Source of the DNA: an uncultured Bacteroidales bacterium
Lineage (GTDB): Bacteria; Bacteroidota; Bacteroidia; Bacteroidales; P3
Assembly (NCBI GenBank): GCA_949291555.1
Contig: CASEWE010000002.1
Location: 124,001-188,000 of the forward strand
Length of the DNA: 64,000 nucleotides
Direction: 5' to 3'
Below are positions 1 to 64,000 of this stretch, piece after piece (position 1 is the stretch's first letter; each line of letters begins with the position of its first letter). Below the pieces are notes generated by a model. The model was not told the DNA's origin. It worked only from the letters and a program-made list of their open reading frames with translations, and did no database searches. Both the position numbers and the translations under genes were made by a program.

Positions 1-423
1 GTCGAACAGCACCGTGTCGACCCGCACCGTGAAGTCTTCCAAGGAAGAACTTTTGCGCGAAACCCACACTTCCAAGTAGTTGGATGCGCCCTTGTACGAA
101 CCCACCCAGTATTTGAGGCTGTCGGTTTCTTTTTCCACGTAGAGCGCAGGGGTTACCAGCCAATTGTCGGGCTGGTAGGTGGTGCCGATAAGCCAGATGT
201 AGGAATTGGCCGACATGGTGTTGTCGACCCCGTCGACCGAAACGGTATAGACCGCCCCGTCTCCGTCCGCATCGATTTGCGACCAGCCGTAAGGGGGAAA
301 GGTCTGGGCGGTCTCCTTGTTGAAGTTTTCATAGAGATAACCCTCTTCTTGTGCCTGTCCTGCAAAGGGAAGCAGCAGGGAAAATGCCGCCAAAAGGCGA
401 AAAACCATTGTCCGTGTTCTCAT
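1..423 (-). CDS. Secreted cleaved-adhesin / choice-of-anchor J protein, 5' part only
   Basis: The reading frame is open from an ATG at 423 to the window edge (141 codons, no stop), so the C-terminus lies outside. The first 22 or so residues form a signal peptide (basic MRTRT start, hydrophobic core, cut near GQAQ). The mature part begins EEGYLYENFN, then has an FPPYGWSQIDADGDG stretch and a YQPDNWLVTPAL motif, which are hallmarks of the cleaved-adhesin / choice-of-anchor J domain of gingipains and other Bacteroidota surface proteins. The same type of domain occurs twice in the 1510-residue protein at 38992. A T9SS sorting domain at the unseen C-terminus is expected from the family but not visible. 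It probably acts outside the cell in adhesion or binding. Confidence 0.8.
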   Translation of the reverse strand, partial: MRTRTMVFRLLAAFSLLLPFAGQAQEEGYLYENFNKETAQTFPPYGWSQIDADGDGAVYTVSVDGVDNTMSANSYIWLIGTTYQPDNWLVTPALYVEKETDSLKYWVGSYKGASNYLEVWVSRKSSSLEDFTVRVDTVLFD

Positions 424-1005
424 CGCTTGTCTGTTTTTGTTCTGCATCATGCTTGGTGGCCGCCCGGCTTGCGGAGAAACGCCGGCCCCTAGAAAACCGG
501 CGGAAATTCCGGGCCGAGGCGCCGGAACAAAATTAAGCACGGGCGACCCGGCGCGCCGCTTCTTGCAAAGAAAGAATGATTCACCTAAGAGGTGTCGGAT
601 GCATCGTAGCATTCACATGCCGGCAACTATTTGCTGGACAGGTAAAAAAGCAATCTTTCAACCGCAGAAAATCGTAACCTTTCCGATTTTGCCCAAGGAA
701 GTTCCCGGCCTTGCCGGGCAAGGAACGGCCCGCCGGAGGGCTTTTCTGTCCCCGAAAGGCCGGATGGCTTCCCTCCCGCCTCGCTGCAAACCTGCCCTTG
801 TGAAGAATGGATGGTTTTCCTTGTATTGGTTTTGTGTTGTTTAACTTCGGGCCTGTGAAAAAAACGGCGGAGCGGGGAACAGCCCGGGGAAGCAGAAAAG
901 CCGGAAACCGGACTGCCGCAGGCGCGGAATCCCTCCGGAAAGCCGGACGGGCCAGGGATCCGGCCCGCGCCTGTCCCGCATGGGCAATCGGGCCGGGTCC
1001 CGCGT
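424..1005. other. Gene-free stretch upstream of the ClC gene
   Basis: About 580 bases between the divergent adhesin gene and the promoter of the ClC gene. I see no convincing protein, RNA or repeat in it; the open frames here are short, arginine- and proline-rich and typical of GC-rich chance frames. Confidence 0.5.
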
Positions 1006-1037
1006 TTTGCCAATCTCGATATTTACCTCTATATTTG
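1006..1037 (+). promoter_or_regulatory. Bacteroidota-type promoter for the ClC gene
   Basis: TTTG at 1006-1009, a 20-nt spacer and TATATTTG at 1030-1037 match the Bacteroidota -33/-7 consensus (TTTG, TAnnTTTG) exactly. Transcription would start near 1044, about 50 nt before the ATG at 1094, which rules against the longer frame starting at 980. Confidence 0.75.
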
Positions 1038-1093
1038 CCGGTTTCTCAAAAAGAATGCATCTATCTTCCAGCACCGGAAACCGGAAAGGAGCC

Positions 1094-2887
1094 ATGACCG
1101 AAAAATTGCGCCACTACCATCGCCTCTGGCTGAGGAACTTTGAAGACTGGCGGGTTAAACACCTGACAGACAGGAACTTCATTGTCCTTCTCAGCATCGT
1201 GGTGGGCTTTCTCAGCGGCACGGCGGCCGTACTGCTGAAGAACATGATTTTCTACTTCAGCGAGTGGATTCTCAACTGGCGTTCGGCCGAAGAGGAAAAT
1301 TACCTGTTCCTGCTCTTGCCCATGGCCGGGGTAACGATTTCCTTCCTGTTGGTGAAATACGTCTTCAAAGACCCCATAAGCCACGGGGTAAGCCGGGTCT
1401 TGTACGCTTTCAGCAAGGCCCGGGCCCGCATCAAGCGCAGCAAGATGTATTCTTCCTTGGTTGCCTGTACCGTGACCATCGGCTTCGGCGGTTCGGTCGG
1501 GCCGGAAGCGCCCGTGGTGCTCACCGGGGCGGCCATCGGCTCGAACGTGGGAAGGACGTTCAACCTCGGTTTCCGCGAATTGGTCCTGCTCACCGCCGGC
1601 GGCTCGGCCGGTGCCATTGCCGGCATCTTCAGCGCCCCTCTGGCCGGGCTGGTCTTCACGCTCGAAGTCCTGATGATCGACCTCACCATGACCTCGCTCA
1701 TCCCGATTCTGGTCGCTTCGGTAACCGGGGCGGTAACATCGGCTTTCATGCTGGGGCGTTCGGCCGTGTTCCATTTCGACGTGGCTTCCGGCTTCCTTTT
1801 GCAAAACCTGCCCTATTACTTGCTCTTAGGCCTCCTCGGCGGGTTCGTTTCCTGCTACTTCCTCTATGCCAACGAAAAGATAGGGCAATTCTTTTCGCGC
1901 ATTGAAAAAGACTGGAAGCGGGTGGCGCTCGGAGGGCTTTCGCTGAGCGTCCTGGTGTTCCTCCTTCCCCCGCTCTACGGAGAGGGTTTCAATTTCATGA
2001 GCGACATTTTCAACGGCGAACCCGAAAAGCTCTTCAACAATACCCTCTTTTACAATTTCCAAGCGTTGCCCGTCGTGTTTTTTGCCTACCTCTTGCTGCT
2101 TATCCTGCTCAAGGTGGTGGCTACCAGCCTCACCAACGGGGCCGGCGGGGTGGGCGGGGTCTTCGCCCCTTCCATGTTCGTGGGGGCTTTCGTGGGGCTT
2201 TTCATGGCGCAAGGGCTCAATTTCCTTTTCCACCTCGACTTGCCCGTGCCCAATTTCGCCCTGGCGGGCATGGCCGCCCTGATGGCCGGGGTCATGCACG
2301 CGCCGCTCACGGCCATTTTCCTTGTGGCCGAAGTGACGGGCGGCTACAATTTCTTCATCCCGCTCATGGTGGTATCGGCCGCTTCCTACCTGGTGAGCCG
2401 CTATTTCAACCCCCACTCCATCTATACCAAGTCCTTGGCCCTGAAAGGAGAGCTTTTCACGCACAACAAAGATGCTTTCGTGCTCTCGCTCCTGAGCCTG
2501 GACCGGGTCATCGAAAGCAATTTCGTGGTTGTCCACCCCGAAGACGACCTGGGTTCCTTGGTCAAGAGCATAAGCCGCTCCTCGCGCAACATCTTCCCGG
2601 TAACCGACCGGGAAGGCAACTTCCTCGGGTTAGTGTTCCTCGACGACATCAAGACCATCATCTTCCGGCCCGAGCTTTACCACCAGATTTACGTGAAGGA
2701 GCTCATGTACCGGCCCAAGGAGTCCATTCAACGGAGCCAGAACATGGAGCAGGTGGCCCGCCAGTTCCAGCAATGCGGCCATTACAACATCGTGGTGCTC
2801 GACGGAAGCAAATACGTGGGATTCATTTCCCGGGCAAACGTGTTTTCGAGCTACCGGGCCAAGGTGCAGGAATATTCTTCCGACTGA
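1094..2887 (+). CDS. ClC-family chloride channel/transporter with CBS pair
   Basis: 597-residue inner-membrane protein of the ClC family, which moves chloride or other anions. Visible landmarks are the GPEAP motif (equivalent of GREGP, keeping the external gating glutamate), APLAG followed by FTLEV, and GGVFAPSMF in the second half; about ten hydrophobic segments fill residues 30-450. The last ~130 residues contain two CBS modules (an IFPVTD region and a VGFISR region). The residue after the glutamate in FTLEV is valine, where proton-coupled ClC-ec1 has Glu203, so this may be a channel or an uncoupled carrier. The start at 1094 is chosen because the promoter lies at 1006-1037 and an AAGGAG-like stretch precedes this ATG. 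Substrate is not determinable from sequence. Confidence 0.9.
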   Translation: MTEKLRHYHRLWLRNFEDWRVKHLTDRNFIVLLSIVVGFLSGTAAVLLKNMIFYFSEWILNWRSAEEENYLFLLLPMAGVTISFLLVKYVFKDPISHGVSRVLYAFSKARARIKRSKMYSSLVACTVTIGFGGSVGPEAPVVLTGAAIGSNVGRTFNLGFRELVLLTAGGSAGAIAGIFSAPLAGLVFTLEVLMIDLTMTSLIPILVASVTGAVTSAFMLGRSAVFHFDVASGFLLQNLPYYLLLGLLGGFVSCYFLYANEKIGQFFSRIEKDWKRVALGGLSLSVLVFLLPPLYGEGFNFMSDIFNGEPEKLFNNTLFYNFQALPVVFFAYLLLLILLKVVATSLTNGAGGVGGVFAPSMFVGAFVGLFMAQGLNFLFHLDLPVPNFALAGMAALMAGVMHAPLTAIFLVAEVTGGYNFFIPLMVVSAASYLVSRYFNPHSIYTKSLALKGELFTHNKDAFVLSLLSLDRVIESNFVVVHPEDDLGSLVKSISRSSRNIFPVTDREGNFLGLVFLDDIKTIIFRPELYHQIYVKELMYRPKESIQRSQNMEQVARQFQQCGHYNIVVLDGSKYVGFISRANVFSSYRAKVQEYSSD

Positions 2888-3141
2888 TCCGCGCGCTGCC
2901 GGCCGGCGAACGGAGCCGGCGAACGAAGCCGGCGGCCGGATCCGGATCCGGCCTGGAAGAAAGACCCGGAAAAGAACAGTCCGGACTACAACGGCATCGC
3001 GCGCAGACGAAGCCGGAACCGGTTTGGAAGCGCGGTCCGGGCCGCAACGGCGAATACGCCGCGGACATTTAAAAACAAAAACAGATTGCCCCGAAAAACG
3101 TTTCGGGCATTTGCAAAACCCCTATAAACATTGTCTTTGAA

Positions 3142-5352
3142 ATGAAAAGAATGCTGTTTCCCTTCCTTCTCCTGCTGACGGCAAGCGGTGCCGGGCCGGC
3201 CCTTTCCGCCCAAAACCCGCAAAAAGCCCCGCTTGCCCGCTTGGAAGAAAGCCTTCCGGCCGTAAAGGCCGGGGAAAAACTCGCCTTGGATCACCTCATG
3301 GATCGCTCGCTCTATTCCTCCGGCCCGGCCCAGCTGCAATGGCTGTTCCATTCGAAAGAACCCGCCTGCCTCTACGTGGAAAACGACACCTTGAAAAAAT
3401 ACACGGTAGGGAAAGGCGAAACCGCGGTCATTTCCTTGCAAGACCTCGCCCAAGACAGCGTGGCGGCGAAATACGGGAACCTGACCCGCTTCCCCTCCAT
3501 CGTGGTTGCCGAACCGGGCAAGCTCTACATGAAAAGCGGGGATTTCTGTTTCCGGTTCGACTGCAAGGAAAAGGAAACCGACATCTTTTCTTCCTTGGAT
3601 GCCGAAGCGGCCAACCTGGATTTCGACTTGCGTTCCCTGCAAATAGCCTATACCAAGAAAAACAACCTCTACCTCATCCAGAAGGGCATGCGTTTCGCCA
3701 TCAGCTGCGACCCCGATACCGGCATCGTGAACGGGCAAGTCGTGCACCGCAACGAGTTCGGCATCACCCGGGGCACTTTCTGGTCGAACAGCGGCCAATC
3801 CATAGCCTATTACAACATGGACGAGAGCATGGTGCAAATCTACCCCATCACCACCTACCTGGAAGACCCCGCCCATGTCGAGCCTATCCGCTACCCGGAG
3901 GCCGGGAACCTCATGCACAAGGTGCGGGTGGGCGTGTTCAACACCAAAACCTACGAGAACATCTTCCTCGAACCGTTCGCCGACCCTTCGCGCACGTATG
4001 TCACCAGCGTGGTGTGGTCGCCCGATGATTCGGAAATCTATGCCGGAATCCTCGACCGCAACCAGAAGGACTTCCACTTAGTGGCCTACGATGCCCGCAC
4101 CGGGAAAATCAAGAAAGTGGTCTTCGAGGAGCATGGCGACCCTTACGTGGAGCCGGAATCGGGCATCTTCTTCCGGCCCGGCCATCCCGGCCAGTTCATC
4201 TGGATGAGCGAACGCAAGGGCTTCAACCACATGTACCTCTACAATACGGACGGGAAATGCCTCAAGGCCGTGACCCCGGAGAACGAGCCGTGGATGATCA
4301 CCGCTTTCACGGGCTTTTCCCCCAACGGGAAAACCGCCTACTTCATGGCCACCAAGGAAAGCCCCTTGGAAGCCCACCTTTACGGGGTGGACATAGACAA
4401 GGGCAAGGTGTTCCGCATTACGCAGGAACCGGGCTTGCACCGGGTGGAAATGGATTATTCGGGAAATTATTTCATTGACCGCTACTCCAACCCGGGCCTC
4501 GGGCTGCAGACCCGCATCATCGACAAAAAGGGCAAGGTGCTGAAGGTGCTCAAGGACTGCGGCGATCCGCTGGCGCGATACGTGCGCCCCGAAATGCGCC
4601 TCTACACCCTCAAGGCCGCCGACGGGAAGACCGACCTGTACGGGCGCATGCTGCTTCCGCCCGACTTCGACTCCACCCGGAAATACCCGGTCCTGGTCTA
4701 TGTTTACGGCGGGCCGCACGCCCAGCTTGTCGACAAAGGCTACAATTACTCCTGCGGCACGTTCCTGCGCTTCATGGCCCAGGAGGGATATGTGGTCTGG
4801 ACTTTGGACAGCCGGGGTTCGGCCAACCGCGGCTTTGCCTTTGAAACGGCCATACATCGCCGCTTGGGCGATGCCGAAACGGCCGACCAGATGCGCGGAA
4901 TCGATTTCTTGCGCTCGTTGCCGTTCGTGGACACGGCCCGCATCGGCGTGGACGGATGGAGCTACGGGGGCTTCATGACCCTCACGCTCAAGACCCGCTA
5001 TCCCGATGTGTTCAAGGTGGCCACGGCCGGCGGCCCGGTCATCGACTGGGCCTGGTACGAGGTCATGTACGGCGAACGCTACATGGGCACGCCCCAAGAC
5101 AATCCCGAAGGCTACGCCAAGGCTAACCTGCTCAACCGCGTGGATTCCATCCGGGGGAAAGTGATGCTCATCCAAGGAGGCCTGGACCCGGTGGTGCTGC
5201 CCAAGCAGAGCACCACGTTCGTGCAGAAGTGCATCCAGAAGAACATCCCGATCGACTTCTTCGTCTACCCCAACCATGAGCACAACGTGACCGGGCCGCA
5301 AAGGGATCATCTTTTCCGCAAGCTGTACGAATACTACCAGCAGAACCTTTAG
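3142..5352 (+). CDS. Dipeptidyl-peptidase IV-type serine peptidase (S9B)
   Basis: 736 residues with an N-terminal signal peptide (hydrophobic LFPFLLLLTASG, cut near LSAQ), so periplasmic or outer-membrane associated. Residues ~50-480 form the beta-propeller, including the TFWSNSGQSIAYYNMDE and YPEAGNLMHKVRVGVF segments characteristic of DPP-IV. The C-terminal alpha/beta-hydrolase domain has the nucleophile in GWSYGGF (Ser607), the acid in GGLDPVV (Asp682) and the histidine in NHEHNV (His714), so the triad is complete. The family removes X-Pro dipeptides from peptide N-termini. It fits a protein-degrading lifestyle together with the C1B peptidase and PepD in this window. queA follows after 31 nt and may be co-transcribed. 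Confidence 0.92.
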   Translation: MKRMLFPFLLLLTASGAGPALSAQNPQKAPLARLEESLPAVKAGEKLALDHLMDRSLYSSGPAQLQWLFHSKEPACLYVENDTLKKYTVGKGETAVISLQDLAQDSVAAKYGNLTRFPSIVVAEPGKLYMKSGDFCFRFDCKEKETDIFSSLDAEAANLDFDLRSLQIAYTKKNNLYLIQKGMRFAISCDPDTGIVNGQVVHRNEFGITRGTFWSNSGQSIAYYNMDESMVQIYPITTYLEDPAHVEPIRYPEAGNLMHKVRVGVFNTKTYENIFLEPFADPSRTYVTSVVWSPDDSEIYAGILDRNQKDFHLVAYDARTGKIKKVVFEEHGDPYVEPESGIFFRPGHPGQFIWMSERKGFNHMYLYNTDGKCLKAVTPENEPWMITAFTGFSPNGKTAYFMATKESPLEAHLYGVDIDKGKVFRITQEPGLHRVEMDYSGNYFIDRYSNPGLGLQTRIIDKKGKVLKVLKDCGDPLARYVRPEMRLYTLKAADGKTDLYGRMLLPPDFDSTRKYPVLVYVYGGPHAQLVDKGYNYSCGTFLRFMAQEGYVVWTLDSRGSANRGFAFETAIHRRLGDAETADQMRGIDFLRSLPFVDTARIGVDGWSYGGFMTLTLKTRYPDVFKVATAGGPVIDWAWYEVMYGERYMGTPQDNPEGYAKANLLNRVDSIRGKVMLIQGGLDPVVLPKQSTTFVQKCIQKNIPIDFFVYPNHEHNVTGPQRDHLFRKLYEYYQQNL

Positions 5353-5383
5353 CCGCCGCTTCGAACTTCCAATCCCTGTTGCC

Positions 5384-7048
5384 ATGAAGGAAAATTCCGA
5401 GCGAACCGAGGCCGGAGAAAGCCTCGGGAACATCCTGCCGGCCGCTGAGCTTGCCGGAAACGGCGCATCGGCCTTGCGTTCCCTGAAAATCGAGGAATTC
5501 GACTACCCTTTGCCCCAGGAACGCATTGCCCTCTACCCGCTGCCGCAACGCGACCAGTCCAAGCTTCTGGTCTACCGCCCGTGGCTGCCGGAATCCGAGC
5601 GGATTGCCGCTTCGACCTTCGGCCAGATAGGCCGTTTCCTGCCCAAGCCTTCGCTGCTGGTCTTCAACGACACCCGCGTGGTACGCGCCCGCTTGGTGTT
5701 TTTCAAGGAACCGCCTTCCCCGGCCGCGAAAGAAGGGGAACGAGCCTCCGGGCAAGCCCGGACGGCCGGAACCGAACCGGCAGCCGGAACGAGGAGACCG
5801 GCCGGGGCGGCAAGCCCGGCTGGCGCGGCCACGCCGGCCGGGGCGCGGATCGAAGTCTTCTGCCTTGAACCGGCATGGCCGGCCGACATAGCCCAAGCTT
5901 TTTCCTCCACGGGGAAATGCCGGTTCAAATGTTTGATCGGGAACAACAAACGCTGGAAGTCGGGGCCTTTGCGCCTCTTTTTCCCGTTGCCCGGAGAAAA
6001 CCGGGAAGGCTGCCTGCAAGCCTGCAAGGTGCAAAGCGCGGAAGACGCGTTCATCGTGGAATTTTCCTGGGATCCTGAGCATCTGAGCTTTGCCGAAGTC
6101 CTGGAACAGGCCGGGAAAGTGCCCTTGCCCCCGTACTTGCACCGGCAAGCGGAAGAATCCGACACCTTGCGCTACCAGACCGTGTTCGCCCTGCACAACG
6201 GCTCGGTGGCGGCCCCTACCGCCGGCCTGCATTTCACGCCGCAGCTCCTCGAAAGCCTGCCCGGGGAAGGCATCGACCGCGCCTTCGTCACCTTGCATGT
6301 GGGCGCCGGGACGTTCAAGCCGGTAAAAGCCGGGGAAATCGGCCAGCACCACATGCACAAGGAGCATATCTGCATCAACCGGGCTTTGGTGGAAAAGCTC
6401 CTGCAAGCCGTCCGGGCGCAAAAGCCCGTCATTCCCGTAGGAACCACTTCCATGCGGAGCATAGAGTCGCTTTACTGGATCGGGGCATCGCTCGCCGCCC
6501 GGGCGCGACACCCGGAAGAACCGGAACGGTCGGCCTTGCAGGACGGAAAGCGGCAAGACGCTTCGCTCGCCGCCGGGACCCGGGGCCCGGAACAGCCGCT
6601 GCCGCGCTCGCAAGCGGAAAAACGAGGCACAGGAGAAGCCGACCCGAAGCCCGCGGACTCGAAGCCCGCGGAAGAGAAAATCTTCGAAGTCGGCCAATGG
6701 GAGCCCTACGAAACCCCTGCCGGATGCCGGATTCCCCCCTCGAAGGCCTTGGAAGCCGTCTTGGCCTATCTCGACCAATGCGGCGCCGAGCAACTGCATG
6801 CCGAAACAGCCTTGATGATTGCCCCCTGCTACGAATTTGCGTTCTGCCAAGGCCTCGTCACCAACTTCCACCAGCCGCAAAGCACGCTCCTGCTCCTGGT
6901 TTCGGCCTTGATCGGCCCGGAATGGAAAAACATTTACCGCTACGCCCTCCAAAACGGGTTCCGTTTTTTGAGTTATGGCGACAGTTGCTTATTTTTGAAA
7001 AATGCGCAAACCGGGGCAGTCGGTGTAAATAAAGATGTAAATTCTTAA
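5384..7048 (+). CDS. queA: S-adenosylmethionine:tRNA ribosyltransferase-isomerase, with two insertions
   Basis: QueA transfers and isomerises the ribosyl group of SAM onto preQ1-tRNA, making epoxyqueuosine in the tRNA wobble position. The family signature is clear: FDYPLPQERIALYPLPQRDQSKLLVY near the start (with the canonical DLP-type opening), NDTRVV, TAGLHFT, HVGAGTF and LVTNFHQPQSTLLLLVSA. At 554 residues it is far longer than usual (about 340-410). The excess lies mostly in two low-complexity segments, residues ~109-154 (Ala/Gly/Pro/Arg) and ~372-430 (charged, Pro-rich), which interrupt otherwise conserved sequence and are probably surface loops. The frame stays open throughout, so these are insertions and not damage. 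Its 3' end carries a promoter for the next gene. Confidence 0.93.
   Translation: MKENSERTEAGESLGNILPAAELAGNGASALRSLKIEEFDYPLPQERIALYPLPQRDQSKLLVYRPWLPESERIAASTFGQIGRFLPKPSLLVFNDTRVVRARLVFFKEPPSPAAKEGERASGQARTAGTEPAAGTRRPAGAASPAGAATPAGARIEVFCLEPAWPADIAQAFSSTGKCRFKCLIGNNKRWKSGPLRLFFPLPGENREGCLQACKVQSAEDAFIVEFSWDPEHLSFAEVLEQAGKVPLPPYLHRQAEESDTLRYQTVFALHNGSVAAPTAGLHFTPQLLESLPGEGIDRAFVTLHVGAGTFKPVKAGEIGQHHMHKEHICINRALVEKLLQAVRAQKPVIPVGTTSMRSIESLYWIGASLAARARHPEEPERSALQDGKRQDASLAAGTRGPEQPLPRSQAEKRGTGEADPKPADSKPAEEKIFEVGQWEPYETPAGCRIPPSKALEAVLAYLDQCGAEQLHAETALMIAPCYEFAFCQGLVTNFHQPQSTLLLLVSALIGPEWKNIYRYALQNGFRFLSYGDSCLFLKNAQTGAVGVNKDVNS
6967..6997 (+). promoter_or_regulatory. Promoter inside the 3' end of queA, for the C1B peptidase gene
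   Basis: TTTG at 6967-6970, 19-nt spacer, TATTTTTG at 6990-6997: a full match to the Bacteroidota consensus. The predicted start near 7004 gives a 5' leader of about 95 nt before the ATG at 7100, which is AT-rich as expected for Bacteroidota leaders. Confidence 0.72.
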
Positions 7049-7099
7049 TTTTTAGAAATCCATATCATTTTCAACAAAATCAATTTTCATCAAAACATC

Positions 7100-8296
7100 A
7101 TGAAACAAATCATCCTTACCTTGGGGCTTGCCTTGGCGGTGGTTTTTTCCGCGCAAGCACAGAAGAAAGGCAAAAAAGATGCCGAAAAGCCCGTTTACCA
7201 GTTCACGGAAGTGAAAACCAACCCGGCAACGAGCGTGAAAGACCAGAACCGCTCGGGCACCTGCTGGAGCTTCTCGGGCATCTCTTTCCTGGAATCGGAA
7301 CTGCTGCGCATGGGCAAAGGGGAATTCGACCTCTCCGACATGTACCCGGTTTACAAATGCTACATCCTTAAGGGCGACAAATACGTGCGCATGCACGGCC
7401 GTACCGACTTGGCTACCGGCGGGGCCAGCAACGACGTGGCCGATGTGCTGGAGCATTACGGCATTGTTCCCGAAAGCGTTTACCCCGGCCTCAACTACGG
7501 TGCCGATGCCCACGACCACAGCGAGCTCGACAATGTGCTGACCCACTTCCTCAAAGGCGTGGTGGCCGGCAACAAGATCACCCCGGCCTGGCCGGCCGCC
7601 TACAAGGCCATTCTGGAATGCTACTTGGGAGAAGACCCCGAAACCTTTACCTACAACGGCAAGGAATACACGCCCCGCAGTTTTGCCGACGAACTGGGCC
7701 TGGATGCCAAGAAATACGTCAAATTCACCTCCTTTACCCACCATCCTTTCTATACCCAGTATGAAATGGACGTGCCCGACAACTGGAACCACGGCATGGT
7801 GTACAACTTGCCCATAGACGAATTCCAGCGGGTGGTCGATGAAGCGGTCAACAACGGCTACACCTTGGTATGGGGCGGGGACGTGAGCGATCCCGGCTTC
7901 TCCTGGAAAAACGGGGTGGCCATCATGCCCGATGCGGAAATCACCGACTTGAGCGGCACCGACCGCGACAAATGGGAAAGCCTTTCCCAGTCGGAGAAAC
8001 GCAAGAGCGCCTACAGCTTCGAACGCATCGTTCCCGAAAAGCAGATCACCCAGGAAGACCGCCAGAAGAACTACGACAGCTGGGCGGCTACCGACGACCA
8101 CGGCATGCACTTGGTCGGCATTGCCAAAGACCAGAAGGGCAACCTGTATTACAAAATCAAGAATTCCTGGAACGTGGATAACCCCTATGATGGCTACCTC
8201 TACATGTCGGTGCCGTTCTTCCGCGCCAACACCTTGGACATCATGGTGAACATCGATGCCGTTCCGGCCGACATCAAAGCCAAATTGGGCCTGTAA
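7100..8296 (+). CDS. Secreted C1B cysteine aminopeptidase (bleomycin hydrolase-like)
   Basis: 398 residues with a signal peptide (IILTLGLALAVVFSAQAQ), so exported, unlike the cytoplasmic PepC of Firmicutes. The catalytic cysteine lies in RSGTCWSFSG (Cys55), the histidine in DDHGMHLVG and the asparagine in KNSWN, the complete papain-like set of peptidase family C1B. The family cleaves N-terminal residues from peptides. It has its own promoter at the end of queA and a strong hairpin downstream at 8420-8462, so it is probably monocistronic. Together with the DPP-IV-type peptidase upstream it points to peptide breakdown in the periplasm. Confidence 0.9.
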   Translation: MKQIILTLGLALAVVFSAQAQKKGKKDAEKPVYQFTEVKTNPATSVKDQNRSGTCWSFSGISFLESELLRMGKGEFDLSDMYPVYKCYILKGDKYVRMHGRTDLATGGASNDVADVLEHYGIVPESVYPGLNYGADAHDHSELDNVLTHFLKGVVAGNKITPAWPAAYKAILECYLGEDPETFTYNGKEYTPRSFADELGLDAKKYVKFTSFTHHPFYTQYEMDVPDNWNHGMVYNLPIDEFQRVVDEAVNNGYTLVWGGDVSDPGFSWKNGVAIMPDAEITDLSGTDRDKWESLSQSEKRKSAYSFERIVPEKQITQEDRQKNYDSWAATDDHGMHLVGIAKDQKGNLYYKIKNSWNVDNPYDGYLYMSVPFFRANTLDIMVNIDAVPADIKAKLGL

Positions 8297-8419
8297 GCCT
8301 TCGTTGCCTTTCCTTCTGCGGAGGCCGCTCCCGGCCTTTCCGCGGGAATCGGGGTTCATCCGGACGCCGATGGGGAAAACGGGTTCGACCCGCGGAAAGG
8401 CAACCGGCGAACCCAGCAT

Positions 8420-8462
8420 AAGAAGAAGCCGCCAAGGGAAATTCCCTTGGCGGCTTCTTCTT
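8420..8462. terminator. Bidirectional terminator, 21-bp perfect palindrome arms
   Basis: Arms 8420-8440 and 8442-8462 are exact reverse complements; the AAGAAGAAG and CTTCTTCTT ends give T-rich tails in both directions. It sits between the C1B peptidase gene (+) and the outer-membrane protein gene (-), whose ends converge here. Confidence 0.85.
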
Positions 8463-8527
8463 ATTATCCGGCATCCGCGCGGGGCCGGGGGCTTTCCGTC
8501 CGGACCTCCCCGCTATGCCTCAATCCC

Positions 8528-9175
8528 TCAGAACCGATAGCCGAGAACGGCGTTGAGCGCCGGCACGCAAAGCAAATTGGAATCGAACAGGAAAGTAAAA
8601 TTGGTTCCCACGTAATAGTTGCCGAAGAAGAATCCTGTTCCCGCCGAGAAGCCGACATTCAAAGGCGTGGAAAATTGGCTGCTCACAAAGTGATAGGTTC
8701 CTGTAACGTTCGTTGGAACTCGTATGTTCTCTATACCTCCCAAAAGCTGGGAAAGGAAAAGCCCGAACGAAACCCGGAACCGGCAACGGTCATCGAGCGG
8801 CTTTGTATAAGAAAACAAGATTGGAACCTGCAGTAAAAAACTATGCGTTGTGGCATTCAGCTTCTCCCCATTCAAAGCCTCGGCATATAAATCATATCCG
8901 ATATTCGTATTGGCAAAGTTTACCCCGATGCTTGCATGCCAGGTCTTTTTGGCGTTCATGGGAAACTCCATCGCACCGCCAAGAGCAACGCCCACGCCGG
9001 CTGTGGTATACTCGCTAAAATCCGTACTGAAAGCCGAACCCGCACGTGCGCTCAAGATAAAGTGCGCTTTCCGCGAATCCGCTGCGGTATCACCGGCCTT
9101 TGTCGCGGCCACTCCTTGGAGATTCGTGAAAGCAAGCAGAAATGCCAAAACGATAAAAAAGCGAATCCGTTTCAT
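8528..9175 (-). CDS. Outer-membrane beta-barrel protein, PorT-like
   Basis: 215 residues: signal peptide (FFIVLAFLLAFTNLQGVAA), then alternating amphipathic strands rich in Gly, Tyr and Phe (AGVGVALGGAMEF, SFLLQVPILFSYT, VSFGLFLSQLLGG, GFSAGTGFFFGNYYVGTNF) ending in LGYRF, with the C-terminal phenylalanine typical of barrel proteins. This is the OMP_b-brl_2/PorT-like architecture of 8-10 strands. No function can be assigned from the sequence. It is divergent from recX; a TAGTTTTG -7 element on the minus strand at 9274-9281, without a good -33 box, is the best promoter candidate. Confidence 0.75.
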   Translation of the reverse strand: MKRIRFFIVLAFLLAFTNLQGVAATKAGDTAADSRKAHFILSARAGSAFSTDFSEYTTAGVGVALGGAMEFPMNAKKTWHASIGVNFANTNIGYDLYAEALNGEKLNATTHSFLLQVPILFSYTKPLDDRCRFRVSFGLFLSQLLGGIENIRVPTNVTGTYHFVSSQFSTPLNVGFSAGTGFFFGNYYVGTNFTFLFDSNLLCVPALNAVLGYRF

Positions 9176-9365
9176 AGTAATACTTTTTGGTTAGTATTGG
9201 TGGATTGTTTTTTCTTGCTTTCCGTCTTTTTCTGCTGTGTGTTAACTTTTCTTCGCTAAAGGAACTTTTTATCCAAAACTACATGACCCTGCCTTGGATT
9301 TCTCCAAGCCCTGCGAATATACAAAAAATCCGTCATTAGGAAATTTTTCTGCAAAGAATTTTAAA

Positions 9366-9397
9366 ATTGCGGAATCAGCGCCGGTTGCGTACCTTTG
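9366..9397 (+). promoter_or_regulatory. Promoter for recX
   Basis: ATTG at 9366-9369, 20-nt spacer, TACCTTTG at 9390-9397. Predicted start near 9404, about 58 nt before the recX ATG at 9462; this supports that ATG over the longer frame beginning at 9294. Confidence 0.65.
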
Positions 9398-9461
9398 GCC
9401 GGGAAGCCGCAAGCCTGTTTTTCCCGGAAAGGCCGGAAAACCGAAAAGACCGAACACCCCG

Positions 9462-9947
9462 ATGAAGGACTTCGAAGAAATCTACAAGAAAGCCCTGCGG
9501 TACTGCGCCTACCAGGAACGATGCCTGAAGGATGTCCGCCTCAAACTGCGCCAATGGCAAGCAAGCTCCGAGGTTTCGGCCTCGGTGCTGCAAAAGCTGC
9601 AAGCCGAACGTTTCATCGACCCGGAACGCTTCGCCCGGGCCTACGCCCGGGGAAAATTCCGCATGAACGGCTGGGGAAAACGCAAAATCCGGCTCGGCCT
9701 GCAAGCCAAAGGCGTGGATCCTGCCTTGATTGCCGTGGCTTTGAAAGAAGAGATCGATCCGGAAGAATACCTTGCCCGGTTAAGGAAAATCCTGCACGAA
9801 AAAGGAGCGCAAGCGGCCCTCCGCAAGGGCTATGAACCCGATTTGCTCCGGGAAGCCGGTTGCGGAACCGGTTGTACGGGCGGCAATGCCGAAGGGATGG
9901 AAGATTTCGAAGAAATGGAAATGGGGCCCGAAGAAGAGGATGCTTGA
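9462..9947 (+). CDS. recX: Regulatory protein RecX
   Basis: 161-residue RecX, which binds RecA filaments and limits recombinase activity. The three-helix repeat pattern is visible: KALRYCAYQERCLKDVRLKL, then LQAERFIDPERFARAYARGKFRMNGWGKRKI with the family's conserved RF/FA/W-G-K core, then GVDPALIAVAL. The C-terminal ~25 residues are Gly/Glu-rich and outside the family. The start follows the promoter at 9366-9397. Confidence 0.88.
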   Translation: MKDFEEIYKKALRYCAYQERCLKDVRLKLRQWQASSEVSASVLQKLQAERFIDPERFARAYARGKFRMNGWGKRKIRLGLQAKGVDPALIAVALKEEIDPEEYLARLRKILHEKGAQAALRKGYEPDLLREAGCGTGCTGGNAEGMEDFEEMEMGPEEEDA

Positions 9948-9959
9948 CCTCGCCGCCGC

Positions 9960-11024
9960 CTACCGCCGGTCCTTCTCCGCTACGCCTTCCGGCTTCCGGC
10001 CGGCATTCAAGACCGGCAGCAAAGCCATGGCCAGCAAGCCGGCCAAAACAATCACGGCTGTCTGGGTTCCCCATGCAATCCAACCCGCCGTATACCCCAC
10101 CACCTTGGCAAACCCGAACATGGACATGGTTTCGGAAATGATGACCGGGTAAAGGCCTATGCCGCCCGGGGTCACCATGATGCCGATCGTTCCCAAGGTA
10201 AGGGCTATCAAGGCAATTCCCCCGCCGGCTTGCGACAAGGCCGGAAGACTGTGGAAAGCGAAGTACATCATCATCCAGTAGCAGAACCAGATGCCCGCCG
10301 AATAGAGCAGGAAGAGGCCCGGCTTGCCCATTTTCCGCAGGGAAAGGAAGCCTTCGCCAAAACCTTTGAAAACCGAAGCGGTTTTCCGCATCCAGTGCGA
10401 AGAAGGCAGCCGGCCGCGGTTGCGCCGGTAATATACCACGAAACCGGCTGCCACGACGACCAGCAAGGCAATGCCCGCCAGCAAGGAAAGCATCAAGCCC
10501 CGGCGGTTTTCCATGCCGCGGGCGAAAAGCCCGGACACGTAGGCATGCAACGTGCCGTATTCCAGCAAAAAAGAAACCACGAAAAGCAGCACGAAGCAGG
10601 CCATGTCCACCACCCGTTCGCTCACCACCGTTCCCAACGACTTCTGGACGGGAACCTTCTCGTAGCGGTAAAGGAACGTGCAACGCAGAACCTCGCCCAG
10701 ACGGGGAATGGCAAGGTTGGCGAAATAGGCCACCAGAATGCTCATGAACGTGTTGGCGAACCAAGGACGGTAGCCCAAAGGACGCAGAAGCAGGTTCCAG
10801 CGCAGAGTCCGGAAAACATTGCTGAGAAAGCCGAAAAAGACAATGAGCATGACCATGCCCCATCGGGCCTCCTGCAAGGAATGCCAAATTTGCTGCTTGT
10901 CTTCTTCGGTAAGGTTTTGCTGGAAAATCCAGATGATAAGAAGCCCCAGCCCGAAAAACAAGACGAATTTCAAGATCTGGAGCAACTTGCTTTTGAAGGT
11001 GGTTTCAGGCAAGGTCTTTTCCAT
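9960..11024 (-). CDS. UPF0104 / flippase-like integral membrane protein
   Basis: 354 residues with about eight hydrophobic segments and the UPF0104 (lysylphosphatidylglycerol synthase membrane-domain-like) landmarks: FRTLRWNLLL, FANLAIPRLGEVLR and GTIGIMVTPGGIGLYP. Such proteins are thought to move or modify lipid-linked substrates, but the role of the Bacteroidota version is not established; no catalytic synthase domain is attached. It lies downstream of panD on the same strand (gap about 130 nt), an association I remember as common in Bacteroidota. Confidence 0.82.
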   Translation of the reverse strand: MEKTLPETTFKSKLLQILKFVLFFGLGLLIIWIFQQNLTEEDKQQIWHSLQEARWGMVMLIVFFGFLSNVFRTLRWNLLLRPLGYRPWFANTFMSILVAYFANLAIPRLGEVLRCTFLYRYEKVPVQKSLGTVVSERVVDMACFVLLFVVSFLLEYGTLHAYVSGLFARGMENRRGLMLSLLAGIALLVVVAAGFVVYYRRNRGRLPSSHWMRKTASVFKGFGEGFLSLRKMGKPGLFLLYSAGIWFCYWMMMYFAFHSLPALSQAGGGIALIALTLGTIGIMVTPGGIGLYPVIISETMSMFGFAKVVGYTAGWIAWGTQTAVIVLAGLLAMALLPVLNAGRKPEGVAEKDRR

Positions 11025-11157
11025 AACTGCTTTTCGATGCCCGCCGGGGCCTTCTCCCGGCGCGGGCCTGCAACCGCTTGCCGGGAAATCCGGCCGCGCC
11101 GGCGGGCTTTTCCGGCGGGCTTTTCCGGCAAGGCTTCGCTACGGGCTTGCTGCAGGT

Positions 11158-11505
11158 TCAGCGAGGCAAACGGTTGTTTTCCGGGAATACGACCACCGGT
11201 TCGTGCAAACGGGCTTCGTCCGGGGTCATGGACGCATAGGAGACAATGATGACCAGGTCGCCCACGGCCACCTTGCGGGCCGCCGCCCCGTTCAAGCCGA
11301 TGATGCCGCTTCCGCGCTTGCCCTTGATGACATAGGTGTCCAACCTTTCCCCGTTGTTGATGTCGTAGATATGCACCCGTTCGTATTCCATGAGGTTGGC
11401 CGCATCCATCAGGTCTTCGTCTATGGTGATGCTTCCCACGTAATGCAAATCCGCATAGGTCACCACCGCTCGGTGAATCTTGGATTTGAGAACTTCTATT
11501 TGCAC
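11158..11505 (-). CDS. panD: Aspartate 1-decarboxylase, GTG start
   Basis: PanD makes beta-alanine from aspartate for pantothenate and CoA; the pyruvoyl cofactor arises by self-cleavage. With the GTG at 11505 as start the protein has 115 residues and reads (M)[12 protein letters not shown], the canonical N-terminus, putting the cleavage site Gly24-Ser25 in YVGSITID exactly where the family has it. The longer ATG frame from 11622 would add an Arg/Gly-rich leader without family support. The catalytic segment [12 protein letters not shown] is intact. It follows rnr by about 220 nt and precedes the UPF0104 gene. Confidence 0.92.
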
Positions 11506-11726
11506 GTTTTCTGGTATTTGGTCTTTCGTTTCCGGCCTGCCGGCCCGCAAACCGCCTCGACTCCCGGGGCGCGATTCCCGGTTGCCTGCCATGGTCCCGG
11601 GGATTGCCCGCGCTTTAGCCAAAGCAGGGGCATGAATTGCAAAAGTACTAAGATTCCGTTTAAAACCCTGCTATCCGCAAAAGGCGGCACGCCGGCCTGC
11701 AAGCATCCTGCCGCCCCTTCTTCTCC

Positions 11727-14303
11727 CTACCGTCTCTTCTTCTGTTTCTTTTCCTTGGCTTCTTGCCGCCTGGAGCGCCTTTCCGCCCGCTTCTCCACAT
11801 CGCCGACAGAACCGCGCGCCGAAGAACGGGCCTGCCGCCAGCTTTCTTCCCAGTCGGGCCGCTCCCGCCGCCCTCGGCGCTGGGCCGGCTCCTTGCCCCG
11901 GCCAGGCCGGCTCCCCTTCCGGAGGCCGTCAACCTCCTTTTCCCGCCACGCGCCAGCCTGGTCGGCAAAGACAAAGGTGAGCTGCTTCTTGTTCATGTCG
12001 ATTTCCTGCACCCGGATACGCACCTTCTGGCCCAGTTTGTAGATCTGGCCCGAATGCAGCCCTACCACCTGGTAGTTGTCTTCGTCCAATTCGTAATAGT
12101 CGTCGGTCAGGGAACGCAGCGGCACCATCCCTTCGCAGTAATTCCCGTCCAGGCAGACGTAAATGCCCCATTTGCTCACCCCCGAGATGGCGCCCGGGAA
12201 TTCCTCGCCCACCCGCTCTGCCAAGTATTCGGCCTGCTTGTACTTCACCGAAGTCCGTTCCGCATCGGCCGCCCGTTTTTCCATTTCCGAGCTGTGTTCG
12301 CATTTTTCCTCGAAATCCTCTTCCGGCACGCTGGCCCCGCCATGGATATAGCGTTCGAGCAAGCGGTGCACCATCAGGTCGGGATAACGCCGGATGGGAG
12401 AGGTGAAATGGGTGTAATAGGGGAAAGCCAGCCCGTAATGCCCTATGTTGCGCGTGCTGTAGCGGGCTTTGGCCATGGTTCGGATGGCAATGGTCTCGAT
12501 CATGTTCTGCTCGGCCTTTCCCTCGACCGCTGTCAGCAAGCCGTTGAAAGACTTCACCAAGCTGCCGCGGCTTTCCAGGTTCATCTTGTAGCCCAGCTTG
12601 GCGACAAACTGGGAGAAAACCTGCAATTTTTCCGGATTGGGTTCATCGTGGATCCGGTAAACAAACGTCTTGGGTTTGGTTTTCCTCTTCCCCTGCTTGC
12701 CGCCCCGATGCGGTGCGCCTTCCCCTCGCGGTCCTTCTTGCGCTTCTTCCTCGTTCTCCGCCCAGGCTTCATCCCGGCAAAGGTCCGAATCCGGCATAAG
12801 GCTCTTTTCCTTGTCGAACGACCCTACCCGGTTGGTGCTTTCGCTGCCGTAAACCCCGTTCTGAAGGGGTTTCACCTTCATGTCCTTTCCTATCAGCTCG
12901 GCCACCCGCTTGTTGGCCAAAAGCATGAATTCCTCCACCAGATGGTTCGATTCCTTGCTTTCCTTGATGTAAACGCCAACGGGCTTGGCCGTTTCCGGGT
13001 CGAGCCGGAACCGTACTTCCTGCGACTTGAAATTGATAGAGCCGGTACGGAACCGCCGGCCGCGCAAAATGGCCGAAAGCTTGAACAAGCCGGTAATGGC
13101 TTCTATGTCTTGCGCCGAACCGGCTGCCGACAGCCTCCGCGCATCGGCTTCCGACCCTTGGGCCAAACCAGCCGCCTCGATGATTTCCTGGGCCTGCTCG
13201 TAGGTGAAACGCCGGTCGGAATGGATGATTCCTTTCCCTATCCAGAAATGCTTGATCTGCGCCTTGTCGTCCATCTCGAACAAGACGCTGAAAGTGAACC
13301 TGTCCACATCGGGCTTGAGCGAGCACAAGTCGTTGCAGAGCTTTTCCGGCAGCATGGGGATGGTGCGGTCTACCAAGTAGACCGAAGTGGCCCGCGCATA
13401 GGCTTCCTGCTCGATGGCCCCGCCCTCTTTCACGAAATGGCTCACATCGGCAATGTGCACGCCCACTTCCGCATGGCCGTTCGGCAAGCGGCGGAACGAA
13501 AGGGCGTCGTCGAAGTCTTTGGCATCGGAGGGGTCGATAGTGCAGGTATAAACCGGGCGGAAATCGCGGCGGCGGGCCAGTTCCTTGGCCGTGACAGCGG
13601 CTTTCATCCTGCTTGCTTCCGCCTCGGCTTCCTTCGGGTAAGACAACGGAAAGTCGAACTCGGCCAGGATGGACTGCATTTCCACGTCGTTCTCGCCCGG
13701 ACGGCCGAGAATGTGGGTCACTTCGCCGATCGGGTTGTTCATGTACGGCGGCCAGTCGGTTATCCGCACCACGGCTTTCTGCCCGGAACGGACGCCGTTC
13801 AGGTTTTCCCGGGGCAGGAAAATATTGATCATGTTGGTACTGTCGGGAATCAGGAAAGCGTAACGCCCCGAAAAATCGACCGTTCCCACCACGTTCTTCT
13901 TGTTCCGCTTCAGCACCTCCACGATCTGGCCTTCCATCCGGCGGCCGGCCCGGGCCGGGAAAAGCTGCACGCGCACGTGGTCGCCGTGCAAGGCATGCCC
14001 GATGCTGTTAGGCCCTATGTAAACGTCTTCTATCTCCTTGTTGTCGGGAAGGATGTAGGCCTTGCCCGAGGATTTCATGTCGACAATGCCGGTAATGTAG
14101 CTGTAAAGCCCTTCGGGAATCCGCTTTCCGCCATGATGGAACCCTTCGTGGTCGAACCCGGCCCGGGCGGGATCGCGCCGGCCCTCGCTTCTCCGCGATG
14201 CGTGCCGGGAAGCCTCCGAAGCCGCTTTGCGAGACCGGGCCGAAGCCCCTGCTTTTTTCCTCGAAGACCGGCTTCCGCCGCGTTTTTCCTTTCTTCTGCT
14301 CAT
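11727..14303 (-). CDS. rnr: Ribonuclease R with extra basic termini and an insertion
   Basis: 858-residue 3'-5' exoribonuclease that degrades structured RNA. Cold-shock domains occupy residues ~60-220, the RNB catalytic domain ~255-640 (TIDPSDAKDFDDALS supplies the metal-binding aspartates; HFTSPIRRYPDLMVHR is the other signature) and an S1 domain ~690-770. Three regions are unusual: a basic Ser/Arg N-terminal extension of ~50 residues, a charged low-complexity insertion at ~485-544 just before FVYRIHDEPNPEKL inside RNB, and a strongly basic C-terminal tail of ~80 residues. The tails probably bind RNA. It follows pyrD on the same strand after about 100 nt. Confidence 0.93.
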   Translation of the reverse strand: MSRRKEKRGGSRSSRKKAGASARSRKAASEASRHASRRSEGRRDPARAGFDHEGFHHGGKRIPEGLYSYITGIVDMKSSGKAYILPDNKEIEDVYIGPNSIGHALHGDHVRVQLFPARAGRRMEGQIVEVLKRNKKNVVGTVDFSGRYAFLIPDSTNMINIFLPRENLNGVRSGQKAVVRITDWPPYMNNPIGEVTHILGRPGENDVEMQSILAEFDFPLSYPKEAEAEASRMKAAVTAKELARRRDFRPVYTCTIDPSDAKDFDDALSFRRLPNGHAEVGVHIADVSHFVKEGGAIEQEAYARATSVYLVDRTIPMLPEKLCNDLCSLKPDVDRFTFSVLFEMDDKAQIKHFWIGKGIIHSDRRFTYEQAQEIIEAAGLAQGSEADARRLSAAGSAQDIEAITGLFKLSAILRGRRFRTGSINFKSQEVRFRLDPETAKPVGVYIKESKESNHLVEEFMLLANKRVAELIGKDMKVKPLQNGVYGSESTNRVGSFDKEKSLMPDSDLCRDEAWAENEEEAQEGPRGEGAPHRGGKQGKRKTKPKTFVYRIHDEPNPEKLQVFSQFVAKLGYKMNLESRGSLVKSFNGLLTAVEGKAEQNMIETIAIRTMAKARYSTRNIGHYGLAFPYYTHFTSPIRRYPDLMVHRLLERYIHGGASVPEEDFEEKCEHSSEMEKRAADAERTSVKYKQAEYLAERVGEEFPGAISGVSKWGIYVCLDGNYCEGMVPLRSLTDDYYELDEDNYQVVGLHSGQIYKLGQKVRIRVQEIDMNKKQLTFVFADQAGAWREKEVDGLRKGSRPGRGKEPAQRRGRRERPDWEESWRQARSSARGSVGDVEKRAERRSRRQEAKEKKQKKRR

Positions 14304-14402
14304 ATTCTATTCCTATCTCTCTCTGATTCCTGAAACCTCCTGCAACGTCCCGAAGCCGCCCGGCCCCGGCAAAAGCCGAAGCCCGGCTTCCAAAACAGCC
14401 TG

Positions 14403-15326
14403 TCAAATGATGCCTATCAGCTGCCGGACATCTTCCACGTGGTTCTCCCGGCAATAAGCCGCTATGCCCTCGATTACTTTCCGGGTAACCGCCGGGTCGA
14501 TGAAATTGGCCGAACCTATCTCTACCGCCGAAGCCCCTGCCATAAGGAATTCCAGCGCGTCTTCGGCCGAAACGATCCCGCCTATCCCCACCACGGGAAT
14601 CTTCACTTTCTTGGCCACCTGCCAGACCATGCGCAAGGCCACCGGCTTTATGCAAGGCCCGGAAAGCCCGCCGGTAACCGTGCTGAGCACCGGTTGGCGG
14701 CGTTTCACGTCGATGGCCATGCCCAAGAGCGTGTTGATCAGGGAAACGCTGTCGGCCCCGGCCGCTTCCACCGCCAAGGCCATGGAAACGATGTCGGTCA
14801 CATTGGGCGAAAGCTTCACCATCATGCAGCGCGGGAAAACCGCCCGGACGGCTTTCACCACCTGGGAGGCCATGCCGGGTTCTGTCCCGAAGGCCATCCC
14901 TCCTTGCTTCACGTTGGGGCAAGAGATATTCACCTCGATAGCATCCACCTCGGGGCATCCGGCCAATTTGCCCGCTGTCTCCACGTATTCCTCGATGGTG
15001 GACCCGGAAACGTTCACGATGACCCGCGCCGGAAGCGGATCTTCCTTGTCGAGCTTTTGCCGTATCCGGGGAACGATATGCTCGATGAAATAATCCACGC
15101 CTTTGTTCTGAAGGCCTACCGCGTTGAGCATGCCCAGGGGCGTTTCGGCCATGCGCGGGTAAGGGTTGCCTTCGCGGGGACGGGCGGTGGTGCCTTTCAC
15201 CACGAAGCCGCCCAAGCCGTTGAGGTCGACAAAATCGCAAAATTCCAATCCGTAGCCGAAAGTTCCCGATGCGGTCAGGACGGGATTTTTCAAAGGAAGG
15301 TTCCCGATGTCGGTCTGCAAATTCAT
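14403..15326 (-). CDS. pyrD: Dihydroorotate dehydrogenase B, catalytic subunit
   Basis: 307-residue FMN enzyme that oxidises dihydroorotate to orotate in pyrimidine synthesis. The class 1B catalytic cysteine is seen in VNISCPNVKQGG, with FMN/phosphate-binding segments in LTASGTFGYG, VVGIGGI and AVEIGSANF. Class 1B needs the PyrK iron-sulfur/FAD partner, which is encoded just upstream on the same strand (gap about 160 nt), so the two form the NAD-dependent heterotetramer. Confidence 0.94.
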   Translation of the reverse strand: MNLQTDIGNLPLKNPVLTASGTFGYGLEFCDFVDLNGLGGFVVKGTTARPREGNPYPRMAETPLGMLNAVGLQNKGVDYFIEHIVPRIRQKLDKEDPLPARVIVNVSGSTIEEYVETAGKLAGCPEVDAIEVNISCPNVKQGGMAFGTEPGMASQVVKAVRAVFPRCMMVKLSPNVTDIVSMALAVEAAGADSVSLINTLLGMAIDVKRRQPVLSTVTGGLSGPCIKPVALRMVWQVAKKVKIPVVGIGGIVSAEDALEFLMAGASAVEIGSANFIDPAVTRKVIEGIAAYCRENHVEDVRQLIGII

Positions 15327-15488
15327 CTTTCCTTTGGTTTTCCGTTAATTTTCTTCAAGATTCGTTCTTTCCTGGCGGCCCGGCGCAAAAGGCTCAGAAG
15401 AAGGACCCGGCGCCTTGCGGCCGGCCGATGTCTTGCATCCGGCAGATTTCCTGTGGCCGGCCGGCGTCTTGAAGGCAATTGCCGGCGT

Positions 15489-16340
15489 TCACCAGCCCAA
15501 GGCGCGGGCATCGAACACGGGGCCTTCGGTGCAAACGCAGGCATGGCGGCCTTCGGCCGTGGCGGTAACGCAGCAAAGGCAAGCGCCCAGGCCGCAGGCC
15601 ATGGTGTTTTCAAGGCTCACCTGGCAAACGGCGCCCGATTCCGCCGCCCGGACGGCCACCGCTTTCATCATCGGCGTGGGCCCGCAAGCGTAAACATGCG
15701 TGTAAGAAACGCCTTTCCACAACGGATGGCCGGTTACCAGCCCCCGGAAGCCCACGCTTCCGTCTTCGGTGCAAATGCCGGTGGGGCCTAATTCGGCCAT
15801 TTCGTTGGCCAAGACCAAGCGGGCCTTGTTGCGGGCGCCTATCAAGATGTCGAAAGGCAAGTCGGCCCGTTTCAGCCGCTTGGCCAGGAAATACAAGGGC
15901 GCCAAACCGGCCCCGCCGCCCACCAGCAAGGCGCGGAAATTCGCAACAGGCGAAGGGGCAAGGGCTTCCGCCGAACCCGAAGCGGGCAAGGAGAACCCTT
16001 TTCCCAAAGGCAGTATCAAGTTCAGCCTGTCGCCTTTCTTCAAAGAGGCGATCCATTCCGAACCCGTTCCCACCTTCTGGACCAAAAGCTTGACATGACC
16101 GCGCTCGGTATCGGCATCATGGATGGAAATGGGAATCCGCAGCCAGCCGTGCATCGAAGCCGGCACCCCTACTTGCGCAAACTGCCCGGGTTCTATCTCG
16201 GGCAGTTGGTCTGGGGTATACAGATGCAGTTGGGAAAAGGCCTCCCCTATGGGGAGATTGGCCTCCACGACAAAGTCGGCAATTTTTTTCCTGACGTTCA
16301 AGTCTGTTTTTTTTAAGGCCTCGCAGAAAGGCCGTTTCAT
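15489..16340 (-). CDS. pyrK: Dihydroorotate dehydrogenase B, electron-transfer subunit
   Basis: Ferredoxin-reductase-like subunit carrying FAD and a [2Fe-2S] cluster that passes electrons from PyrD to NAD. FAD-binding motif LRIPISIHD near residue 65, NAD-binding LLVGGGAGLAPL, and the cysteine cluster in ACGLGACLCC followed by HACVC near the C-terminus. I choose the ATG at 16340 (283 residues, MKRPFCEALK); another in-frame ATG at 16385 would add 15 residues and leaves only 17 nt after the preceding stop. It lies between the DUF5606 gene and pyrD, all leftward. Confidence 0.92.
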   Translation of the reverse strand: MKRPFCEALKKTDLNVRKKIADFVVEANLPIGEAFSQLHLYTPDQLPEIEPGQFAQVGVPASMHGWLRIPISIHDADTERGHVKLLVQKVGTGSEWIASLKKGDRLNLILPLGKGFSLPASGSAEALAPSPVANFRALLVGGGAGLAPLYFLAKRLKRADLPFDILIGARNKARLVLANEMAELGPTGICTEDGSVGFRGLVTGHPLWKGVSYTHVYACGPTPMMKAVAVRAAESGAVCQVSLENTMACGLGACLCCVTATAEGRHACVCTEGPVFDARALGW

Positions 16341-16402
16341 GCTTTGCAAAAAGCCGTTTCCCGTCTTGCGGGAAAGGGCGTTCATCTTCCTCGCAAAGCC
16401 GC

Positions 16403-17104
16403 TCAGGCTTCCGCTTGGGCTGCTTTCCCGGCCTTGGCCGGTTTTTCGCCCTTGCTTGCCGCTTCTTTCTTCCCGGTTTTTCCGGAGGACTTTGCGGCAG
16501 CGGGCTTGGCGGCTTTGGCGGTCTTGGCGGTTTTCTTCTCTTTCACGGCTTCGCCGGTTTCATCGGAAGCGGACGCCTTGGCGGATGCAGCTGCCTCGGA
16601 GCTGTTTTCCGCGCCTTGCCCGGAAGCCGAAGGCTCCTCGGCGTTTTCACCGGAAGCCGCCGAGTGTTCGGCCTCGTGTTCTTTCAGCCCTTCCCGCTGG
16701 GCCTTTTCCCGCTCGGAAAGTTCCTGATCTACCAAGCCGTTGGCTTGCAGGATATTGTACCATTGCAGCACCTTGCGGATATTGGAATCGTAGACCCGCT
16801 CCTGATCGTAGCCGGGAAGGATTTCGGCAAAATAGGCCCGAAGTTCTTCCGCCTTGCCGTTGTGGTCGGGGCAAGGCCCGGCGTTTTCCTTCTTATGGAT
16901 GCTGCGGAAGACATCGGGAAGCGATGTCTCGCCGTCTTGCGTGTAAATGGCTATCTCGGCCAAGGAACTGACACGATCCATATTGAAGATGGGCGTGCGT
17001 TTTTTGTCGGAAAGACTCTCCACGATGGCCGAAGTCCTGCCTTGCGAAATCAGTTTGTACAAGCCCGGCTTGCCCGGAACCGTAAAAATCAAAGACAAAT
17101 CCAT
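16403..17104 (-). CDS. DUF5606 protein with Ala/Lys-rich tail
   Basis: 233 residues. The first ~135 match the Bacteroidota family DUF5606 (MDLSLIFTVPGKPGLYKLIS, SLSDKKRTPIF, RVSSLAEIAIYT), whose function is unknown. The remainder is low complexity: first Glu/Ser/Ala-rich, then from about residue 190 a run of Ala and Lys (KTAKTAKAAKPAAAK and similar) like histone H1 tails. This tail resembles the one on the lysine aminomutase at 47313. The gene heads a leftward run with pyrK and pyrD and follows the promoter and repeats at 17185-17434. Confidence 0.82.
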   Translation of the reverse strand: MDLSLIFTVPGKPGLYKLISQGRTSAIVESLSDKKRTPIFNMDRVSSLAEIAIYTQDGETSLPDVFRSIHKKENAGPCPDHNGKAEELRAYFAEILPGYDQERVYDSNIRKVLQWYNILQANGLVDQELSEREKAQREGLKEHEAEHSAASGENAEEPSASGQGAENSSEAAASAKASASDETGEAVKEKKTAKTAKAAKPAAAKSSGKTGKKEAASKGEKPAKAGKAAQAEA

Positions 17105-17184
17105 ATTGTTCTCTTTTTTCGTGAGGACGGCTTAAGTTTTCTTGCGTTTTCCCGAGGCCGGCAAAGAAGGCCTCGAAAAGGAAA

Positions 17185-17397
17185 GCTCGGATGGCCACGG
17201 CCGAGCCGCATCCTATCTTCGTGCTAACAAAGATAGTGAAAGGCGAGCGCCATGCGCCAGCGAGCTTGCTCGGATGGCCACGGCCGAGCCGCATCCTATC
17301 TTCGTGCTAACAAAGATAGTGAAAGGCGAGCGCCATGCGCCAGCGAGCTTGCTCGGATGGCCATGGCCGAGCCGCATCCTATCTTCGTGCTAACAAA
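17185..17397. repeat. 83-bp tandem repeat, 2.5 copies
   Basis: Units start at 17185, 17268 and 17351; the third breaks off after 47 bases. The copies are identical except CCACGG to CCATGG in the third. Each unit contains the inverted pairs GCTCGG/CCGAGC and CTATCTT/AAGATAG, and the two complete units have CAAAGATA, which on the minus strand reads TATCTTTG, a perfect -7 box. Because 83 is not a multiple of three it does not encode a repeat protein. It lies within the predicted 5' leader of the DUF5606-pyrK-pyrD transcript. Confidence 0.92.
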
Positions 17398-17401
17398 TTA
17401 A

Positions 17402-17434
17402 CAAAGATAACAAAAAACCCCTTGCCTAATCAAG
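17402..17434 (-). promoter_or_regulatory. Promoter for the DUF5606-pyrK-pyrD run
   Basis: On the minus strand CTTG (17434-17431), 21-nt spacer, TATCTTTG (17409-17402). Transcription would begin near 17395 and run through the tandem repeats, giving a leader of about 290 nt before the ATG at 17104. Confidence 0.55.
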
Positions 17435-17438
17435 CCAA

Positions 17439-17469
17439 GGCCCGAAGCCCGAGATTCAGGCTTCGGGCC
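17439..17469 (-). terminator. Hairpin after the lipoprotein fragment
   Basis: GGCCCGAAGCC (17439-17449) pairs with GGCTTCGGGCC (17459-17469), 11 bp with a 9-nt loop. On the minus strand it lies just past the stop of the 17538 gene; a T-run follows only after about 20 nt, so termination is plausible but not textbook. Confidence 0.5.
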
Positions 17470-17537
17470 GGCTCCGGGCCTTCTGCACTTCCATGCCCAT
17501 CCTTCCGCCTCGGCCCGCGGAAGAAAACTTTCCCCTT

Positions 17538-18011
17538 TTAATAGGTGAAGGTAATCGTGCCGATTGCCACCGGAGTGCCGGGATCGCTGATATCGGTTCC
17601 TTTCACCGTGATTTTCTGGAGCAACCCGCTGTTGTCCTTCTCGTATTCCATGGAGAATATCGTGACTTCGCCGATTTCGCTGTCTTCGGTGGTCCTATCG
17701 GGCAGGTTCTTGTTCAACTTTCCGTAGAAGCCGAACACGCCCAGCAAGTCCGAGTAGTCGTTCAGCCCGTAGGACATCATGGCCAGCAGGAAAGAAAGGT
17801 CGAGGTTGGTCTTGTTCTCTTCGGAGGAGTATTCGAAGCCGATCGGGTCCCATCCTGCCGGGACGGCTTTTTCCCGGTTCCGGCCCGAGGCTTTCAAAAG
17901 TCCGGAAAGGCCGGGCCAGGCCTTCTTCCCTTGCATTTTAGGCGACGTGTTGTCGATGTAGTCGTACCGCATGGCTACCACATTGCCATTTTCCCAATAG
18001 AACTCGGCGGG
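17538..18011 (-). pseudogene. C-terminal fragment of an IS-interrupted lipoprotein
   Basis: The frame runs from the left end of the IS to the stop at 17538 (157 residues). It begins PAEFYWENGNVVAMRYDY and ends GTITFTY; the pattern of beta strands and a LLAMMSYGLNDYSDLLG helix resembles the DUF4595-type lipoproteins of Bacteroidales (tentative). The matching N-terminal fragment with signal peptide is at 19110-19289 on the same strand, so one gene has been split by the element at 18013-19109. A GTG at 17981 could restart translation but would lack a signal peptide. Confidence 0.75.
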
Positions 18012-18012
18012 G

Positions 18013-19109
18013 TGGACATTTGGGGTGATAAAATCGTTGCAATGTGTTGAAATTCATCTCTTTGTAAAGATTTTCACTGATATGGTTAAAAAAATGCTTT
18101 TTCTGTGGGTCAAAAAATGTGGTCAGGAATGGCCTGAGAGGCCGCACGCAACGGTATAAATGTAATGACTGCGGACGCCGTTTTGACGGAGGTGTCCGCA
18201 GGGATAAGGCTCAGGTTATAACCGATTATGTGGAGGGCAAACAGACACTGGCGCAGCTTGCTGTCAAGTACGGTGTCAACGAGAAGACTATCCGCCGGGA
18301 TTTGGAGGGCATGCGTTATGTCCATAAGATAGCAAAGTACTGATCCGTGATGCCCTGCGGGGCAATGTCCTATGGCACAAGTATGTCCGTCATGAGACCA
18401 TATCCCAATACATGGAGGGCGTGGAATGGCTGAGGAGCAACGGGTTCAGGATATACGGCGTGGTGATAGACGGGATGAAAGGGCTGCCACAGGCTCTGAA
18501 GCCGCTTCATGTGCAAATGTGCCAGTTCCACCAAATGCTCATTGTCCGCAGGTATCTCACTCAAGACCCTGAGATAGAGGCCTCCAGGGAACTGCTGGTG
18601 CTGGTGAACGGCATTACGGCGACAGACAAGGAGAGTTTCATCGGGGCATTCGGCGAGTGGTACGACAAGTACAGGAATGTGGTCAACGAGAGGGTTCATG
18701 ACGGGAGAATCAAGCGCAGGACACCTCCGTACATGCGTCCTAGACTGCGAAGCGCATATCTGAGCGTCAAGCGCAATATGCCTCTTCTGTGGACTTTCTA
18801 CGACCATCCGGAGACCGGTCTCCCGAACACCAACAACGCTCTTGAGGGGTTCTTCTCCGACCTTAAGACAAAAGTCAGGGTTCATAGCGGAATCAGCAAA
18901 GAACACAGGAAGAAACTGTTGGACGAATACATCAGAAGACATTACTGACACCGGCATCGCCGCCGGAATATACGACCTCCGGCGGCTAAAGTTCAAGCAA
19001 TGCGCCGAGCTCGTTAGGGAGGCCCGCTCCATGCTTGACTTTTGCCGTTCCATCACCCCAAATGTCCACCCTCGATTTTTTCAACTCATTTCATCACCCC
19101 AAATGTCCA
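18013..19109 (+). mobile_element. Degenerate IS256-like (variant Zn-binding type) insertion sequence
   Basis: A 17-bp inverted repeat TGGACATTTGGGGTGAT bounds the element (18013-18029 and, inverted, 19093-19109). A second copy of the right-end repeat lies 41 bp further in (19052-19068). Base composition is visibly less GC-rich than the surroundings. It splits a lipoprotein gene. No target-site duplication is recognisable at the flanks, so flanking sequence may have been lost after insertion. The transposase inside is broken, so the copy could move only if helped in trans. Confidence 0.85.
18082..18948 (+). pseudogene. Transposase pseudogene, IS256 variant Zn-binding type
   Basis: Two lesions are visible. 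(1) ATG GTT is followed by seven A's (18088-18094); with six the frame would read MVKKCFFCGSKNVVRNGLRG and join the downstream frame with its zinc-binding CxxC...CxxC (KCNDCGRRF) and HTH. (2) That frame stops at 18343 after YVHKIAKY, and the catalytic part resumes in another frame as LIRDALRGNVLWHKYVR and runs to 18948. From memory of the family, the missing piece between these would carry the first catalytic aspartate. The rest (VVIDGMKGLPQAL, QMCQFHQMLIVRRYL, PNTNNALEGFFSDLKTK) is intact and includes the other acidic motifs. Confidence 0.82.
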
Positions 19110-19289
19110 AGTGACCGAAAAATCCACATCGAAAACCACGCCCTGCACCCGATCGCGTTCCTCGACAGGCGGGTACGAATCCGGGTCGTCTTTGCAGGAA
19201 AACAGGCTCAAGGCGCAAAAAACCGCACCCGAAAAAGAGAGGGCCCGCATTACCGGGAAGCGGCTGCTGTCACTGAATCCGAATTTCAT
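19110..19289 (-). pseudogene. N-terminal fragment of the IS-interrupted lipoprotein
   Basis: 60 codons from ATG 19289 up to the IS end: MKFGFSDSSRFPVMRALSF then a hydrophobic stretch ending in the lipobox LFSC, then KDDPDSYPPVEERDRVQG and DVDFSVT. A lipoprotein anchored by that cysteine is implied. The frame continues a few residues into the inverted repeat. An internal ATG (MRALSF) is an alternative start. Its C-terminal half is at 17538-18011. Confidence 0.72.
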
Positions 19290-19458
19290 TTTTTCCTGTG
19301 TGCGTTCCTTTCTCCCGCGGTTCCGCCTTCCTTGCCCGGAAAAGACCTGCAGGCGCTTCCTTTCCGGCGCTTCTCCGCTACGGGCTGCAATCCTTTTCCG
19401 GAACAGCCTCGCCATCCCGTTGCCGCCCGGCCCGCAGCAAAGCTCCCGTTCCGGCCGC

Positions 19459-21804
19459 TTACGGCCTTACCACCATCTTCTTGATGCCGTACTGCCGCCC
19501 GTTGCTTGCCCTGACCACATACACGCCCGGATTGGGCAAATACAATTCGACCGAACCGGAAACCTCGGGCAGGTATTTCTGCCGGATGCCGGTCAACGAA
19601 AAGATTTCCACCCGGCAAGGAGCGGGCAGTTCCAAGGTGAAGGAACCGTTATTGGGGTTGGGATAAAGTTCGAACGCAAATTCCCGCAAGAGCCCGGAAG
19701 CCAAGGTGTCGGGGCCGGGTTCGGAACCTTTCACGGAAAAGCCTACCGAAGCCTCGTCGAGGCATCTCCCTTCTTTCCAAAGGGAAAGTTCCAAGAAATA
19801 GGCCTTGCCGTTTTCGAGTTCCATTTCCGGCAAACGGAAATTCCCATCTTCCACGCTCGCATCCTGGCTGTTCTCCAGCCGAATCCGGGCGGAAAGGGTC
19901 GTTTCGAGCAATTCTTCGGCCTGAAGGGGCGAAACAATCGTTACCGTGTTCCAATACGGCAAGGTGTCGGGCCCGGGCTCCGGTTCAGGCTCCGGTTCCG
20001 GGCCGGGATTTTCGGCCGTGGCTTCCACTTTCCCGATGAATGCCCGCTTCCCGCCTTGGGCGGAAATCGTCAAGGAAACGGTTCCGGAACCGTTCTTGGG
20101 AGAGAGGGAAAAAGGTTCGAGCGCTTCATACTGGCCGGACCCCAGCTCGTTTTTAGACTGGGTGAAGACTACCGGCTGCTCCTCGACGGTGCATTCCAGG
20201 CAAAGCAGCTTGCATTCCAGCTCCTCCTGACTCCAGCCTTTTCCCTCTATCGTAACCGAAAACGGGCCGGAAACCGAAAAAGGAGCCAGATGGACTTGGC
20301 CGGCCTTGCTGCCGGAAGCAAGCCTCACTCCGCTTTCCACGGCAAAAACAGAGCCCTCGAAAGATTCGACCCCGGCGCAAAGGGTTTCATCGGCCTGCGT
20401 CCCGGAATTGTCCGCGCCTTCCAGGTTCTCGAAATCCTCGCGCAGGAGCAGTACCGTTTCCCCGGCTTCGGTTTTCCCGGCTCCGGCTATCCCGAACCCG
20501 GTTTTCCCGGCTCCGGCCTGCGGCATGCTCACATGAAGGGTATCGGCTTTCAGCACCTTGCCTTCAGCGTCCTTGTACGCGTAAGGCAAGGAAAGGGCTA
20601 TCCGGCCGGTATCGGGATCCGGGTCGGGGTCGGGCAGCATGGAAAGGGTATCGAGGATATGGAACTCGGAACGGGAACGGGCTTGAAGCGCGTTGTCGGC
20701 AAGCAAGGAAACCTCCAAGGAATAGCGGGCATCGTAACCCAAACGGACTTCCTTCAGCGAATAAACGCCGGAGGGCTCTCCTTCCAAAGTGCCGGAAACG
20801 CTTACTTTCCCCTCCACCAAGTCGCTGTAAAGGGTATCGGCATCGGCCGGGAAAAGAATGTCGAGAATCAGGGATTTGGCTTGGTCTTCCGATAAAACCA
20901 TTTCCAAGGTATCGCTGAAAAGCACCGTCCCGGCGGCATTGCTGTAGGCATAGGGCAAGGCATACTCCTTTTGCCCGGGAAGCGGGTCCTGCCCGAACGG
21001 GACGGGGTCGTCGCCCCAAATCTTCCCGACCAGCTCAGGATGGTCGATGAACGGGTTGCGGTTGCCTTGCTCGTAATAGACAGCATCGTTCCGCTCCGTT
21101 TCCTTGGCACTCACGGGGTCTTGCTCGTGCCATTCGAGCAGCAAGTCCACCACCCAGTCGTCGAAGGCCTGGTCGGACGTGCCGTTGCAAATCGGGCAAG
21201 CGCTCCAATTGGCAATCCGGTTCTGGTAGCAAGTGGCCATGTAGAAATATGTACGGGCGAAATCGCCTTTGTACTCGTCGAGCGGCTCGAACACCGTCCC
21301 GCTGTAACCGGGCGTGCTGTTGGGGCCTCGCTTGCACCCGCTGGCGCTTTCCCAGTCGGGATTGTCCACTTCGCCGAAGGGATGGTTCCCGCGCATCCCG
21401 TTCACTTTGCCATCGGTGGGATAGAGGTGGAAAAGGTCGGAATACATGGGGCTGGCATCGTCGAACCAGCTTTTGGGAAAGGAGTGCTCGCGGTTGTAGC
21501 AGTCGCATTCGTCCTTGTAGTTCCCGCACTGGTCGGAGCCGAACTCGAAACCGCAATCGGCATACATGTCCCAGACTTGCCCGTCCGGGGTGGCATCGGT
21601 CTGCCGGAACGCGCTCCAAAGACCGTCGTAACTGGTTACATCGGGATTCCCGATAATCTGGAAAAGGGCGGTTTTCAATTCGTAGCCGCTCTTGCCGTAA
21701 GCGCTTTCGTAATAGCCTTCGGGCTCGGCCGAAAAACCGGGCAAGGCCAGCAGGAAGCCAAGGCCCGAAATCCATTTTTTTGAAAAGGAAATGCTTGTTC
21801 TCAT
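19459..21804 (-). CDS. Secreted endonuclease I with T9SS sorting domain
   Basis: 781 residues. Signal peptide (ISGLGFLLALPGFSA); residues ~30-290 are an endonuclease I (EndA/NucM) domain with the NREHSFPKSWF histidine motif, DLFHLYPTDG and a GDFARTYFYMA segment. Middle residues ~290-690 hold beta-rich repeated modules, among them two 'PYAYxxAxGxVLxxDTLxxxx' repeats and acidic Glu/Pro linkers. The last ~80 residues are a T9SS type A sorting domain (LYPNPNNGSFTLELP, GVYVVRA, VVRP end). It should be exported across the outer membrane and degrade DNA or RNA outside the cell. It has no obvious promoter; two 25-bp imperfect repeats lie directly upstream. Confidence 0.9.
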   Translation of the reverse strand: MRTSISFSKKWISGLGFLLALPGFSAEPEGYYESAYGKSGYELKTALFQIIGNPDVTSYDGLWSAFRQTDATPDGQVWDMYADCGFEFGSDQCGNYKDECDCYNREHSFPKSWFDDASPMYSDLFHLYPTDGKVNGMRGNHPFGEVDNPDWESASGCKRGPNSTPGYSGTVFEPLDEYKGDFARTYFYMATCYQNRIANWSACPICNGTSDQAFDDWVVDLLLEWHEQDPVSAKETERNDAVYYEQGNRNPFIDHPELVGKIWGDDPVPFGQDPLPGQKEYALPYAYSNAAGTVLFSDTLEMVLSEDQAKSLILDILFPADADTLYSDLVEGKVSVSGTLEGEPSGVYSLKEVRLGYDARYSLEVSLLADNALQARSRSEFHILDTLSMLPDPDPDPDTGRIALSLPYAYKDAEGKVLKADTLHVSMPQAGAGKTGFGIAGAGKTEAGETVLLLREDFENLEGADNSGTQADETLCAGVESFEGSVFAVESGVRLASGSKAGQVHLAPFSVSGPFSVTIEGKGWSQEELECKLLCLECTVEEQPVVFTQSKNELGSGQYEALEPFSLSPKNGSGTVSLTISAQGGKRAFIGKVEATAENPGPEPEPEPEPGPDTLPYWNTVTIVSPLQAEELLETTLSARIRLENSQDASVEDGNFRLPEMELENGKAYFLELSLWKEGRCLDEASVGFSVKGSEPGPDTLASGLLREFAFELYPNPNNGSFTLELPAPCRVEIFSLTGIRQKYLPEVSGSVELYLPNPGVYVVRASNGRQYGIKKMVVRP

Positions 21805-22363
21805 AAATCTACCGCTGATTTGTTTCTCTCAAAGCGGCACAGACCCTGTGCGGCAGCATCGCCTCGGTCTATACCGCCGATTTGTCTCTTTCAAAGCCCG
21901 GACGCGAGCAACGGAACGGGCAACGTTTCGCGTACCGGCCGCCAATTCCCCTCTTCCAAAGCCCCCGGACGCGAGGCAAGAGGGCCTCATCCGGGGATTT
22001 CCGGGGAAATGCCGGAAAAGCGCAGCAAAATTACGACAACTATTCCGGCCAACGGCCCTTTTCTGCCGAAAACATCCTTCCCCGCCGAAAACCGGCATCC
22101 GGAGGAAACGGATCCGGAAACTTGCAACAATATGAACCATTAAAAATTATCATGAAATATTCAAAAACCAGAATCCCGGAAGCAGTTCCTGCACCGGCAA
22201 TTCTCCGGGAACAAGCCGAAGACGGCCTTCAAGACCTTGCCGATTTCGAAAGAATCCAGGGAACACCCGGGAACGGACCGAAGGTCCCCGCAACCGGACT
22301 TCCGGGCCGCGGGAACCAGAAACCATCCGAACGAAACGGAAAAAAGAATCCCTCCCGGCAACA
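21805..22363. other. Gene-free region upstream of the nuclease gene
   Basis: No protein is supported here. It holds an imperfect 25-bp direct repeat (see 21810-21906) and CAAAATTA at 22026-22033, which on the minus strand is a TAATTTTG -7 element without a matching -33 box and could start a ~215-nt leader for the nuclease gene. Confidence 0.5.
21810..21906. repeat. Imperfect 25-bp direct repeat upstream of the nuclease gene
   Basis: Copy 1 at 21810-21834 and copy 2 at 21882-21906, 72 bp apart, differ at 3 positions (TACCGCTGATTTGTTTCTCT... versus TACCGCCGATTTGTCTCTTT...), both ending CAAAG. Copy 1 lies 6 bases before the start codon of the gene on the minus strand. This could be a repeated operator or a duplicated leader. 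Confidence 0.7.
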
Positions 22364-22403
22364 AAAAAAGCCATGCCAGGAAGCTTCCTGGCATGGCTTT
22401 TTT
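22364..22403. terminator. Terminator, 20-bp perfect palindrome
   Basis: Arms 22364-22383 and 22384-22403 are exact reverse complements, with six A's on the left and six T's on the right and AAGCTT at the centre. It lies 64 nt past the stop of the lamin-tail protein gene (minus strand) and separates it from the nuclease gene. Confidence 0.85.
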
Positions 22404-22466
22404 ACCGGAAACAGGGGCGTTGCGTTCCGGCTGTCCCCCTGCAAGAATCCGGTTATTCCGAACGCT

Positions 22467-24161
22467 TTATTTCAAAACCACCTTGGTCCTGGAAACGCCT
22501 TCGGCCGTTTGGATTTCAAGCACGTAAACCCCTTTGGCCAGCTTCGACATATCCAAAGCGGCTTGGCCGGAAAGGGCCTTGAGGCTCATCACCTCCATGC
22601 CGCTGATGCCGTACACGCGGACATCGTAGCGGTCGGCTTCCACATTGAGGTTGAGCTGTCCGGCAGTCGGGTTGGGATAGGCCGAGAAGCGCACGGCTTG
22701 AACGCCTTCAACCGCATTTTCCTTGGGGAAGATGTCGGCGGCCGAACGCGGGGAAATCTGGTTGTTGCCCTTGTAGATGGTTATGAAGCCGATGATGGTA
22801 CCTTTCCCTTCGGGAATTTCCATGCCGATGAAGTCGGCCGTCTTGTCGGTCTGCGTATAGAAGTCGATGGTGTTGTCGGCATCTTCTATCTGGTAGGTCT
22901 TGGAAGCCTGGAAGGTGGTTTCTTCGCTTTCCACGAAGTTCACGTTTTCGAAGCGAACCAAAGCGCTATGATAGAGGTTGTTGCCCAACACATCGCCGAT
23001 CGCGGCCGTGCTGATTACCGGTTCGACTTTTTCGCCCGTAGGCTTTACGGAAGCGCTATCGAGGAACTGCATTTCGAACAAGTCGTTGTAAATGGTCAAG
23101 CTGCCGGTAGCCCCTTGCACCACATCGCCCACGGAGGCTTCCCCGTCGATAGCCGTTTCAGCCTTGTCGTACAAAACGAAGGAATGCCCTTCGGTCGTTT
23201 CGCAATCCTTGTCCTGAACGTAGATGTTCACGCCGTTGCGGTGGGTGATGACCAGTTCTCCGGTAATGCGGTATTTCTGGGCATCCACGTAGCTTTCGCG
23301 CAGCTGGAGCAGTTCGGCGATATCGGCCACTTCGACGTAGGCGAAGTAGAACGTGTGCGCGAGGTTGTCCGTGGCGTTCCCGTAAATGTCTTCAACCCGG
23401 TTGATGGTCAAGGTGTACTGCTTGCCGGGTTCCATTTCCGAGGTGGTAAGCGTGACGGTCTTGGAGTCTTCCCCTAAGACGGCCGCGTTCACGGTCACGC
23501 CGTTGTCGAGCGTGTAGTTGGCAGCTGTCCCGGCCGAAACGGCTTCGACGATTTCATCGAAATGGATTTCGACCGAAACAAGATCGAGCTGGGTGGTTAC
23601 CAGGTAGTCGATGGCGGGAGCCTCGTTGTCGGGGAGGCAATGCTCGCCCAGGCCGGAATAGTCGTCAATGTCCAGCTCCTCCCAATCGGTCGCGTTGTAG
23701 GTTGTCGAAGGCCCGAAACCGCATTTGCGGCGCAAGGTGCAGTCCTCGCCCCAGATTGCCGGATCGTCTTCATTGCCCACGATATCGATCAGGGTCCCGT
23801 TCTTGAACAGGCCCACGGCATCGTTCCCGTTGAAGTTCATGCTGCCGGAAGTCAGATCGGCCATGGCCAGAAGTTCCTCGTTGGCTTGGTTGTTCACCAC
23901 GATATACACTTCCCCGTTGGCCAAGGTGCCTTTCAGTTCGGCCTTGTCCACGAATTCGCCGGCACCGTTGCGTTGTTTTTGCAGGGTGTAGGCCGAGAGG
24001 TCCACATCGGCCCCTGTCCCGTTGTAAATTTCGATAGCCTTGTTGTTGCTCGACCCTTCCACGTATTCCGAAATGATAAGATCGGAATAGGAGGTTTCCT
24101 GGGCTAACGCCAAGCCTGTTCCCAAAACAAGCCCGGCCACACTCATCATGAACTTTTTCAT
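22467..24161 (-). CDS. Lamin-tail-domain secreted protein with T9SS sorting domain
   Basis: 564 residues. Signal peptide (SVAGLVLGTGLALAQ), then a lamin-tail domain at ~22-160 (SDLIISEYVEGSSNNKAIEIYN, NGTLIDIVGN). Residues ~180-270 resemble a Bacterial Ig-like fold (YTLDNGVTVNAAVL) and ~275-470 a DUF5689/OB-like beta region. The C-terminal ~75 residues are a T9SS type A sorting domain (RFSAYPNPTAGQLNLNVEADR, KGVYVLEIQTAEG, TKVVLK). It is an extracellular or surface-anchored protein with no catalytic motif visible; lamin-tail domains often accompany nucleases, and the neighbour downstream is one. It has its own promoter and terminator. Confidence 0.88.
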   Translation of the reverse strand: MKKFMMSVAGLVLGTGLALAQETSYSDLIISEYVEGSSNNKAIEIYNGTGADVDLSAYTLQKQRNGAGEFVDKAELKGTLANGEVYIVVNNQANEELLAMADLTSGSMNFNGNDAVGLFKNGTLIDIVGNEDDPAIWGEDCTLRRKCGFGPSTTYNATDWEELDIDDYSGLGEHCLPDNEAPAIDYLVTTQLDLVSVEIHFDEIVEAVSAGTAANYTLDNGVTVNAAVLGEDSKTVTLTTSEMEPGKQYTLTINRVEDIYGNATDNLAHTFYFAYVEVADIAELLQLRESYVDAQKYRITGELVITHRNGVNIYVQDKDCETTEGHSFVLYDKAETAIDGEASVGDVVQGATGSLTIYNDLFEMQFLDSASVKPTGEKVEPVISTAAIGDVLGNNLYHSALVRFENVNFVESEETTFQASKTYQIEDADNTIDFYTQTDKTADFIGMEIPEGKGTIIGFITIYKGNNQISPRSAADIFPKENAVEGVQAVRFSAYPNPTAGQLNLNVEADRYDVRVYGISGMEVMSLKALSGQAALDMSKLAKGVYVLEIQTAEGVSRTKVVLK

Positions 24162-24466
24162 ACCCGTAAGATTTTGGTTGTTCAGAATTTCTTCGTTTTT
24201 GTATTCTGTTCTGTCTTGTATCCTGTCCTGTCGTTTCGTTCCTTTTCTGCTATCCCTGCTTTCCGGCGGCTGTCCGTGTGTCCCGGCGGCTGCCTTTGCC
24301 CCCCGTATGGCCCGTTGCCGGATCGCCGGGATGCCTCTTTTCTTGATGGAAACCCGTCCCGGCCGGAAAACCGGCGCAAAAATACATATCTTTTCCCGCC
24401 CGCCTCGATGGCTTCATAAAAATTTAATCCGGTCCTTGGACTGTTCAAAGCGGGAGATACGGAATA
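24162..24466 (-). other. Long predicted 5' leader of the lamin-tail protein gene
   Basis: If the promoter at 24467-24497 is the active one, about 300 nt of untranslated leader precede the ATG at 24161. I see no gene here and no riboswitch class that I recognise; the part next to the start codon is pyrimidine-rich on the plus strand, so purine-rich in the RNA. Confidence 0.45.
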
Positions 24467-24497
24467 CAAAAGTAGTGAAAGGCGAGCGCAGCGCAAA
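24467..24497 (-). promoter_or_regulatory. Promoter for the lamin-tail protein gene
   Basis: On the minus strand TTTG (24497-24494), 19-nt spacer, TACTTTTG (24474-24467). The spacer reads, on the plus strand, GTGAAAGGCGAGCGCAGCG, and shares GTGAAAGGCGAGCGC with the sequence next to the -7-like boxes in the 17.2-kb tandem repeat, pointing to a recurring promoter module. Confidence 0.7.
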
Positions 24498-24515
24498 AAA
24501 GTTGCTTGTTTTGCC

Positions 24516-25448
24516 TTAGCGGGCCGCATCCAGTTTTCCTCTTCCGCCTTTCCTTTCCTCTTGCCAGAGTCGCAAGGCCTCCTGCACTTTCTCTTCCAAG
24601 CCGAGCGTTCCATCCACCCAGTGGATGGCATACCCTTCCCGCTCCATTTTCCGGAACCAGGTACGCTGCCGCTTGGCGAACTGGCAAATGGCATGGTAAA
24701 GTTCCTGCACCATTTCCTCGTACCTGCAACGGCCGGCAAGATACCAGGCCAAATACTTGTACTCCAAGCCGTAATAGACAAGCTGCTCGCTCCGAAGCCC
24801 GCTCGAAAGCAGGTTTTCCGCCTCCTGCACCATGCCTTGGGCCAAGCGTTCCTCCAAGCGCGCCCGTATGCGCTCCCGCAAGACCTCGGCTTCGAACCGG
24901 ATTCCGACAATCAGCGGGCAAGGCATGCTCCTTTCCGGCGCGGGATGGGCGCGTTCGAAGAAAAGGATTTCCAGCGCCCGCAGGCAGCGGTCGCGGGTTT
25001 CGGTATCGGTATGGTTGTGCAAAGGGCCGAACGAAGCGAGCAATTCCGCCAGCTCGTCATCGCTCCTGGAAGAAAGCTTCTGCCGCAAGACGGGGTCGCA
25101 AGGCACTTCGCGAAAGGTTTTCCGGCCCAGCGCGGCGGTGAGGTAAAGCCCGCTTCCCCCGCATAAGATGGGAAGTTTCCCGCGATGGCAGATATCGGCG
25201 TAGGCAGCATCGAAATCCCGCTGGTAACGGAAAATGTTGTATTCTTCACCGGCCTGGGCCACATCTATTATATGGCAGGCAACCGGTTCCCCGCCGGTAC
25301 GGTATTCGTCCCGATCCTTGCCCGTACCGATGTCCATGCCCCGGTAGACTTGCCGGGAATCGGCACTGATCACTTCCCCGTCCAAGGCGCGGGCCAAGGC
25401 TACGGCCAAGGCGGTCTTCCCGCTGGCAGTAGGCCCCAGAATCGTCAT
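24516..25448 (-). CDS. miaA: tRNA dimethylallyltransferase
   Basis: MiaA adds a dimethylallyl group to A37 of tRNAs reading UNN codons. P-loop GPTASGKT lies at residue ~5, followed by the DSRQVYRGMDIGTGK signature, and CGGSGLYL and QFAKRQRTWF further on. I place the start at 25448 (310 residues, MTILGPTASGKT), where the ATG overlaps the stop of the preceding gene as TGATG, a sign of translational coupling; an ATG at 25478 would add ten residues that the family lacks. Last gene of the leftward run from serS. Confidence 0.93.
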   Translation of the reverse strand: MTILGPTASGKTALAVALARALDGEVISADSRQVYRGMDIGTGKDRDEYRTGGEPVACHIIDVAQAGEEYNIFRYQRDFDAAYADICHRGKLPILCGGSGLYLTAALGRKTFREVPCDPVLRQKLSSRSDDELAELLASFGPLHNHTDTETRDRCLRALEILFFERAHPAPERSMPCPLIVGIRFEAEVLRERIRARLEERLAQGMVQEAENLLSSGLRSEQLVYYGLEYKYLAWYLAGRCRYEEMVQELYHAICQFAKRQRTWFRKMEREGYAIHWVDGTLGLEEKVQEALRLWQEERKGGRGKLDAAR

Positions 25449-26767
25449 CAAGGGAGCAAGGCTTGTTTCTCCAACCATCGGTATTCGGATAAATGCAAAA
25501 AGTCGCGCAGGCTTTGCCAGTCTTGCAAAGATAAGTCCGGCAGCCCTTTTATGGAAGCATCGGAAACGAGGGCTTCCATGCGGGCGGCAAACCGGCTTCC
25601 CGGCTCGCTATCCTCGTTCCAACCGGCGCTCGCAGGAGAGGAAAAAAGCAGGAAAGAAACCAGTTCGCGCAAGTTTTCCCAGTCCTGGCGGTCGTCTTGC
25701 CGGTAGGAGGCTTTGAGGAACTGAAGGCTCCGCAGGGCATCGAATTTCCCGATGCAGGTCTTGACGAACTGCCGGGCATTCTCTCCGGCATGGCGGCGCG
25801 GCTTCTCCCACCAAAGCGGCCCGAACGCGGCTTGCCAGAAATCCAAGCGGCTGTCGGGAACCCCGCTCCGGAACAAGCCGGGCAAAGCCGAATAAGCATC
25901 CTGCATGCGGGAAAACAACCGGTACGGGTAAAACGGATACGATTCCCAATGCCCTTCCAAGCCTTTGCCGAGCGCCGGCCCGGTACCGAAAAAAACCCGG
26001 GAACTGAGCCGGCAGGCAGGATGCGAAAGAGCGGGGCTGTAACGGATCAACGGGCCGTATTTGGAGAGTTTCTGCAGGAAATAAAAATCTTCCCCGCTCT
26101 TGAAGGGCGTGATGCCGCCTATTCTCCGGTATGCCTCCAAGGTGCAAGCCATCGACGATCCCACGGCCGTGAAAGCATAGGGATGGCCTGAACGCAACAG
26201 GTTGAGCGCGTAGGCTTTCATGTAGCTTTCATAGCGCAGCATGGCCAAGGCCAGGCTTGCCGGCGCGCCGGCGGTTTCATGGTAATAGGGATTGGCCAAG
26301 CCGACGGCTTGGGGGTAAACGGAAAACTGCTTTTGGATGGACTCCAAATAATTTTCCGGGTATCGGGTATCGGCATCCATGCAGACCAGAATGGCCCGCC
26401 GCAGGTCTTCGCCCTTTTGCCGGGCAACTTCCAAAGCCCTGTCCATGACGGTCTTCCGCGCCCAACCCACGCCGAAATGCCGGGAATCCCATGCTTTGCC
26501 GGGACGAAAGCGGTCTATGATTTCCAAGGCGTACGGGAAAGGCTTTTCGGCCTGCATGGCGGAAATCCGGCGGAACGTTTCCTGGTTGCTTTCCGCAATG
26601 CGGGCATGTTCGCGGTCCCCGTCGTGGAGATAGGATTCGGGCTGGTTGATGCAAACCCCTACCCAAGCGGGCAACCGGCTTTGATCCGCTATGTCGGAAA
26701 GTGTCCGGGCCAGGCCGGGTTCGTCCATGGCCGGAATGGCAACGTAAAGCATGGAGGAGTCTTGCAT
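25448..26767 (-). CDS. Family 2-type glycosyltransferase
   Basis: 439 residues. The N-terminus reads LYVAIPAMDEPGLARTLSDI, the nucleotide-sugar-binding start of GT-A fold enzymes, with ILVCMDADTRYPENYLESI supplying the metal-binding DxD and GGITPFKSGEDFYFLQKL the acceptor-side ED motif. No membrane segment is obvious, so it is probably cytoplasmic. The substrate is unknown. It lies 21 nt after rsmA and its stop overlaps the start of miaA, so it belongs to the same transcript; this neighbourhood gives no clue to a pathway. Confidence 0.8.
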   Translation of the reverse strand: MQDSSMLYVAIPAMDEPGLARTLSDIADQSRLPAWVGVCINQPESYLHDGDREHARIAESNQETFRRISAMQAEKPFPYALEIIDRFRPGKAWDSRHFGVGWARKTVMDRALEVARQKGEDLRRAILVCMDADTRYPENYLESIQKQFSVYPQAVGLANPYYHETAGAPASLALAMLRYESYMKAYALNLLRSGHPYAFTAVGSSMACTLEAYRRIGGITPFKSGEDFYFLQKLSKYGPLIRYSPALSHPACRLSSRVFFGTGPALGKGLEGHWESYPFYPYRLFSRMQDAYSALPGLFRSGVPDSRLDFWQAAFGPLWWEKPRRHAGENARQFVKTCIGKFDALRSLQFLKASYRQDDRQDWENLRELVSFLLFSSPASAGWNEDSEPGSRFAARMEALVSDASIKGLPDLSLQDWQSLRDFLHLSEYRWLEKQALLP

Positions 26768-26788
26768 CGGGTCCTTCTTTTGCGGTTT

Positions 26789-27811
26789 TCAAGGGAAATC
26801 CCGCTTCCCCGCCGGAAAGGGCTCGCTCCCGGAAAAGGCGGGCATGGAAGATTCCTTAGCGTCCTGCAAGATGCGGGCGAGCCGCTTGTAGTCTGCCACC
26901 GAGAGTTCCTCGGCCCGTTTGTCCAAGTATTCTTCCGGAATGCGCGCAAGGCTTTCTTGCCCGCTCGCAAAGCCTTTGAGCGCGTTGCGCAACACTTTCC
27001 GCCTTTGGTTGAAGGCTTTCTTCACCAAGGCGGAGAAGATTTTTTCGTCGCAGCCCAGATCGGCGGCCTGGTTGCGGACTAACCGCACCACGCACGAACG
27101 CACCTGCGGCGGGGGCGTGAACTCCCGGGCTTCGACCGTGAAAAGGTATTCGGTGTCGTAAAAGGCTTGCAAAAGCACGCTCAATATCCCGTAGGCCTTG
27201 CTGCCCGGGGCGGCGCAAATCCTTTCGCCCACTTCCTTCTGGAACATGCCGGACACCAGGCCGATCCGGTTGCGGTTTTCCAAGACTTTGAACAATATCT
27301 GGGTGGAAATGTTGTAGGGGAAATTCCCCGTAAGGAAAAAGTCCCGGCCCTCGAAGACGCCGTTCAAGTCCATCTGGAGGAAATCGCCGGGCAAGAGCCG
27401 GCCTTGGCGGGTTTGTTCCGGGAAATGCGAAACCAGATATACCACCGATTCGGCATCGAGTTCCACCATTTTCACTTCCAAAGACGAGTCTTCCCAGAGG
27501 CACCGGCTCAAAATGCCCATTCCGGGACCTATCTCCAGGACAGGAATCTGCAGGCCCGGACGGGAAAATTCGGCAGCGGTACGGCTGAGCCCCCCGGCCG
27601 AAAGCATGTCGAGGCTTCCATCGGGCATAAGAGCGGGCACGTATTGCCGATGCACGCACCGGGCAACGACCCGGGCTATGTCGGGATTGTTGAGGAAATG
27701 CTGTCCAAGGCTTTTTTTTGCCCGGACGTTCTTCTGCAAAGCCGGGCCCTTGCCGGAGAAGCCCGCCCTCGGCCTGCCGGAACCCGGCTTTTGTGGATTC
27801 TTACGGTTCAT
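26789..27811 (-). CDS. rsmA: 16S rRNA dimethyladenosine transferase
   Basis: RsmA (KsgA) dimethylates two adjacent adenines in the 3' end of 16S rRNA during 30S assembly. KKSLGQHFL, the SAM-binding VLEIGPGMGILS, the catalytic GNFPYNIS and FNQRRKVLRNAL are all present. At 340 residues it is longer than usual (~260-290): there is a basic N-terminal extension of ~30 residues, a ~25-residue insertion after QHFLNNPDIARVVARCV and a short C-terminal tail. Co-directional with the TPR gene upstream and the glycosyltransferase downstream. Confidence 0.93.
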   Translation of the reverse strand: MNRKNPQKPGSGRPRAGFSGKGPALQKNVRAKKSLGQHFLNNPDIARVVARCVHRQYVPALMPDGSLDMLSAGGLSRTAAEFSRPGLQIPVLEIGPGMGILSRCLWEDSSLEVKMVELDAESVVYLVSHFPEQTRQGRLLPGDFLQMDLNGVFEGRDFFLTGNFPYNISTQILFKVLENRNRIGLVSGMFQKEVGERICAAPGSKAYGILSVLLQAFYDTEYLFTVEAREFTPPPQVRSCVVRLVRNQAADLGCDEKIFSALVKKAFNQRRKVLRNALKGFASGQESLARIPEEYLDKRAEELSVADYKRLARILQDAKESSMPAFSGSEPFPAGKRDFP

Positions 27812-27940
27812 CCTGTCTTTCTTTCTTGTCGTTCTTGCCGCTCTTGCCGCTTGCGTATCCGCATTATATCCTTTGCGAACCCACTTGCCGCTCCGGGCTC
27901 GCGCTCGCCGCGCTTCAAACTCGCTCTTGCCGCTTCAAGA

Positions 27941-30079
27941 TCAGCCGCCCCGGAGCTGCCGGTAACGCTGACGGGCCAAAGGCGCCAAAGCCGAAGACTT
28001 GTGTTCGGTGAACAAGCGCAAGTAAAGCGCCATGGATTTTTCTTTGTCGCCCTGCTTCTCTTGTTCGGTCCGCCGCCCCCAGGCCGGCGAACCGGGAGCA
28101 GGGAAATCGGCGGCCTGCAGAAATTCGGTCTCCGGGTCGATAGGCATGCCCGAACGGAGCTGCAGCAACCCGGCGGCCATGAAAAGGGCGTCATCGGCAA
28201 GAAGCCCGTCCCGGCTCCCGTCATAGATACGGGCCAGGTTTTCAAGGCAAGCTTCCACCGAATCCTGTTGCAGGAAAATACGGGCTTTGCGCATATAGGC
28301 CTCATCGAACAAAGCCCCTTCCATGGGCATGGAAAGCACCTGGTCGAGCAAGGCCAAGGCCGGTTCGTACAGGTTCCGGAAAATGAGCAAGTCGGCTTCG
28401 GCCACCAAGGCCAACCCCTCGTAGGAACTGTCGGGATTCATGCTCTCGCGTATCAGCAAAGAGAGTTCCATGGCATCGTTGGCAATCAGCTTGGAGGTAG
28501 CTGCCCGCAATACGTCCAGCTGGCTTTTGGCCCATTCGAACTCCCCGATGTAATAGGAAAGGCGCGCGTTCTGCAGCTTGGCATAGAAGCCGATGGCGTC
28601 TTGCTTGAAATCCTTCTCCACCTGGCTGTAAAGAAGCGTTGCATCCCAGACTTTCCCGCCGTAGAGCAGGATGTCGGCCAAGTCTATCTTCAACCGGGCT
28701 TTCTGCAGCGGGCTGAAGCCCGGGTTGGAAAGGGCTTGCCCCAACAGCAGCCGGGCGCTGTCTTCCTCGTGGGTGTAATAGGCGTAAATCCGGGCCAGAT
28801 TGCGGTACATGGTGAAGGTTTCCGGGTCGCGGCCAAGAACGGAAAAAAGCTGCTTGTAAGCCTGCTTGATTTCTTCTATCCGTGCCGTGTCGCGCAGCTT
28901 CCGGCTCTCTATCCGGGAAAAATAAAGATTGAGCAGCTCGATGCGGCAAGCCCTTGCCACCGAAGGATGAATGCCTGCCTGCGGAAAGGAGGCCTGCCGG
29001 AGAAGCTCTTCGTAACGGGCTTGCGCCAAATCGTAAGCCTGGTTGCCGGCCACGGTCCGGATGGTTTCATGCCACTTGGCGCCTCCATCGCCGAACCGCT
29101 GGCTGCAGGCCCGGGCTTGATCGATAGCCGACGCGTATTCTTTTTCCTGCAAAAGCATCCAGACAAGAAGCGATTGCACCTCCCTGTCGTTTGCCGCTTC
29201 CTGCGCTTTTCGGGAAACTATCTGCAAAAGTTCTTGCGAAACCTTTCTCTGCGCGGAATGTTCCATCCCGGCTCCGGACAAGAGCGCCTGCAAACGGGCG
29301 TAAACTTCCTCGCGGGCCGAAGGACGGCTTCGCAACAAAGCGATGTATTCATCGAGCATGGGCGCATAACGCCCTTCCAAGCGGTACAAATTGGCCAGTT
29401 GCGAGGCGTACGGCCGCTCCGCGGGCGCTTTCGACCGGAAAGGGCCTGCCTCGCCCGCGCTTCCGGCCGGTTCCATGAGCAAGGCGCTTGCATCCGGGAC
29501 TTCTCCCCTGCCGGTTCCCGCCGCGGAAACCCGGTTGTTTTTCCGGCTGCCGGCCCGGCCGCTATTCCGGCCGTTTTCCAAGCCTCCCGTTTCCGCCTGC
29601 CGGCGGGCTTGAAGGTATATCTCGATGGCCGGGTCATACATCCGGGTCTTCTCCACAACCTTTTCGGCCAGTTCTTCCACCGAAAGTCCCGGCTGGGAAA
29701 AATCGGTCTTGCGGGCAATTTCCTCCAAAAGGCCTTCCGCTTTCCCTTTCTGGTCCTGCAACAGGAAATTTCGAGCCAAATCCACGCGGAGCAGCACCGG
29801 CACCGGGCTCAACCGCATCTGTCTCCGGATCAGTTTTTCGGCCTGCTCGTACTGCCCCGTCGCCTGAAGGCATTCCAGGTAGCTTTCATAGATGAAGGGC
29901 TGCGGGTTCTGGCGGTAAAGCTCCTCGTACAAGGAAAGGGCCTTTGCGGTTTCTCCCGAGGAGGCGTAACGGCGGGCCAGCTGCAAACGGTTTTCCGGCT
30001 GGCTTTCCTGCGCCGGCAAGAAACCCGTGGAAAAACATCCGCATAACAGGACCCCGAAAACAAACGCTCGTAGGCTCAT
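27941..30079 (-). CDS. Secreted tetratricopeptide-repeat protein
   Basis: 712 residues. A signal peptide (AFVFGVLLCGCFSTGFLPAQ) directs it to the periplasm; the cysteines at the hydrophobic end are not in a clean lipobox. TPR-like helical pairs run through most of the protein (for example LARRYASSGETAKALSLYEE, LARIYAYYTHEEDSARLLLG, RLSYYIGEFEWAKSQLDVL). Residues ~165-225 are a Gly/Ser/Ala-rich low-complexity linker. It has the look of a Bacteroidota cell-envelope scaffold or assembly protein. No specific function can be given. Confidence 0.8.
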   Translation of the reverse strand: MSLRAFVFGVLLCGCFSTGFLPAQESQPENRLQLARRYASSGETAKALSLYEELYRQNPQPFIYESYLECLQATGQYEQAEKLIRRQMRLSPVPVLLRVDLARNFLLQDQKGKAEGLLEEIARKTDFSQPGLSVEELAEKVVEKTRMYDPAIEIYLQARRQAETGGLENGRNSGRAGSRKNNRVSAAGTGRGEVPDASALLMEPAGSAGEAGPFRSKAPAERPYASQLANLYRLEGRYAPMLDEYIALLRSRPSAREEVYARLQALLSGAGMEHSAQRKVSQELLQIVSRKAQEAANDREVQSLLVWMLLQEKEYASAIDQARACSQRFGDGGAKWHETIRTVAGNQAYDLAQARYEELLRQASFPQAGIHPSVARACRIELLNLYFSRIESRKLRDTARIEEIKQAYKQLFSVLGRDPETFTMYRNLARIYAYYTHEEDSARLLLGQALSNPGFSPLQKARLKIDLADILLYGGKVWDATLLYSQVEKDFKQDAIGFYAKLQNARLSYYIGEFEWAKSQLDVLRAATSKLIANDAMELSLLIRESMNPDSSYEGLALVAEADLLIFRNLYEPALALLDQVLSMPMEGALFDEAYMRKARIFLQQDSVEACLENLARIYDGSRDGLLADDALFMAAGLLQLRSGMPIDPETEFLQAADFPAPGSPAWGRRTEQEKQGDKEKSMALYLRLFTEHKSSALAPLARQRYRQLRGG

Positions 30080-30285
30080 TCTCCATTTTTTCTTTTTCTC
30101 CCGCGCTTTCCGACCGCGCTTTCCGCAAGCCTGCCCGCCCGGACGTGCTGATGCGCCCGCTCCCTTTGCGGGTCTCGTCCTGCGGATTCTTGCCTGTCTG
30201 AATACCTTCTTCTGTTCTCAGAACGCTTAGGCCTTCAAGGCCCGTCCAACCGCAGAGTCCTCGGGCCTTCAAGGTTCCTCGAACC

Positions 30286-31569
30286 TCAAAGCTCCTCGCC
30301 AATCCTGGCAAACCCGGTAAAGGGCTGCAAGGCGGCAGGAATCCGTATTCCCTTTTCGTCCTGGTGGTTCTCGAGCAAAGCCGCCACCACCCTCGGCAAG
30401 GCCAAAGCGCTTCCGTTGAGCGTGTGCAGCAAACGGGTTTTCCCGTCGGCAGCCTTGTAACGCAAATGCAGGCGGTTGGCTTGATAGGTTTCGAAATTCG
30501 AAACCGAACTTACTTCCAGCCACCGTTCCTGGGCCGCGCTGAAGACTTCGAAATCGAATGTCAGGGCGGAGGTGAAGCTCATGTCCCCGCCGCAAAGGCG
30601 CACAACGCGGTAGGTAAGTTCAAGTTCTTCAAGAAGCCCGCCCACGTGCCGGCACATTTCCTCCAGCACTTCGTAGGAGTTTTCCGGTTTTTCAATCCGC
30701 ACGATTTCCACCTTGTCGAACTGGTGCAAGCGGTTCAGCCCGCGCACATCCTTGCCGTAGGACCCGGCTTCCCGCCGGAAGCAGGCCGAATAAGCGCAAT
30801 TCTTCACCGGAAGGTCTTTTTCTTGCAGGATGCAGTCGCGGTAGAGGTTCGTCACGGGAACTTCGGCGGTGGGAATCATATAGTAGTTATCCAATCCTAT
30901 ATGGTACATCTGGGCATCCTTGTCGGGAAGCTGCCCGGTGCCGTACCCGGAAGCCTCGTTGATCATCAAGGGCGGCTCTATTTCCACGTACCCGGCTTTG
31001 GAGGCCCGGTCGAGGAAAAAATTGATCAAGGCCCGCTGGAGCTTGGCCCCTTTGCCTTTGTACACCGGAAAGCCCGCTCCGGTAACCTTGTTGCCCAATT
31101 CGAAATCGATAATGCCGTACTTGCTCGCCAGCTCCCAGTGAGGAAGCGCGCCTTGGGGCAGGTGGTCTATCTGCCCCACTTGTTTTTCCACAACATTGCC
31201 CGTAGCGTCTTTCCCCTCGGGAACCGATTCATGCGGCGTGTTGGGAATGCTGTACAGCAATGCCTGGATTTGCGCTTCCAGCCCGGAAACCTTGGCCGAA
31301 AGCTCCTTGTTCTTTTCCTTGCAAAGGGCCGTCTGCGCCTTCATCGCCTCGGCCGCCTCTCTTTTCCCCTGCTGGAAAAGGAGGCCTATTTCCTTCGAAA
31401 TCCGGTTCACTTCCTGCTGAACGGCTTCCAATTCCTGCTGCCCGGCCCGGCGGGCGGCATCCAGTTCCAGGATTTTGCGGACATTCTCCTCGGCTTGGGC
31501 ATAATGCTTTTTCTGAAGGGCCTTGACGATTTCCGGGGCTTTTTCCCGGATAAGCTGTAATTGCAACAT
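30286..31569 (-). CDS. serS: Serine--tRNA ligase
   Basis: 427-residue class II synthetase. N-terminal coiled-coil arm at residues ~30-105 (AEENVRKILELDAARRAG...), then the catalytic core: motif 2 in ACFRREAGSYGKDVRGLNRLHQFDKVE and motif 3 in NGSALALPRVVAALLENHQ, with the TAEVPVTN serine-binding loop. The start MLQLQLIREK at 31569 matches the family; the longer frame upstream adds 50 Arg/Pro-rich residues without support. First gene of the leftward run that continues through rsmA to miaA. Confidence 0.95.
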   Translation of the reverse strand: MLQLQLIREKAPEIVKALQKKHYAQAEENVRKILELDAARRAGQQELEAVQQEVNRISKEIGLLFQQGKREAAEAMKAQTALCKEKNKELSAKVSGLEAQIQALLYSIPNTPHESVPEGKDATGNVVEKQVGQIDHLPQGALPHWELASKYGIIDFELGNKVTGAGFPVYKGKGAKLQRALINFFLDRASKAGYVEIEPPLMINEASGYGTGQLPDKDAQMYHIGLDNYYMIPTAEVPVTNLYRDCILQEKDLPVKNCAYSACFRREAGSYGKDVRGLNRLHQFDKVEIVRIEKPENSYEVLEEMCRHVGGLLEELELTYRVVRLCGGDMSFTSALTFDFEVFSAAQERWLEVSSVSNFETYQANRLHLRYKAADGKTRLLHTLNGSALALPRVVAALLENHQDEKGIRIPAALQPFTGFARIGEEL

Positions 31570-32145
31570 GACAATAGGATTTGCTTTTCCAAAACAAGTT
31601 TTGCCCTTTTCCGCCAAAGGCGGCTTGCCGGCCGGATTTTTCCTCCGGATGCCGGCCGGGAACAGACGGCATCGCGCTTTCCTGTCCTTCCGGGCTCCTT
31701 CCGCGCTCGGGCAAAACAAACGGTAAAGTTACAATTTTTCGGAGACAGCATCCGGGATGCCGGCTGCTTCCTATCCGCTCCGCCGGCCGTTCCGCCGCAA
31801 ACCGGGAAAAGGCGGCTTTCCCGCCCCAAAGGCCGGGGTCCTTTCCGAAGCAAGGTTTTTACTTGATAACAGGTAGGAACACGATGCAAAGTCCCTGTTT
31901 TTCGGTATTCCGGGGAAATCCCGCCTATGCTTTTTTTGCGAAACGTCAGCGGGAATCCCGCCGCGCGAACCGGAATCCTTGCAAGCGGGGAAACCGAATC
32001 CGGCGCGGTCGGAATGATAGCGGGATTCCCGCCGCGCGAACCGGCGCCGGGGAAAAAGCCGACCGGGGAAAAAGCCGAAGAACCTTGGCGGCTCGCCCGA
32101 AATATTCACGTTAACGCGAAACATTCACTTCAAAACCCATACGTC
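31570..32145. other. Divergent intergenic region between serS and the flavodoxin gene
   Basis: 576 bases with no supported gene. It contains a 26-bp direct repeat with one mismatch (31948-31973 and 32019-32044), each copy itself partly palindromic, upstream of the flavodoxin. A TAACTTTA on the minus strand at 31731-31724 is a weak -7 candidate for serS. Confidence 0.5.
31948..32044. repeat. 26-bp direct repeat upstream of flavodoxin
   Basis: Copies at 31948-31973 and 32019-32044, 71 bp apart, share TCCCGCCGCGCGAACCGG exactly and differ at one base in the preceding AGCGGGAA/AGCGGGAT. The CGGGAWTCCCG part is self-complementary, so each copy can form a small hairpin or bind a dimeric protein. 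Confidence 0.7.
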
Positions 32146-32652
32146 ATGAAAAGAATTGCCATTGTTTACGGCTCCACCACCGGAACCACCGAAGGAATCG
32201 CCAAGCTCATTGCTGCCAAAATCGGCGTAGGCATGGATCATGTCTTTGACGTGAGCAAGTTCACCTCGTCCATGGTCGACAATTACGATGTCCTCATCCT
32301 GGGCACATCCACATGGGGCGACGGGGAGCTTCAGGACGACTGGTACGATGGAATCCGCACTCTCGAGTCGGCCGATCTCTCGGGAAAAATCGTCGCGTTG
32401 TTCGGCTGCGGGGATTCTTGCACCTATTCCACTACGTTCTGCGATGCCATGGGCGAACTCTACCAAGCCCTGCAAGGAAAGCCTTGCACGATAGCGGGCC
32501 GGCTGCCCGCGGACGATTACGATTTCTCGGCTTCCAAAGCCGTTGCGGACGACTGCTTCGTAGGCGCGGCCATCGATGAAATGAACGAGCCGGACAAGAC
32601 CGACGAACGTTTGCAAAAGTGGCTCGACTCTTTCCGGAACCTCCTCGAATAA
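32146..32652 (+). CDS. fldA: Flavodoxin
   Basis: 168-residue long-chain flavodoxin that carries electrons on FMN. The phosphate-binding loop is YGSTTGTTEGIAK, the first flavin-stacking aromatic lies in TSTWGDGELQDDW and the second in FGCGDSCTYSTTFCDA (canonical GDxxxY). Such flavodoxins support low-iron metabolism and reduce radical-SAM enzymes, so it could serve KamA, encoded at 47313, but that is inference. Start ATG 32146 is directly preceded by an A-rich leader. Confidence 0.93.
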   Translation: MKRIAIVYGSTTGTTEGIAKLIAAKIGVGMDHVFDVSKFTSSMVDNYDVLILGTSTWGDGELQDDWYDGIRTLESADLSGKIVALFGCGDSCTYSTTFCDAMGELYQALQGKPCTIAGRLPADDYDFSASKAVADDCFVGAAIDEMNEPDKTDERLQKWLDSFRNLLE

Positions 32653-32676
32653 GCGCCCGCTGCCCCGGCAAGCGCC

Positions 32677-32744
32677 CGAGGCCCCGGGCTTTGGAAACCG
32701 GAATCCGGGATTGACTCTGCCGGCGTCCAAAGCCCGGGGCCTCG
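32677..32744. terminator. 18-bp perfect inverted repeat between convergent genes
   Basis: CGAGGCCCCGGGCTTTGG at 32677-32694 is exactly complementary to 32727-32744, with a 32-nt loop. It lies between the flavodoxin stop and the stop of the serine hydrolase on the other strand. There is no T-run, so termination would be non-canonical. Confidence 0.6.
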
Positions 32745-32783
32745 AAAATCGGGCGGGAACCGTGCCGGAACTTCCCGCTAAGA

Positions 32784-33968
32784 CTACTTTTCCAGCAAGT
32801 CCAAACCGGCTTCGAGCCAGAGATCCACGTCGAGCGGGTAGTCCTGCTCCACATTGTAGCCGGAGGCGCGTTCGTGCCCTAAGCGCACAATGACGGCATT
32901 CAGTTCGGGAATCACGAAAATGTACTGTCCCAGGATTCCCCGGAAATATTTCACTTGATAGCCTTTGTAGTCGAGCATCCAGAACTGGTACCCGTACATG
33001 GTGCAGGGAACTTCCCGGCCGTCTTCCAGCACCGTTTTCAGGTAAGAGGCCGGGCTGACCGCCTGCGCCACGTACGAAGAATCCACAACCGCGATTTTCC
33101 GCACCGATTCCCCGCAACGGGCGTACCAATAACCGTCCTGCAGGATCAATTGCCCCAGACGGGCAAAGTCGCGGGCATTGCTGTTGAAGCAGCAGTAGGC
33201 TTTTTCCATGCCGTTTTCGGCATCGAGGCTCCAAAGCGCGTCTTCCTCGGCCTGGATGGGGGTCCATATCTTCTCCGAAGCGTAATCGGCCAGGTTCTTC
33301 CCGACCGCTTTCTTGAGCACGAAAGCCAGAATCTGGGTGACTCCGCTTTGGTAGACGAAATAACGTCCCGGTTCGGACACCAGGATTTCGCGCTGCGCCA
33401 ACGCCCAAAGGTCTCTCCCGTAATAGGCTTCGGTCGTTGTGGAGAAAAGGGAAGTGGCGCTTTCGTCCCACTTCACGCCTGCGCTCATCGTCAACAAATC
33501 CCTGATGGTCAGCACCCTGCCATTGAAAGAGCCCCATTCGGGAAGGAAATCGCCAACGGCTTGCCCCACACTGTCGATACAGCCATCGGCAATGGCGCAT
33601 CCGGTCAGCAAGGAAACCACGCTTTTAGCCATGGAAAACGAATTGCTGCGCGACTGGGGCCCGTAACCGTCCCAATACTGCTCGGCATGGATTTTCCCGT
33701 CTTTCACCACCACGAACGCAACGGTCCGGTACTTTTCAAATCCTTCGGAAAACCGGCTGTCCACCTGGCGTTCGTTCACGCCCGGAGCATATTCCCAGGG
33801 AACAGGATCCCCGGCTTCGACGACCCGGTTGGGAAAAATCGGGTACTGGTCTATCTTGGGATAAGTGTGCAGCAGAGCTCGATGCACGTAGTAATTGCCC
33901 GGCCAGACCAGAACGGCCACGAAAGCAACGACTAAAAGGGCCGCCGAGGCCCATATCCATCTTTTCAT
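32784..33968 (-). CDS. Membrane-anchored serine hydrolase, class C beta-lactamase family
   Basis: 394 residues: an N-terminal membrane anchor (WASAALLVVAFVAVLVW) and a penicillin-binding-protein-like hydrolase domain. The SxxK motif is Ser112-Met-Ala-Lys115 and the YxN-equivalent is Tyr206-Gln-Ser; the pattern LTIRDLLTMSAGV is typical of the 'serine hydrolase' branch (6-aminohexanoate dimer hydrolase/EstB type). This group includes esterases, peptidases and amidases; resistance to beta-lactams should not be assumed. It is followed, after an upstream gap of ~65 nt, by the PepSY-like gene on the same strand. Confidence 0.85.
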   Translation of the reverse strand: MKRWIWASAALLVVAFVAVLVWPGNYYVHRALLHTYPKIDQYPIFPNRVVEAGDPVPWEYAPGVNERQVDSRFSEGFEKYRTVAFVVVKDGKIHAEQYWDGYGPQSRSNSFSMAKSVVSLLTGCAIADGCIDSVGQAVGDFLPEWGSFNGRVLTIRDLLTMSAGVKWDESATSLFSTTTEAYYGRDLWALAQREILVSEPGRYFVYQSGVTQILAFVLKKAVGKNLADYASEKIWTPIQAEEDALWSLDAENGMEKAYCCFNSNARDFARLGQLILQDGYWYARCGESVRKIAVVDSSYVAQAVSPASYLKTVLEDGREVPCTMYGYQFWMLDYKGYQVKYFRGILGQYIFVIPELNAVIVRLGHERASGYNVEQDYPLDVDLWLEAGLDLLEK

Positions 33969-34032
33969 TCCTCTGGGTTTTCAGGGTTTCTTTCCCGGCC
34001 TTCTCCCGTCCGCCGGCCTTCCCGTCCCGCAA

Positions 34033-34491
34033 CTACATGTCCATGCTCATGGGAAGGTACGAACGGGCGCTGAACGTGCATTCCAAACCATTGCGCATCT
34101 TCACCTCGATTTCACGCCGGTCCCGCTCCATCTGGTAAATGCCTCCCGAAGCCGGGAAATTCGCTTGCAGAAATTCCGCTATCGGGGCGGGAACCAACGA
34201 GGCGGGAACCACCCCGTTGCGGTTGCGCACTTTCTTCCACTTCCCGTTGCGCTTGAACTCCACTTCCACGCCGTCCCTGAAGGAGACCTGGTATTCCACC
34301 TTGAATCCATCCACCTCCTTTTTGCCCATGAACCAGACGGCTTGCGGGTAATAAGTCTGAAGGAAGGTCCGGGCCCGGGCCGGCAAGCGGTCGAAAGAAA
34401 CCGCCCTGTCGTATTCGATGCCATCGGCATAGGCCAAGGAAAGCGGGAAAAGGAAAAGGGAGAGGAGCATAACCAAAATCTTCTTTTTCAT
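34033..34491 (-). CDS. Periplasmic PepSY-like protein (DUF2874 type)
   Basis: 152 residues with a signal peptide (ILVMLLSLFLFPLSLAYA). The mature part has two PepSY-like halves (LPARARTFLQTYYP...VWFMGKKEVDG..YQVSFRDGVEVEFKRNGKW and VPAPIAEFLQANFP...GIYQMERDRREIEVKMRNGLECTF), the fold of the putative beta-lactamase-inhibitor-like family common in Bacteroidota. The function is unknown. Its stop lies 64 nt before the serine hydrolase gene on the same strand, so the two may be co-expressed. Confidence 0.8.
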   Translation of the reverse strand: MKKKILVMLLSLFLFPLSLAYADGIEYDRAVSFDRLPARARTFLQTYYPQAVWFMGKKEVDGFKVEYQVSFRDGVEVEFKRNGKWKKVRNRNGVVPASLVPAPIAEFLQANFPASGGIYQMERDRREIEVKMRNGLECTFSARSYLPMSMDM

Positions 34492-34776
34492 TTCTTTTCT
34501 TTTTTTTGTTTGTTTCAGGGAATCCCTGAGGTCCCGGTCTTTCCCGAACCCGTCCCAAGCCTCGGTCGCTCCGAGCCGGAACGGTTTCGAACCAAACGGG
34601 TCCTTGGAAAATCCGGGGCAAAAATGGGAACGGAATTTATAAGGAAATCAAAAAATCCCCCGCGCCCCCAAAAAAATCTCTCCCGCAAACACCGGATGTC
34701 TTCCGGCAAGGAAACCTTTCCGGGCCATTCCCGAAGGCTTTCCGTTCCGGCTTCCCCGGCAGGCGAACGCGCCCTT

Positions 34777-35847
34777 TCAGTCCTCCGCCCCGCTTTCCGG
34801 CTTCAAGTCCTCCCCGCCTTGCATCGGGGCTTCCTGCTCCGGAAGCAAGCCCGTTTCCGCCATCTCCATGCTCCGGAGCGCCTCTTCGGCTTCGGCGGCC
34901 AAGGCGGCCGTATCGGGCTTTCCTCCTTCCGAGACCCGGCGCCCCATGTCGTAGCCGAACCGCTGCAAAAGCCGGTCGTCATTGCGCCAATTCTTCAACA
35001 CCTTCACCCGCAGATCCAGAAAAACCTTCTTGCCGATGAACCGCTCGAACTCCTTGCGGGCATCGGTCCCCACGCGCTTCAAGGCAGAACCGCCTTTGCC
35101 TATCAGGATTCCTTTCTGGCTTTCTTTTTCCACGTAGATGAAAGCCTGTATGCGGTCGAGCTCCGGCATTTCCTTGTACGATTCGATCTCGACCTGCACC
35201 GAATAGGGAATCTCCTGCTTGTATTGCAGCAGGATATGCTTCCTTATGGTCTCGGCGGCGAAAAACCGCAAGTTCCGGTCGGAAAGCTCGTCTTTCGGGT
35301 AATAGGGCGGGTGCACGGGAAGGTGTTCCAGAATCAAGTCCGCCACGCGCTGTATCTGGAACCCGTACAAGGCCGAGATGGGCAGGATTTCCGCTTGGGG
35401 GAACCGCTGCTTCCAGCTGCCTATCATTTGCATGGCCTCCTCTTGGGTAACCGTATCTATCTTATTAATAAGAAGTAAAATGGGCGTATTCCGCTGTTGT
35501 ATCTTGCGAATGATTTCCGGATTCTTGAAGTCTTCGCCCGCGGCGGTAAGGAGAATGAAGACATCGGCTTCGTCCAAGCTGTTCTCGATGCTCTTGAGCA
35601 TGCTCTCCTGCAGCTTGTAATGGGGATTGAGGATGCCCGGCGTATCGGAAAAGACAATCTGGTAGCCGGGCCCGTTAAGGATGCCCAGGATTTTCTCGCG
35701 CGTGGTCTGGGCTTTGGGCGAGGTGATGGAAAGGTCTTCGCCTAAAAGCGCGTTCATGAGCGTGGATTTCCCCGCGTTCGGGTTTCCGATGATGCTCACG
35801 AATCCTGCCTTGTGTTCCCTGTTCCGCTCTTCTTGCTCTTCTTTCAT
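34777..35847 (-). CDS. era: GTPase Era with acidic C-terminal extension
   Basis: Era is a GTPase required for 16S rRNA maturation and 30S assembly. G1 is GNPNAGKST, G3 DTPG in VFSDTPGILNP, G4 NKID; the KH domain signature GKGGSALKRVGTDARKE and the FLDLRVKV segment follow. The family ends near residue 300; here a 55-residue Ala/Glu-rich acidic tail follows KVLKNWRNDDRLLQRFGYD. I use the ATG at 35847 (356 residues), which fits the promoter at 36051-36081; the longer frame adds an unsupported leader. Confidence 0.94.
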   Translation of the reverse strand: MKEEQEERNREHKAGFVSIIGNPNAGKSTLMNALLGEDLSITSPKAQTTREKILGILNGPGYQIVFSDTPGILNPHYKLQESMLKSIENSLDEADVFILLTAAGEDFKNPEIIRKIQQRNTPILLLINKIDTVTQEEAMQMIGSWKQRFPQAEILPISALYGFQIQRVADLILEHLPVHPPYYPKDELSDRNLRFFAAETIRKHILLQYKQEIPYSVQVEIESYKEMPELDRIQAFIYVEKESQKGILIGKGGSALKRVGTDARKEFERFIGKKVFLDLRVKVLKNWRNDDRLLQRFGYDMGRRVSEGGKPDTAALAAEAEEALRSMEMAETGLLPEQEAPMQGGEDLKPESGAED

Positions 35848-36408
35848 GCTTCTTTTATGTTTTTCTGGCCTTTTCTTTTCCTGTTCTTTCCGTGTTCCGG
35901 TTCCCGTTCTTCCTGTTCCCGGCCGACCCGTCCGCATGGGGCTTTCCGGACGAACCGGGAACCGCTTGCCGGGCCGGTGGCTTTCGGCTTGCCGGGCCGG
36001 GCCGGCAAACGGACCCAGGCTTCGAAAGGAAGCCGGGCCCGTACAAAAGGCAAAATTACAAGAACCTGGCTTTCTTCCAAGATTGCAGGGACAGGCGCTC
36101 CCGCACGCGCGCCATCGTTCCAGGCGAAGGCCGGAAAGCCGTCGAGCGGCCCCGTGGCCTGCCGTCCTCAAAAAACTTTACCTTTGCAGGCAAAACTCCC
36201 GGGACAGGCCGTTTCCCGGCCGGGGCTCGAACACGGCCCGAAGCCGGTTCCGCCCTGCGGAAAAAACGCTTCGCGGGCAAACGCCCGGCAGCAAGCGATT
36301 GGCAGCAAGCAATTGGCAAGCGGCAGGCAAGCGAAAAGCCGCCAGCGCCCGGCAATAAGGCCCTCCGCCGCATGCCCGTGCTTTTGCAACGGGAAGGCTT
36401 GCGCGAAC
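35848..36408. other. Divergent intergenic region between era and the TPR-LuxR gene
   Basis: About 560 bases. It contains the era promoter (36051-36081) on the minus strand and, on the plus strand, TACCTTTG at 36179-36186, a -7 box without a good -33 partner that may serve the TPR-LuxR gene. No gene is supported; the long plus-strand frame that crosses it is open by chance. Confidence 0.5.
36051..36081 (-). promoter_or_regulatory. Promoter for era
   Basis: On the minus strand CTTG (36081-36078), 19-nt spacer, TAATTTTG (36058-36051). Predicted start near 36045, leader about 200 nt. Confidence 0.65.
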
Positions 36409-38322
36409 ATGCGTTGCCGGAGCGCCGAAAATTTTTCATTCCCACATTTTTGCAACTGGAAGCCTTTGCAACCCGAACCGACAAAACCCATCCGAAACAG
36501 GAACCGCGCCATCGAACGTCTTGCGTGCCGCCTGCGCTTGGCCGCGTGCCTGCTGCTCTGCCTGCAAGCAAGCCTCCTCGCGCGGCCCGGAAAAGAAAAC
36601 CCGAATGCCCTTTCCCGCCTCAAAGCCCGCGTTTTCTATTACGAAAACCGCCTCCGGAACGACTCCTTGCCGAAAAAAGAGGCCTTGGCGGCCCTGGACA
36701 GCCTGCAAATCCTCTACACGGAAACAGGGCAAGCAGAAGAACTTTTCCGCATACAAAAACAAACCATTTCCTACCTGCAGGAAAACGGAACGCCGATAGA
36801 AGCCCTGCAAGCCTGCCGGAAATTCCTCTCCGCCCGCAGCCAGAACGCGGCTCCGAACCATGAAGATTCCTTGCGCCGCATGCAGCTCGAACTCCGGACC
36901 GGAATCCTTTCCATCAGCGCCGGCTTTTTCGAAGAAGGCACCACCCACATGCTCAACGTGCTCAGGATGGATGCGCCTTTGTGGTGCAAGACGCAAGCTT
37001 ATTCTTACATGGGGTATATCCTCATGCGGAACAACCGCCCGGAAAAATCGCGGGAATACCACCAAAAAGCGCTCGAAGCCTATAACAGCCTGCCGGAAGA
37101 TTCGGTGAAACGGAATCAATGCACGCTGGTTTTCAATCATCTGGCTGGGCTTTATTATAGCCTTGCCCAATACGACTCGGCCATCGCCTGCATCGAACAG
37201 GCGTTGGCTTGTTCGGAAGCGGGTTCCATGAAGCAACTCTACGCTTTCCATAACATGTCGCTGATTTACATGGAATTAGAAGAGTATGCCAAAGCGGAGG
37301 AATACTTGCGGAAAACCATCGATCTGGCCCGGCAGGAAAACCCTTACCTCCATGCGGTCTCCTTGCAGAACTTGGCCGAATTGTACACGGACCTGCATCG
37401 GTTCGACCTTGCGGGAACGCTTTTCCGCCAAGCCATCGACCTCTCGGAAAGGATGCATTTCAACGATGTGCTGGCCAACACCCTGATCGGCTATGCCGAA
37501 CTGCTTTTCCTCACGGGAGACTGCAAGGGTTTCCGCGACTACTACACGGCCGGGGTGGCCAAAAGGGATTCGGTAACCGGGGCTGCCAACCAGGAAAGGA
37601 TAGACCTCATCAATTTCCAGCACGAATCCTACTGCTTGGAATCGGAACGGAAAATCTTGGAACAGAACCTGGAACTGACTTCCTTGTCGAACCAGAAGAA
37701 AACCGTGGTGGTCATAAGCCTCGGCCTGCTGCTGCTCGTGGTCACCCTGTACATGGCCCGGCTCATCCGGAAACTGCGCAAGCAAGCGCAAGAAAACCTC
37801 TTCATCAATTCGCAAATGGACCATATCCGCATGGAGATGGAAAAACAAGAGTCCGACAGCCGCAACCTTTTGCACACTTCGCTCGAAAAGAAAAACCGGG
37901 AATTGGCCTCCCGGGCCCTTTACTTGGTGCAAGTAAACGACCTTCTCCAGCGGACGGTCGCGAGCCTGGACTTGTTGGAAAAAAGCGACCCGGGCCGGCA
38001 ACAGGCCATGATAGAACGCATCAAAGAAGAAATTGCCGGCTTCAATGGCAATGTGAACGGATGGAAGGATTTCCATCTCTATTTCGAACAAATCCACCAG
38101 AACTTCTATAACCGCCTTCTGGCCGAAGCCCCCAACCTTTCTCCCTTGGAGCAAAGGCTATGCGCCTTGCTCGCCTCCAACCTTACGCAAAAGGAAATAG
38201 CCGAGATAACCCACCGTTCCGTGCGCACCGTGGAAACCATGATTTACCGGGTCAGGAAAAAACTCCGTCTCCCCTCCCAAGTGAAAATGGCGGCTTTCTT
38301 GCAAAAGTTCCTTCAAGACTGA
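36409..38322 (+). CDS. Membrane TPR protein with cytoplasmic LuxR-type HTH
   Basis: 637 residues from ATG 36409. A hydrophobic export signal lies at residues ~40-58 (LRLAACLLLCLQASLLA). Residues ~65-420 are TPR repeats (for example YYSLAQYDSAIACIEQAL, MELEEYAKAEEYLRKTIDLA, DLHRFDLAGTLFRQAIDLS), placed in the periplasm. A membrane segment (TVVVISLGLLLLVVTLYMA) at ~440-460 is followed by a coiled coil and a C-terminal GerE/LuxR helix-turn-helix (LTQKEIAEITHRSVRTVETMIYRVRKKL). This one-component layout would sense something outside and act on DNA from the membrane. The start is uncertain: no other ATG lies closer to the signal. The adhesin gene at 38992 is the nearest possible target. Confidence 0.82.
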   Translation: MRCRSAENFSFPHFCNWKPLQPEPTKPIRNRNRAIERLACRLRLAACLLLCLQASLLARPGKENPNALSRLKARVFYYENRLRNDSLPKKEALAALDSLQILYTETGQAEELFRIQKQTISYLQENGTPIEALQACRKFLSARSQNAAPNHEDSLRRMQLELRTGILSISAGFFEEGTTHMLNVLRMDAPLWCKTQAYSYMGYILMRNNRPEKSREYHQKALEAYNSLPEDSVKRNQCTLVFNHLAGLYYSLAQYDSAIACIEQALACSEAGSMKQLYAFHNMSLIYMELEEYAKAEEYLRKTIDLARQENPYLHAVSLQNLAELYTDLHRFDLAGTLFRQAIDLSERMHFNDVLANTLIGYAELLFLTGDCKGFRDYYTAGVAKRDSVTGAANQERIDLINFQHESYCLESERKILEQNLELTSLSNQKKTVVVISLGLLLLVVTLYMARLIRKLRKQAQENLFINSQMDHIRMEMEKQESDSRNLLHTSLEKKNRELASRALYLVQVNDLLQRTVASLDLLEKSDPGRQQAMIERIKEEIAGFNGNVNGWKDFHLYFEQIHQNFYNRLLAEAPNLSPLEQRLCALLASNLTQKEIAEITHRSVRTVETMIYRVRKKLRLPSQVKMAAFLQKFLQD

Positions 38323-38991
38323 TTCCTGGAATGCCGGATCGACCCCGGGCCGATGCTGCCCGATCGGCTCCTGCCGGGAAACCGATACCCGCCTGCCGCT
38401 CGCGGGGGCAACGGCACCCGGGACGAGAGACCGCCCTGCCGGCTCTTCACCGCCTTGCCAGCGTTCCCCATGGCGGAAAAAACCGGATGGAGCCGATGGT
38501 TCCCGCTACGTTTTTCCTTTCCCCGCAGCCTTTTCGCGAGGAAAAACCGCTTTTTGAATCAGGAAGTTAATATCCAGGACGTAGTTTACACGTACTACGT
38601 TTTCCCGGATGCAGGGTTTGTGACGTGGAAAACCGCTGTCTTTTTCTTTTCCCGCTTCCTATTTTTAGCTTGCCTCTTCAAGACCCGGTTGCCGCATTCC
38701 GGCTCCGGCTCGCTGCCGCGGAAGGCTTTTCCGAAGCGCGTCCTTGCAAAAGAAGCGCTCTTGCCAAGAGAGGCTCGGACCAAGAGAAGCTCGGAAAAAT
38801 CGGGAAAAGAAAGAGAAACCGGCAATACAAGCAGCGGGCCTCAAGCCGGCCCGGGACACACAGGCGCACCGAGACAACCGCGAAAGCCAGGACAACTGGA
38901 AAAGGCTGCCGCAAAAACTGCCGCGAAACGCAAAACCGCCGTAATTCAAAAGATTGCCCTAATAGAGTGAACCCATACAAAAATCCAGATC
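38323..38991. other. Gene-free region upstream of the giant adhesin gene
   Basis: About 670 bases with no supported protein. It includes the hairpin ACGTAGT-8 nt-ACTACGT (38579-38600) and TATTTTTA at 38660-38667, a near -7 box without a -33 partner. The promoter of the adhesin gene should be here but none matches the consensus well, as might be expected of a gene needing an activator. Confidence 0.5.
38579..38600. promoter_or_regulatory. Operator-like inverted repeat
   Basis: ACGTAGT (38579-38585) and ACTACGT (38594-38600) form a 7-bp inverted repeat around 8 nt in a less GC-rich patch upstream of the adhesin gene and downstream of a DNA-binding regulator gene. A binding site for a dimeric regulator is possible; no direct evidence. 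Confidence 0.35.
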
Positions 38992-41900
38992 ATGAAAGAG
39001 AAAAAACTTTTCGGAGCCGCCATCGCCGCGCTTTTATCCCTTTCCGGAATCGCGGGCGCAAACGCGCAGACAACCGGGAGAGTGGCCCATTCCCCGGCCT
39101 CCTTGCAAAAAATGCCGGCCACGGAGGCCGTTGTGCTTTCCTATCGCATGGAGCAACGGAACAACCTTCGAGCAAAAGCCGACGGGAAAGCTATCATCAC
39201 GCTCGACATCCAGAACGACTGGGGGGACGGTTCGGGCTACCAGATGCTCCTGGATTCCAACCACAACACCTACGGCGTGCAAATCCCCTCTAACATCGGC
39301 TCGCTCTTCTCGCAGAACGGCGGCGCGGATGCCTCCGTCTATGCCGAGTTCGAATACAAAATGCCCGAAAATGCCAACGGGAACTTGGAAGAAACCTCCT
39401 GGTACACGGGAATCCAGAAACAATCCATCGAAATAAATCCCGGCACGTACGATTATGTCATCTGCGTGCCGCAGCCCTCCTTGAACAGAACCGTCATCGT
39501 GTGGTTAGGCAGCGGCGGTACCGTGGGCGACGGCGTGGGCAACGATGTGGTGTTCGAAGCCGGCATCGAATACATTTTCACCATAAGCCGGATGGGCAGT
39601 TTCAACGAAAGCTGCATCATGAGCACCCGTTTCCCGGTAGACCTGGCGGTTGAAGGCTTAGTGTCTCCCGTAGAGAAAATCGACATGGAAAACGAGGCCG
39701 TCACGGTAACTTTCACCAATCAAGGCCAGCAGGAAATAAGTTCCTTCGAGGCCTCCTATTCGGTAAACGGCGGCGAACCGGTAACGGAAACCGTGAATCG
39801 AGCCATTGCCTCGGGCGAAAGCTTCGACTACACGTTCACCCAGGCTTTCAGCCCGGAAAAATACGGGATTCACGAAATCGCGGTCGAAGCCGTGCTTCCT
39901 GAAGACGACGACCCGTCGGACAACCGCAAATCCTTCTCCTTGACAAACGGCTGCGACCTTTCCGTCGAGCAAATCGTCGAACCGGAAGATGGCCGGGAAA
40001 TGAACATGCAGGAAGTGACGGTCCGCATCCGGAACAACGGGAAAACCGCCATAGACAGCATTCCGGCAAGCTATACCCATAACCATATAAACACGGTTTC
40101 CCAAATTTTCACCGAGAGGCTCGAACCCGGACAGGCCAACGATTACACTTTCGACGAACCGGCGCAATTCCTCTCCTACGGGAACCATTTCTTCGAAGCC
40201 GTTGTTTCCCATCCTTACGACCTGAATCCGGAGAACAACACGTTCGAAACAACCGTGGAAAACGCGTTCAGCACCCCCAACGACCCGCTTTTCTTCTGCA
40301 GTTTCGATGACACGCTCCAGCGGCTTGGAGACTGGACGGTCATCAATGCCAACGGAGACGAGCGGACTTGGTTCTACGCCCTCGATGAGGACGAGAACAT
40401 GTGGTGGTACGGCGGAGCGCATGCCCGCATCAATGCCAGCCTTGAACAAGCTTCCGACGACTATCTGGTGACCCGGAACCCCATCGGCATGGAACCCGGG
40501 AAGCACTATGTCCGCTTCAATTACAATGCCGTTTCGCCCTATTACGAAGAAAACCTGCGCCTGCTCTACGGCACCTCTCCCGATCCGGAGCAGATGACTG
40601 TCCTTGCCGAACGAACCGGCTTCGTGGCCAGCCCGGACGCCTATTACACCGAATCCATCGACCTGGACATCGCGCAGGCCGGCGACTATTACTTCGCCTT
40701 CCATGCCTGCTCGGAAAGAAGCCGTATCGGAATCAAGCTCGACAACATCCTCATCGACACGGGCACCAACAAAGGCGCGCCCAACCTCAAGATAGAAAAG
40801 GTGCTCCTGCCGCTTTCGGGATGCGGCATGGATCATGAAAGCATCGGCGTCCGGGTCTCGAACGACGGACTGGAAACCATTTACCGATTCACGCTCTCCT
40901 ATAGCGCGGACGGCAATGCGCCCGTGGAGGAAACCTTCAACGACACGCTTGCCGGAGGATTTTCGAAAGACGTCTACTTCAAGACCTTGGCCGACTTGTC
41001 GGCCATAGGGAAACACGTAGTCTCGGTAGAAGGCTCCGTTCCCGCCCGTTCAGGCCAGCAGCCCGAGTCTTACCTGCGCGATAATTCCGGAGCCGACAGC
41101 CTGCTCCACCAATCCCCTGCCGCCATTCCCTTCTCGACCGATTTCCGCCAAGCAGCGGACCGGGAAAACTGGCATTTCCGCAACCAAGGCTGGAGCTACG
41201 ACATCGATCCGGACTTGATTCAAGACCCTGAATACCAGAACGCCATTGCGGCCGAAGAAAAAGAACCGCTCATTTCCCGCTGCGTGGAGATGACCGAAGG
41301 GGTCAGCTACCGCTTCACCTACGAATACCGCGCGGGGATAAACGGCGGCATGGCCGGCATCGTTCCTGAAGATTTCGACATTTTCTGCGGGCCGGCGGGG
41401 ACGCCTGTCGAAGAATGGACGCTCCTGCGGGCCTACCGCGACCACTACACTTACGAGGAATCCTACGTGGAAGACATTTCTTTCACCTGTCCCGCTTCCG
41501 GCCAGTACAGCATCGCCATCGTCCCCATAACCGCCTACAATACCGTATTGTTCAAAACGTTCCTCGTGGAAGAAGCCCCGGCGAACGACCTGCGCATGAT
41601 CGCTTTCCAGCACAATACGCCCTACCGGATCCCGGCCGGGCAGCTCGACTACGATTTCTCCGCCCGCTTCTCCGTCCAGAACAAAGGCTACCTGCCGGCC
41701 GCGGACGCCCATGTGGAAATTGTCGGAGGCGAAACCGTGCTTGCCGAAACCGACTTGGAAATAGGGGAAATCGAAGATACCGCTTCCGGACAGCTGTCTT
41801 TCAGAATCGAAGCCGCAACCGGGCAAGCCTTGCCCATCCGCGCCAAAGTCTCCCTTTCCGGCTCTTCCCAGGACGGGAACCCCGATGACAACGTCTTGGA

Positions 41901-43524
41901 ACAACCGGTCGTTGTAACCGATTCGGTGATGGGCTACGACCAAGTGGCCGAAGGCATGTACGATTACTGGCACGCCATCGGCGCTTCTTCCGACAACCGG
42001 ATCACCTGCGGCGTACCTTTCCGGATTTTTGTCGCCGACACGCTCACAGCCCTCTCCATCGGCTGGGCCGAACTGGAAGAAGACATGGAAATCGGCTACG
42101 GGATTTACCGTTACGACCCGGAAATGCTCTATTTGGAATCGAAGATTTACGAAACCTCTTGCATGCGCGGCGTGGAGGCCGGCCAGATCGAATACCCGGT
42201 AGAACCCATGTTGCTGGAGCCGGGCTGGTACATGTTCACGGTATCCATGGAAGGACGTTACTTGGTGGCGGACGATTCCCGAGCTACCGGCGTCTACCTT
42301 GTGAACAACAATACGGCCTACCCGCAGGAAGGCTTGGGCCGCCCGGCTATCCGCGCCATTTTCGGCCATGGCGCCAAGCTTTACGAAACAGACGCTTCGG
42401 CCAACGGATTCAGCCGCCCGCAAGCCAGCGGCAGCTTCTCTCCCGAGGAAATGATTGCCGTGCAGGTAACCAACCACGGAATGGAAGAAGCCATCATCCC
42501 GGTGAATGTTTCCGTGAATGGGACCTTGCTCGAAACCGCCAAAGTCCGTCTGGCCGCCTATGCTTCCGGCGAAGTGGTTTTCACCGCCGACCTTTCCCAG
42601 CCCCAAGCCGAATACGAGCTTGTCGCCTGGACAGCGCTCGACGGAGACCAGAACCCGGCCAACGACACTTGCCGCATGACCGTCCGCACCGGGCTGCCTG
42701 CCGACCCCTACAAATTGGATTTCGAGTCTTGCTCGGATTTTTCCATCCGCTACCTCAACCCGCAATGGACCATGCTCGATGGCGATGGAAACTACACTTA
42801 TCAGATGGACGGGGTGGATTTCCCCTATGCCGGAACGCCTTTCGCGTTCATCGTGTTCAACCCGAGCCAGACCTCCCCGGCCATGGAACCCTCTCCGGCC
42901 ATCCTGCCCTATGACGGGGAACGTTTCGGCGCGGCTTTCTCCAGCCAGGCATCGGCCAACAACGACTGGCTGATTTCGCCCAAGCTCCTCCTGCCCGAAC
43001 AAGGAGCCAAGGCCTCGCTGGCGGTGAAAACCTATTCGGCTGAATACGGGCTCGAAGAATACAACATCCTGGTTTCCACAACCGGAAACAAGCCCGATGA
43101 CTTCACGCTCCTTCAAACCCGCACGGCCCCGGTGGAAAACTGGCAGGAAGTGGTGGTGGACTTGAGCCCGTATGCCGGCCAGGAAATCCATTTCGCCATC
43201 CAGTGCATCTCCGACAACCATTTCATGTTCATGGTAGACGGCATCGAGATTTCCAAGCCCGAAGCAGCCGCCCTGAACCGCGAAGAAATCTCCGGCCTCA
43301 GCCTCTACCCGAACCCGGCCAGCACGCAAATCAACATCGGCAGCCATGACGGGACCATAGAGGAAGTAACCATCTGCAACCCGGCCGGAGCCGTCCTCTA
43401 CCGCACGCCCCGTATTTCCACCCGGCGTTTCGTCCTGGGTACCGAAAACCTGGATTCCGGAATCTACTTTGCCCGCGTAAAGACAGACAAAGGAATCCGC
43501 GTGCTGAAATTCATTGTCAAGTAA
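38992..43524 (+). CDS. Giant gingipain-type adhesin with T9SS sorting domain
   Basis: 1510 residues. Signal peptide (FGAAIAALLSLSGIAGANAQ). Residues ~65-225 resemble DUF2436 of the gingipain/HagA adhesins of Porphyromonas gingivalis (NDWGDGSGYQMLLDSNHN, INPGTYDYVICVPQP, FEAGIEYIFTISRMG). CARDB-like beta modules follow (~225-430), then a choice-of-anchor J domain (~435-595, SDDYLVTRNPIG), further CARDB-like and anchor-type regions, and a second classic choice-of-anchor J domain (~1240-1412, NNDWLISPKLLLPEQG, FMFMVDGIEIS). The last ~80 residues are a T9SS type A sorting domain (LSLYPNPASTQINIG, SGIYFARVKTDKG, KFIVK). No protease domain is present, so it is an adhesin without the gingipain catalytic part. 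Probably surface-exposed and binding host or matrix proteins. Confidence 0.9.
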   Translation: MKEKKLFGAAIAALLSLSGIAGANAQTTGRVAHSPASLQKMPATEAVVLSYRMEQRNNLRAKADGKAIITLDIQNDWGDGSGYQMLLDSNHNTYGVQIPSNIGSLFSQNGGADASVYAEFEYKMPENANGNLEETSWYTGIQKQSIEINPGTYDYVICVPQPSLNRTVIVWLGSGGTVGDGVGNDVVFEAGIEYIFTISRMGSFNESCIMSTRFPVDLAVEGLVSPVEKIDMENEAVTVTFTNQGQQEISSFEASYSVNGGEPVTETVNRAIASGESFDYTFTQAFSPEKYGIHEIAVEAVLPEDDDPSDNRKSFSLTNGCDLSVEQIVEPEDGREMNMQEVTVRIRNNGKTAIDSIPASYTHNHINTVSQIFTERLEPGQANDYTFDEPAQFLSYGNHFFEAVVSHPYDLNPENNTFETTVENAFSTPNDPLFFCSFDDTLQRLGDWTVINANGDERTWFYALDEDENMWWYGGAHARINASLEQASDDYLVTRNPIGMEPGKHYVRFNYNAVSPYYEENLRLLYGTSPDPEQMTVLAERTGFVASPDAYYTESIDLDIAQAGDYYFAFHACSERSRIGIKLDNILIDTGTNKGAPNLKIEKVLLPLSGCGMDHESIGVRVSNDGLETIYRFTLSYSADGNAPVEETFNDTLAGGFSKDVYFKTLADLSAIGKHVVSVEGSVPARSGQQPESYLRDNSGADSLLHQSPAAIPFSTDFRQAADRENWHFRNQGWSYDIDPDLIQDPEYQNAIAAEEKEPLISRCVEMTEGVSYRFTYEYRAGINGGMAGIVPEDFDIFCGPAGTPVEEWTLLRAYRDHYTYEESYVEDISFTCPASGQYSIAIVPITAYNTVLFKTFLVEEAPANDLRMIAFQHNTPYRIPAGQLDYDFSARFSVQNKGYLPAADAHVEIVGGETVLAETDLEIGEIEDTASGQLSFRIEAATGQALPIRAKVSLSGSSQDGNPDDNVLEQPVVVTDSVMGYDQVAEGMYDYWHAIGASSDNRITCGVPFRIFVADTLTALSIGWAELEEDMEIGYGIYRYDPEMLYLESKIYETSCMRGVEAGQIEYPVEPMLLEPGWYMFTVSMEGRYLVADDSRATGVYLVNNNTAYPQEGLGRPAIRAIFGHGAKLYETDASANGFSRPQASGSFSPEEMIAVQVTNHGMEEAIIPVNVSVNGTLLETAKVRLAAYASGEVVFTADLSQPQAEYELVAWTALDGDQNPANDTCRMTVRTGLPADPYKLDFESCSDFSIRYLNPQWTMLDGDGNYTYQMDGVDFPYAGTPFAFIVFNPSQTSPAMEPSPAILPYDGERFGAAFSSQASANNDWLISPKLLLPEQGAKASLAVKTYSAEYGLEEYNILVSTTGNKPDDFTLLQTRTAPVENWQEVVVDLSPYAGQEIHFAIQCISDNHFMFMVDGIEISKPEAAALNREEISGLSLYPNPASTQINIGSHDGTIEEVTICNPAGAVLYRTPRISTRRFVLGTENLDSGIYFARVKTDKGIRVLKFIVK

Positions 43525-43555
43525 GAAAATCAAACCAAGAATCTCATGCGCCATG

Positions 43556-43617
43556 AATGCGAGGGTTCCGGAGGGGCGCTGCCCGAATGGGCAAGCCTCC
43601 TCCGGAACCCTCGCATT
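43556..43617. terminator. Long hairpin after the adhesin gene
   Basis: Arms AATGCGAGGGTTCCGGAGG (43556-43574) and its exact complement (43599-43617), 19 bp, with an inner TGCCC/GGGCA stem in the loop. It starts 32 nt past the adhesin stop. No T-run follows, so it may act as an RNA stabiliser or terminator in either direction. Confidence 0.65.
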
Positions 43618-43642
43618 CCCTGCTGGCGGGAACAATAACCTC

Positions 43643-43750
43643 ATGGACACGAAAAAGACTGTCAAAGCCAAAATCGGGATGCTGGTTTTCCTGTACCTGG
43701 TTTTCTTCCTCTGCGTGGTTCTGCTCATCTTCCGGGAACTTTCCGCCTAA
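43643..43750 (+). CDS. Possible 35-residue single-span membrane protein
   Basis: ATG at 43643, stop at 43750. The peptide is MDTKKTVKAKIG followed by a strongly hydrophobic GMLVFLYLVFFLCVVLLIF and RELSA, a plausible positive-inside membrane anchor. It is shorter than most gene callers accept. A longer frame from 43514 runs through the hairpin and is unlikely. No function is known; it lies between the adhesin and the lysine cluster. Confidence 0.45.
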   Translation: MDTKKTVKAKIGMLVFLYLVFFLCVVLLIFRELSA

Positions 43751-43856
43751 CGGCCGTCCCTTCCTTGTTTCAAGCAAGTTTCCCCGGCAAAGGATGCCCG
43801 GCGGACCCGGCCGGCCGCCCATCCACGTCCCCACGGCAAGGCGCGTTCCTCCTCGA

Positions 43857-43888
43857 TTTGCGCTTTTTTCCTCTTTTCCATATCTTTG
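43857..43888 (+). promoter_or_regulatory. Promoter of the lysine-fermentation operon
   Basis: TTTG at 43857-43860, 20-nt spacer, TATCTTTG at 43881-43888: exact match to the Bacteroidota consensus. Predicted start near 43895, about 85 nt before the atoD ATG. No lysine riboswitch (L-box) is recognisable in so short a leader. Confidence 0.75.
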
Positions 43889-43980
43889 CGGGTTGCACTC
43901 CAAAAAGCTTTCTCCTTTTTGGAAATTTGGAAAAACGCAAACCCTTTGCCGTGCAAGCAACAATCTAAACAGCAATAACT

Positions 43981-44625
43981 ATGGACAAGTTCATCAGCGT
44001 TCAAGATGCCATCGACATGATCAAAGACGGCGACACCATCATGGTGGGAGGATTCCTGACGGTGGGAACCCCCTTGCGCATCATCGACGCATTGGCCGAA
44101 TCGGGCAAAAAGAACCTTACCCTCATCTGCAACGATACCGGCTACCCGGATCGCGGCGTGGGCAAACTGATAACGAACAAACAAGTTTCCAAGCTGTACG
44201 TGTCGCACATCGGCACCAACCAGAACACCATGGACCAGATGAACGCCGGCGAGCTCGAAGTGGAATTCTGCCCGCAGGGAAGCCTGGCCGAAAGAATCCG
44301 CTGCGGCGGGGCCGGCTTGGGCGGCGTGCTGACCGCGACCGGCATCGGCACCGTCGTGGCCGAAGGCAAGCAAGTCGTCAACGTCGACGGGAAAGATTAC
44401 CTGCTCGAAAAGCCTTTGCGCGCCGATTTCGCCCTGATCGGAGCCAGCAAGGGCGATACGGAGGGGAACCTGGTTTACCGGGGAACCAGCCAGAACTTCA
44501 ACCCCATGATGGCGATGGCGGCCGATACGGTAATTGCCGAAATCCAGAACATCGTAGAGCCCGGCCAACTGGAACCGGAAGCCGTCATCACGCCTTCCAT
44601 CCTGGTGAAATACATTGTCAGATAA
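43981..44625 (+). CDS. atoD: Acetate/butyrate-acetoacetate CoA-transferase, alpha subunit
   Basis: 214 residues, closely following E. coli Ato[74 protein letters not shown]. The enzyme moves CoA between acyl groups; in lysine fermentation it recycles CoA between acetoacetate/acetyl-CoA and butyryl-CoA/acetate or similar pairs. The active enzyme needs a beta subunit (AtoA), which bears the catalytic glutamate, and no beta gene follows here or occurs anywhere in the window. First gene after the operon promoter; kal follows after 16 nt. Confidence 0.92.
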
Positions 44626-44641
44626 ACCAAAAACCAAAAAT

Positions 44642-45031
44642 ATGACCCAGTACAAATCCACCATCCGCCTGCGCATGAGCTCGCACGACGCCCACTACGG
44701 CGGAAATCTGGTAGATGGAGCCCGCATGCTCCAGCTTTTCGGCGATGTGGCCACCGAACTCCTTATCCAGCGCGACGGCGATGAAGGCCTCTTCAAAGCC
44801 TACGACATGGTTGAGTTCATGGCCCCTGTCTACGCCGGCGATTACATCGAAGCCACCGGCGAAATCGTATCCGAAGGGAACACTTCCCGGAAAATGAAAT
44901 TCGAGGCCCGCAAGATCATTGCTCCCCGCCCCGACATAAGCGCTTCGGCGGCCGATGTCCTGGCCGAGCCGATCGTGGTATGTCGTGCCACCGGAACTTG
45001 CGTAACCCCCAAGAACTGCCAAAGGAAATAA
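44642..45031 (+). CDS. kal: 3-aminobutyryl-CoA ammonia-lyase
   Basis: 129-residue hot-dog fold protein that removes ammonia from 3-aminobutyryl-CoA to give crotonyl-CoA in lysine fermentation. It shows the family's [23 protein letters not shown], the acidic position in [15 protein letters not shown], and CRATGTCV near the end. Identification rests mainly on the gene order: between the CoA-transferase subunit and kce, exactly as in other lysine fermenters. The ATG at 44642 is preferred over one at 44615, which overlaps atoD. kce begins one base after the stop. Confidence 0.92.
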
Positions 45032-45032
45032 T

Positions 45033-45863
45033 ATGGAGAAACTGATAATCACGGCTGCCATTTGCGGAGCCGAAGTAACCAAAGAACAGAATCCCGCCGT
45101 TCCCTACACGGTGGAAGAAATCGTGCGGGAAACCAAATCGGCCGTTGACGCCGGCGCTGCCATCGTGCACTTGCACGTGCGCGAGGACGATGGAACGCCT
45201 ACCCAGGGGAAAGCCCGTTTCAAGGAGTGCATCGATGCCATTTACCAGGCCTGCCCGGACGTAATCCTGATCCCTTCCACCGGCGGTGCCGTGGGCATGA
45301 CGGCCGAAGAACGCCTGCAGCCCACCGAATTGTTTCCGGAAATGGCCACCTTGGACTGCGGGACCTGCAATTTCGGGGACGATGTGTTCGAGAACACCAT
45401 GCCCATGATGCGCGATTTCGGAAAACGCATGATAGAAAACAACATCAAGCCCGAATACGAGTGCTTTGAAATGGGCCATTTGGACACGATTCTGACGATG
45501 GCCAAGAAGGGTCTCGTTCCGGGTGCCCCGATGCAGTTCAACTTTGTATTGGGTGTTCCGGGCTGCACGCCGGCTACGGTGCCGAACCTCTGCTGGTTAG
45601 TCAACAACATCCCGGCCGGTTCCACCTGGACGGCTACCGGTATCGGCCGCCACGCATTCCAGCTGGCTGCCGCCGCTATCGTGATGGGCGGGAACGTCCG
45701 CGTAGGCTTCGAGGACAACCTCTACCTGGAAAAGGGCGTGCTGGCCAAGAGCAACGGCGAAATGGTGGCTAAAGTAGTCCGCATGGCCCAGGAACTGGGC
45801 CGCGGAGTGGCCACTTCGGCCGAGGCCCGCGAAATCCTTTCCCTGCCGGCCCGCAAGAAGTAA
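45033..45863 (+). CDS. kce: 3-keto-5-aminohexanoate cleavage enzyme
   Basis: 276-residue beta-keto acid cleavage (BKACE) TIM-barrel enzyme that condenses 3-keto-5-aminohexanoate with acetyl-CoA and splits it into 3-aminobutyryl-CoA and acetoacetate. LIITAAICGAEVTKEQNPAVPYT is the family N-terminus; zinc is expected to be held by the HLHVRE histidines and a glutamate near the end (GFEDN), and the family lysine/arginine positions in GHLDT are conserved. Its start is one base after kal, so the two are tightly coupled. kdd follows after about 210 nt. Confidence 0.94.
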   Translation: MEKLIITAAICGAEVTKEQNPAVPYTVEEIVRETKSAVDAGAAIVHLHVREDDGTPTQGKARFKECIDAIYQACPDVILIPSTGGAVGMTAEERLQPTELFPEMATLDCGTCNFGDDVFENTMPMMRDFGKRMIENNIKPEYECFEMGHLDTILTMAKKGLVPGAPMQFNFVLGVPGCTPATVPNLCWLVNNIPAGSTWTATGIGRHAFQLAAAAIVMGGNVRVGFEDNLYLEKGVLAKSNGEMVAKVVRMAQELGRGVATSAEAREILSLPARKK

Positions 45864-46072
45864 TTCCCGGGTTTTCCGGAATGCAAGCTGCAAGCCGGTA
45901 TCGAAACGGATTGCGAAAGGAAAAAGCCGATAGGCGCCCGGCGTGGCACGAGGACATGCCCCGAAAACGGGATGCGGGAACCCGCCGGCTTCTTCCGGAA
46001 ACCCGCCGGCCTTTCAACCGCCTGGTTTTTCAGGCTTTTCAACAGTATTCAAAAAAAATAAAAAAAGAGAAT

Positions 46073-47122
46073 ATGAGCACACAACCCAAAGGTAACAAAT
46101 ACGGTACCCACCGTGTAATTTCGCCCAAAGGCGTTCTTCCCCAGCCTGCCGACAAAATCGACAACAACATGGATGTCCTGTACGACAACGAGATCCTCAT
46201 CGACGTGCAGACCCTGAACATCGACTCGGCCAGCTTTACCCAAATCGAGGAGCAAGCCGGCGGCGACAAGGCCAAGATTGCCGAAATCATGCTCGGCATC
46301 GTGGCCAAGCAAGGCAAGCACCGCAACCCTGTAACCGGTTCGGGCGGCATGCTGTTAGGCACCGTTGAAAAAATCGGCGATGCCCTCAAAGGGAAAATCG
46401 ACCTGAAAGAAGGCGACAAGATCGCCACTTTGGTTTCCCTCTCGTTAACGCCCCTCCGCATCGACAAGATCAAGGAAATCCGCGCCGACATCGACCAGGT
46501 GGACATTGACGGGAAAGCCATACTCTTCGAAAGCGGCATTTATGCCAAGATTCCCTCCGACCTTCCCGAAAACCTGGCCTTGTCCGCCTTGGACGTGGCG
46601 GGAGCCCCGGCCCAGACGGCCAAGCTGGTAAAACCCGGCGACACCGTGCTCATCATCGGCGCCGGCGGAAAGAGCGGCATGCTTTGCTGCTACGAAGCCA
46701 AGAAGCGTGCCGGCGTGACCGGAAAGGTGATCGGCCTTTGCCACAGCCAGAAAAGCACCGAACGCTTGCAAAAGCTCGGATTCTGCGATTATGTCTTCTC
46801 GGCCGATGCCACCCAGCCGGTGCCTGTCTATGAAAAGATCATGGAACTGACCAACGGCGGGCTCTGCGACATCTGCATCAACAACGTGAACATCGAAAAC
46901 ACCGAAATGACCAGCATCCTCTGCACCAAAGACGATGGCCTGGTTTACTTCTTCTCGATGGCCACTTCCTTTACCAAAGCCGCTTTAGGTGCCGAAGGCG
47001 TTGGCAAGGACGTGACGATGATCGTCGGCAACGGCTACACCAAAGGCCATGCCGAAATCACGCTTCAGGAACTGCGCGAATGCAAGGCCCTGCGCGACAT
47101 CTTCACCGAATTGTACGCCTGA
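46073..47122 (+). CDS. kdd: L-erythro-3,5-diaminohexanoate dehydrogenase
   Basis: 349 residues; oxidatively deaminates 3,5-diaminohexanoate to 3-keto-5-aminohexanoate with NAD(P). The sequence starts MSTQPKGNKYGTHRVISPKG, characteristic of Kdd, and has a Rossmann segment VLIIGAGGKSGMLCCYEAKKR followed by GKVIGLCHSQKSTERLQKLG. It resembles the quinone-oxidoreductase/alcohol dehydrogenase superfamily but lacks the usual zinc-site cysteines. The ATG at 46073 is preceded by an A-rich stretch (AAAAAAAATAAAAAAAGAG), typical of Bacteroidota translation starts. Third step of the pathway encoded here. Confidence 0.94.
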   Translation: MSTQPKGNKYGTHRVISPKGVLPQPADKIDNNMDVLYDNEILIDVQTLNIDSASFTQIEEQAGGDKAKIAEIMLGIVAKQGKHRNPVTGSGGMLLGTVEKIGDALKGKIDLKEGDKIATLVSLSLTPLRIDKIKEIRADIDQVDIDGKAILFESGIYAKIPSDLPENLALSALDVAGAPAQTAKLVKPGDTVLIIGAGGKSGMLCCYEAKKRAGVTGKVIGLCHSQKSTERLQKLGFCDYVFSADATQPVPVYEKIMELTNGGLCDICINNVNIENTEMTSILCTKDDGLVYFFSMATSFTKAALGAEGVGKDVTMIVGNGYTKGHAEITLQELRECKALRDIFTELYA

Positions 47123-47312
47123 TCCCCCTGCGGGAAATTTCCTGCCCGCGCTTGCCATTCCCCCAGCCCGGATCCGCCTTGCGGCCAAAGTTCCGGCCTG
47201 GGGGAATTTAAAAATCCGGTTGGCATTCCCCAATCCTGCAAGGGCGCAGAGGCAGGCCGGAACCCTTTCCGGGTTCGCCCGGGAAAAGACCAGCAACAAA
47301 AAACCGAATCCC

Positions 47313-48911
47313 ATGATTAGCAGAAGAAAAGAATTATTCCCGAATGTGAGCGATGCCCAATGGAACGATTGGAAATGGCAGGTGAGGAACCGCATCGAAA
47401 CGCTCGAAGACCTGAAGAAATACATCAAGCTGACCAAAGAAGAAGAGGCTGGCGTAAAAAAGACGCTCCAAACCCTAAGGATGGCCATTACGCCTTACTA
47501 CCTGAGCCTTATCGACCCGAAGGATCCGAACGACCCTGTGCGCAAGCAGGCTATCCCGACCGGGGCTGAAACCCATATCTCGCCCGCCGACCTGCTCGAC
47601 CCGCTGCACGAGGACGAGGATTCCCCCACTCCCGGGCTCACCCACCGCTATCCCGACCGGGTGCTGTTCCTCATTACCGACCAGTGTTCCATGTACTGCC
47701 GCCATTGCACCCGCAGGCGCTTCGCCGGCCAGCACGACTGCGAAAGCCCCAATGAACGCATCGAAAAAGCCTTGGCCTACATCGAACGCACGCCCCAAGT
47801 ACGCGATGTGCTGCTCTCGGGCGGGGACGCGCTGCTGGTTTCCGATCAGAAACTGGAATACATCATCCAGCGTCTCCGTTCCATAAAGCACGTGGAAATC
47901 ATCCGTCTCGGCAGCCGGGTTCCCGTAGTCCTTCCCCAACGCATCACGCCCGAGCTGGTGAAGATGCTGGCCAAGTACCATCCTGTCTGGCTCAACACCC
48001 ACTTCAACCATCCCAACGAAATCACCGAGGAGAGTTCCGCCGCCTGCGCCCGGCTGGCCAACGCCGGCATTCCCTTGGGGAACCAGTCGGTCCTGCTCCG
48101 CGGGGTGAACGATGCGGTCAGCATCATGAAGAAATTGGTCTGCGAACTGGTAAAAATCCGCGTTCGCCCTTATTACATTTATCAATGCGACCTTTCCATG
48201 GGGCTTGAGCACTTCCGTACCCCGGTCAGCAAAGGCATCGAGATCATCGAAGGCCTGCGCGGGCATGTTTCGGGCTACGCCGTTCCCACCTTCGTGGTCG
48301 ATGCTCCCGGCGGGGGCGGGAAAATCCCCGTGATGCCGCAATACCTGATTGCCCTTGGCGGCGGAAAAGCCATCCTGCGCAATTACGAAGGCGTCATCAC
48401 CACCTACACCGAGCCCGACGACTACGACAACAGCCTCTCGGCCGAAATCGACGCCAAAAACCTCAAAACCGAAGGAATCAGCCAGCTGCTGAGCATGCCT
48501 ACCGGAAAGGTGATTTCCTTGGAACCCGCCCGTCTGGAAAGGCATGAACGGGCCAAGCTCCGCATGCAAACGGCCGAAGCCCAGCCCGGAGCCGCCCGCG
48601 CCGAAAAGAAAGGCCGGAAAGCCGCGGCATCGAAAAGCGCGGCCAAGAGCCCGGCCAAGCGTACGGCCAAGAGCACAGGCAAGGCCGGAAAAACAAAAAC
48701 GGAAACCGGTGCCGCGGCAAAGGCCACAGCGGGAAAAGCCATAGCGGCAAAGGCTATAGCGGCAAAGGCCCCGAAAGCCGCAACGGCAAAAAAAGCCAAA
48801 GCAGCGGCCAAAGCCACCGCGGCCCCGAAAGCCGGCAAGGCGGCAGCCAAAAAGCAAACCGCGGCCCGGAAAACGGCCTCCGCCCGGAAAACGGGTCCTG
48901 CAAAAAAATAA
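47313..48911 (+). CDS. kamA: Lysine 2,3-aminomutase with Ala/Lys-rich C-terminal tail
   Basis: Radical-SAM, PLP enzyme converting L-lysine to L-beta-lysine, the first step of lysine fermentation. The [4Fe-4S] cysteines are Cys125, Cys129 and Cys132 (CSMYCRHC) and the PLP lysine is Lys337 (PGGGGKIPV); these numbers coincide with those of the Clostridium subterminale enzyme, supporting the start at 47313. That enzyme ends near residue 416. Here a ~115-residue tail follows (about 48561-48908), almost only Ala, Lys, Thr, Gly, Ser and Pro, with SPAKR and AAKA repeats like eukaryotic histone H1 or bacterial H1-like proteins. The frame is continuous and a terminator follows at 48996. Confidence 0.95.
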   Translation: MISRRKELFPNVSDAQWNDWKWQVRNRIETLEDLKKYIKLTKEEEAGVKKTLQTLRMAITPYYLSLIDPKDPNDPVRKQAIPTGAETHISPADLLDPLHEDEDSPTPGLTHRYPDRVLFLITDQCSMYCRHCTRRRFAGQHDCESPNERIEKALAYIERTPQVRDVLLSGGDALLVSDQKLEYIIQRLRSIKHVEIIRLGSRVPVVLPQRITPELVKMLAKYHPVWLNTHFNHPNEITEESSAACARLANAGIPLGNQSVLLRGVNDAVSIMKKLVCELVKIRVRPYYIYQCDLSMGLEHFRTPVSKGIEIIEGLRGHVSGYAVPTFVVDAPGGGGKIPVMPQYLIALGGGKAILRNYEGVITTYTEPDDYDNSLSAEIDAKNLKTEGISQLLSMPTGKVISLEPARLERHERAKLRMQTAEAQPGAARAEKKGRKAAASKSAAKSPAKRTAKSTGKAGKTKTETGAAAKATAGKAIAAKAIAAKAPKAATAKKAKAAAKATAAPKAGKAAAKKQTAARKTASARKTGPAKK

Positions 48912-49291
48912 CGCGGCATTCCGGATGAAAAGCCGGGACAAGCCGCAAAGCTTGGGCAGGTTGCCAGAAGGACGGCCAAGGCCCAAGACGCAAGAGAAAG
49001 CCCCTTTCCCCGGACTCGGGGAAAGGGGCTTTCAACATTCCGGCCCTGCAGGACGTCTTCCCCGCTCCCCTTCCGGCCATCCCCTTCCGCATTCCCTCAT
49101 CTTCTCCCGCCTTGCCCCGGACAAGGTTCCTTCGCCTTTTCCGCCTTCCCCTGGAGCCGGACGTAAAACCAATCGTTTTTTTTCTTATTTTTGATAGGTT
49201 GGCTTAAACAAAACCGGAAAAAAGAAAATCCCCGCCGGGAGACCGCCACGAAGCTGCTTCCCGGGAACGGAAGAACCTAAAAGAACAGCCC
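48912..49291. other. Intergenic region between kamA and the SOD gene
   Basis: 380 bases holding the kamA terminator (48996-49033) and, at 49186-49193, TATTTTTG, a perfect -7 box for the SOD gene but with no TTTG-like box at the right distance. Nothing else seen. Confidence 0.5.
48996..49033 (+). terminator. Terminator of the lysine-fermentation operon
   Basis: 17-bp perfect stem (48996-49012 with 49017-49033) and a 4-nt loop; the 3' arm ends GGGGCTTTC. It lies 85 nt past the kamA stop. Confidence 0.82.
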
Positions 49292-49867
49292 ATGAAAACA
49301 TTCACGCTACCGCCGCTCCCTTACGCGGAAACCGCACTGGAGCCTTTCATTTCCGCCCGAACCCTTTCTTTCCATCATGGAAAACACCATCAAGCTTATA
49401 TAGACAACCTGAACCGGCTCAAAGCCGGCACGCCTTTCGAAGATGCCGGTCTGGAAGAAATCCTGACAGGAGCCGAAGGCGCCCTTTACAACAACGCGGC
49501 CCAGACTTGGAATCATACTTTCTACTGGAATTGCCTTTCCCCGCAGGGCGGCGGCGAACCCCAAGGCGCGCTCAAAGAAGCCATTGAAAGGAAATGGGGG
49601 TCGTTCGAGGCCTTCAAGGAAGCCTTTTCCGCAGCCGCCAACGGGCTTTTCGGATCGGGCTGGGCCTGGCTGGCGAAATCCGGGCAAGAACTCGAAATCA
49701 TTGCCACGCCCAATGCAGGCAACCCCCTGAAGGAAAAAAAGGAACCCCTGCTCGTAATCGATGTGTGGGAACACGCCTATTACCTCGACAAACAAAACCG
49801 CCGGGCCGACTACGTGGCCGACTTCTGGAAAATCGTCGACTGGAAAACGGTCTCCGAGCGGTTCTGA
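49292..49867 (+). CDS. sodB: Fe/Mn superoxide dismutase
   Basis: 191-residue dismutase of the iron type. Metal ligands are the histidine in FHHGKHHQAY, the histidine in QTWNHTFYWNCL, and the Asp/His of DVWEHAYYLDKQNRRADY; FGSGWAWL and the tryptophan-rich C-terminus are as in the family. Protects the oxygen-sensitive radical-SAM and Fe-S enzymes of an anaerobe. Probably its own transcript, since a terminator precedes it; aroK follows after 76 nt. Confidence 0.95.
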   Translation: MKTFTLPPLPYAETALEPFISARTLSFHHGKHHQAYIDNLNRLKAGTPFEDAGLEEILTGAEGALYNNAAQTWNHTFYWNCLSPQGGGEPQGALKEAIERKWGSFEAFKEAFSAAANGLFGSGWAWLAKSGQELEIIATPNAGNPLKEKKEPLLVIDVWEHAYYLDKQNRRADYVADFWKIVDWKTVSERF

Positions 49868-49943
49868 AATCGCCCGCACAGGCGCCCCGCCGGGCGGCGG
49901 GAAAAAGTTCGCAAGAAGTTTCGGGAATGAACGCCTGCCATAA

Positions 49944-50567
49944 ATGAACATCTACCTCATTGGTTTCATGGGATGCGGGAAAAGCGAAACCGGCAAGGAA
50001 TTGGCCTCCGCCCTGGGGTGGGAGCTTTCCGACACCGATGCGCTCCTCGAAGAGAAGTTCGGGACGGACATTCCCGGGATTTTCGACCGCTACGGGGAAA
50101 AACGCTTCCGGGAAGAAGAGAGCAAGCTGCTCCGGACGCTTCCCCGGCAAGGGAACCGAATCGTGGTTACGGGGGGCGGCCTCCCCTGCTTCCACGGGAA
50201 CATGGACTACATGAACCGCAACGGGCATACCGTTTACATGGAAGTACCGGCCCCGGTCCTGGCCGCCCGCCTGGCGCAGCCGGAAAACAAGAACCAGCGG
50301 CCTTTGCTCCGCGACCTCGGCCCGGAAGCGCTCGACGCCTTCGTGGAAAACCTGCTTGGAAGCCGGGATTGTTTTTACCGCAAGGCGCATTTCGTGTTCA
50401 AGCCCCAGGAAGCGCCGCTCGCGGCCCTTTTCCGCCACGTGAAAAAGGTTGCCGGGGAAAACGCGGAAAACGAAGCGGGACGGGAAACGCCGGGCTTGCG
50501 GCATGAAGCCATTGAAAAGCCGGTCAATCAAACCGAAAGCCAAACATTAAAAACTAAAACTGAATAA
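49944..50567 (+). CDS. aroK: Shikimate kinase
   Basis: 207 residues; phosphorylates shikimate in aromatic amino-acid synthesis. P-loop GFMGCGKSETG, the shikimate-binding DTD in LSDTDALLEEKFG, FREEE, and VVTGGGLPCF are present. The family usually ends near 175 residues; the last ~35 here are polar and unrelated. It starts 76 nt after the SOD gene and its stop is 2 nt before the EF-G paralogue, which suggests translational coupling of these two. Confidence 0.92.
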   Translation: MNIYLIGFMGCGKSETGKELASALGWELSDTDALLEEKFGTDIPGIFDRYGEKRFREEESKLLRTLPRQGNRIVVTGGGLPCFHGNMDYMNRNGHTVYMEVPAPVLAARLAQPENKNQRPLLRDLGPEALDAFVENLLGSRDCFYRKAHFVFKPQEAPLAALFRHVKKVAGENAENEAGRETPGLRHEAIEKPVNQTESQTLKTKTE

Positions 50568-50569
50568 CG

Positions 50570-52726
50570 ATGAAAGTTTACCAAACCAACGAAATCAAGA
50601 ACATTGCCATCCTGGGCAGTTCGGGTTCGGGCAAGACCACCTTGGCCGAAGCCATGCTATACGAAGGCGGGGTGATCAACCGCCGTGGTTCGGTGGAATC
50701 GAAAAACACCGTTTGCGATTATTTCCCGGTTGAAAAAGAATACGGTTATTCGGTATTCTCCACGGTTTTCAGCGTGCTTTGGCAAGACCGGAAACTCAAC
50801 TTCATCGACTGCCCGGGTTCCGACGACTTCATCGGCGGGGCGGTCTCGGCCTTGAACGTTACCGATACGGCGTTGATGGTGCTCAACGCCCAATACGGCA
50901 TCGAAGTAGGAACCATCAACCAGTTCCGCTATACGGAACAATTCCATAAGCCCGTCATTTTCGTGGTGAACCAGCTCGACCACGAGAAGGCCGATTACGA
51001 ATCGACCGTGTCGCAGCTGCGCGAGCAATGGGGCGGCAAGGTAGTCCAAATCCAATACCCGGTCAATACAGGGCCGGCCTTCAATGCCGTGGTCGATGTA
51101 TTGAAGATGAAAATGTACCGCTGGAAGCCCGAAGGCGGCGTGCCCGAAGTGCTGGAAATCCCGGCCGAGGAAATGGACAAAGCCATGGAACTGCACAAGG
51201 CCTTGGTGGAGTCGGCGGCCGAACACGACGATGTCCTGATGGAAAAATTCTTCGAAGCCGGCACGCTGACCGAAGACGAGATGCGGGCCGGAATCCGGGC
51301 CGGGCTTATCACCCGCAACATGTTCCCGGTCTTCTGCGTCTGCGCCGGCAGGGACATGTGCGTGCGCCGCACGCTCGAATTCTTGGGGAACGTGGTTCCC
51401 TGCACCGACAGCATGCCGCGTCCGGTTACCGAAAACGGAGAAGAAATAACGCCCGACCCCAACGGCCCCACCAGCCTGTTCGTCTTCAAAACCACGGTAG
51501 AGCCCCACATCGGCCAGGTCTGCTTCTTCAAAGTGATTTCCGGCCGCATCAAGGCAGGCGACGACCTGGTGAATGCGGACCGGGGGTCGAAAGAACGCAT
51601 TGCCCAGATATTCACGGTAGCCGGGCAAAACCGCACCGAAGTGGAGGAAATGGTTGCCGGGGACATCGGCGCAACCGTCAAGATGAAAGACGTGCACCGG
51701 GGCAACACGCTCAACAGCAAGGACTGCGACTACACGTTCGATTTCATCAAATATCCCGAACCCAAGTTCCGCCGTGCCGTCAAGCCCGTAAACGAGGCCG
51801 ATTCGGAAAAGATGATGGAAATCCTGTTCCGCATGCGCGAAGAAGACCCCACTTGGGTCGTGGAACAATCCAAGGAACTGAAGCAAACCATCGTGTCGGG
51901 GCAAGGGGAATTCCACTTGCGCACCCTCAAATGGCGGATCGAAAACAACGACAAGCTCCCCATCGAATTCTTCGAGCCCAAAATCCCCTACCGCGAAACC
52001 ATCACCAAGGCGGCCCGGGCGGACTACCGGCACAAGAAACAGTCGGGCGGAGCCGGCCAGTTCGGCGAAGTCCACCTGATCGTGGAGCCTTATTACGAAG
52101 GGATGCCGGCTCCTACCACCTACAAGTTCGGCGGGCAGGAATACAAAATCACCGTGCGCGACACCCAGACTATCGATCTGGAATGGGGCGGGAAATTAGT
52201 CTTCGTGAACAGCATCGTGGGCGGGGCTATCGATGCCCGTTTCCTCCCGGCCATCCTCAAGGGGGTCATGAGCCGCATGGAACAGGGCCCGCTTACCGGT
52301 TCCTACGCCCGCGATGTCCGGGTGATTGTCTACGATGGGAAAATGCACCCGGTAGACAGCAATGAAGTCTCGTTCATGCTGGCCGGCCGCAATGCGTTCA
52401 GCACAGCCTTCAAAGAAGCCGCCCCGAAAATCCTGGAACCCGTCTACGATGTGGAAGTGGCCGTTCCCGGCGCCTGCATGGGCGATGTAATGGGCGACTT
52501 GCAAGGCCGCCGCGCCATCATCATGGGGATGAGCAGCGAAAAGGGCTACGAGAAAATCCAGGCAAAGGTTCCCTTGAAGGAAATGTCGAACTATTCCACC
52601 GCGCTCAGTTCCATCTCGGGCGGACGGGCGTCTTTCTCCATGAAATTCGCCAGCTACGAACTGGTTCCGGCCGACATCCAGGAAAAACTCCTGAAAGAAT
52701 ACGCCGCCCAGAATACCGAAGAATAG
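50570..52726 (+). CDS. fusA2: EF-G paralogue (EF-G2 type) with altered GTPase motifs
   Basis: 718 residues with the full EF-G domain order: G domain to ~270, domain II (~285-370), III, IV (~460-590, RADYRHKKQSGGAGQFGEV) and V (DVEVAVPGACMGDVMGDLQGRRA). The P-loop GSSGSGKTT is normal, but G3 reads DCPGSDDF, with Ser84 where EF-G has the catalytic histidine, G4 is NQLD (Asn134-Asp137) in place of NKxD, and the switch I ERGITI is replaced by EYGYSVFS. The same kind of change marks EF-G2 of Bacteroides, reported to support translation without GTP hydrolysis and to matter in the gut. So this is probably that paralogue and not the housekeeping EF-G. Confidence 0.9.
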   Translation: MKVYQTNEIKNIAILGSSGSGKTTLAEAMLYEGGVINRRGSVESKNTVCDYFPVEKEYGYSVFSTVFSVLWQDRKLNFIDCPGSDDFIGGAVSALNVTDTALMVLNAQYGIEVGTINQFRYTEQFHKPVIFVVNQLDHEKADYESTVSQLREQWGGKVVQIQYPVNTGPAFNAVVDVLKMKMYRWKPEGGVPEVLEIPAEEMDKAMELHKALVESAAEHDDVLMEKFFEAGTLTEDEMRAGIRAGLITRNMFPVFCVCAGRDMCVRRTLEFLGNVVPCTDSMPRPVTENGEEITPDPNGPTSLFVFKTTVEPHIGQVCFFKVISGRIKAGDDLVNADRGSKERIAQIFTVAGQNRTEVEEMVAGDIGATVKMKDVHRGNTLNSKDCDYTFDFIKYPEPKFRRAVKPVNEADSEKMMEILFRMREEDPTWVVEQSKELKQTIVSGQGEFHLRTLKWRIENNDKLPIEFFEPKIPYRETITKAARADYRHKKQSGGAGQFGEVHLIVEPYYEGMPAPTTYKFGGQEYKITVRDTQTIDLEWGGKLVFVNSIVGGAIDARFLPAILKGVMSRMEQGPLTGSYARDVRVIVYDGKMHPVDSNEVSFMLAGRNAFSTAFKEAAPKILEPVYDVEVAVPGACMGDVMGDLQGRRAIIMGMSSEKGYEKIQAKVPLKEMSNYSTALSSISGGRASFSMKFASYELVPADIQEKLLKEYAAQNTEE

Positions 52727-52793
52727 CTTTTCTTTCGAATGCCGAGCCTGCAACCGGACGCCAAGCAATGAGACCGGCTTGTCTTTCCGGTTC

Positions 52794-52831
52794 AAAAGCC
52801 GGGTCGGACGTGTTCGTCCGACCCGGCTTTT
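52794..52831 (+). terminator. Terminator after the EF-G paralogue
   Basis: AAAAGCCGGGTCGGACG (52794-52810), TGTT loop, and its exact complement ending in TTTT (52815-52831): a textbook intrinsic terminator with A's on the other side, 68 nt past the stop. Confidence 0.88.
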
Positions 52832-52983
52832 CCTGTAAGCAGACGTGCTCTCGTTCCAACAAAAACCGGAAGACCCCGCTATTGCCCGGAATCGCCGAGA
52901 CATAGGCGGCTTCAACCGGAAGGAATCCGACCTGGAATGCCAATCGCAGGCAAAACCCGTACATGACCTAAAAACAAGACTTT

Positions 52984-55020
52984 ATGAAGAAATTGAAACT
53001 CTTTGGCGTTGCCGCAGCGCTGATTGCCGCGACAGGATGCCACGAAAGCGCAAAAGAAGAATCCATGAGCAACATATCCCAAGAAACGGTACAAAAGACA
53101 ATCACGGCCATCTTGGAACAAAAAACCGGTGCCGACCCGGTGCTGGTCGAAAAAGGGGTGGCCCAGGCCGCCGCGCTCTGGCAGGCGGAAGACGGCTCGG
53201 AAAAAGAATTTGCCGATTTCGCCCTTGCCAACTACGCATCCGGCCCGGAAGACAGGAAAATCCTGTTCGACAAGCTTTCCAACGCGCTCGAAATCCTGTA
53301 CGGAACCTCCAATCAGGTAAGCGTCCGCCTGCAATCCCCGCTGCACTTGGCCGGCTCGGAACTGACGGAAATCGATTATATCCTGGGCGCGTTCAATCCT
53401 TATTCGCACCTTTCGGACGACCTGTTCGCCAACAAGACGGCTTTCATCACGATCTTGAATTTCCCTTTCTACACCTTGGAGGAAAAGAACCGCTTAGGGA
53501 AGGACTGGAACCGCTTGGAGTGGGCTTACGCGCGGATGGGAGACCAGTTCACCACCCGGGTCCCGGCCCGGATCAATGCCCGGTATGCCAAAGCTTTGAG
53601 CGATTGCGAGAATTACATCGCCTCGTACAATATCATGATGGGCCGTTTGCTGACCGAAGACGGGCGCAGGCTCTTTCCGGAAGACATGCGCCTGCTTTCC
53701 CACTGGAACCTCCGGGACGAACTCAAATCGAACTACGCCGATATTCCCGATGCGCGCGAGAAGCAGGAAATGATTTACCAGGTCATGCTGCGGATCATCG
53801 ACCAGAGCATACCGGCCGATGTGGTGGACAACCCGGAATACGACTGGGCCCCGTACTCCAACAAAACGTACCGGAACGGGCAGGAAATCTCCCTGAAGCC
53901 GGAAGGGGCGGCCCGTTACGCGCATATATTGGAAGTCTTCCAGGTTGAAAGGGAAATCGACCGCTACAGCCCCCAGCTCCCCACCGGCATCGCCCGCAAT
54001 TTCGAAAAAGGCATGGAAGTCTCCGCGCAAGACATAGAAAAATTGTTCACCCGCCTGCTTTCCTCCGAACAAGTCGGGCATGTGGCCGGCCTCATCCGCA
54101 AGCGCTTGGGAAGGGAACTGCGCCCGTACGACATCTGGTACGATGGATTCAAAAGCCGTTCGGCCATGCCTGAAGACGAACTGACGGCCATGACGCAAAA
54201 GAAATACCCGGACACGGACGCTTTCGCGGCCGACATGCCGAGGATGCTGCGCGACTTGGGTTTCCCGAAGGATGAAGCCCGGTACATTGCCGACCGCATC
54301 GTGGTGGAAAACGCCCGGGGCTCGGGCCATGCCTGGGGCGCGCAAGGCCGCTGGGAACCGGCCCGCCTGCGGACAAGGATAGGCCGGAAAGGAATGGACT
54401 ACAAAGGGTACAACATTGCCGTCCACGAGTTCGGCCACAACGTGGAACAAACGCTCGACCTCTACGACATAGACTATTACATGCTGAGCGGCGTGCCGAA
54501 CACGGCCTTTACCGAGGCTTTGGCGTTCATCTTCCAGAAACGGGACTTGCAGCTCCTGGGCTTCGACCAGAAAATAGACGACAATACTACCTTGGACATC
54601 TTCTGGGGCGCTTACGAAATCATGGGGGTCGCCCTGGTAGACATGCGCACCTGGCAATGGTTGTATGAAAACCCGCAAGCCACCGCCGAGCAGTTGCGCG
54701 ATGCGGTCATCGGCATTGCCAAAGAGGTTTGGAACCAGTATTACGAACCGGTCCTCGGCACGCACGACTCTCCCCTGCTGGCCGTCTATTCCCACATGAT
54801 CAACGCGCCGATGTACCTTCCCAACTATCCCTTCGGCCATATCATCGAATACCAGCTGGAAAGCCATCTGGCCCAGGCGGAATCCAAGGCCGAGTTCGCA
54901 TCGGAACTGCGCCGCATTTACACCTTGGGGCGGCTCACGCCGCAAATCTGGATGCAGCAGGCTGTCGGCTCGGAGGTCAGCGTGGAACCCTTGCTGCAAG
55001 CCGTGGAAGAAATTCTTTAG
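52984..55020 (+). CDS. Lipoprotein with HEXXH metallopeptidase motif
   Basis: 678 residues. The signal ends in the lipobox AATGC (Cys19), so it is anchored in a membrane facing the periplasm or the outside. HEFGH at 481-485 followed by a glutamate at 511 in FTEALAFIFQ is the gluzincin pattern (HEXXH plus a downstream Glu ligand), as in M3/M2/M32 oligopeptidases; MYLPNYPFGHIIEYQLE later in the protein also recalls the M2/M3 groups. The overall sequence does not let me name a family, and the HELLGH form of dipeptidyl-peptidase III is absent. Probably a helical peptidase taking oligopeptides. Its stop overlaps the stop of the next gene on the other strand by 4 bases. Confidence 0.75.
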   Translation: MKKLKLFGVAAALIAATGCHESAKEESMSNISQETVQKTITAILEQKTGADPVLVEKGVAQAAALWQAEDGSEKEFADFALANYASGPEDRKILFDKLSNALEILYGTSNQVSVRLQSPLHLAGSELTEIDYILGAFNPYSHLSDDLFANKTAFITILNFPFYTLEEKNRLGKDWNRLEWAYARMGDQFTTRVPARINARYAKALSDCENYIASYNIMMGRLLTEDGRRLFPEDMRLLSHWNLRDELKSNYADIPDAREKQEMIYQVMLRIIDQSIPADVVDNPEYDWAPYSNKTYRNGQEISLKPEGAARYAHILEVFQVEREIDRYSPQLPTGIARNFEKGMEVSAQDIEKLFTRLLSSEQVGHVAGLIRKRLGRELRPYDIWYDGFKSRSAMPEDELTAMTQKKYPDTDAFAADMPRMLRDLGFPKDEARYIADRIVVENARGSGHAWGAQGRWEPARLRTRIGRKGMDYKGYNIAVHEFGHNVEQTLDLYDIDYYMLSGVPNTAFTEALAFIFQKRDLQLLGFDQKIDDNTTLDIFWGAYEIMGVALVDMRTWQWLYENPQATAEQLRDAVIGIAKEVWNQYYEPVLGTHDSPLLAVYSHMINAPMYLPNYPFGHIIEYQLESHLAQAESKAEFASELRRIYTLGRLTPQIWMQQAVGSEVSVEPLLQAVEEIL

Positions 55021-55850
55021 CCGTTGGAGGAATCTTGGGATTTTTCTGCCGGCAGCGATGCATCTTGCCGGCGGTCGGAATCGCATACCGCCACTGTGGC
55101 CGCCATCACCGAAGCCAGGGAAACGAAACCGCAGACCAGGAACTGTCCCCACGGCAGCAGAAGCGCCGCCGCGAAAGGCAGGCCGATGCCCATCACGAAA
55201 CCGATGTTCCGGTTCACGTAACCCACGCTTTCGCGAACCAGCAAGTACCGGCGTTCGATGGTGTAATCCACGAAAGAGAAACCGTAGAAATAGGCCGAAC
55301 TCAGGAACAGCAGGAACGGGGAGAGCATCCCGATCAAGGGGATGAACGAAACGATCATCAGGAGAACCGTGACGGCAAGCTGGAAAAAGGTGTTGCGAAG
55401 CGCAATCAGGACCCCGCGCAGCATCTCGCGCAGGAATCGGCCGAAGCGGAAAGGATATTCCTTGCCGGTCAAAGCCGTCTCGGTGCGCTCGCTAAGCCAG
55501 GAAAAGACCGGCGAAAGCACAATCAGCACCAAGTATCCGCCAACGGCCAGGAAAAGCATGAAATACGCGAACCGCAGCAAGACCCGGAAAACGAAAGCCG
55601 CCACCGCCCCGGCGTTTTGCAGCCAAGCGATATCGCCCGCCAAAAGACGGATGCTCCGGCTTATCCATTCCTCCACCGGATCGCCCAACCAGCCCACTAT
55701 GAAATTCCCCAGCAAAAAGAACAGCAGCCAGGCCAGAACGGGAAAGACCATGAAATAGGCGAAACGCGCCGTGAAAAGCATCTTGAATGCCAAGCCATAG
55801 GACTTGACCCCACGGCCGAACTCCGAAAAAAAATTCCTGTCCACGCTCAT
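55017..55850 (-). CDS. EI24/CysZ-like membrane protein
   Basis: 277 residues from ATG 55850 (MSVDRNFFSEFGRGVKSYGLAF). Four or more hydrophobic regions (FAYFMVFPVLAWLLFFLLG, FAYFMLFLAVGGYLVLIVLSP, LAVTVLLMIVSFIPLIG, FVMGIGLPFAAALLLPWG) and the AYFYGFSFVDYTIERR segment match the EI24/CysZ family of proposed sulfate or small-solute carriers. The role in Bacteroidota is not known. The frame begins only after the upstream rlmD stop (148 nt away). It converges on the metallopeptidase gene and shares 4 bases with its end. Confidence 0.8.
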   Translation of the reverse strand: MSVDRNFFSEFGRGVKSYGLAFKMLFTARFAYFMVFPVLAWLLFFLLGNFIVGWLGDPVEEWISRSIRLLAGDIAWLQNAGAVAAFVFRVLLRFAYFMLFLAVGGYLVLIVLSPVFSWLSERTETALTGKEYPFRFGRFLREMLRGVLIALRNTFFQLAVTVLLMIVSFIPLIGMLSPFLLFLSSAYFYGFSFVDYTIERRYLLVRESVGYVNRNIGFVMGIGLPFAAALLLPWGQFLVCGFVSLASVMAATVAVCDSDRRQDASLPAEKSQDSSNG

Positions 55851-55998
55851 TGTCTGCCGATTCTTTCTCTTTTGCCGCGAGTGCCGGAACGGGTTTCGGA
55901 TGCCCGCGCTGCCGAGGATTCCGCGGCTTTCGCGCGTTCGCGCCGCTTCTGGCCGCATCCGGCAAAAGCCATCCGAAAGCCCGCGGGAGCTATCCGGT

Positions 55999-57459
55999 TC
56001 AATCCCGCCGCTCCAGCAAGACCACGCTTTCCACATGATCGGTATGGGGGAACATGTCTACCGCGCAATGTTCCGCCACCCGGTACTTGGCATCCATGCG
56101 TTGCAGGTCGCGCGCCTGCGTGGCCGCATTGCAACTCACGTAGACAATCCGCCGCAAGCCTTGGCCGAACAAGGCATCGTTCATCAGGCATTCCACCACC
56201 TTTTCGTGCATGCCCTCCCGGGGCGGGTCGGTAATAATCACCCGGGGCACCCCATGCGCGCGCACGAAATCCGTATTGAACACCTCCGCCATGTCGCCGG
56301 AAAAAAATTCGGTATTGGCAATCCCGTTCAATTCCGAGTTGGCCCTCGCATCGCGCACGGCATCCTCCACGTATTCGATTCCAACCACTTTCCGGGCCGA
56401 ACGTGCCACGTAATTGGCTATCGTCCCGGTTCCGGTATACAAGTCATACACGGTTTCTTCCGGGCCGATCCGCGCGAAATCCGCCACGATCCGGTACAAC
56501 CGCGCCGCCTGTTCCGAATTGGTCTGGTAAAACGATTTCGGGCCGACCCGGAACTTCAAGTCCGCTTCCCCGGACCGGTAAGCCGGCATGGTCATGGTAA
56601 TGAAAGGCTCCCCGCAAAACAAGCGCATTTCCAAGTCGGCCATGCTGTCGTTGGTCTTGGTGTTGACCGCATACATGAGGCTCGTGACGCAAGGGAAAGC
56701 CTCTGCCACCTGCCGCATCAGCTGCTCGAACGCCGGAACCGGCTCGGCCCCGATGACGAAAACCAGCATGAACTGGCCCGATGGCGTGTTGCGGACCATC
56801 AGGTTGCGCATGAATCCCCGGCGTTCCCGTATGTCATAGAAACTCAGGCCCGATTTCTGCGCCAGCTCCTTGACAAAAAGCCGGATGGCGTTCGACGGTT
56901 CGGCTTGCAAGTAGCAGGTTTGCAAGTCTAAAACCTTGTCGAATTTCCCGGCCAAGTGGAAACCCAGGCCCGCACGCCCGGCGGCGTCCACTTCTTCGTT
57001 CCGGGCCACTTCTTCCGCGCTCAGCCAGCGTTTTACCGAAAAAGTGAACTCCAACTTATTGCGATAGAAGCGGTTTGGTTCCGCCCCGACAATGGGCCGG
57101 CTTTCCGGCAAGGCCACCTTGCCGATCCGCTCCAGCTGGTCGCGCACCTGTTCCTGTTTCTGCTTGAGCTGTTCCGGGTAACGAAGATGCTGCCACTTGC
57201 AGCCCCCGCAAAGGCCGAAATGCGGGCAGAACGGCTCCTGGCGAAGCGGGGACGGCGTCCGCAGGCGGGCAATCCGGCCTTGCATGTACCCGGCTTTCTG
57301 GCGATAGACTTCCACATCGGCCACATCGCCGGGCGCGGCATACGACACGAACAGCACCTTGCCGTCCACATGGGCCAGGGAATTGCCCTCGGCGGCCGCT
57401 TTCTCGATGCGGATGCCTTCAAGAACCCGGTTGGCTTGCTCTTTCCGCCTGCGGCTCAT
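55999..57459 (-). CDS. rlmD: 23S rRNA (uracil-C5)-methyltransferase, RlmD/RumA type
   Basis: 486 residues. An N-terminal TRAM domain (~10-65) is followed by an iron-sulfur motif (CPHFGLCGGCKWQ plus a later Cys in LDLQTCYL) and a SAM-dependent methyltransferase domain: VYDLYTGTGTIANYVA binds SAM, TDPPREGMH and YVSCNAATQARDL carry the catalytic cysteine. It methylates a uracil in 23S rRNA (RlmD) or possibly tRNA U54 (TrmFO is usual here), so the exact target is not fixed. Its ATG overlaps the stop of the SRPBCC gene as ATGA. Third gene of the pyrE operon. Confidence 0.9.
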   Translation of the reverse strand: MSRRRKEQANRVLEGIRIEKAAAEGNSLAHVDGKVLFVSYAAPGDVADVEVYRQKAGYMQGRIARLRTPSPLRQEPFCPHFGLCGGCKWQHLRYPEQLKQKQEQVRDQLERIGKVALPESRPIVGAEPNRFYRNKLEFTFSVKRWLSAEEVARNEEVDAAGRAGLGFHLAGKFDKVLDLQTCYLQAEPSNAIRLFVKELAQKSGLSFYDIRERRGFMRNLMVRNTPSGQFMLVFVIGAEPVPAFEQLMRQVAEAFPCVTSLMYAVNTKTNDSMADLEMRLFCGEPFITMTMPAYRSGEADLKFRVGPKSFYQTNSEQAARLYRIVADFARIGPEETVYDLYTGTGTIANYVARSARKVVGIEYVEDAVRDARANSELNGIANTEFFSGDMAEVFNTDFVRAHGVPRVIITDPPREGMHEKVVECLMNDALFGQGLRRIVYVSCNAATQARDLQRMDAKYRVAEHCAVDMFPHTDHVESVVLLERRD

Positions 57460-57857
57460 TGTTCGCAAAAAGTCTTGATGTGCTGATTGAGGACATCGAC
57501 AAACGTCTGCATCTTGCCTTTGAGCATGGCGGCCATCACCATGTTCACGCCCACTTCGGCCTCCACCTGCGAAGTGAACCCTCCCGGGCCTTCTTCCTGG
57601 AAGTGGAAAGCGATGGTGAAACCGAACGGCGAGCCTTCTTCCGACTGGATGACCACCAACGAAGGCTCCACCCGCTGGGCGATGCGCATGCTTATCTGGG
57701 CCATTCCGCCCACATTGAACGAACAGGTGTCGCGCGTGGCTTTCCAATCCTGCACTTGCCCGGGCATCATTCCTCCCAGGGCGGTAAAATCGGACACCCG
57801 CGAAAAGGCCTTCATCGCCTCGCCCTGCACGGATAGTTTCTGACTGCTGACTTTCAT
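57456..57857 (-). CDS. SRPBCC-fold protein
   Basis: 133 residues from ATG 57857 (MKVSSQKLSVQGEAM). The pattern, a SRPBCC/START-like helix-grip fold with a beta sheet and a long C-terminal helix (MVMAAMLKGKMQTFVDVLNQHIKTF), resembles small hydrophobic-ligand-binding proteins common in Bacteroidota; the ligand is unknown. ATGA overlaps join it to pyrE upstream and rlmD downstream, so it is translated together with both, an odd grouping. Confidence 0.8.
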   Translation of the reverse strand: MKVSSQKLSVQGEAMKAFSRVSDFTALGGMMPGQVQDWKATRDTCSFNVGGMAQISMRIAQRVEPSLVVIQSEEGSPFGFTIAFHFQEEGPGGFTSQVEAEVGVNMVMAAMLKGKMQTFVDVLNQHIKTFCEQ

Positions 57858-58528
57858 GACTGCTGCATGTGTTGATCCGACCATTTCTCCGGGTCCTGAC
57901 GCCATTGCCGCAAGGAACCCATCTCTTCCTCATTCAGTAACTCCATTTGCAAAGCACACTCTATTAGGTCGTTGTATTCTGTCAGCGTATAAAGCGGCAC
58001 TTTAGCCTGTTCAAAATTCCGGGCGGCGATGTCCAAACCGTAAGTAAAGACCGCCACCATGGCTTTCACATCGCAGCCATGGGCCCTCAAGGCTTCCACG
58101 GCCAAAAGGCTGCTTTTCCCTGTCGAAACCAGATCCTCGACCACGACCACCGAGCTGCCCGAAGCGATTTCCCCTTCGATCTGGTTCCCCATTCCATGCT
58201 TCTTGGCCTCGGAACGCACATAGGCAAACGGAAGGCCCAGTTCCTGGGCAACCAGGGCACCCTGGGCTATGCCTCCGGTAGCCACGCCGGCAATGGCATC
58301 GATCGGCCCCACCTGGCCTTCGATTATCTTGACAAATTCCTGACGGATGAAATTCCTGACATGCGGGTAGGACAAGGTGATGCGGTTGTCGCAATAAATC
58401 GGGGCTTTCCGACCCGAAGCCCACGTAAACGGCTCTTTTCCGGCCAGTTTCACAGCACGCACCTGCAAGAGGAATTTCGCCATTTCCATGCTGGTCTCGT
58501 GCCGGGCCGCAGAATCCAAATTCATCAT
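57854..58528 (-). CDS. pyrE: Orotate phosphoribosyltransferase
   Basis: 224 residues; makes OMP from orotate and PRPP, the step after PyrDK. The PRPP-binding motif VVVVEDLVSTGKSS and the orotate side KEPFTWASGRKAPIYCDNR are intact. The start at 58528 (MMNLDSAARHETSMEMAKFL) fits the promoter at 58585-58616. The gene's TGA overlaps the next ATG, starting the operon pyrE-SRPBCC-rlmD. Confidence 0.94.
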   Translation of the reverse strand: MMNLDSAARHETSMEMAKFLLQVRAVKLAGKEPFTWASGRKAPIYCDNRITLSYPHVRNFIRQEFVKIIEGQVGPIDAIAGVATGGIAQGALVAQELGLPFAYVRSEAKKHGMGNQIEGEIASGSSVVVVEDLVSTGKSSLLAVEALRAHGCDVKAMVAVFTYGLDIAARNFEQAKVPLYTLTEYNDLIECALQMELLNEEEMGSLRQWRQDPEKWSDQHMQQS

Positions 58529-58584
58529 AAATACTTTTTCTTTCGACTTTTCCGGAAAGCATTGCCTTCCCGGAAGCAATCGGG

Positions 58585-58616
58585 CAAAAATACGCATCTA
58601 TCCAAACTTCTGCAAT
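58585..58616 (-). promoter_or_regulatory. Promoter of the pyrE operon
   Basis: On the minus strand ATTG (58616-58613), 20-nt spacer, TATTTTTG (58592-58585). Predicted start near 58579, about 50 nt before the ATG at 58528. Confidence 0.72.
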
Positions 58617-58710
58617 TGGAAAAAAGCAGCGGAAACCCAGGAAACAGGCCATAAAACCCCTTTCCGCCGCCCCGGGTTACCGTTCCAGGCACGCCAATGG
58701 AAAAACCTGT

Positions 58711-58742
58711 CTTGCTTGCCAAACCAAAGACCTTTACCTTTG
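58711..58742 (+). promoter_or_regulatory. Promoter of rpe
   Basis: CTTG at 58711-58714, 20-nt spacer, TACCTTTG at 58735-58742. Predicted start near 58749, about 58 nt before the ATG at 58807. It lies back-to-back with the pyrE promoter. Confidence 0.65.
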
Positions 58743-58806
58743 CACCGGCAAGGCCGCCCGCTACGGCTTTCCCGCCGGAGCCCGCCTCGCCCCTAAACCG
58801 CACACC

Positions 58807-59463
58807 ATGGCATTCATTCTTTCTCCTTCCCTCCTTTCGGCCGATTTCGCCAATCTGCAAGCCGCCATAGAAACACTCGACCGGACTTCGGCCGACTGGC
58901 TCCACATCGACGTGATGGACGGCCTCTTCGTACCCAACATCACCCTCGGGCAGCCTATCGTGAAAGCCATCCGGAAACATGCAAAAAAGCCTCTTGATGT
59001 GCATTTGATGATCCAGGACCCCGACCGCTACATCCTTTCGTTCAAAGAGGCCGGGGCCGACATCCTCACCGTGCACGAAGAAGCCTGCCGGCACCTCAAC
59101 CGCACCCTCTGCCAGATACGCGATGCCGGCATGAAAGCCGGAGTGGCCATCAACCCGCACACGCCTGCCTGCGTCCTGGAAAACGTGATCGAATTTGCCG
59201 ACCTGGTTCTGGTCATGAGCGTGAACCCCGGGTTCGGAGGACAGGCTTTCATTGAAAACTCCTACCGGAAAATAAGGAAAATCCGCGAAATGAAAGAAAA
59301 ATACAACCCTCACCTCATTCTTGAAGTAGACGGAGGGGTAAGCCTCGAGAACGCCCCGGCATTGCTGTCTTCCGGAGCCAATGCGCTCGTGGCCGGCAAT
59401 GCCATCTTTTCCGCCCCCGACATCCCGGCCCGGATCGAAGCTTTCAAGCAGATCGGAATCTGA
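58807..59463 (+). CDS. rpe: Ribulose-phosphate 3-epimerase
   Basis: 218-residue TIM-barrel enzyme that interconverts ribulose-5-phosphate and xylulose-5-phosphate in the pentose phosphate pathway. LSPSLLSADFANL is the family N-terminus; HIDVMDG and LDVHLMI supply metal ligands, MSVNPGFGGQAF the flexible loop and EVDGGV the phosphate side. Length and all motifs are ordinary. Confidence 0.96.
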   Translation: MAFILSPSLLSADFANLQAAIETLDRTSADWLHIDVMDGLFVPNITLGQPIVKAIRKHAKKPLDVHLMIQDPDRYILSFKEAGADILTVHEEACRHLNRTLCQIRDAGMKAGVAINPHTPACVLENVIEFADLVLVMSVNPGFGGQAFIENSYRKIRKIREMKEKYNPHLILEVDGGVSLENAPALLSSGANALVAGNAIFSAPDIPARIEAFKQIGI

Positions 59464-59590
59464 GGCCCGGCAAGCGCTTCCCCTTCCCCTCCTTCTGCCA
59501 AAGAAAAAAGTTTCCCTTGCTTCCGCCGGAACCGCGCAAACAACGCCGGGAAAGGGGCAAAACCGCCCGCCGCCCCTATCGCGCCGGCCT

Positions 59591-60997
59591 CTATTGCGCT
59601 ATCTGCTTCGACTTGTACTTCAACGTATAACCCAGCCCGACAGTAAGCATTTCCTTGAACTGCACCTTGGGCCCGCGCACATTGCCGTTCTCGTCAACGG
59701 TGGTTACCTTGTCGTCGTACTTGAGCGACGTTCCCACCGAAGCGGTCAGGAACTTATTGACTGCCATTTCCAAGCGGAAGTTCCAATCGACCACGATATT
59801 GCCGAAGTCCTGATCGTAGGGCGTAAAGAAATTGGCATCGGTCTTCAGGGTCATGTTCTTGTAGAAAGTCCATTCCAAAGCGGTCGTCAGCGCCATCCCT
59901 ATCTGGAAGACCACATCCTTTCCCGGATCCACCCCGAAAGCCCCGATAGAGGAAAGGTAAGGATCCAGCACGAAAGTGGTACGGCCGCTGGCCGGCGCGT
60001 AATAGACCGAGAGCAGCTTGCCGAGCTTGTATTCGATACCGATGGAGGTATTGAGGTAACCGGGTGCCATGATGTTGGAGATGTAATCCTCGTCGCCCAC
60101 ATTGGCATAACCTTTGTCGTACTGGGTCTGGAATTCCACATACGTGGTATAGAAGAAACGCCCGCCGGGAATGGCGTAACCGTAACGCATGGACACCAGA
60201 AGATTGTCTACCGTCTTGTTCAAGCCATCGGTCTTGTCGTAAATCAAGCCGTATTCCGTGTTGAGCTTGGTTTCCCATTTGTGCCCCCCGTTGCGGTAGG
60301 CCAAGTTCATGTTCAGCCTTGCATTGCCCGCAATCGAACTCTCGCCCCCGGCCGCCCAGTTGGTCAGCGAGGTCTGGGCCATGTTCACCCCTCCGTCCGC
60401 ATCGAACGCCCAGCGCGTTACCGAATCCTTGGGGTTGATGAGCGGCTTGGGAACCCGCTTCATGATCCGCGTCTCCTGAATAATATCGTCTTCTATCTGC
60501 TGGGACAAGTCGCTGGGCCGCTTGTAGACGCCTCTGCGCTTGCGCAGCAGAAGCGTGTCGCGGATATTGTCCATATCGAACATGTTATGCACCTCGCTGA
60601 AGGGCACATGCGGGTTCCAGCCCCAGTAAGAGCGGAACATCCGCTTGCGGACATAATCGTCGGGAACCGTGTCGAAAAAAGTCATCCGGCTGCGGGAAAT
60701 CGAGTCGGGCTTCCAAATGGAACGGTACAAGACATCGAAATCCACCTGGGAAAGCGGGCAAGCGTAAAGCGCATGCCGTATCATGCCCGACGAACTGGTG
60801 TCGAACATCCGTTCCGCCAGGGTGGTGTCGACTATGCTGGCCGGAATGGAAAGCGGGTCGAGCCAATAGCAATACGGGGGAATCCAGTTTTCGAGCAAAA
60901 CCTCCTTGCGCGAGGCTTCCGCCGCCCCTGAAAGCCCAAGAAGAACGCTAAAAGCGGCAATCCTTATTGCCTTTTTTCTTAACCTCTTCGTTTTCAT
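59591..60997 (-). CDS. DUF3078 outer-membrane protein
   Basis: 468 residues from ATG 60997 (MKTKRLRKKAIRIAAF), with a signal peptide ending near EAS. The C-terminal two thirds are beta strands like those of the DUF3078 family (WAFDADGGVNMAQTSLTNWAAGGESSIAGNARLNMNLAY, KLNTEYGLIYDKTDG, LNTSIGIEYKLGKLLSVYYAPASG). The first third has no recognised domain. It is probably an outer-membrane barrel of unknown function. TATTTTTG on the minus strand at 61009-61002 is a perfect -7 box but would place transcription start at the ATG, with no good -33 box. Confidence 0.82.
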   Translation of the reverse strand: MKTKRLRKKAIRIAAFSVLLGLSGAAEASRKEVLLENWIPPYCYWLDPLSIPASIVDTTLAERMFDTSSSGMIRHALYACPLSQVDFDVLYRSIWKPDSISRSRMTFFDTVPDDYVRKRMFRSYWGWNPHVPFSEVHNMFDMDNIRDTLLLRKRRGVYKRPSDLSQQIEDDIIQETRIMKRVPKPLINPKDSVTRWAFDADGGVNMAQTSLTNWAAGGESSIAGNARLNMNLAYRNGGHKWETKLNTEYGLIYDKTDGLNKTVDNLLVSMRYGYAIPGGRFFYTTYVEFQTQYDKGYANVGDEDYISNIMAPGYLNTSIGIEYKLGKLLSVYYAPASGRTTFVLDPYLSSIGAFGVDPGKDVVFQIGMALTTALEWTFYKNMTLKTDANFFTPYDQDFGNIVVDWNFRLEMAVNKFLTASVGTSLKYDDKVTTVDENGNVRGPKVQFKEMLTVGLGYTLKYKSKQIAQ

Positions 60998-61009
60998 GCG
61001 GCAAAAATA

Positions 61010-61320
61010 CGAAAAACGCTTTTTTCCACGATGGGAATCGCCCGAAAAACAAGACACTCCATGAAAACAGCGGCGCGGAAGAGCCTCCTTTCAAAGACGA
61101 TAATCACCTGTAAAACAATATACTATATAAATCCAACCGAGATGCGACATGAAAATCATCAATGTTTTGCAAGGTTTATTCGTTGCCAAACGCCCTATCG
61201 TCGCGTGCTTTCCCGGAAATTGCCGAAAATCGCCGAAATCCGGACAGATTCCATAACTTTACTGTTTTTATGCCCGCTGCCCGCCGCAAGAGCGGCAAGC
61301 CGGAAACAAAATCCTGAATC
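61010..61320. other. Gene-free region before the DAHP synthase gene
   Basis: About 310 bases between divergent genes, locally AT-rich (ATACTATATAAATCC near 61120). A short plus-strand frame here is not supported by composition or start site. TAACTTTA at 61254-61261 is a weak -7 candidate for the downstream gene. Confidence 0.45.
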
Positions 61321-62415
61321 ATGAACGGAACCGATGCCTCCCCTGTCTTGCCGTACCTCTTTGCCGGCCCTTGCAGCGCGGAGTCGTACCAGCAAATAGA
61401 AGCTTCCGCCTTGTTTTTCAAAAAATGGGAAGCCGCCGCAAAAGGCATCGCGCGGATAACCGCCATAAGAGCCGGCGCCTGGAAACCCCGCACGCGGCCG
61501 GGCTGCTTCGAGGGATTCGGGGAACAAGCCTTGCAATGGATGCAGCAGGCAAAAGCGCGGCACGGGGTCGCCTTCGCCACCGAAGTGGCCAATGCCAAAC
61601 ATGTGGAACTCTGCCTCCGGTACGGAATCGATGTCTTCTGGATAGGGGCGCGCACCACGGCCAACCCTTTCATGATGGAAGAAATAGGGCAAGCGCTGAA
61701 AGGCTGCCCCCAGCCTGTCTGGGTGAAAAACCCCGTCAATCCCGACATAGCCCTCTGGATAGGGGGAATCGAACGGCTCGCCCGGCACGGGAAAGGCCTT
61801 GTGGGCGGCATTCACCGAGGCTTCGGCCTCTACGATTCCCGGCCTTACCGCAACGCCCCTTTATGGGAACTTGCCGTGGAATTCAAACGGGCGCTCCCTT
61901 CCACGCCATTGCTGTGCGACCCGAGCCACATTGCCGGGAACCGCGATTACATCGGGGAAATCTCGCAGGCCGGACTGGACATGGAAATGGACGGTTTCAT
62001 GCTCGAAGTGCACCCCTGCCCGGATGCCGCCCTGAGCGATGCCCGGCAACAACTGGACTTTGCCGCTTTCGAGCAATGGTTTTCCCGCCTGGTATTCCGG
62101 AATCGGGATAGCGCGCCGGCAAAAATGGAGCAAATCCGCCGCCTGCTCGATGAAACCGACGACGAACTGATGCAAGTCCTTTCCCGGCGGATGGATTTGG
62201 TAAGGAAACTCGGGAACCTCAAAAAGGAAGGGAACCTTTCGGTCTTGCAGCTCGGCCGGTGGAACCAGGTCGTGGAACGTTGCACAAGCTCGGCCAAGGA
62301 AAAAGGCTTGGATGTGGATTTCGTCTTGAAGCTGCTCAATTGCATCCACGCCGAAGCCTTGCGCGTGCAGAATGAAATCGTGGAAAAGCGGCCCGGCGGC
62401 TCCTCCGGCAGTTGA
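61321..62415 (+). CDS. Bifunctional DAHP synthase / chorismate mutase
   Basis: 364 residues. The N-terminal ~265 are a type I-beta (KDO8P-like) DAHP synthase: FAGPCSAES, RAGAWKPRTRPGCFEGFGEQAL, IGARTTANPFMM, KNPVNPD and LCDPSHIAGNRD. The C-terminal ~90 are an AroQ chorismate mutase helix bundle (MEQIRRLLDETDDELMQVLSRRMDLVRKLG). This fusion, typical of Bacteroidota, makes the first aromatic-pathway intermediate and channels chorismate to prephenate; the mutase part usually mediates feedback control by prephenate. It converges with pepD on a hairpin. Confidence 0.94.
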   Translation: MNGTDASPVLPYLFAGPCSAESYQQIEASALFFKKWEAAAKGIARITAIRAGAWKPRTRPGCFEGFGEQALQWMQQAKARHGVAFATEVANAKHVELCLRYGIDVFWIGARTTANPFMMEEIGQALKGCPQPVWVKNPVNPDIALWIGGIERLARHGKGLVGGIHRGFGLYDSRPYRNAPLWELAVEFKRALPSTPLLCDPSHIAGNRDYIGEISQAGLDMEMDGFMLEVHPCPDAALSDARQQLDFAAFEQWFSRLVFRNRDSAPAKMEQIRRLLDETDDELMQVLSRRMDLVRKLGNLKKEGNLSVLQLGRWNQVVERCTSSAKEKGLDVDFVLKLLNCIHAEALRVQNEIVEKRPGGSSGS

Positions 62416-62420
62416 AAAAA

Positions 62421-62457
62421 ATCCCGGGGACGCGGGCGGAATGCCTGTCCCCGGGAT
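62421..62457 (-). terminator. Terminator after pepD (possibly bidirectional)
   Basis: ATCCCGGGGAC (62421-62431) pairs with GTCCCCGGGAT (62447-62457), 11 bp with a 15-nt loop. On the minus strand a T-run (TTTTTTT) follows directly, so it terminates pepD; it also lies just past the stop of the plus-strand DAHP synthase gene. Confidence 0.78.
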
Positions 62458-62478
62458 GAATGGAAGCTTGCCTCCGTC

Positions 62479-63936
62479 TTACTTCTGAGGAATATGTTCC
62501 AAGGTGTCCGTCAGATATTTCCAGAATTTCCCCACCGATTCGATATTGACTTTCTCGTCGGGCGAATGGGGATGCTTGATGGTGGGGCCGAACGAAATCA
62601 TGTCCCAATTCTTGTAAACCCCGCCTAACAAGCCGCATTCCAAGCCGGCATGGATGGCCATGACTTTGGCTTCGGACCCGAAAAGCGCGCGGTAACGTTC
62701 CTGCATCACTTTGAGGATGGGCGAATCCATGTCGGGTTTCCAGCCCGGGTACGCCCCGGTAAATTCGGCCGAAGCCCCCGCCAAATCGACCACGGCTTGC
62801 ATCGCGGCCGCCAAATCGTATTTGGCCGTGTCGACCGAAGAGCGCAAAAGGCAGCTGATGACCACATCGTCGCCTTCCGTTTTCACAATGGCCATGTTGG
62901 TGGAGGTTTCCACGAGGCCGGGCATGGAATCGCTCATCCGGATCACGCCATCGGGTATGCCGTAAACCAGATTGCAAAGGCCCGCCGTGCAGGCTTCGGT
63001 CAAGGCCTTTTCCGGCATCGACGCCTTCTCGCACTTCAACGCGTAATCGGGCTCGACCAGCGCCAGCTCGGCTTTGGTTTCTTCATAGAACGTCTTGACG
63101 ATCGCCTCCATGGAAGCCTCTTTCCCTTGCGGCAGAACCACCGTGGCGAAAGATTCGCGCGGAATGGCATTGCGCAGGCTACCCCCTTCTATCGAGGCAA
63201 GGCGGGCGCCAGCTTCCTTGACCAGCCGCTGCAAAAGACGGTTCATCAGCTTGTTGGCGTTTCCCCGTCCTAATATGATGTCCATGCCCGAATGGCCGCC
63301 CTTCAGGCCGGTGAGGCTCAGGCGGAACGCAACGCCTTGGCCTGCTGCCGAGTAGTCGGCCTTCATGCGGATCGTGGCATCCAGGCCGCCGGCGCAGCCC
63401 ACGTACAATTCGCCTTCGGTCTCCGAATCCAGGTTCAGAAGGATGTCGCCTTTGAGAAGCCCGGCTTCCAAACCGAAAGCGCCGGTCATTCCTGTTTCCT
63501 CGTCGGTGGTGATCAGCACTTCGAGCGGCCCGTGCCGGAGGCTGTCCGATTCCAGGACCGCCAAAGCGGCCGCCACCCCCATGCCGTTGTCGGCGCCCAA
63601 GGTGGTGCCATCGGCTTTTACCCAGTCGCCGTCTACGTAGGCTTCGATAGGGTCGGTAAGGAAATCGTGCTGCTTGTCGGCGTTTTTCTGGGGAACCATG
63701 TCCATGTGGGCTTGCAGTATCACGCCTTTCCGGTTCTCCATGCCCGGCGTGGCCGGCTTGCGCATGATGACGTTCCCGGTCTTGTCCACCAGGACCTCGA
63801 TATGGTGCTTCTGGGCGAAAGAGACTAAGAACGCCCGCACCTTTTCCTCGTGCTTGGAGGGCCTTGGCTGCCGGGTCAATGCGTGGAAGTTGGCCCAAAC
63901 CGCCTTGGGTTCGAGCTGTTCGATGTTTTTGTTCAT
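62479..63936 (-). CDS. pepD: Cytosolic aminoacyl-histidine dipeptidase (M20C)
   Basis: 485 residues from ATG 63936 (MNKNIEQLEPKAVW). Zinc ligands occur in LQAHMDMVPQK, TTLGADNGMGVAAALAVLE, and the catalytic TTDEETGMTGAF; NLDSETEGELYVGCAGG and HAGLECGLLGG further define PepD. It hydrolyses dipeptides, including those with unblocked N-terminal residues, completing peptide breakdown begun by exported peptidases encoded elsewhere in the window. A slightly longer frame from 63972 adds twelve basic residues without family support. Confidence 0.94.
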   Translation of the reverse strand: MNKNIEQLEPKAVWANFHALTRQPRPSKHEEKVRAFLVSFAQKHHIEVLVDKTGNVIMRKPATPGMENRKGVILQAHMDMVPQKNADKQHDFLTDPIEAYVDGDWVKADGTTLGADNGMGVAAALAVLESDSLRHGPLEVLITTDEETGMTGAFGLEAGLLKGDILLNLDSETEGELYVGCAGGLDATIRMKADYSAAGQGVAFRLSLTGLKGGHSGMDIILGRGNANKLMNRLLQRLVKEAGARLASIEGGSLRNAIPRESFATVVLPQGKEASMEAIVKTFYEETKAELALVEPDYALKCEKASMPEKALTEACTAGLCNLVYGIPDGVIRMSDSMPGLVETSTNMAIVKTEGDDVVISCLLRSSVDTAKYDLAAAMQAVVDLAGASAEFTGAYPGWKPDMDSPILKVMQERYRALFGSEAKVMAIHAGLECGLLGGVYKNWDMISFGPTIKHPHSPDEKVNIESVGKFWKYLTDTLEHIPQK

Positions 63937-64000
63937 GGTTTTATCTTTAGTTTTTTGCTTGCAAGTTCCCAAAACGGGGCGCCTCCGGCCGTCTTCCGGC

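Follow-up and report, generated by a model that had tools for sequence, protein, structure and literature searches.

The kamA locus and the tail of its product

The window (the whole stretch of DNA analysed here, 64,000 nucleotides) carries on its forward strand a run of genes of which kamA is the last. The run comprises a gene for a 3-oxoacid CoA-transferase subunit A type protein (43981..44625), located upstream of kal (3-aminobutyryl-CoA ammonia lyase, 44615..45031), then kce (3-keto-5-aminohexanoate cleavage enzyme, 45033..45863) and kdd (3,5-diaminohexanoate dehydrogenase, 46073..47122), which lies directly 5' of kamA and whose start was taken at MSTQPK within an open reading frame spanning 45881-47122. 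The next gene after kamA, also on the forward strand, encodes a superoxide dismutase family protein (sod, 49292..49867) that scored below the curated equivalog cut-offs. In the same genome, kamD and an adjoining kamE are found at another site than kamA.

The kamA frame runs from the ATG at 47313 to the stop codon at 48909-48911, is open throughout and encodes 532 amino acids (48561 being the first base of codon 417). Residues 1-413 (47313..48551, forward strand) make up the catalytic part. They align with PDB entry 2a5h, which holds four chains and of which Clostridium subterminale is presumably the source organism, and residues 13-413 passed the curated equivalog cut-off of TIGR03820 (lysine 2,3-aminomutase) with 618.2 versus 525.4 bits. 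The CxxxCxxC cluster motif (Cys125, Cys129 and Cys132) and the PLP lysine (Lys337), which an earlier note on this DNA had named as cofactor residues, were all found. KamA is the enzyme that opens lysine fermentation. The window protein is a predicted lysine 2,3-aminomutase, and the presence of kal, kce and kdd beside it and of kamD and kamE elsewhere would fit that pathway. The catalytic part and its cofactor residues are common to 2a5h and the window KamA, but their lengths differ, with 416 residues in the former and 532 in the latter.

The 119 residues that follow residue 413 (414-532; 48552..48911 on the forward strand, stop codon included) form an Ala/Lys tail. It contains 28 lysines (24%), 6 arginines and only 3 aspartates and glutamates together, with alanine at 38%, so that its net charge is +31 compared with +1 for the 413-residue core. 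The Ala/Lys extension reported in the earlier note is thus confirmed, and the core that precedes it is intact. Two tandem repeats lie within the tail on the forward strand, one of 12 bp in 3.4 copies (48636..48676) and one of 15 bp in 3.8 copies (48714..48770). Neither KPAA repeats nor an AT-hook RGR-P or GRP core was found in the window tail.

A frameshift, a loss of the stop codon or an assembly error is unlikely as the source of the tail, because a close homologue matches it and the tails of the 10 other members of the genus are open to their own stop codons. This homologue (P0002, 533 amino acids, from a cluster of 22 sequences) is 98% identical and possesses the same tail apart from small indels of repeat units; at the site of the 15-bp repeat it is one AIAAK unit shorter than the window protein. 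The tail also contains two runs of seven A (48788-48794 and 48902-48908), the second of which reaches the stop codon. Judged from their sequence, both could be sites of polymerase slippage and of a change of frame. An AlphaFold model of full-length KamA was poor even in the core (mean pLDDT 50), and it is therefore uninformative about disorder of the tail.

Tailed and tail-less relatives

We found kamA in 11 of the 13 genomes searched of the genus, and all 11 encoded proteins bear a basic tail. The tails extend 17, 25, 31, 40, 40, 41, 119 (the window), 168, 198, 209 and 219 residues past position 413. In the two other genomes, G004 and G006, kamA was not found, a lone weak match in G006 (E 9e-4, 28% identity) not being counted. 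By contrast, KamAs of relatives in the family and order, including the sister genus g9, end 2-9 residues past the same point in 25 of 25 cases examined (3-9 residues at the 19 loci L092-L110 and 2-4 at the six loci L162-L167). These 25 are the KamAs at about 70% identity or more that the genome search gave outside the genus, its other rows there lying at 56% or less. At one of them (L167, from a genome of the same family), kamA consists of two overlapping pieces in different frames, indicating either a sequencing error or a broken gene. The window tail is thus not an isolated case.

Over the 110 loci collected, more than 12 tail residues were present in 14, namely the 11 KamAs of the genus, L001 (the same DNA as L091), L033 and L035, and the other 96 were without. 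As L001-L080 represent the top 80 out of 582 matches, prevalence cannot be taken from them. Among the best matches listed in two protein searches, 51 of 232 proteins, the window's included, extend at least 10 residues past the core. One of these 51, P0064, diverges from the family past residue 358 in a frameshift-like manner that would reflect a sequencing error or a decaying copy.

In a tree of 37 rows chosen from the 110 loci, the tailed genus forms one clade (100/99) beside the tail-less g9. L033 and L035, whose Ala/Lys tails number 18 and 32 residues, group separately from the genus in a second clade (100/99), indicating that Ala/Lys tails arose at least twice within this tree. Database relatives of these two (P0099 and P0122-P0129) possess 11-44 tail residues. 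The NCBI name Candidatus Egerieousia sp. is attached to the longest of them (P0128, 44 residues) but also to P0130 (9 residues) and L078 (6 residues). The statement of the earlier note that no aminomutase with such an extension was known fails for this genus and for the second Bacteroidales lineage. No account of such a KamA tail was found in the literature, the search being confined to open-access papers, part of them judged by title; the passages on C-terminal extensions seen in PMC9081730 concern ALAS and ODC.

Two types of tail were distinguished in the genus, and the root of the genus in the 37-row tree is an open fork between them. The Ala/Lys type is found in seven members, the window among them, which form one clade (99/99) and have tails of 17-119 residues. 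The AT-hook-like type is found in the other four (G001, G002, G009 and G011), whose tails contain 2-6 RGR[KPR] motifs each, as in KRRGRKPK. The motifs at these four loci (L088-L091) are mostly RGRKP or RGRKK, with RGRP occurring once, in L088. No Pfam AT_hook match was obtained for four homologues of this type at E values up to 10, in a search whose filters may drop short motifs. Arginine accounts for more than one third of the basic residues in this branch (K:R of 30:17, 35:21, 35:20 and 39:20).

Near the end of the four AT-hook-like tails lies a conserved block, EPKRRGRK(K/P)KIIPPG(V/I)LAALPHRKK in an alignment of eight sequences. Over the 25 codons of the block EPKRRGRKKKIIPPGVLAALPHRKK, all six pairs of the four loci differ by 0-1 amino acids and by 14-18 synonymous changes, indicating that the frame is translated in this branch and the peptide held. 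The block is under strong purifying selection. When compared with solved structures it matched one chain, RPB_PLP3_R6 (E 0.067), which we take to be a designed protein. A search with the 26-residue block against 247 genomes of the order was empty, a result that permits no inference as the set may include no block-bearing genome. In the Ala/Lys branch, the 21 pairs differ by 3-23 nonsynonymous and 3-14 synonymous changes in aligned tail codons; between the window and the six other members there are 12-23 nonsynonymous differences in 17-41 aligned codons.

Probable boundaries of recombination fall in the AT-hook-like tails. At L088 (G011), L089 (G002) and L090 (G001), the core and upstream sequence are 95-97% identical and the downstream sequence 86-90%. 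The kamA cores of G001 and G011 differ by 34 bases in 1236 and by no amino acid; their 97%-identical stretch reaches into the tail's first half, beyond which identity drops to 86%, and the 95%-identical stretch shared by G011 and G002 stops eight codons into the tail. On this pattern of identity, the upstream part of these loci was probably exchanged recently while an older, diverged end of the tail was kept.

Specificity of the tail to KamA was examined within genomes. When the window tail was searched against its own draft genome, KamA itself was the only match below E 0.03. A search of the AT-hook type over the four draft genomes of that branch placed every match below E 0.01 inside kamA. 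We also compared the C-termini of 300 genes predicted by a purpose-written codon-usage gene finder on 475 kb (21%) of the window's own genome, the window included. KamA ranked first of the 300 both in the net charge carried by the last 100 residues (+29, followed by RNase R at +17) and in K+A fraction (0.65, the next being 0.48). Neither the tail searches nor the 300-gene sample revealed a general tendency to append such tails across the genome. The RNase R in second place lies in the window itself (11727-14303, reverse strand) and has an Arg/Lys-rich end. Elsewhere in the window, a 233-residue protein that matched a model of adenylate kinase only weakly (16403-17104, reverse strand) has an Ala/Lys/Glu-rich C-terminal part, with a net charge of +2 over its last 100 residues.

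Composition and history of the tails

Tail composition was compared with dinucleotide shuffles of the tail DNA. The DNA of the window tail is poor in T, and 1000 shuffles of it gave a mean net charge of 33.6 versus the 31 observed. Net charge did not exceed that of shuffles of their own DNA in any of five long tails, the window's included. The four AT-hook-like tails are even richer in acidic residues than most shuffles, since as few or fewer were reached in 970-1000 of 1000. For the five shorter tails of the genus that were tested, the charge was weakly above shuffles (reached by 43-175 of 1000) and the lysine count clearly so (0 of 1000). The window tail has 28 lysines versus a shuffle mean of 20.4, a number reached by 1 of 1000 shuffles, and the lysine counts of six of the seven Ala/Lys tails in the genus (all but L084) were reached by 0-1 of 1000 each. 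In the second lineage, the charge of the L035 tail was reached by 4 of 1000 shuffles and its lysine count by none. This null is not clean, because it keeps a T poverty that resides chiefly at the first two codon positions (0.02 and 0.03 in the tail versus 0.12 and 0.28 in the core), as a choice at the protein level would give. Charge alone, judged by shuffles, proves nothing for the tails.

KamAs without a tail also end in basic residues. Lysine makes up 36% of 410 tip residues from 93 tail-less loci versus 4.9% of their cores, and the tips are net positive at 79 of the 93; the four C-terminal residues of the 300 predicted genes, a rough control taken from another set of organisms than the 93 loci, contain 10.2% lysine. 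The tail may accordingly have begun as the short Lys-rich C-terminal tip of most relatives and been lengthened by repeat slippage, a growth perhaps eased by loss of a near 3' neighbour. In the sister genus g9 this neighbour is kamD, which starts a few bases past the kamA stop codon; in the tailed genus, kamD was absent from the 1.2-1.5 kb read 3' of kamA (5.7 kb for L001). Downstream of kamA, sod was seen at 6 of the 10 other tailed loci of the genus, or 8 of 12 when the window and L001 are counted. However, kamD was also absent from at least 5.7 kb downstream at 23 tail-less loci, and its loss is therefore insufficient for tail growth. L033 and L035, in turn, have tails with kamD in the common layout, 2.4 kb downstream. 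Loss of the close neighbour is thus neither sufficient nor needed for tail growth.

Possible roles of the tail

The KamA tail is real, specific and genus-wide, and one part of it is under clear selection; what it does biochemically we infer. With moderate confidence, we propose that this genuine extension of the enzyme is flexible and anchors KamA to nucleic acid. The proposal is based on the occurrence of two DNA-binding-like chemistries at one place, on the conserved block and on the precedent of AlgP and PhaF. For Ala/Lys tails of similar make-up, PMC9239181 reports DNA binding in AlgP and considers it likely in PhaF, whose oligomerisation domain is thought to cause tetramerisation. These Pseudomonas proteins, with histone-H1-like KPAA repeats, resemble the window KamA in bearing a long, low-complexity Ala/Lys C-terminal region on another domain. 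They differ in that the window tail sits on a radical-SAM enzyme, lacks KPAA units and is a putative DNA binder. The tails of the other branch are similarly like AT-hook proteins of the HMGA type in having 2-6 RGR[KPR] motifs in a basic setting; unlike these, they carry mostly RGRKP or RGRKK instead of the GRP core described in PMC11354804, they belong to a bacterial enzyme, and the window tail is without the motif. The earlier note had suggested binding to nucleic acid or polyphosphate. The AT-hook-like arrays with their conserved block in sister species, together with the likeness to AlgP and PhaF, lend binding to nucleic acid or another polyanion indirect support.

In the proposed anchor, the tail would be disordered and would grip the phosphate backbone or, in AT-rich DNA, the minor groove. 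According to PMC9081730, lysine 2,3-aminomutase forms homotetramers, and four tails per enzyme would therefore add up to tight binding. KamA would then be held at the nucleoid or at RNA rather than float free, and candidate gains to the cell are placement of KamA, an additional role in regulation or protection of the iron-sulphur cluster. A bolder version, which we consider unlikely, takes KamA for a nucleoid-associated protein whose H1-like and AT-hook DNA-gripping tails were swapped within the genus, so that it would ferment lysine and also organise or regulate DNA. Two lineages have given the same fermentation enzyme a polycationic tail, and one genus keeps two unlike forms of it; this amounts to a natural experiment on basic tails of metabolic enzymes, for which the sister genus supplies tail-less controls. 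Should the tail bind DNA or RNA, amino-acid fermentation in Bacteroidales would be linked to nucleoid organisation, and KamA would offer a clean system for the study of enzyme anchoring.

The Ala/Lys tail might instead be a tolerated low-complexity extension with little or no function, grown by repeat slippage in the last gene of the run. The 12-bp and 15-bp repeats of the window tail, the repeat-unit indels between P0001 and P0002, a net charge not above shuffles, the variation in length and wide divergence of the seven Ala/Lys tails and the position of kamD in g9 compared with the tailed genus are all consistent with such a history. Yet a basic tail has been kept in all 11 KamAs found in the genus, the AT-hook block is conserved as protein despite heavy synonymous change, and the lysine counts of the six Ala/Lys tails are hardly ever matched by shuffles. 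Nor does gene order help this explanation, given the second lineage tailed with kamD in its common place and the tail-less loci that lack kamD nearby. We regard neutral growth as a possible but rather improbable account. The anchor to nucleic acid also competes with the idea, raised in the earlier note, of a supply sensor, in which terminal lysine codons stall at low charged lysyl-tRNA and incomplete KamA is destroyed. The 28 lysine codons of the window tail and the preference for lysine beyond shuffles in Ala/Lys tails would suit it. It is nevertheless disfavoured, to the point of being highly improbable, because the number of tail lysines ranges from 6 to 39 over the genus, one tail having just 6, and because arginine takes so large a share in the AT-hook branch. 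In addition, the sequence of the conserved block is mixed and has no lysine run, and the AAA:AAG usage of the window tail (17:11) is in about the same proportion as that of the core (14:10).

A tail held to some other polyanion or to an acidic protein in place of the nucleoid, such as polyphosphate, the ribosome or a cluster of the pathway enzymes as the earlier note had also suggested, is distinctly unlikely in our estimate. Passages in the literature make it conceivable, as AlgP, with its H1-like tail, is found in association with polyphosphate granules (PMC9239181) and AT-hooks can also bind RNA (PMC11354804). Ppk1 was found in 4 of 5 long-tailed versus 0 of 6 short-tailed genomes, a difference (Fisher p 0.015) uncorrected for kinship and based on a post hoc split. 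Against this, Ppk1 was present in both tail-less g9 genomes searched and was not found in G009, a 98% complete genome with the longest tail. PPK2 was found in none of 13 genomes. A search for complementary, acidic extensions on KamD or KamE found none in four genomes. Polyphosphate, which the earlier note had offered as a general partner, is weakened in that capacity, with Ppk1 undetected in 7 of the 11 tailed genomes and PPK2 in all 11; for some species it is a real alternative to nucleic acid. The tailed genomes in which Ppk1 was detected are G000, G001, G002 and G011 only.
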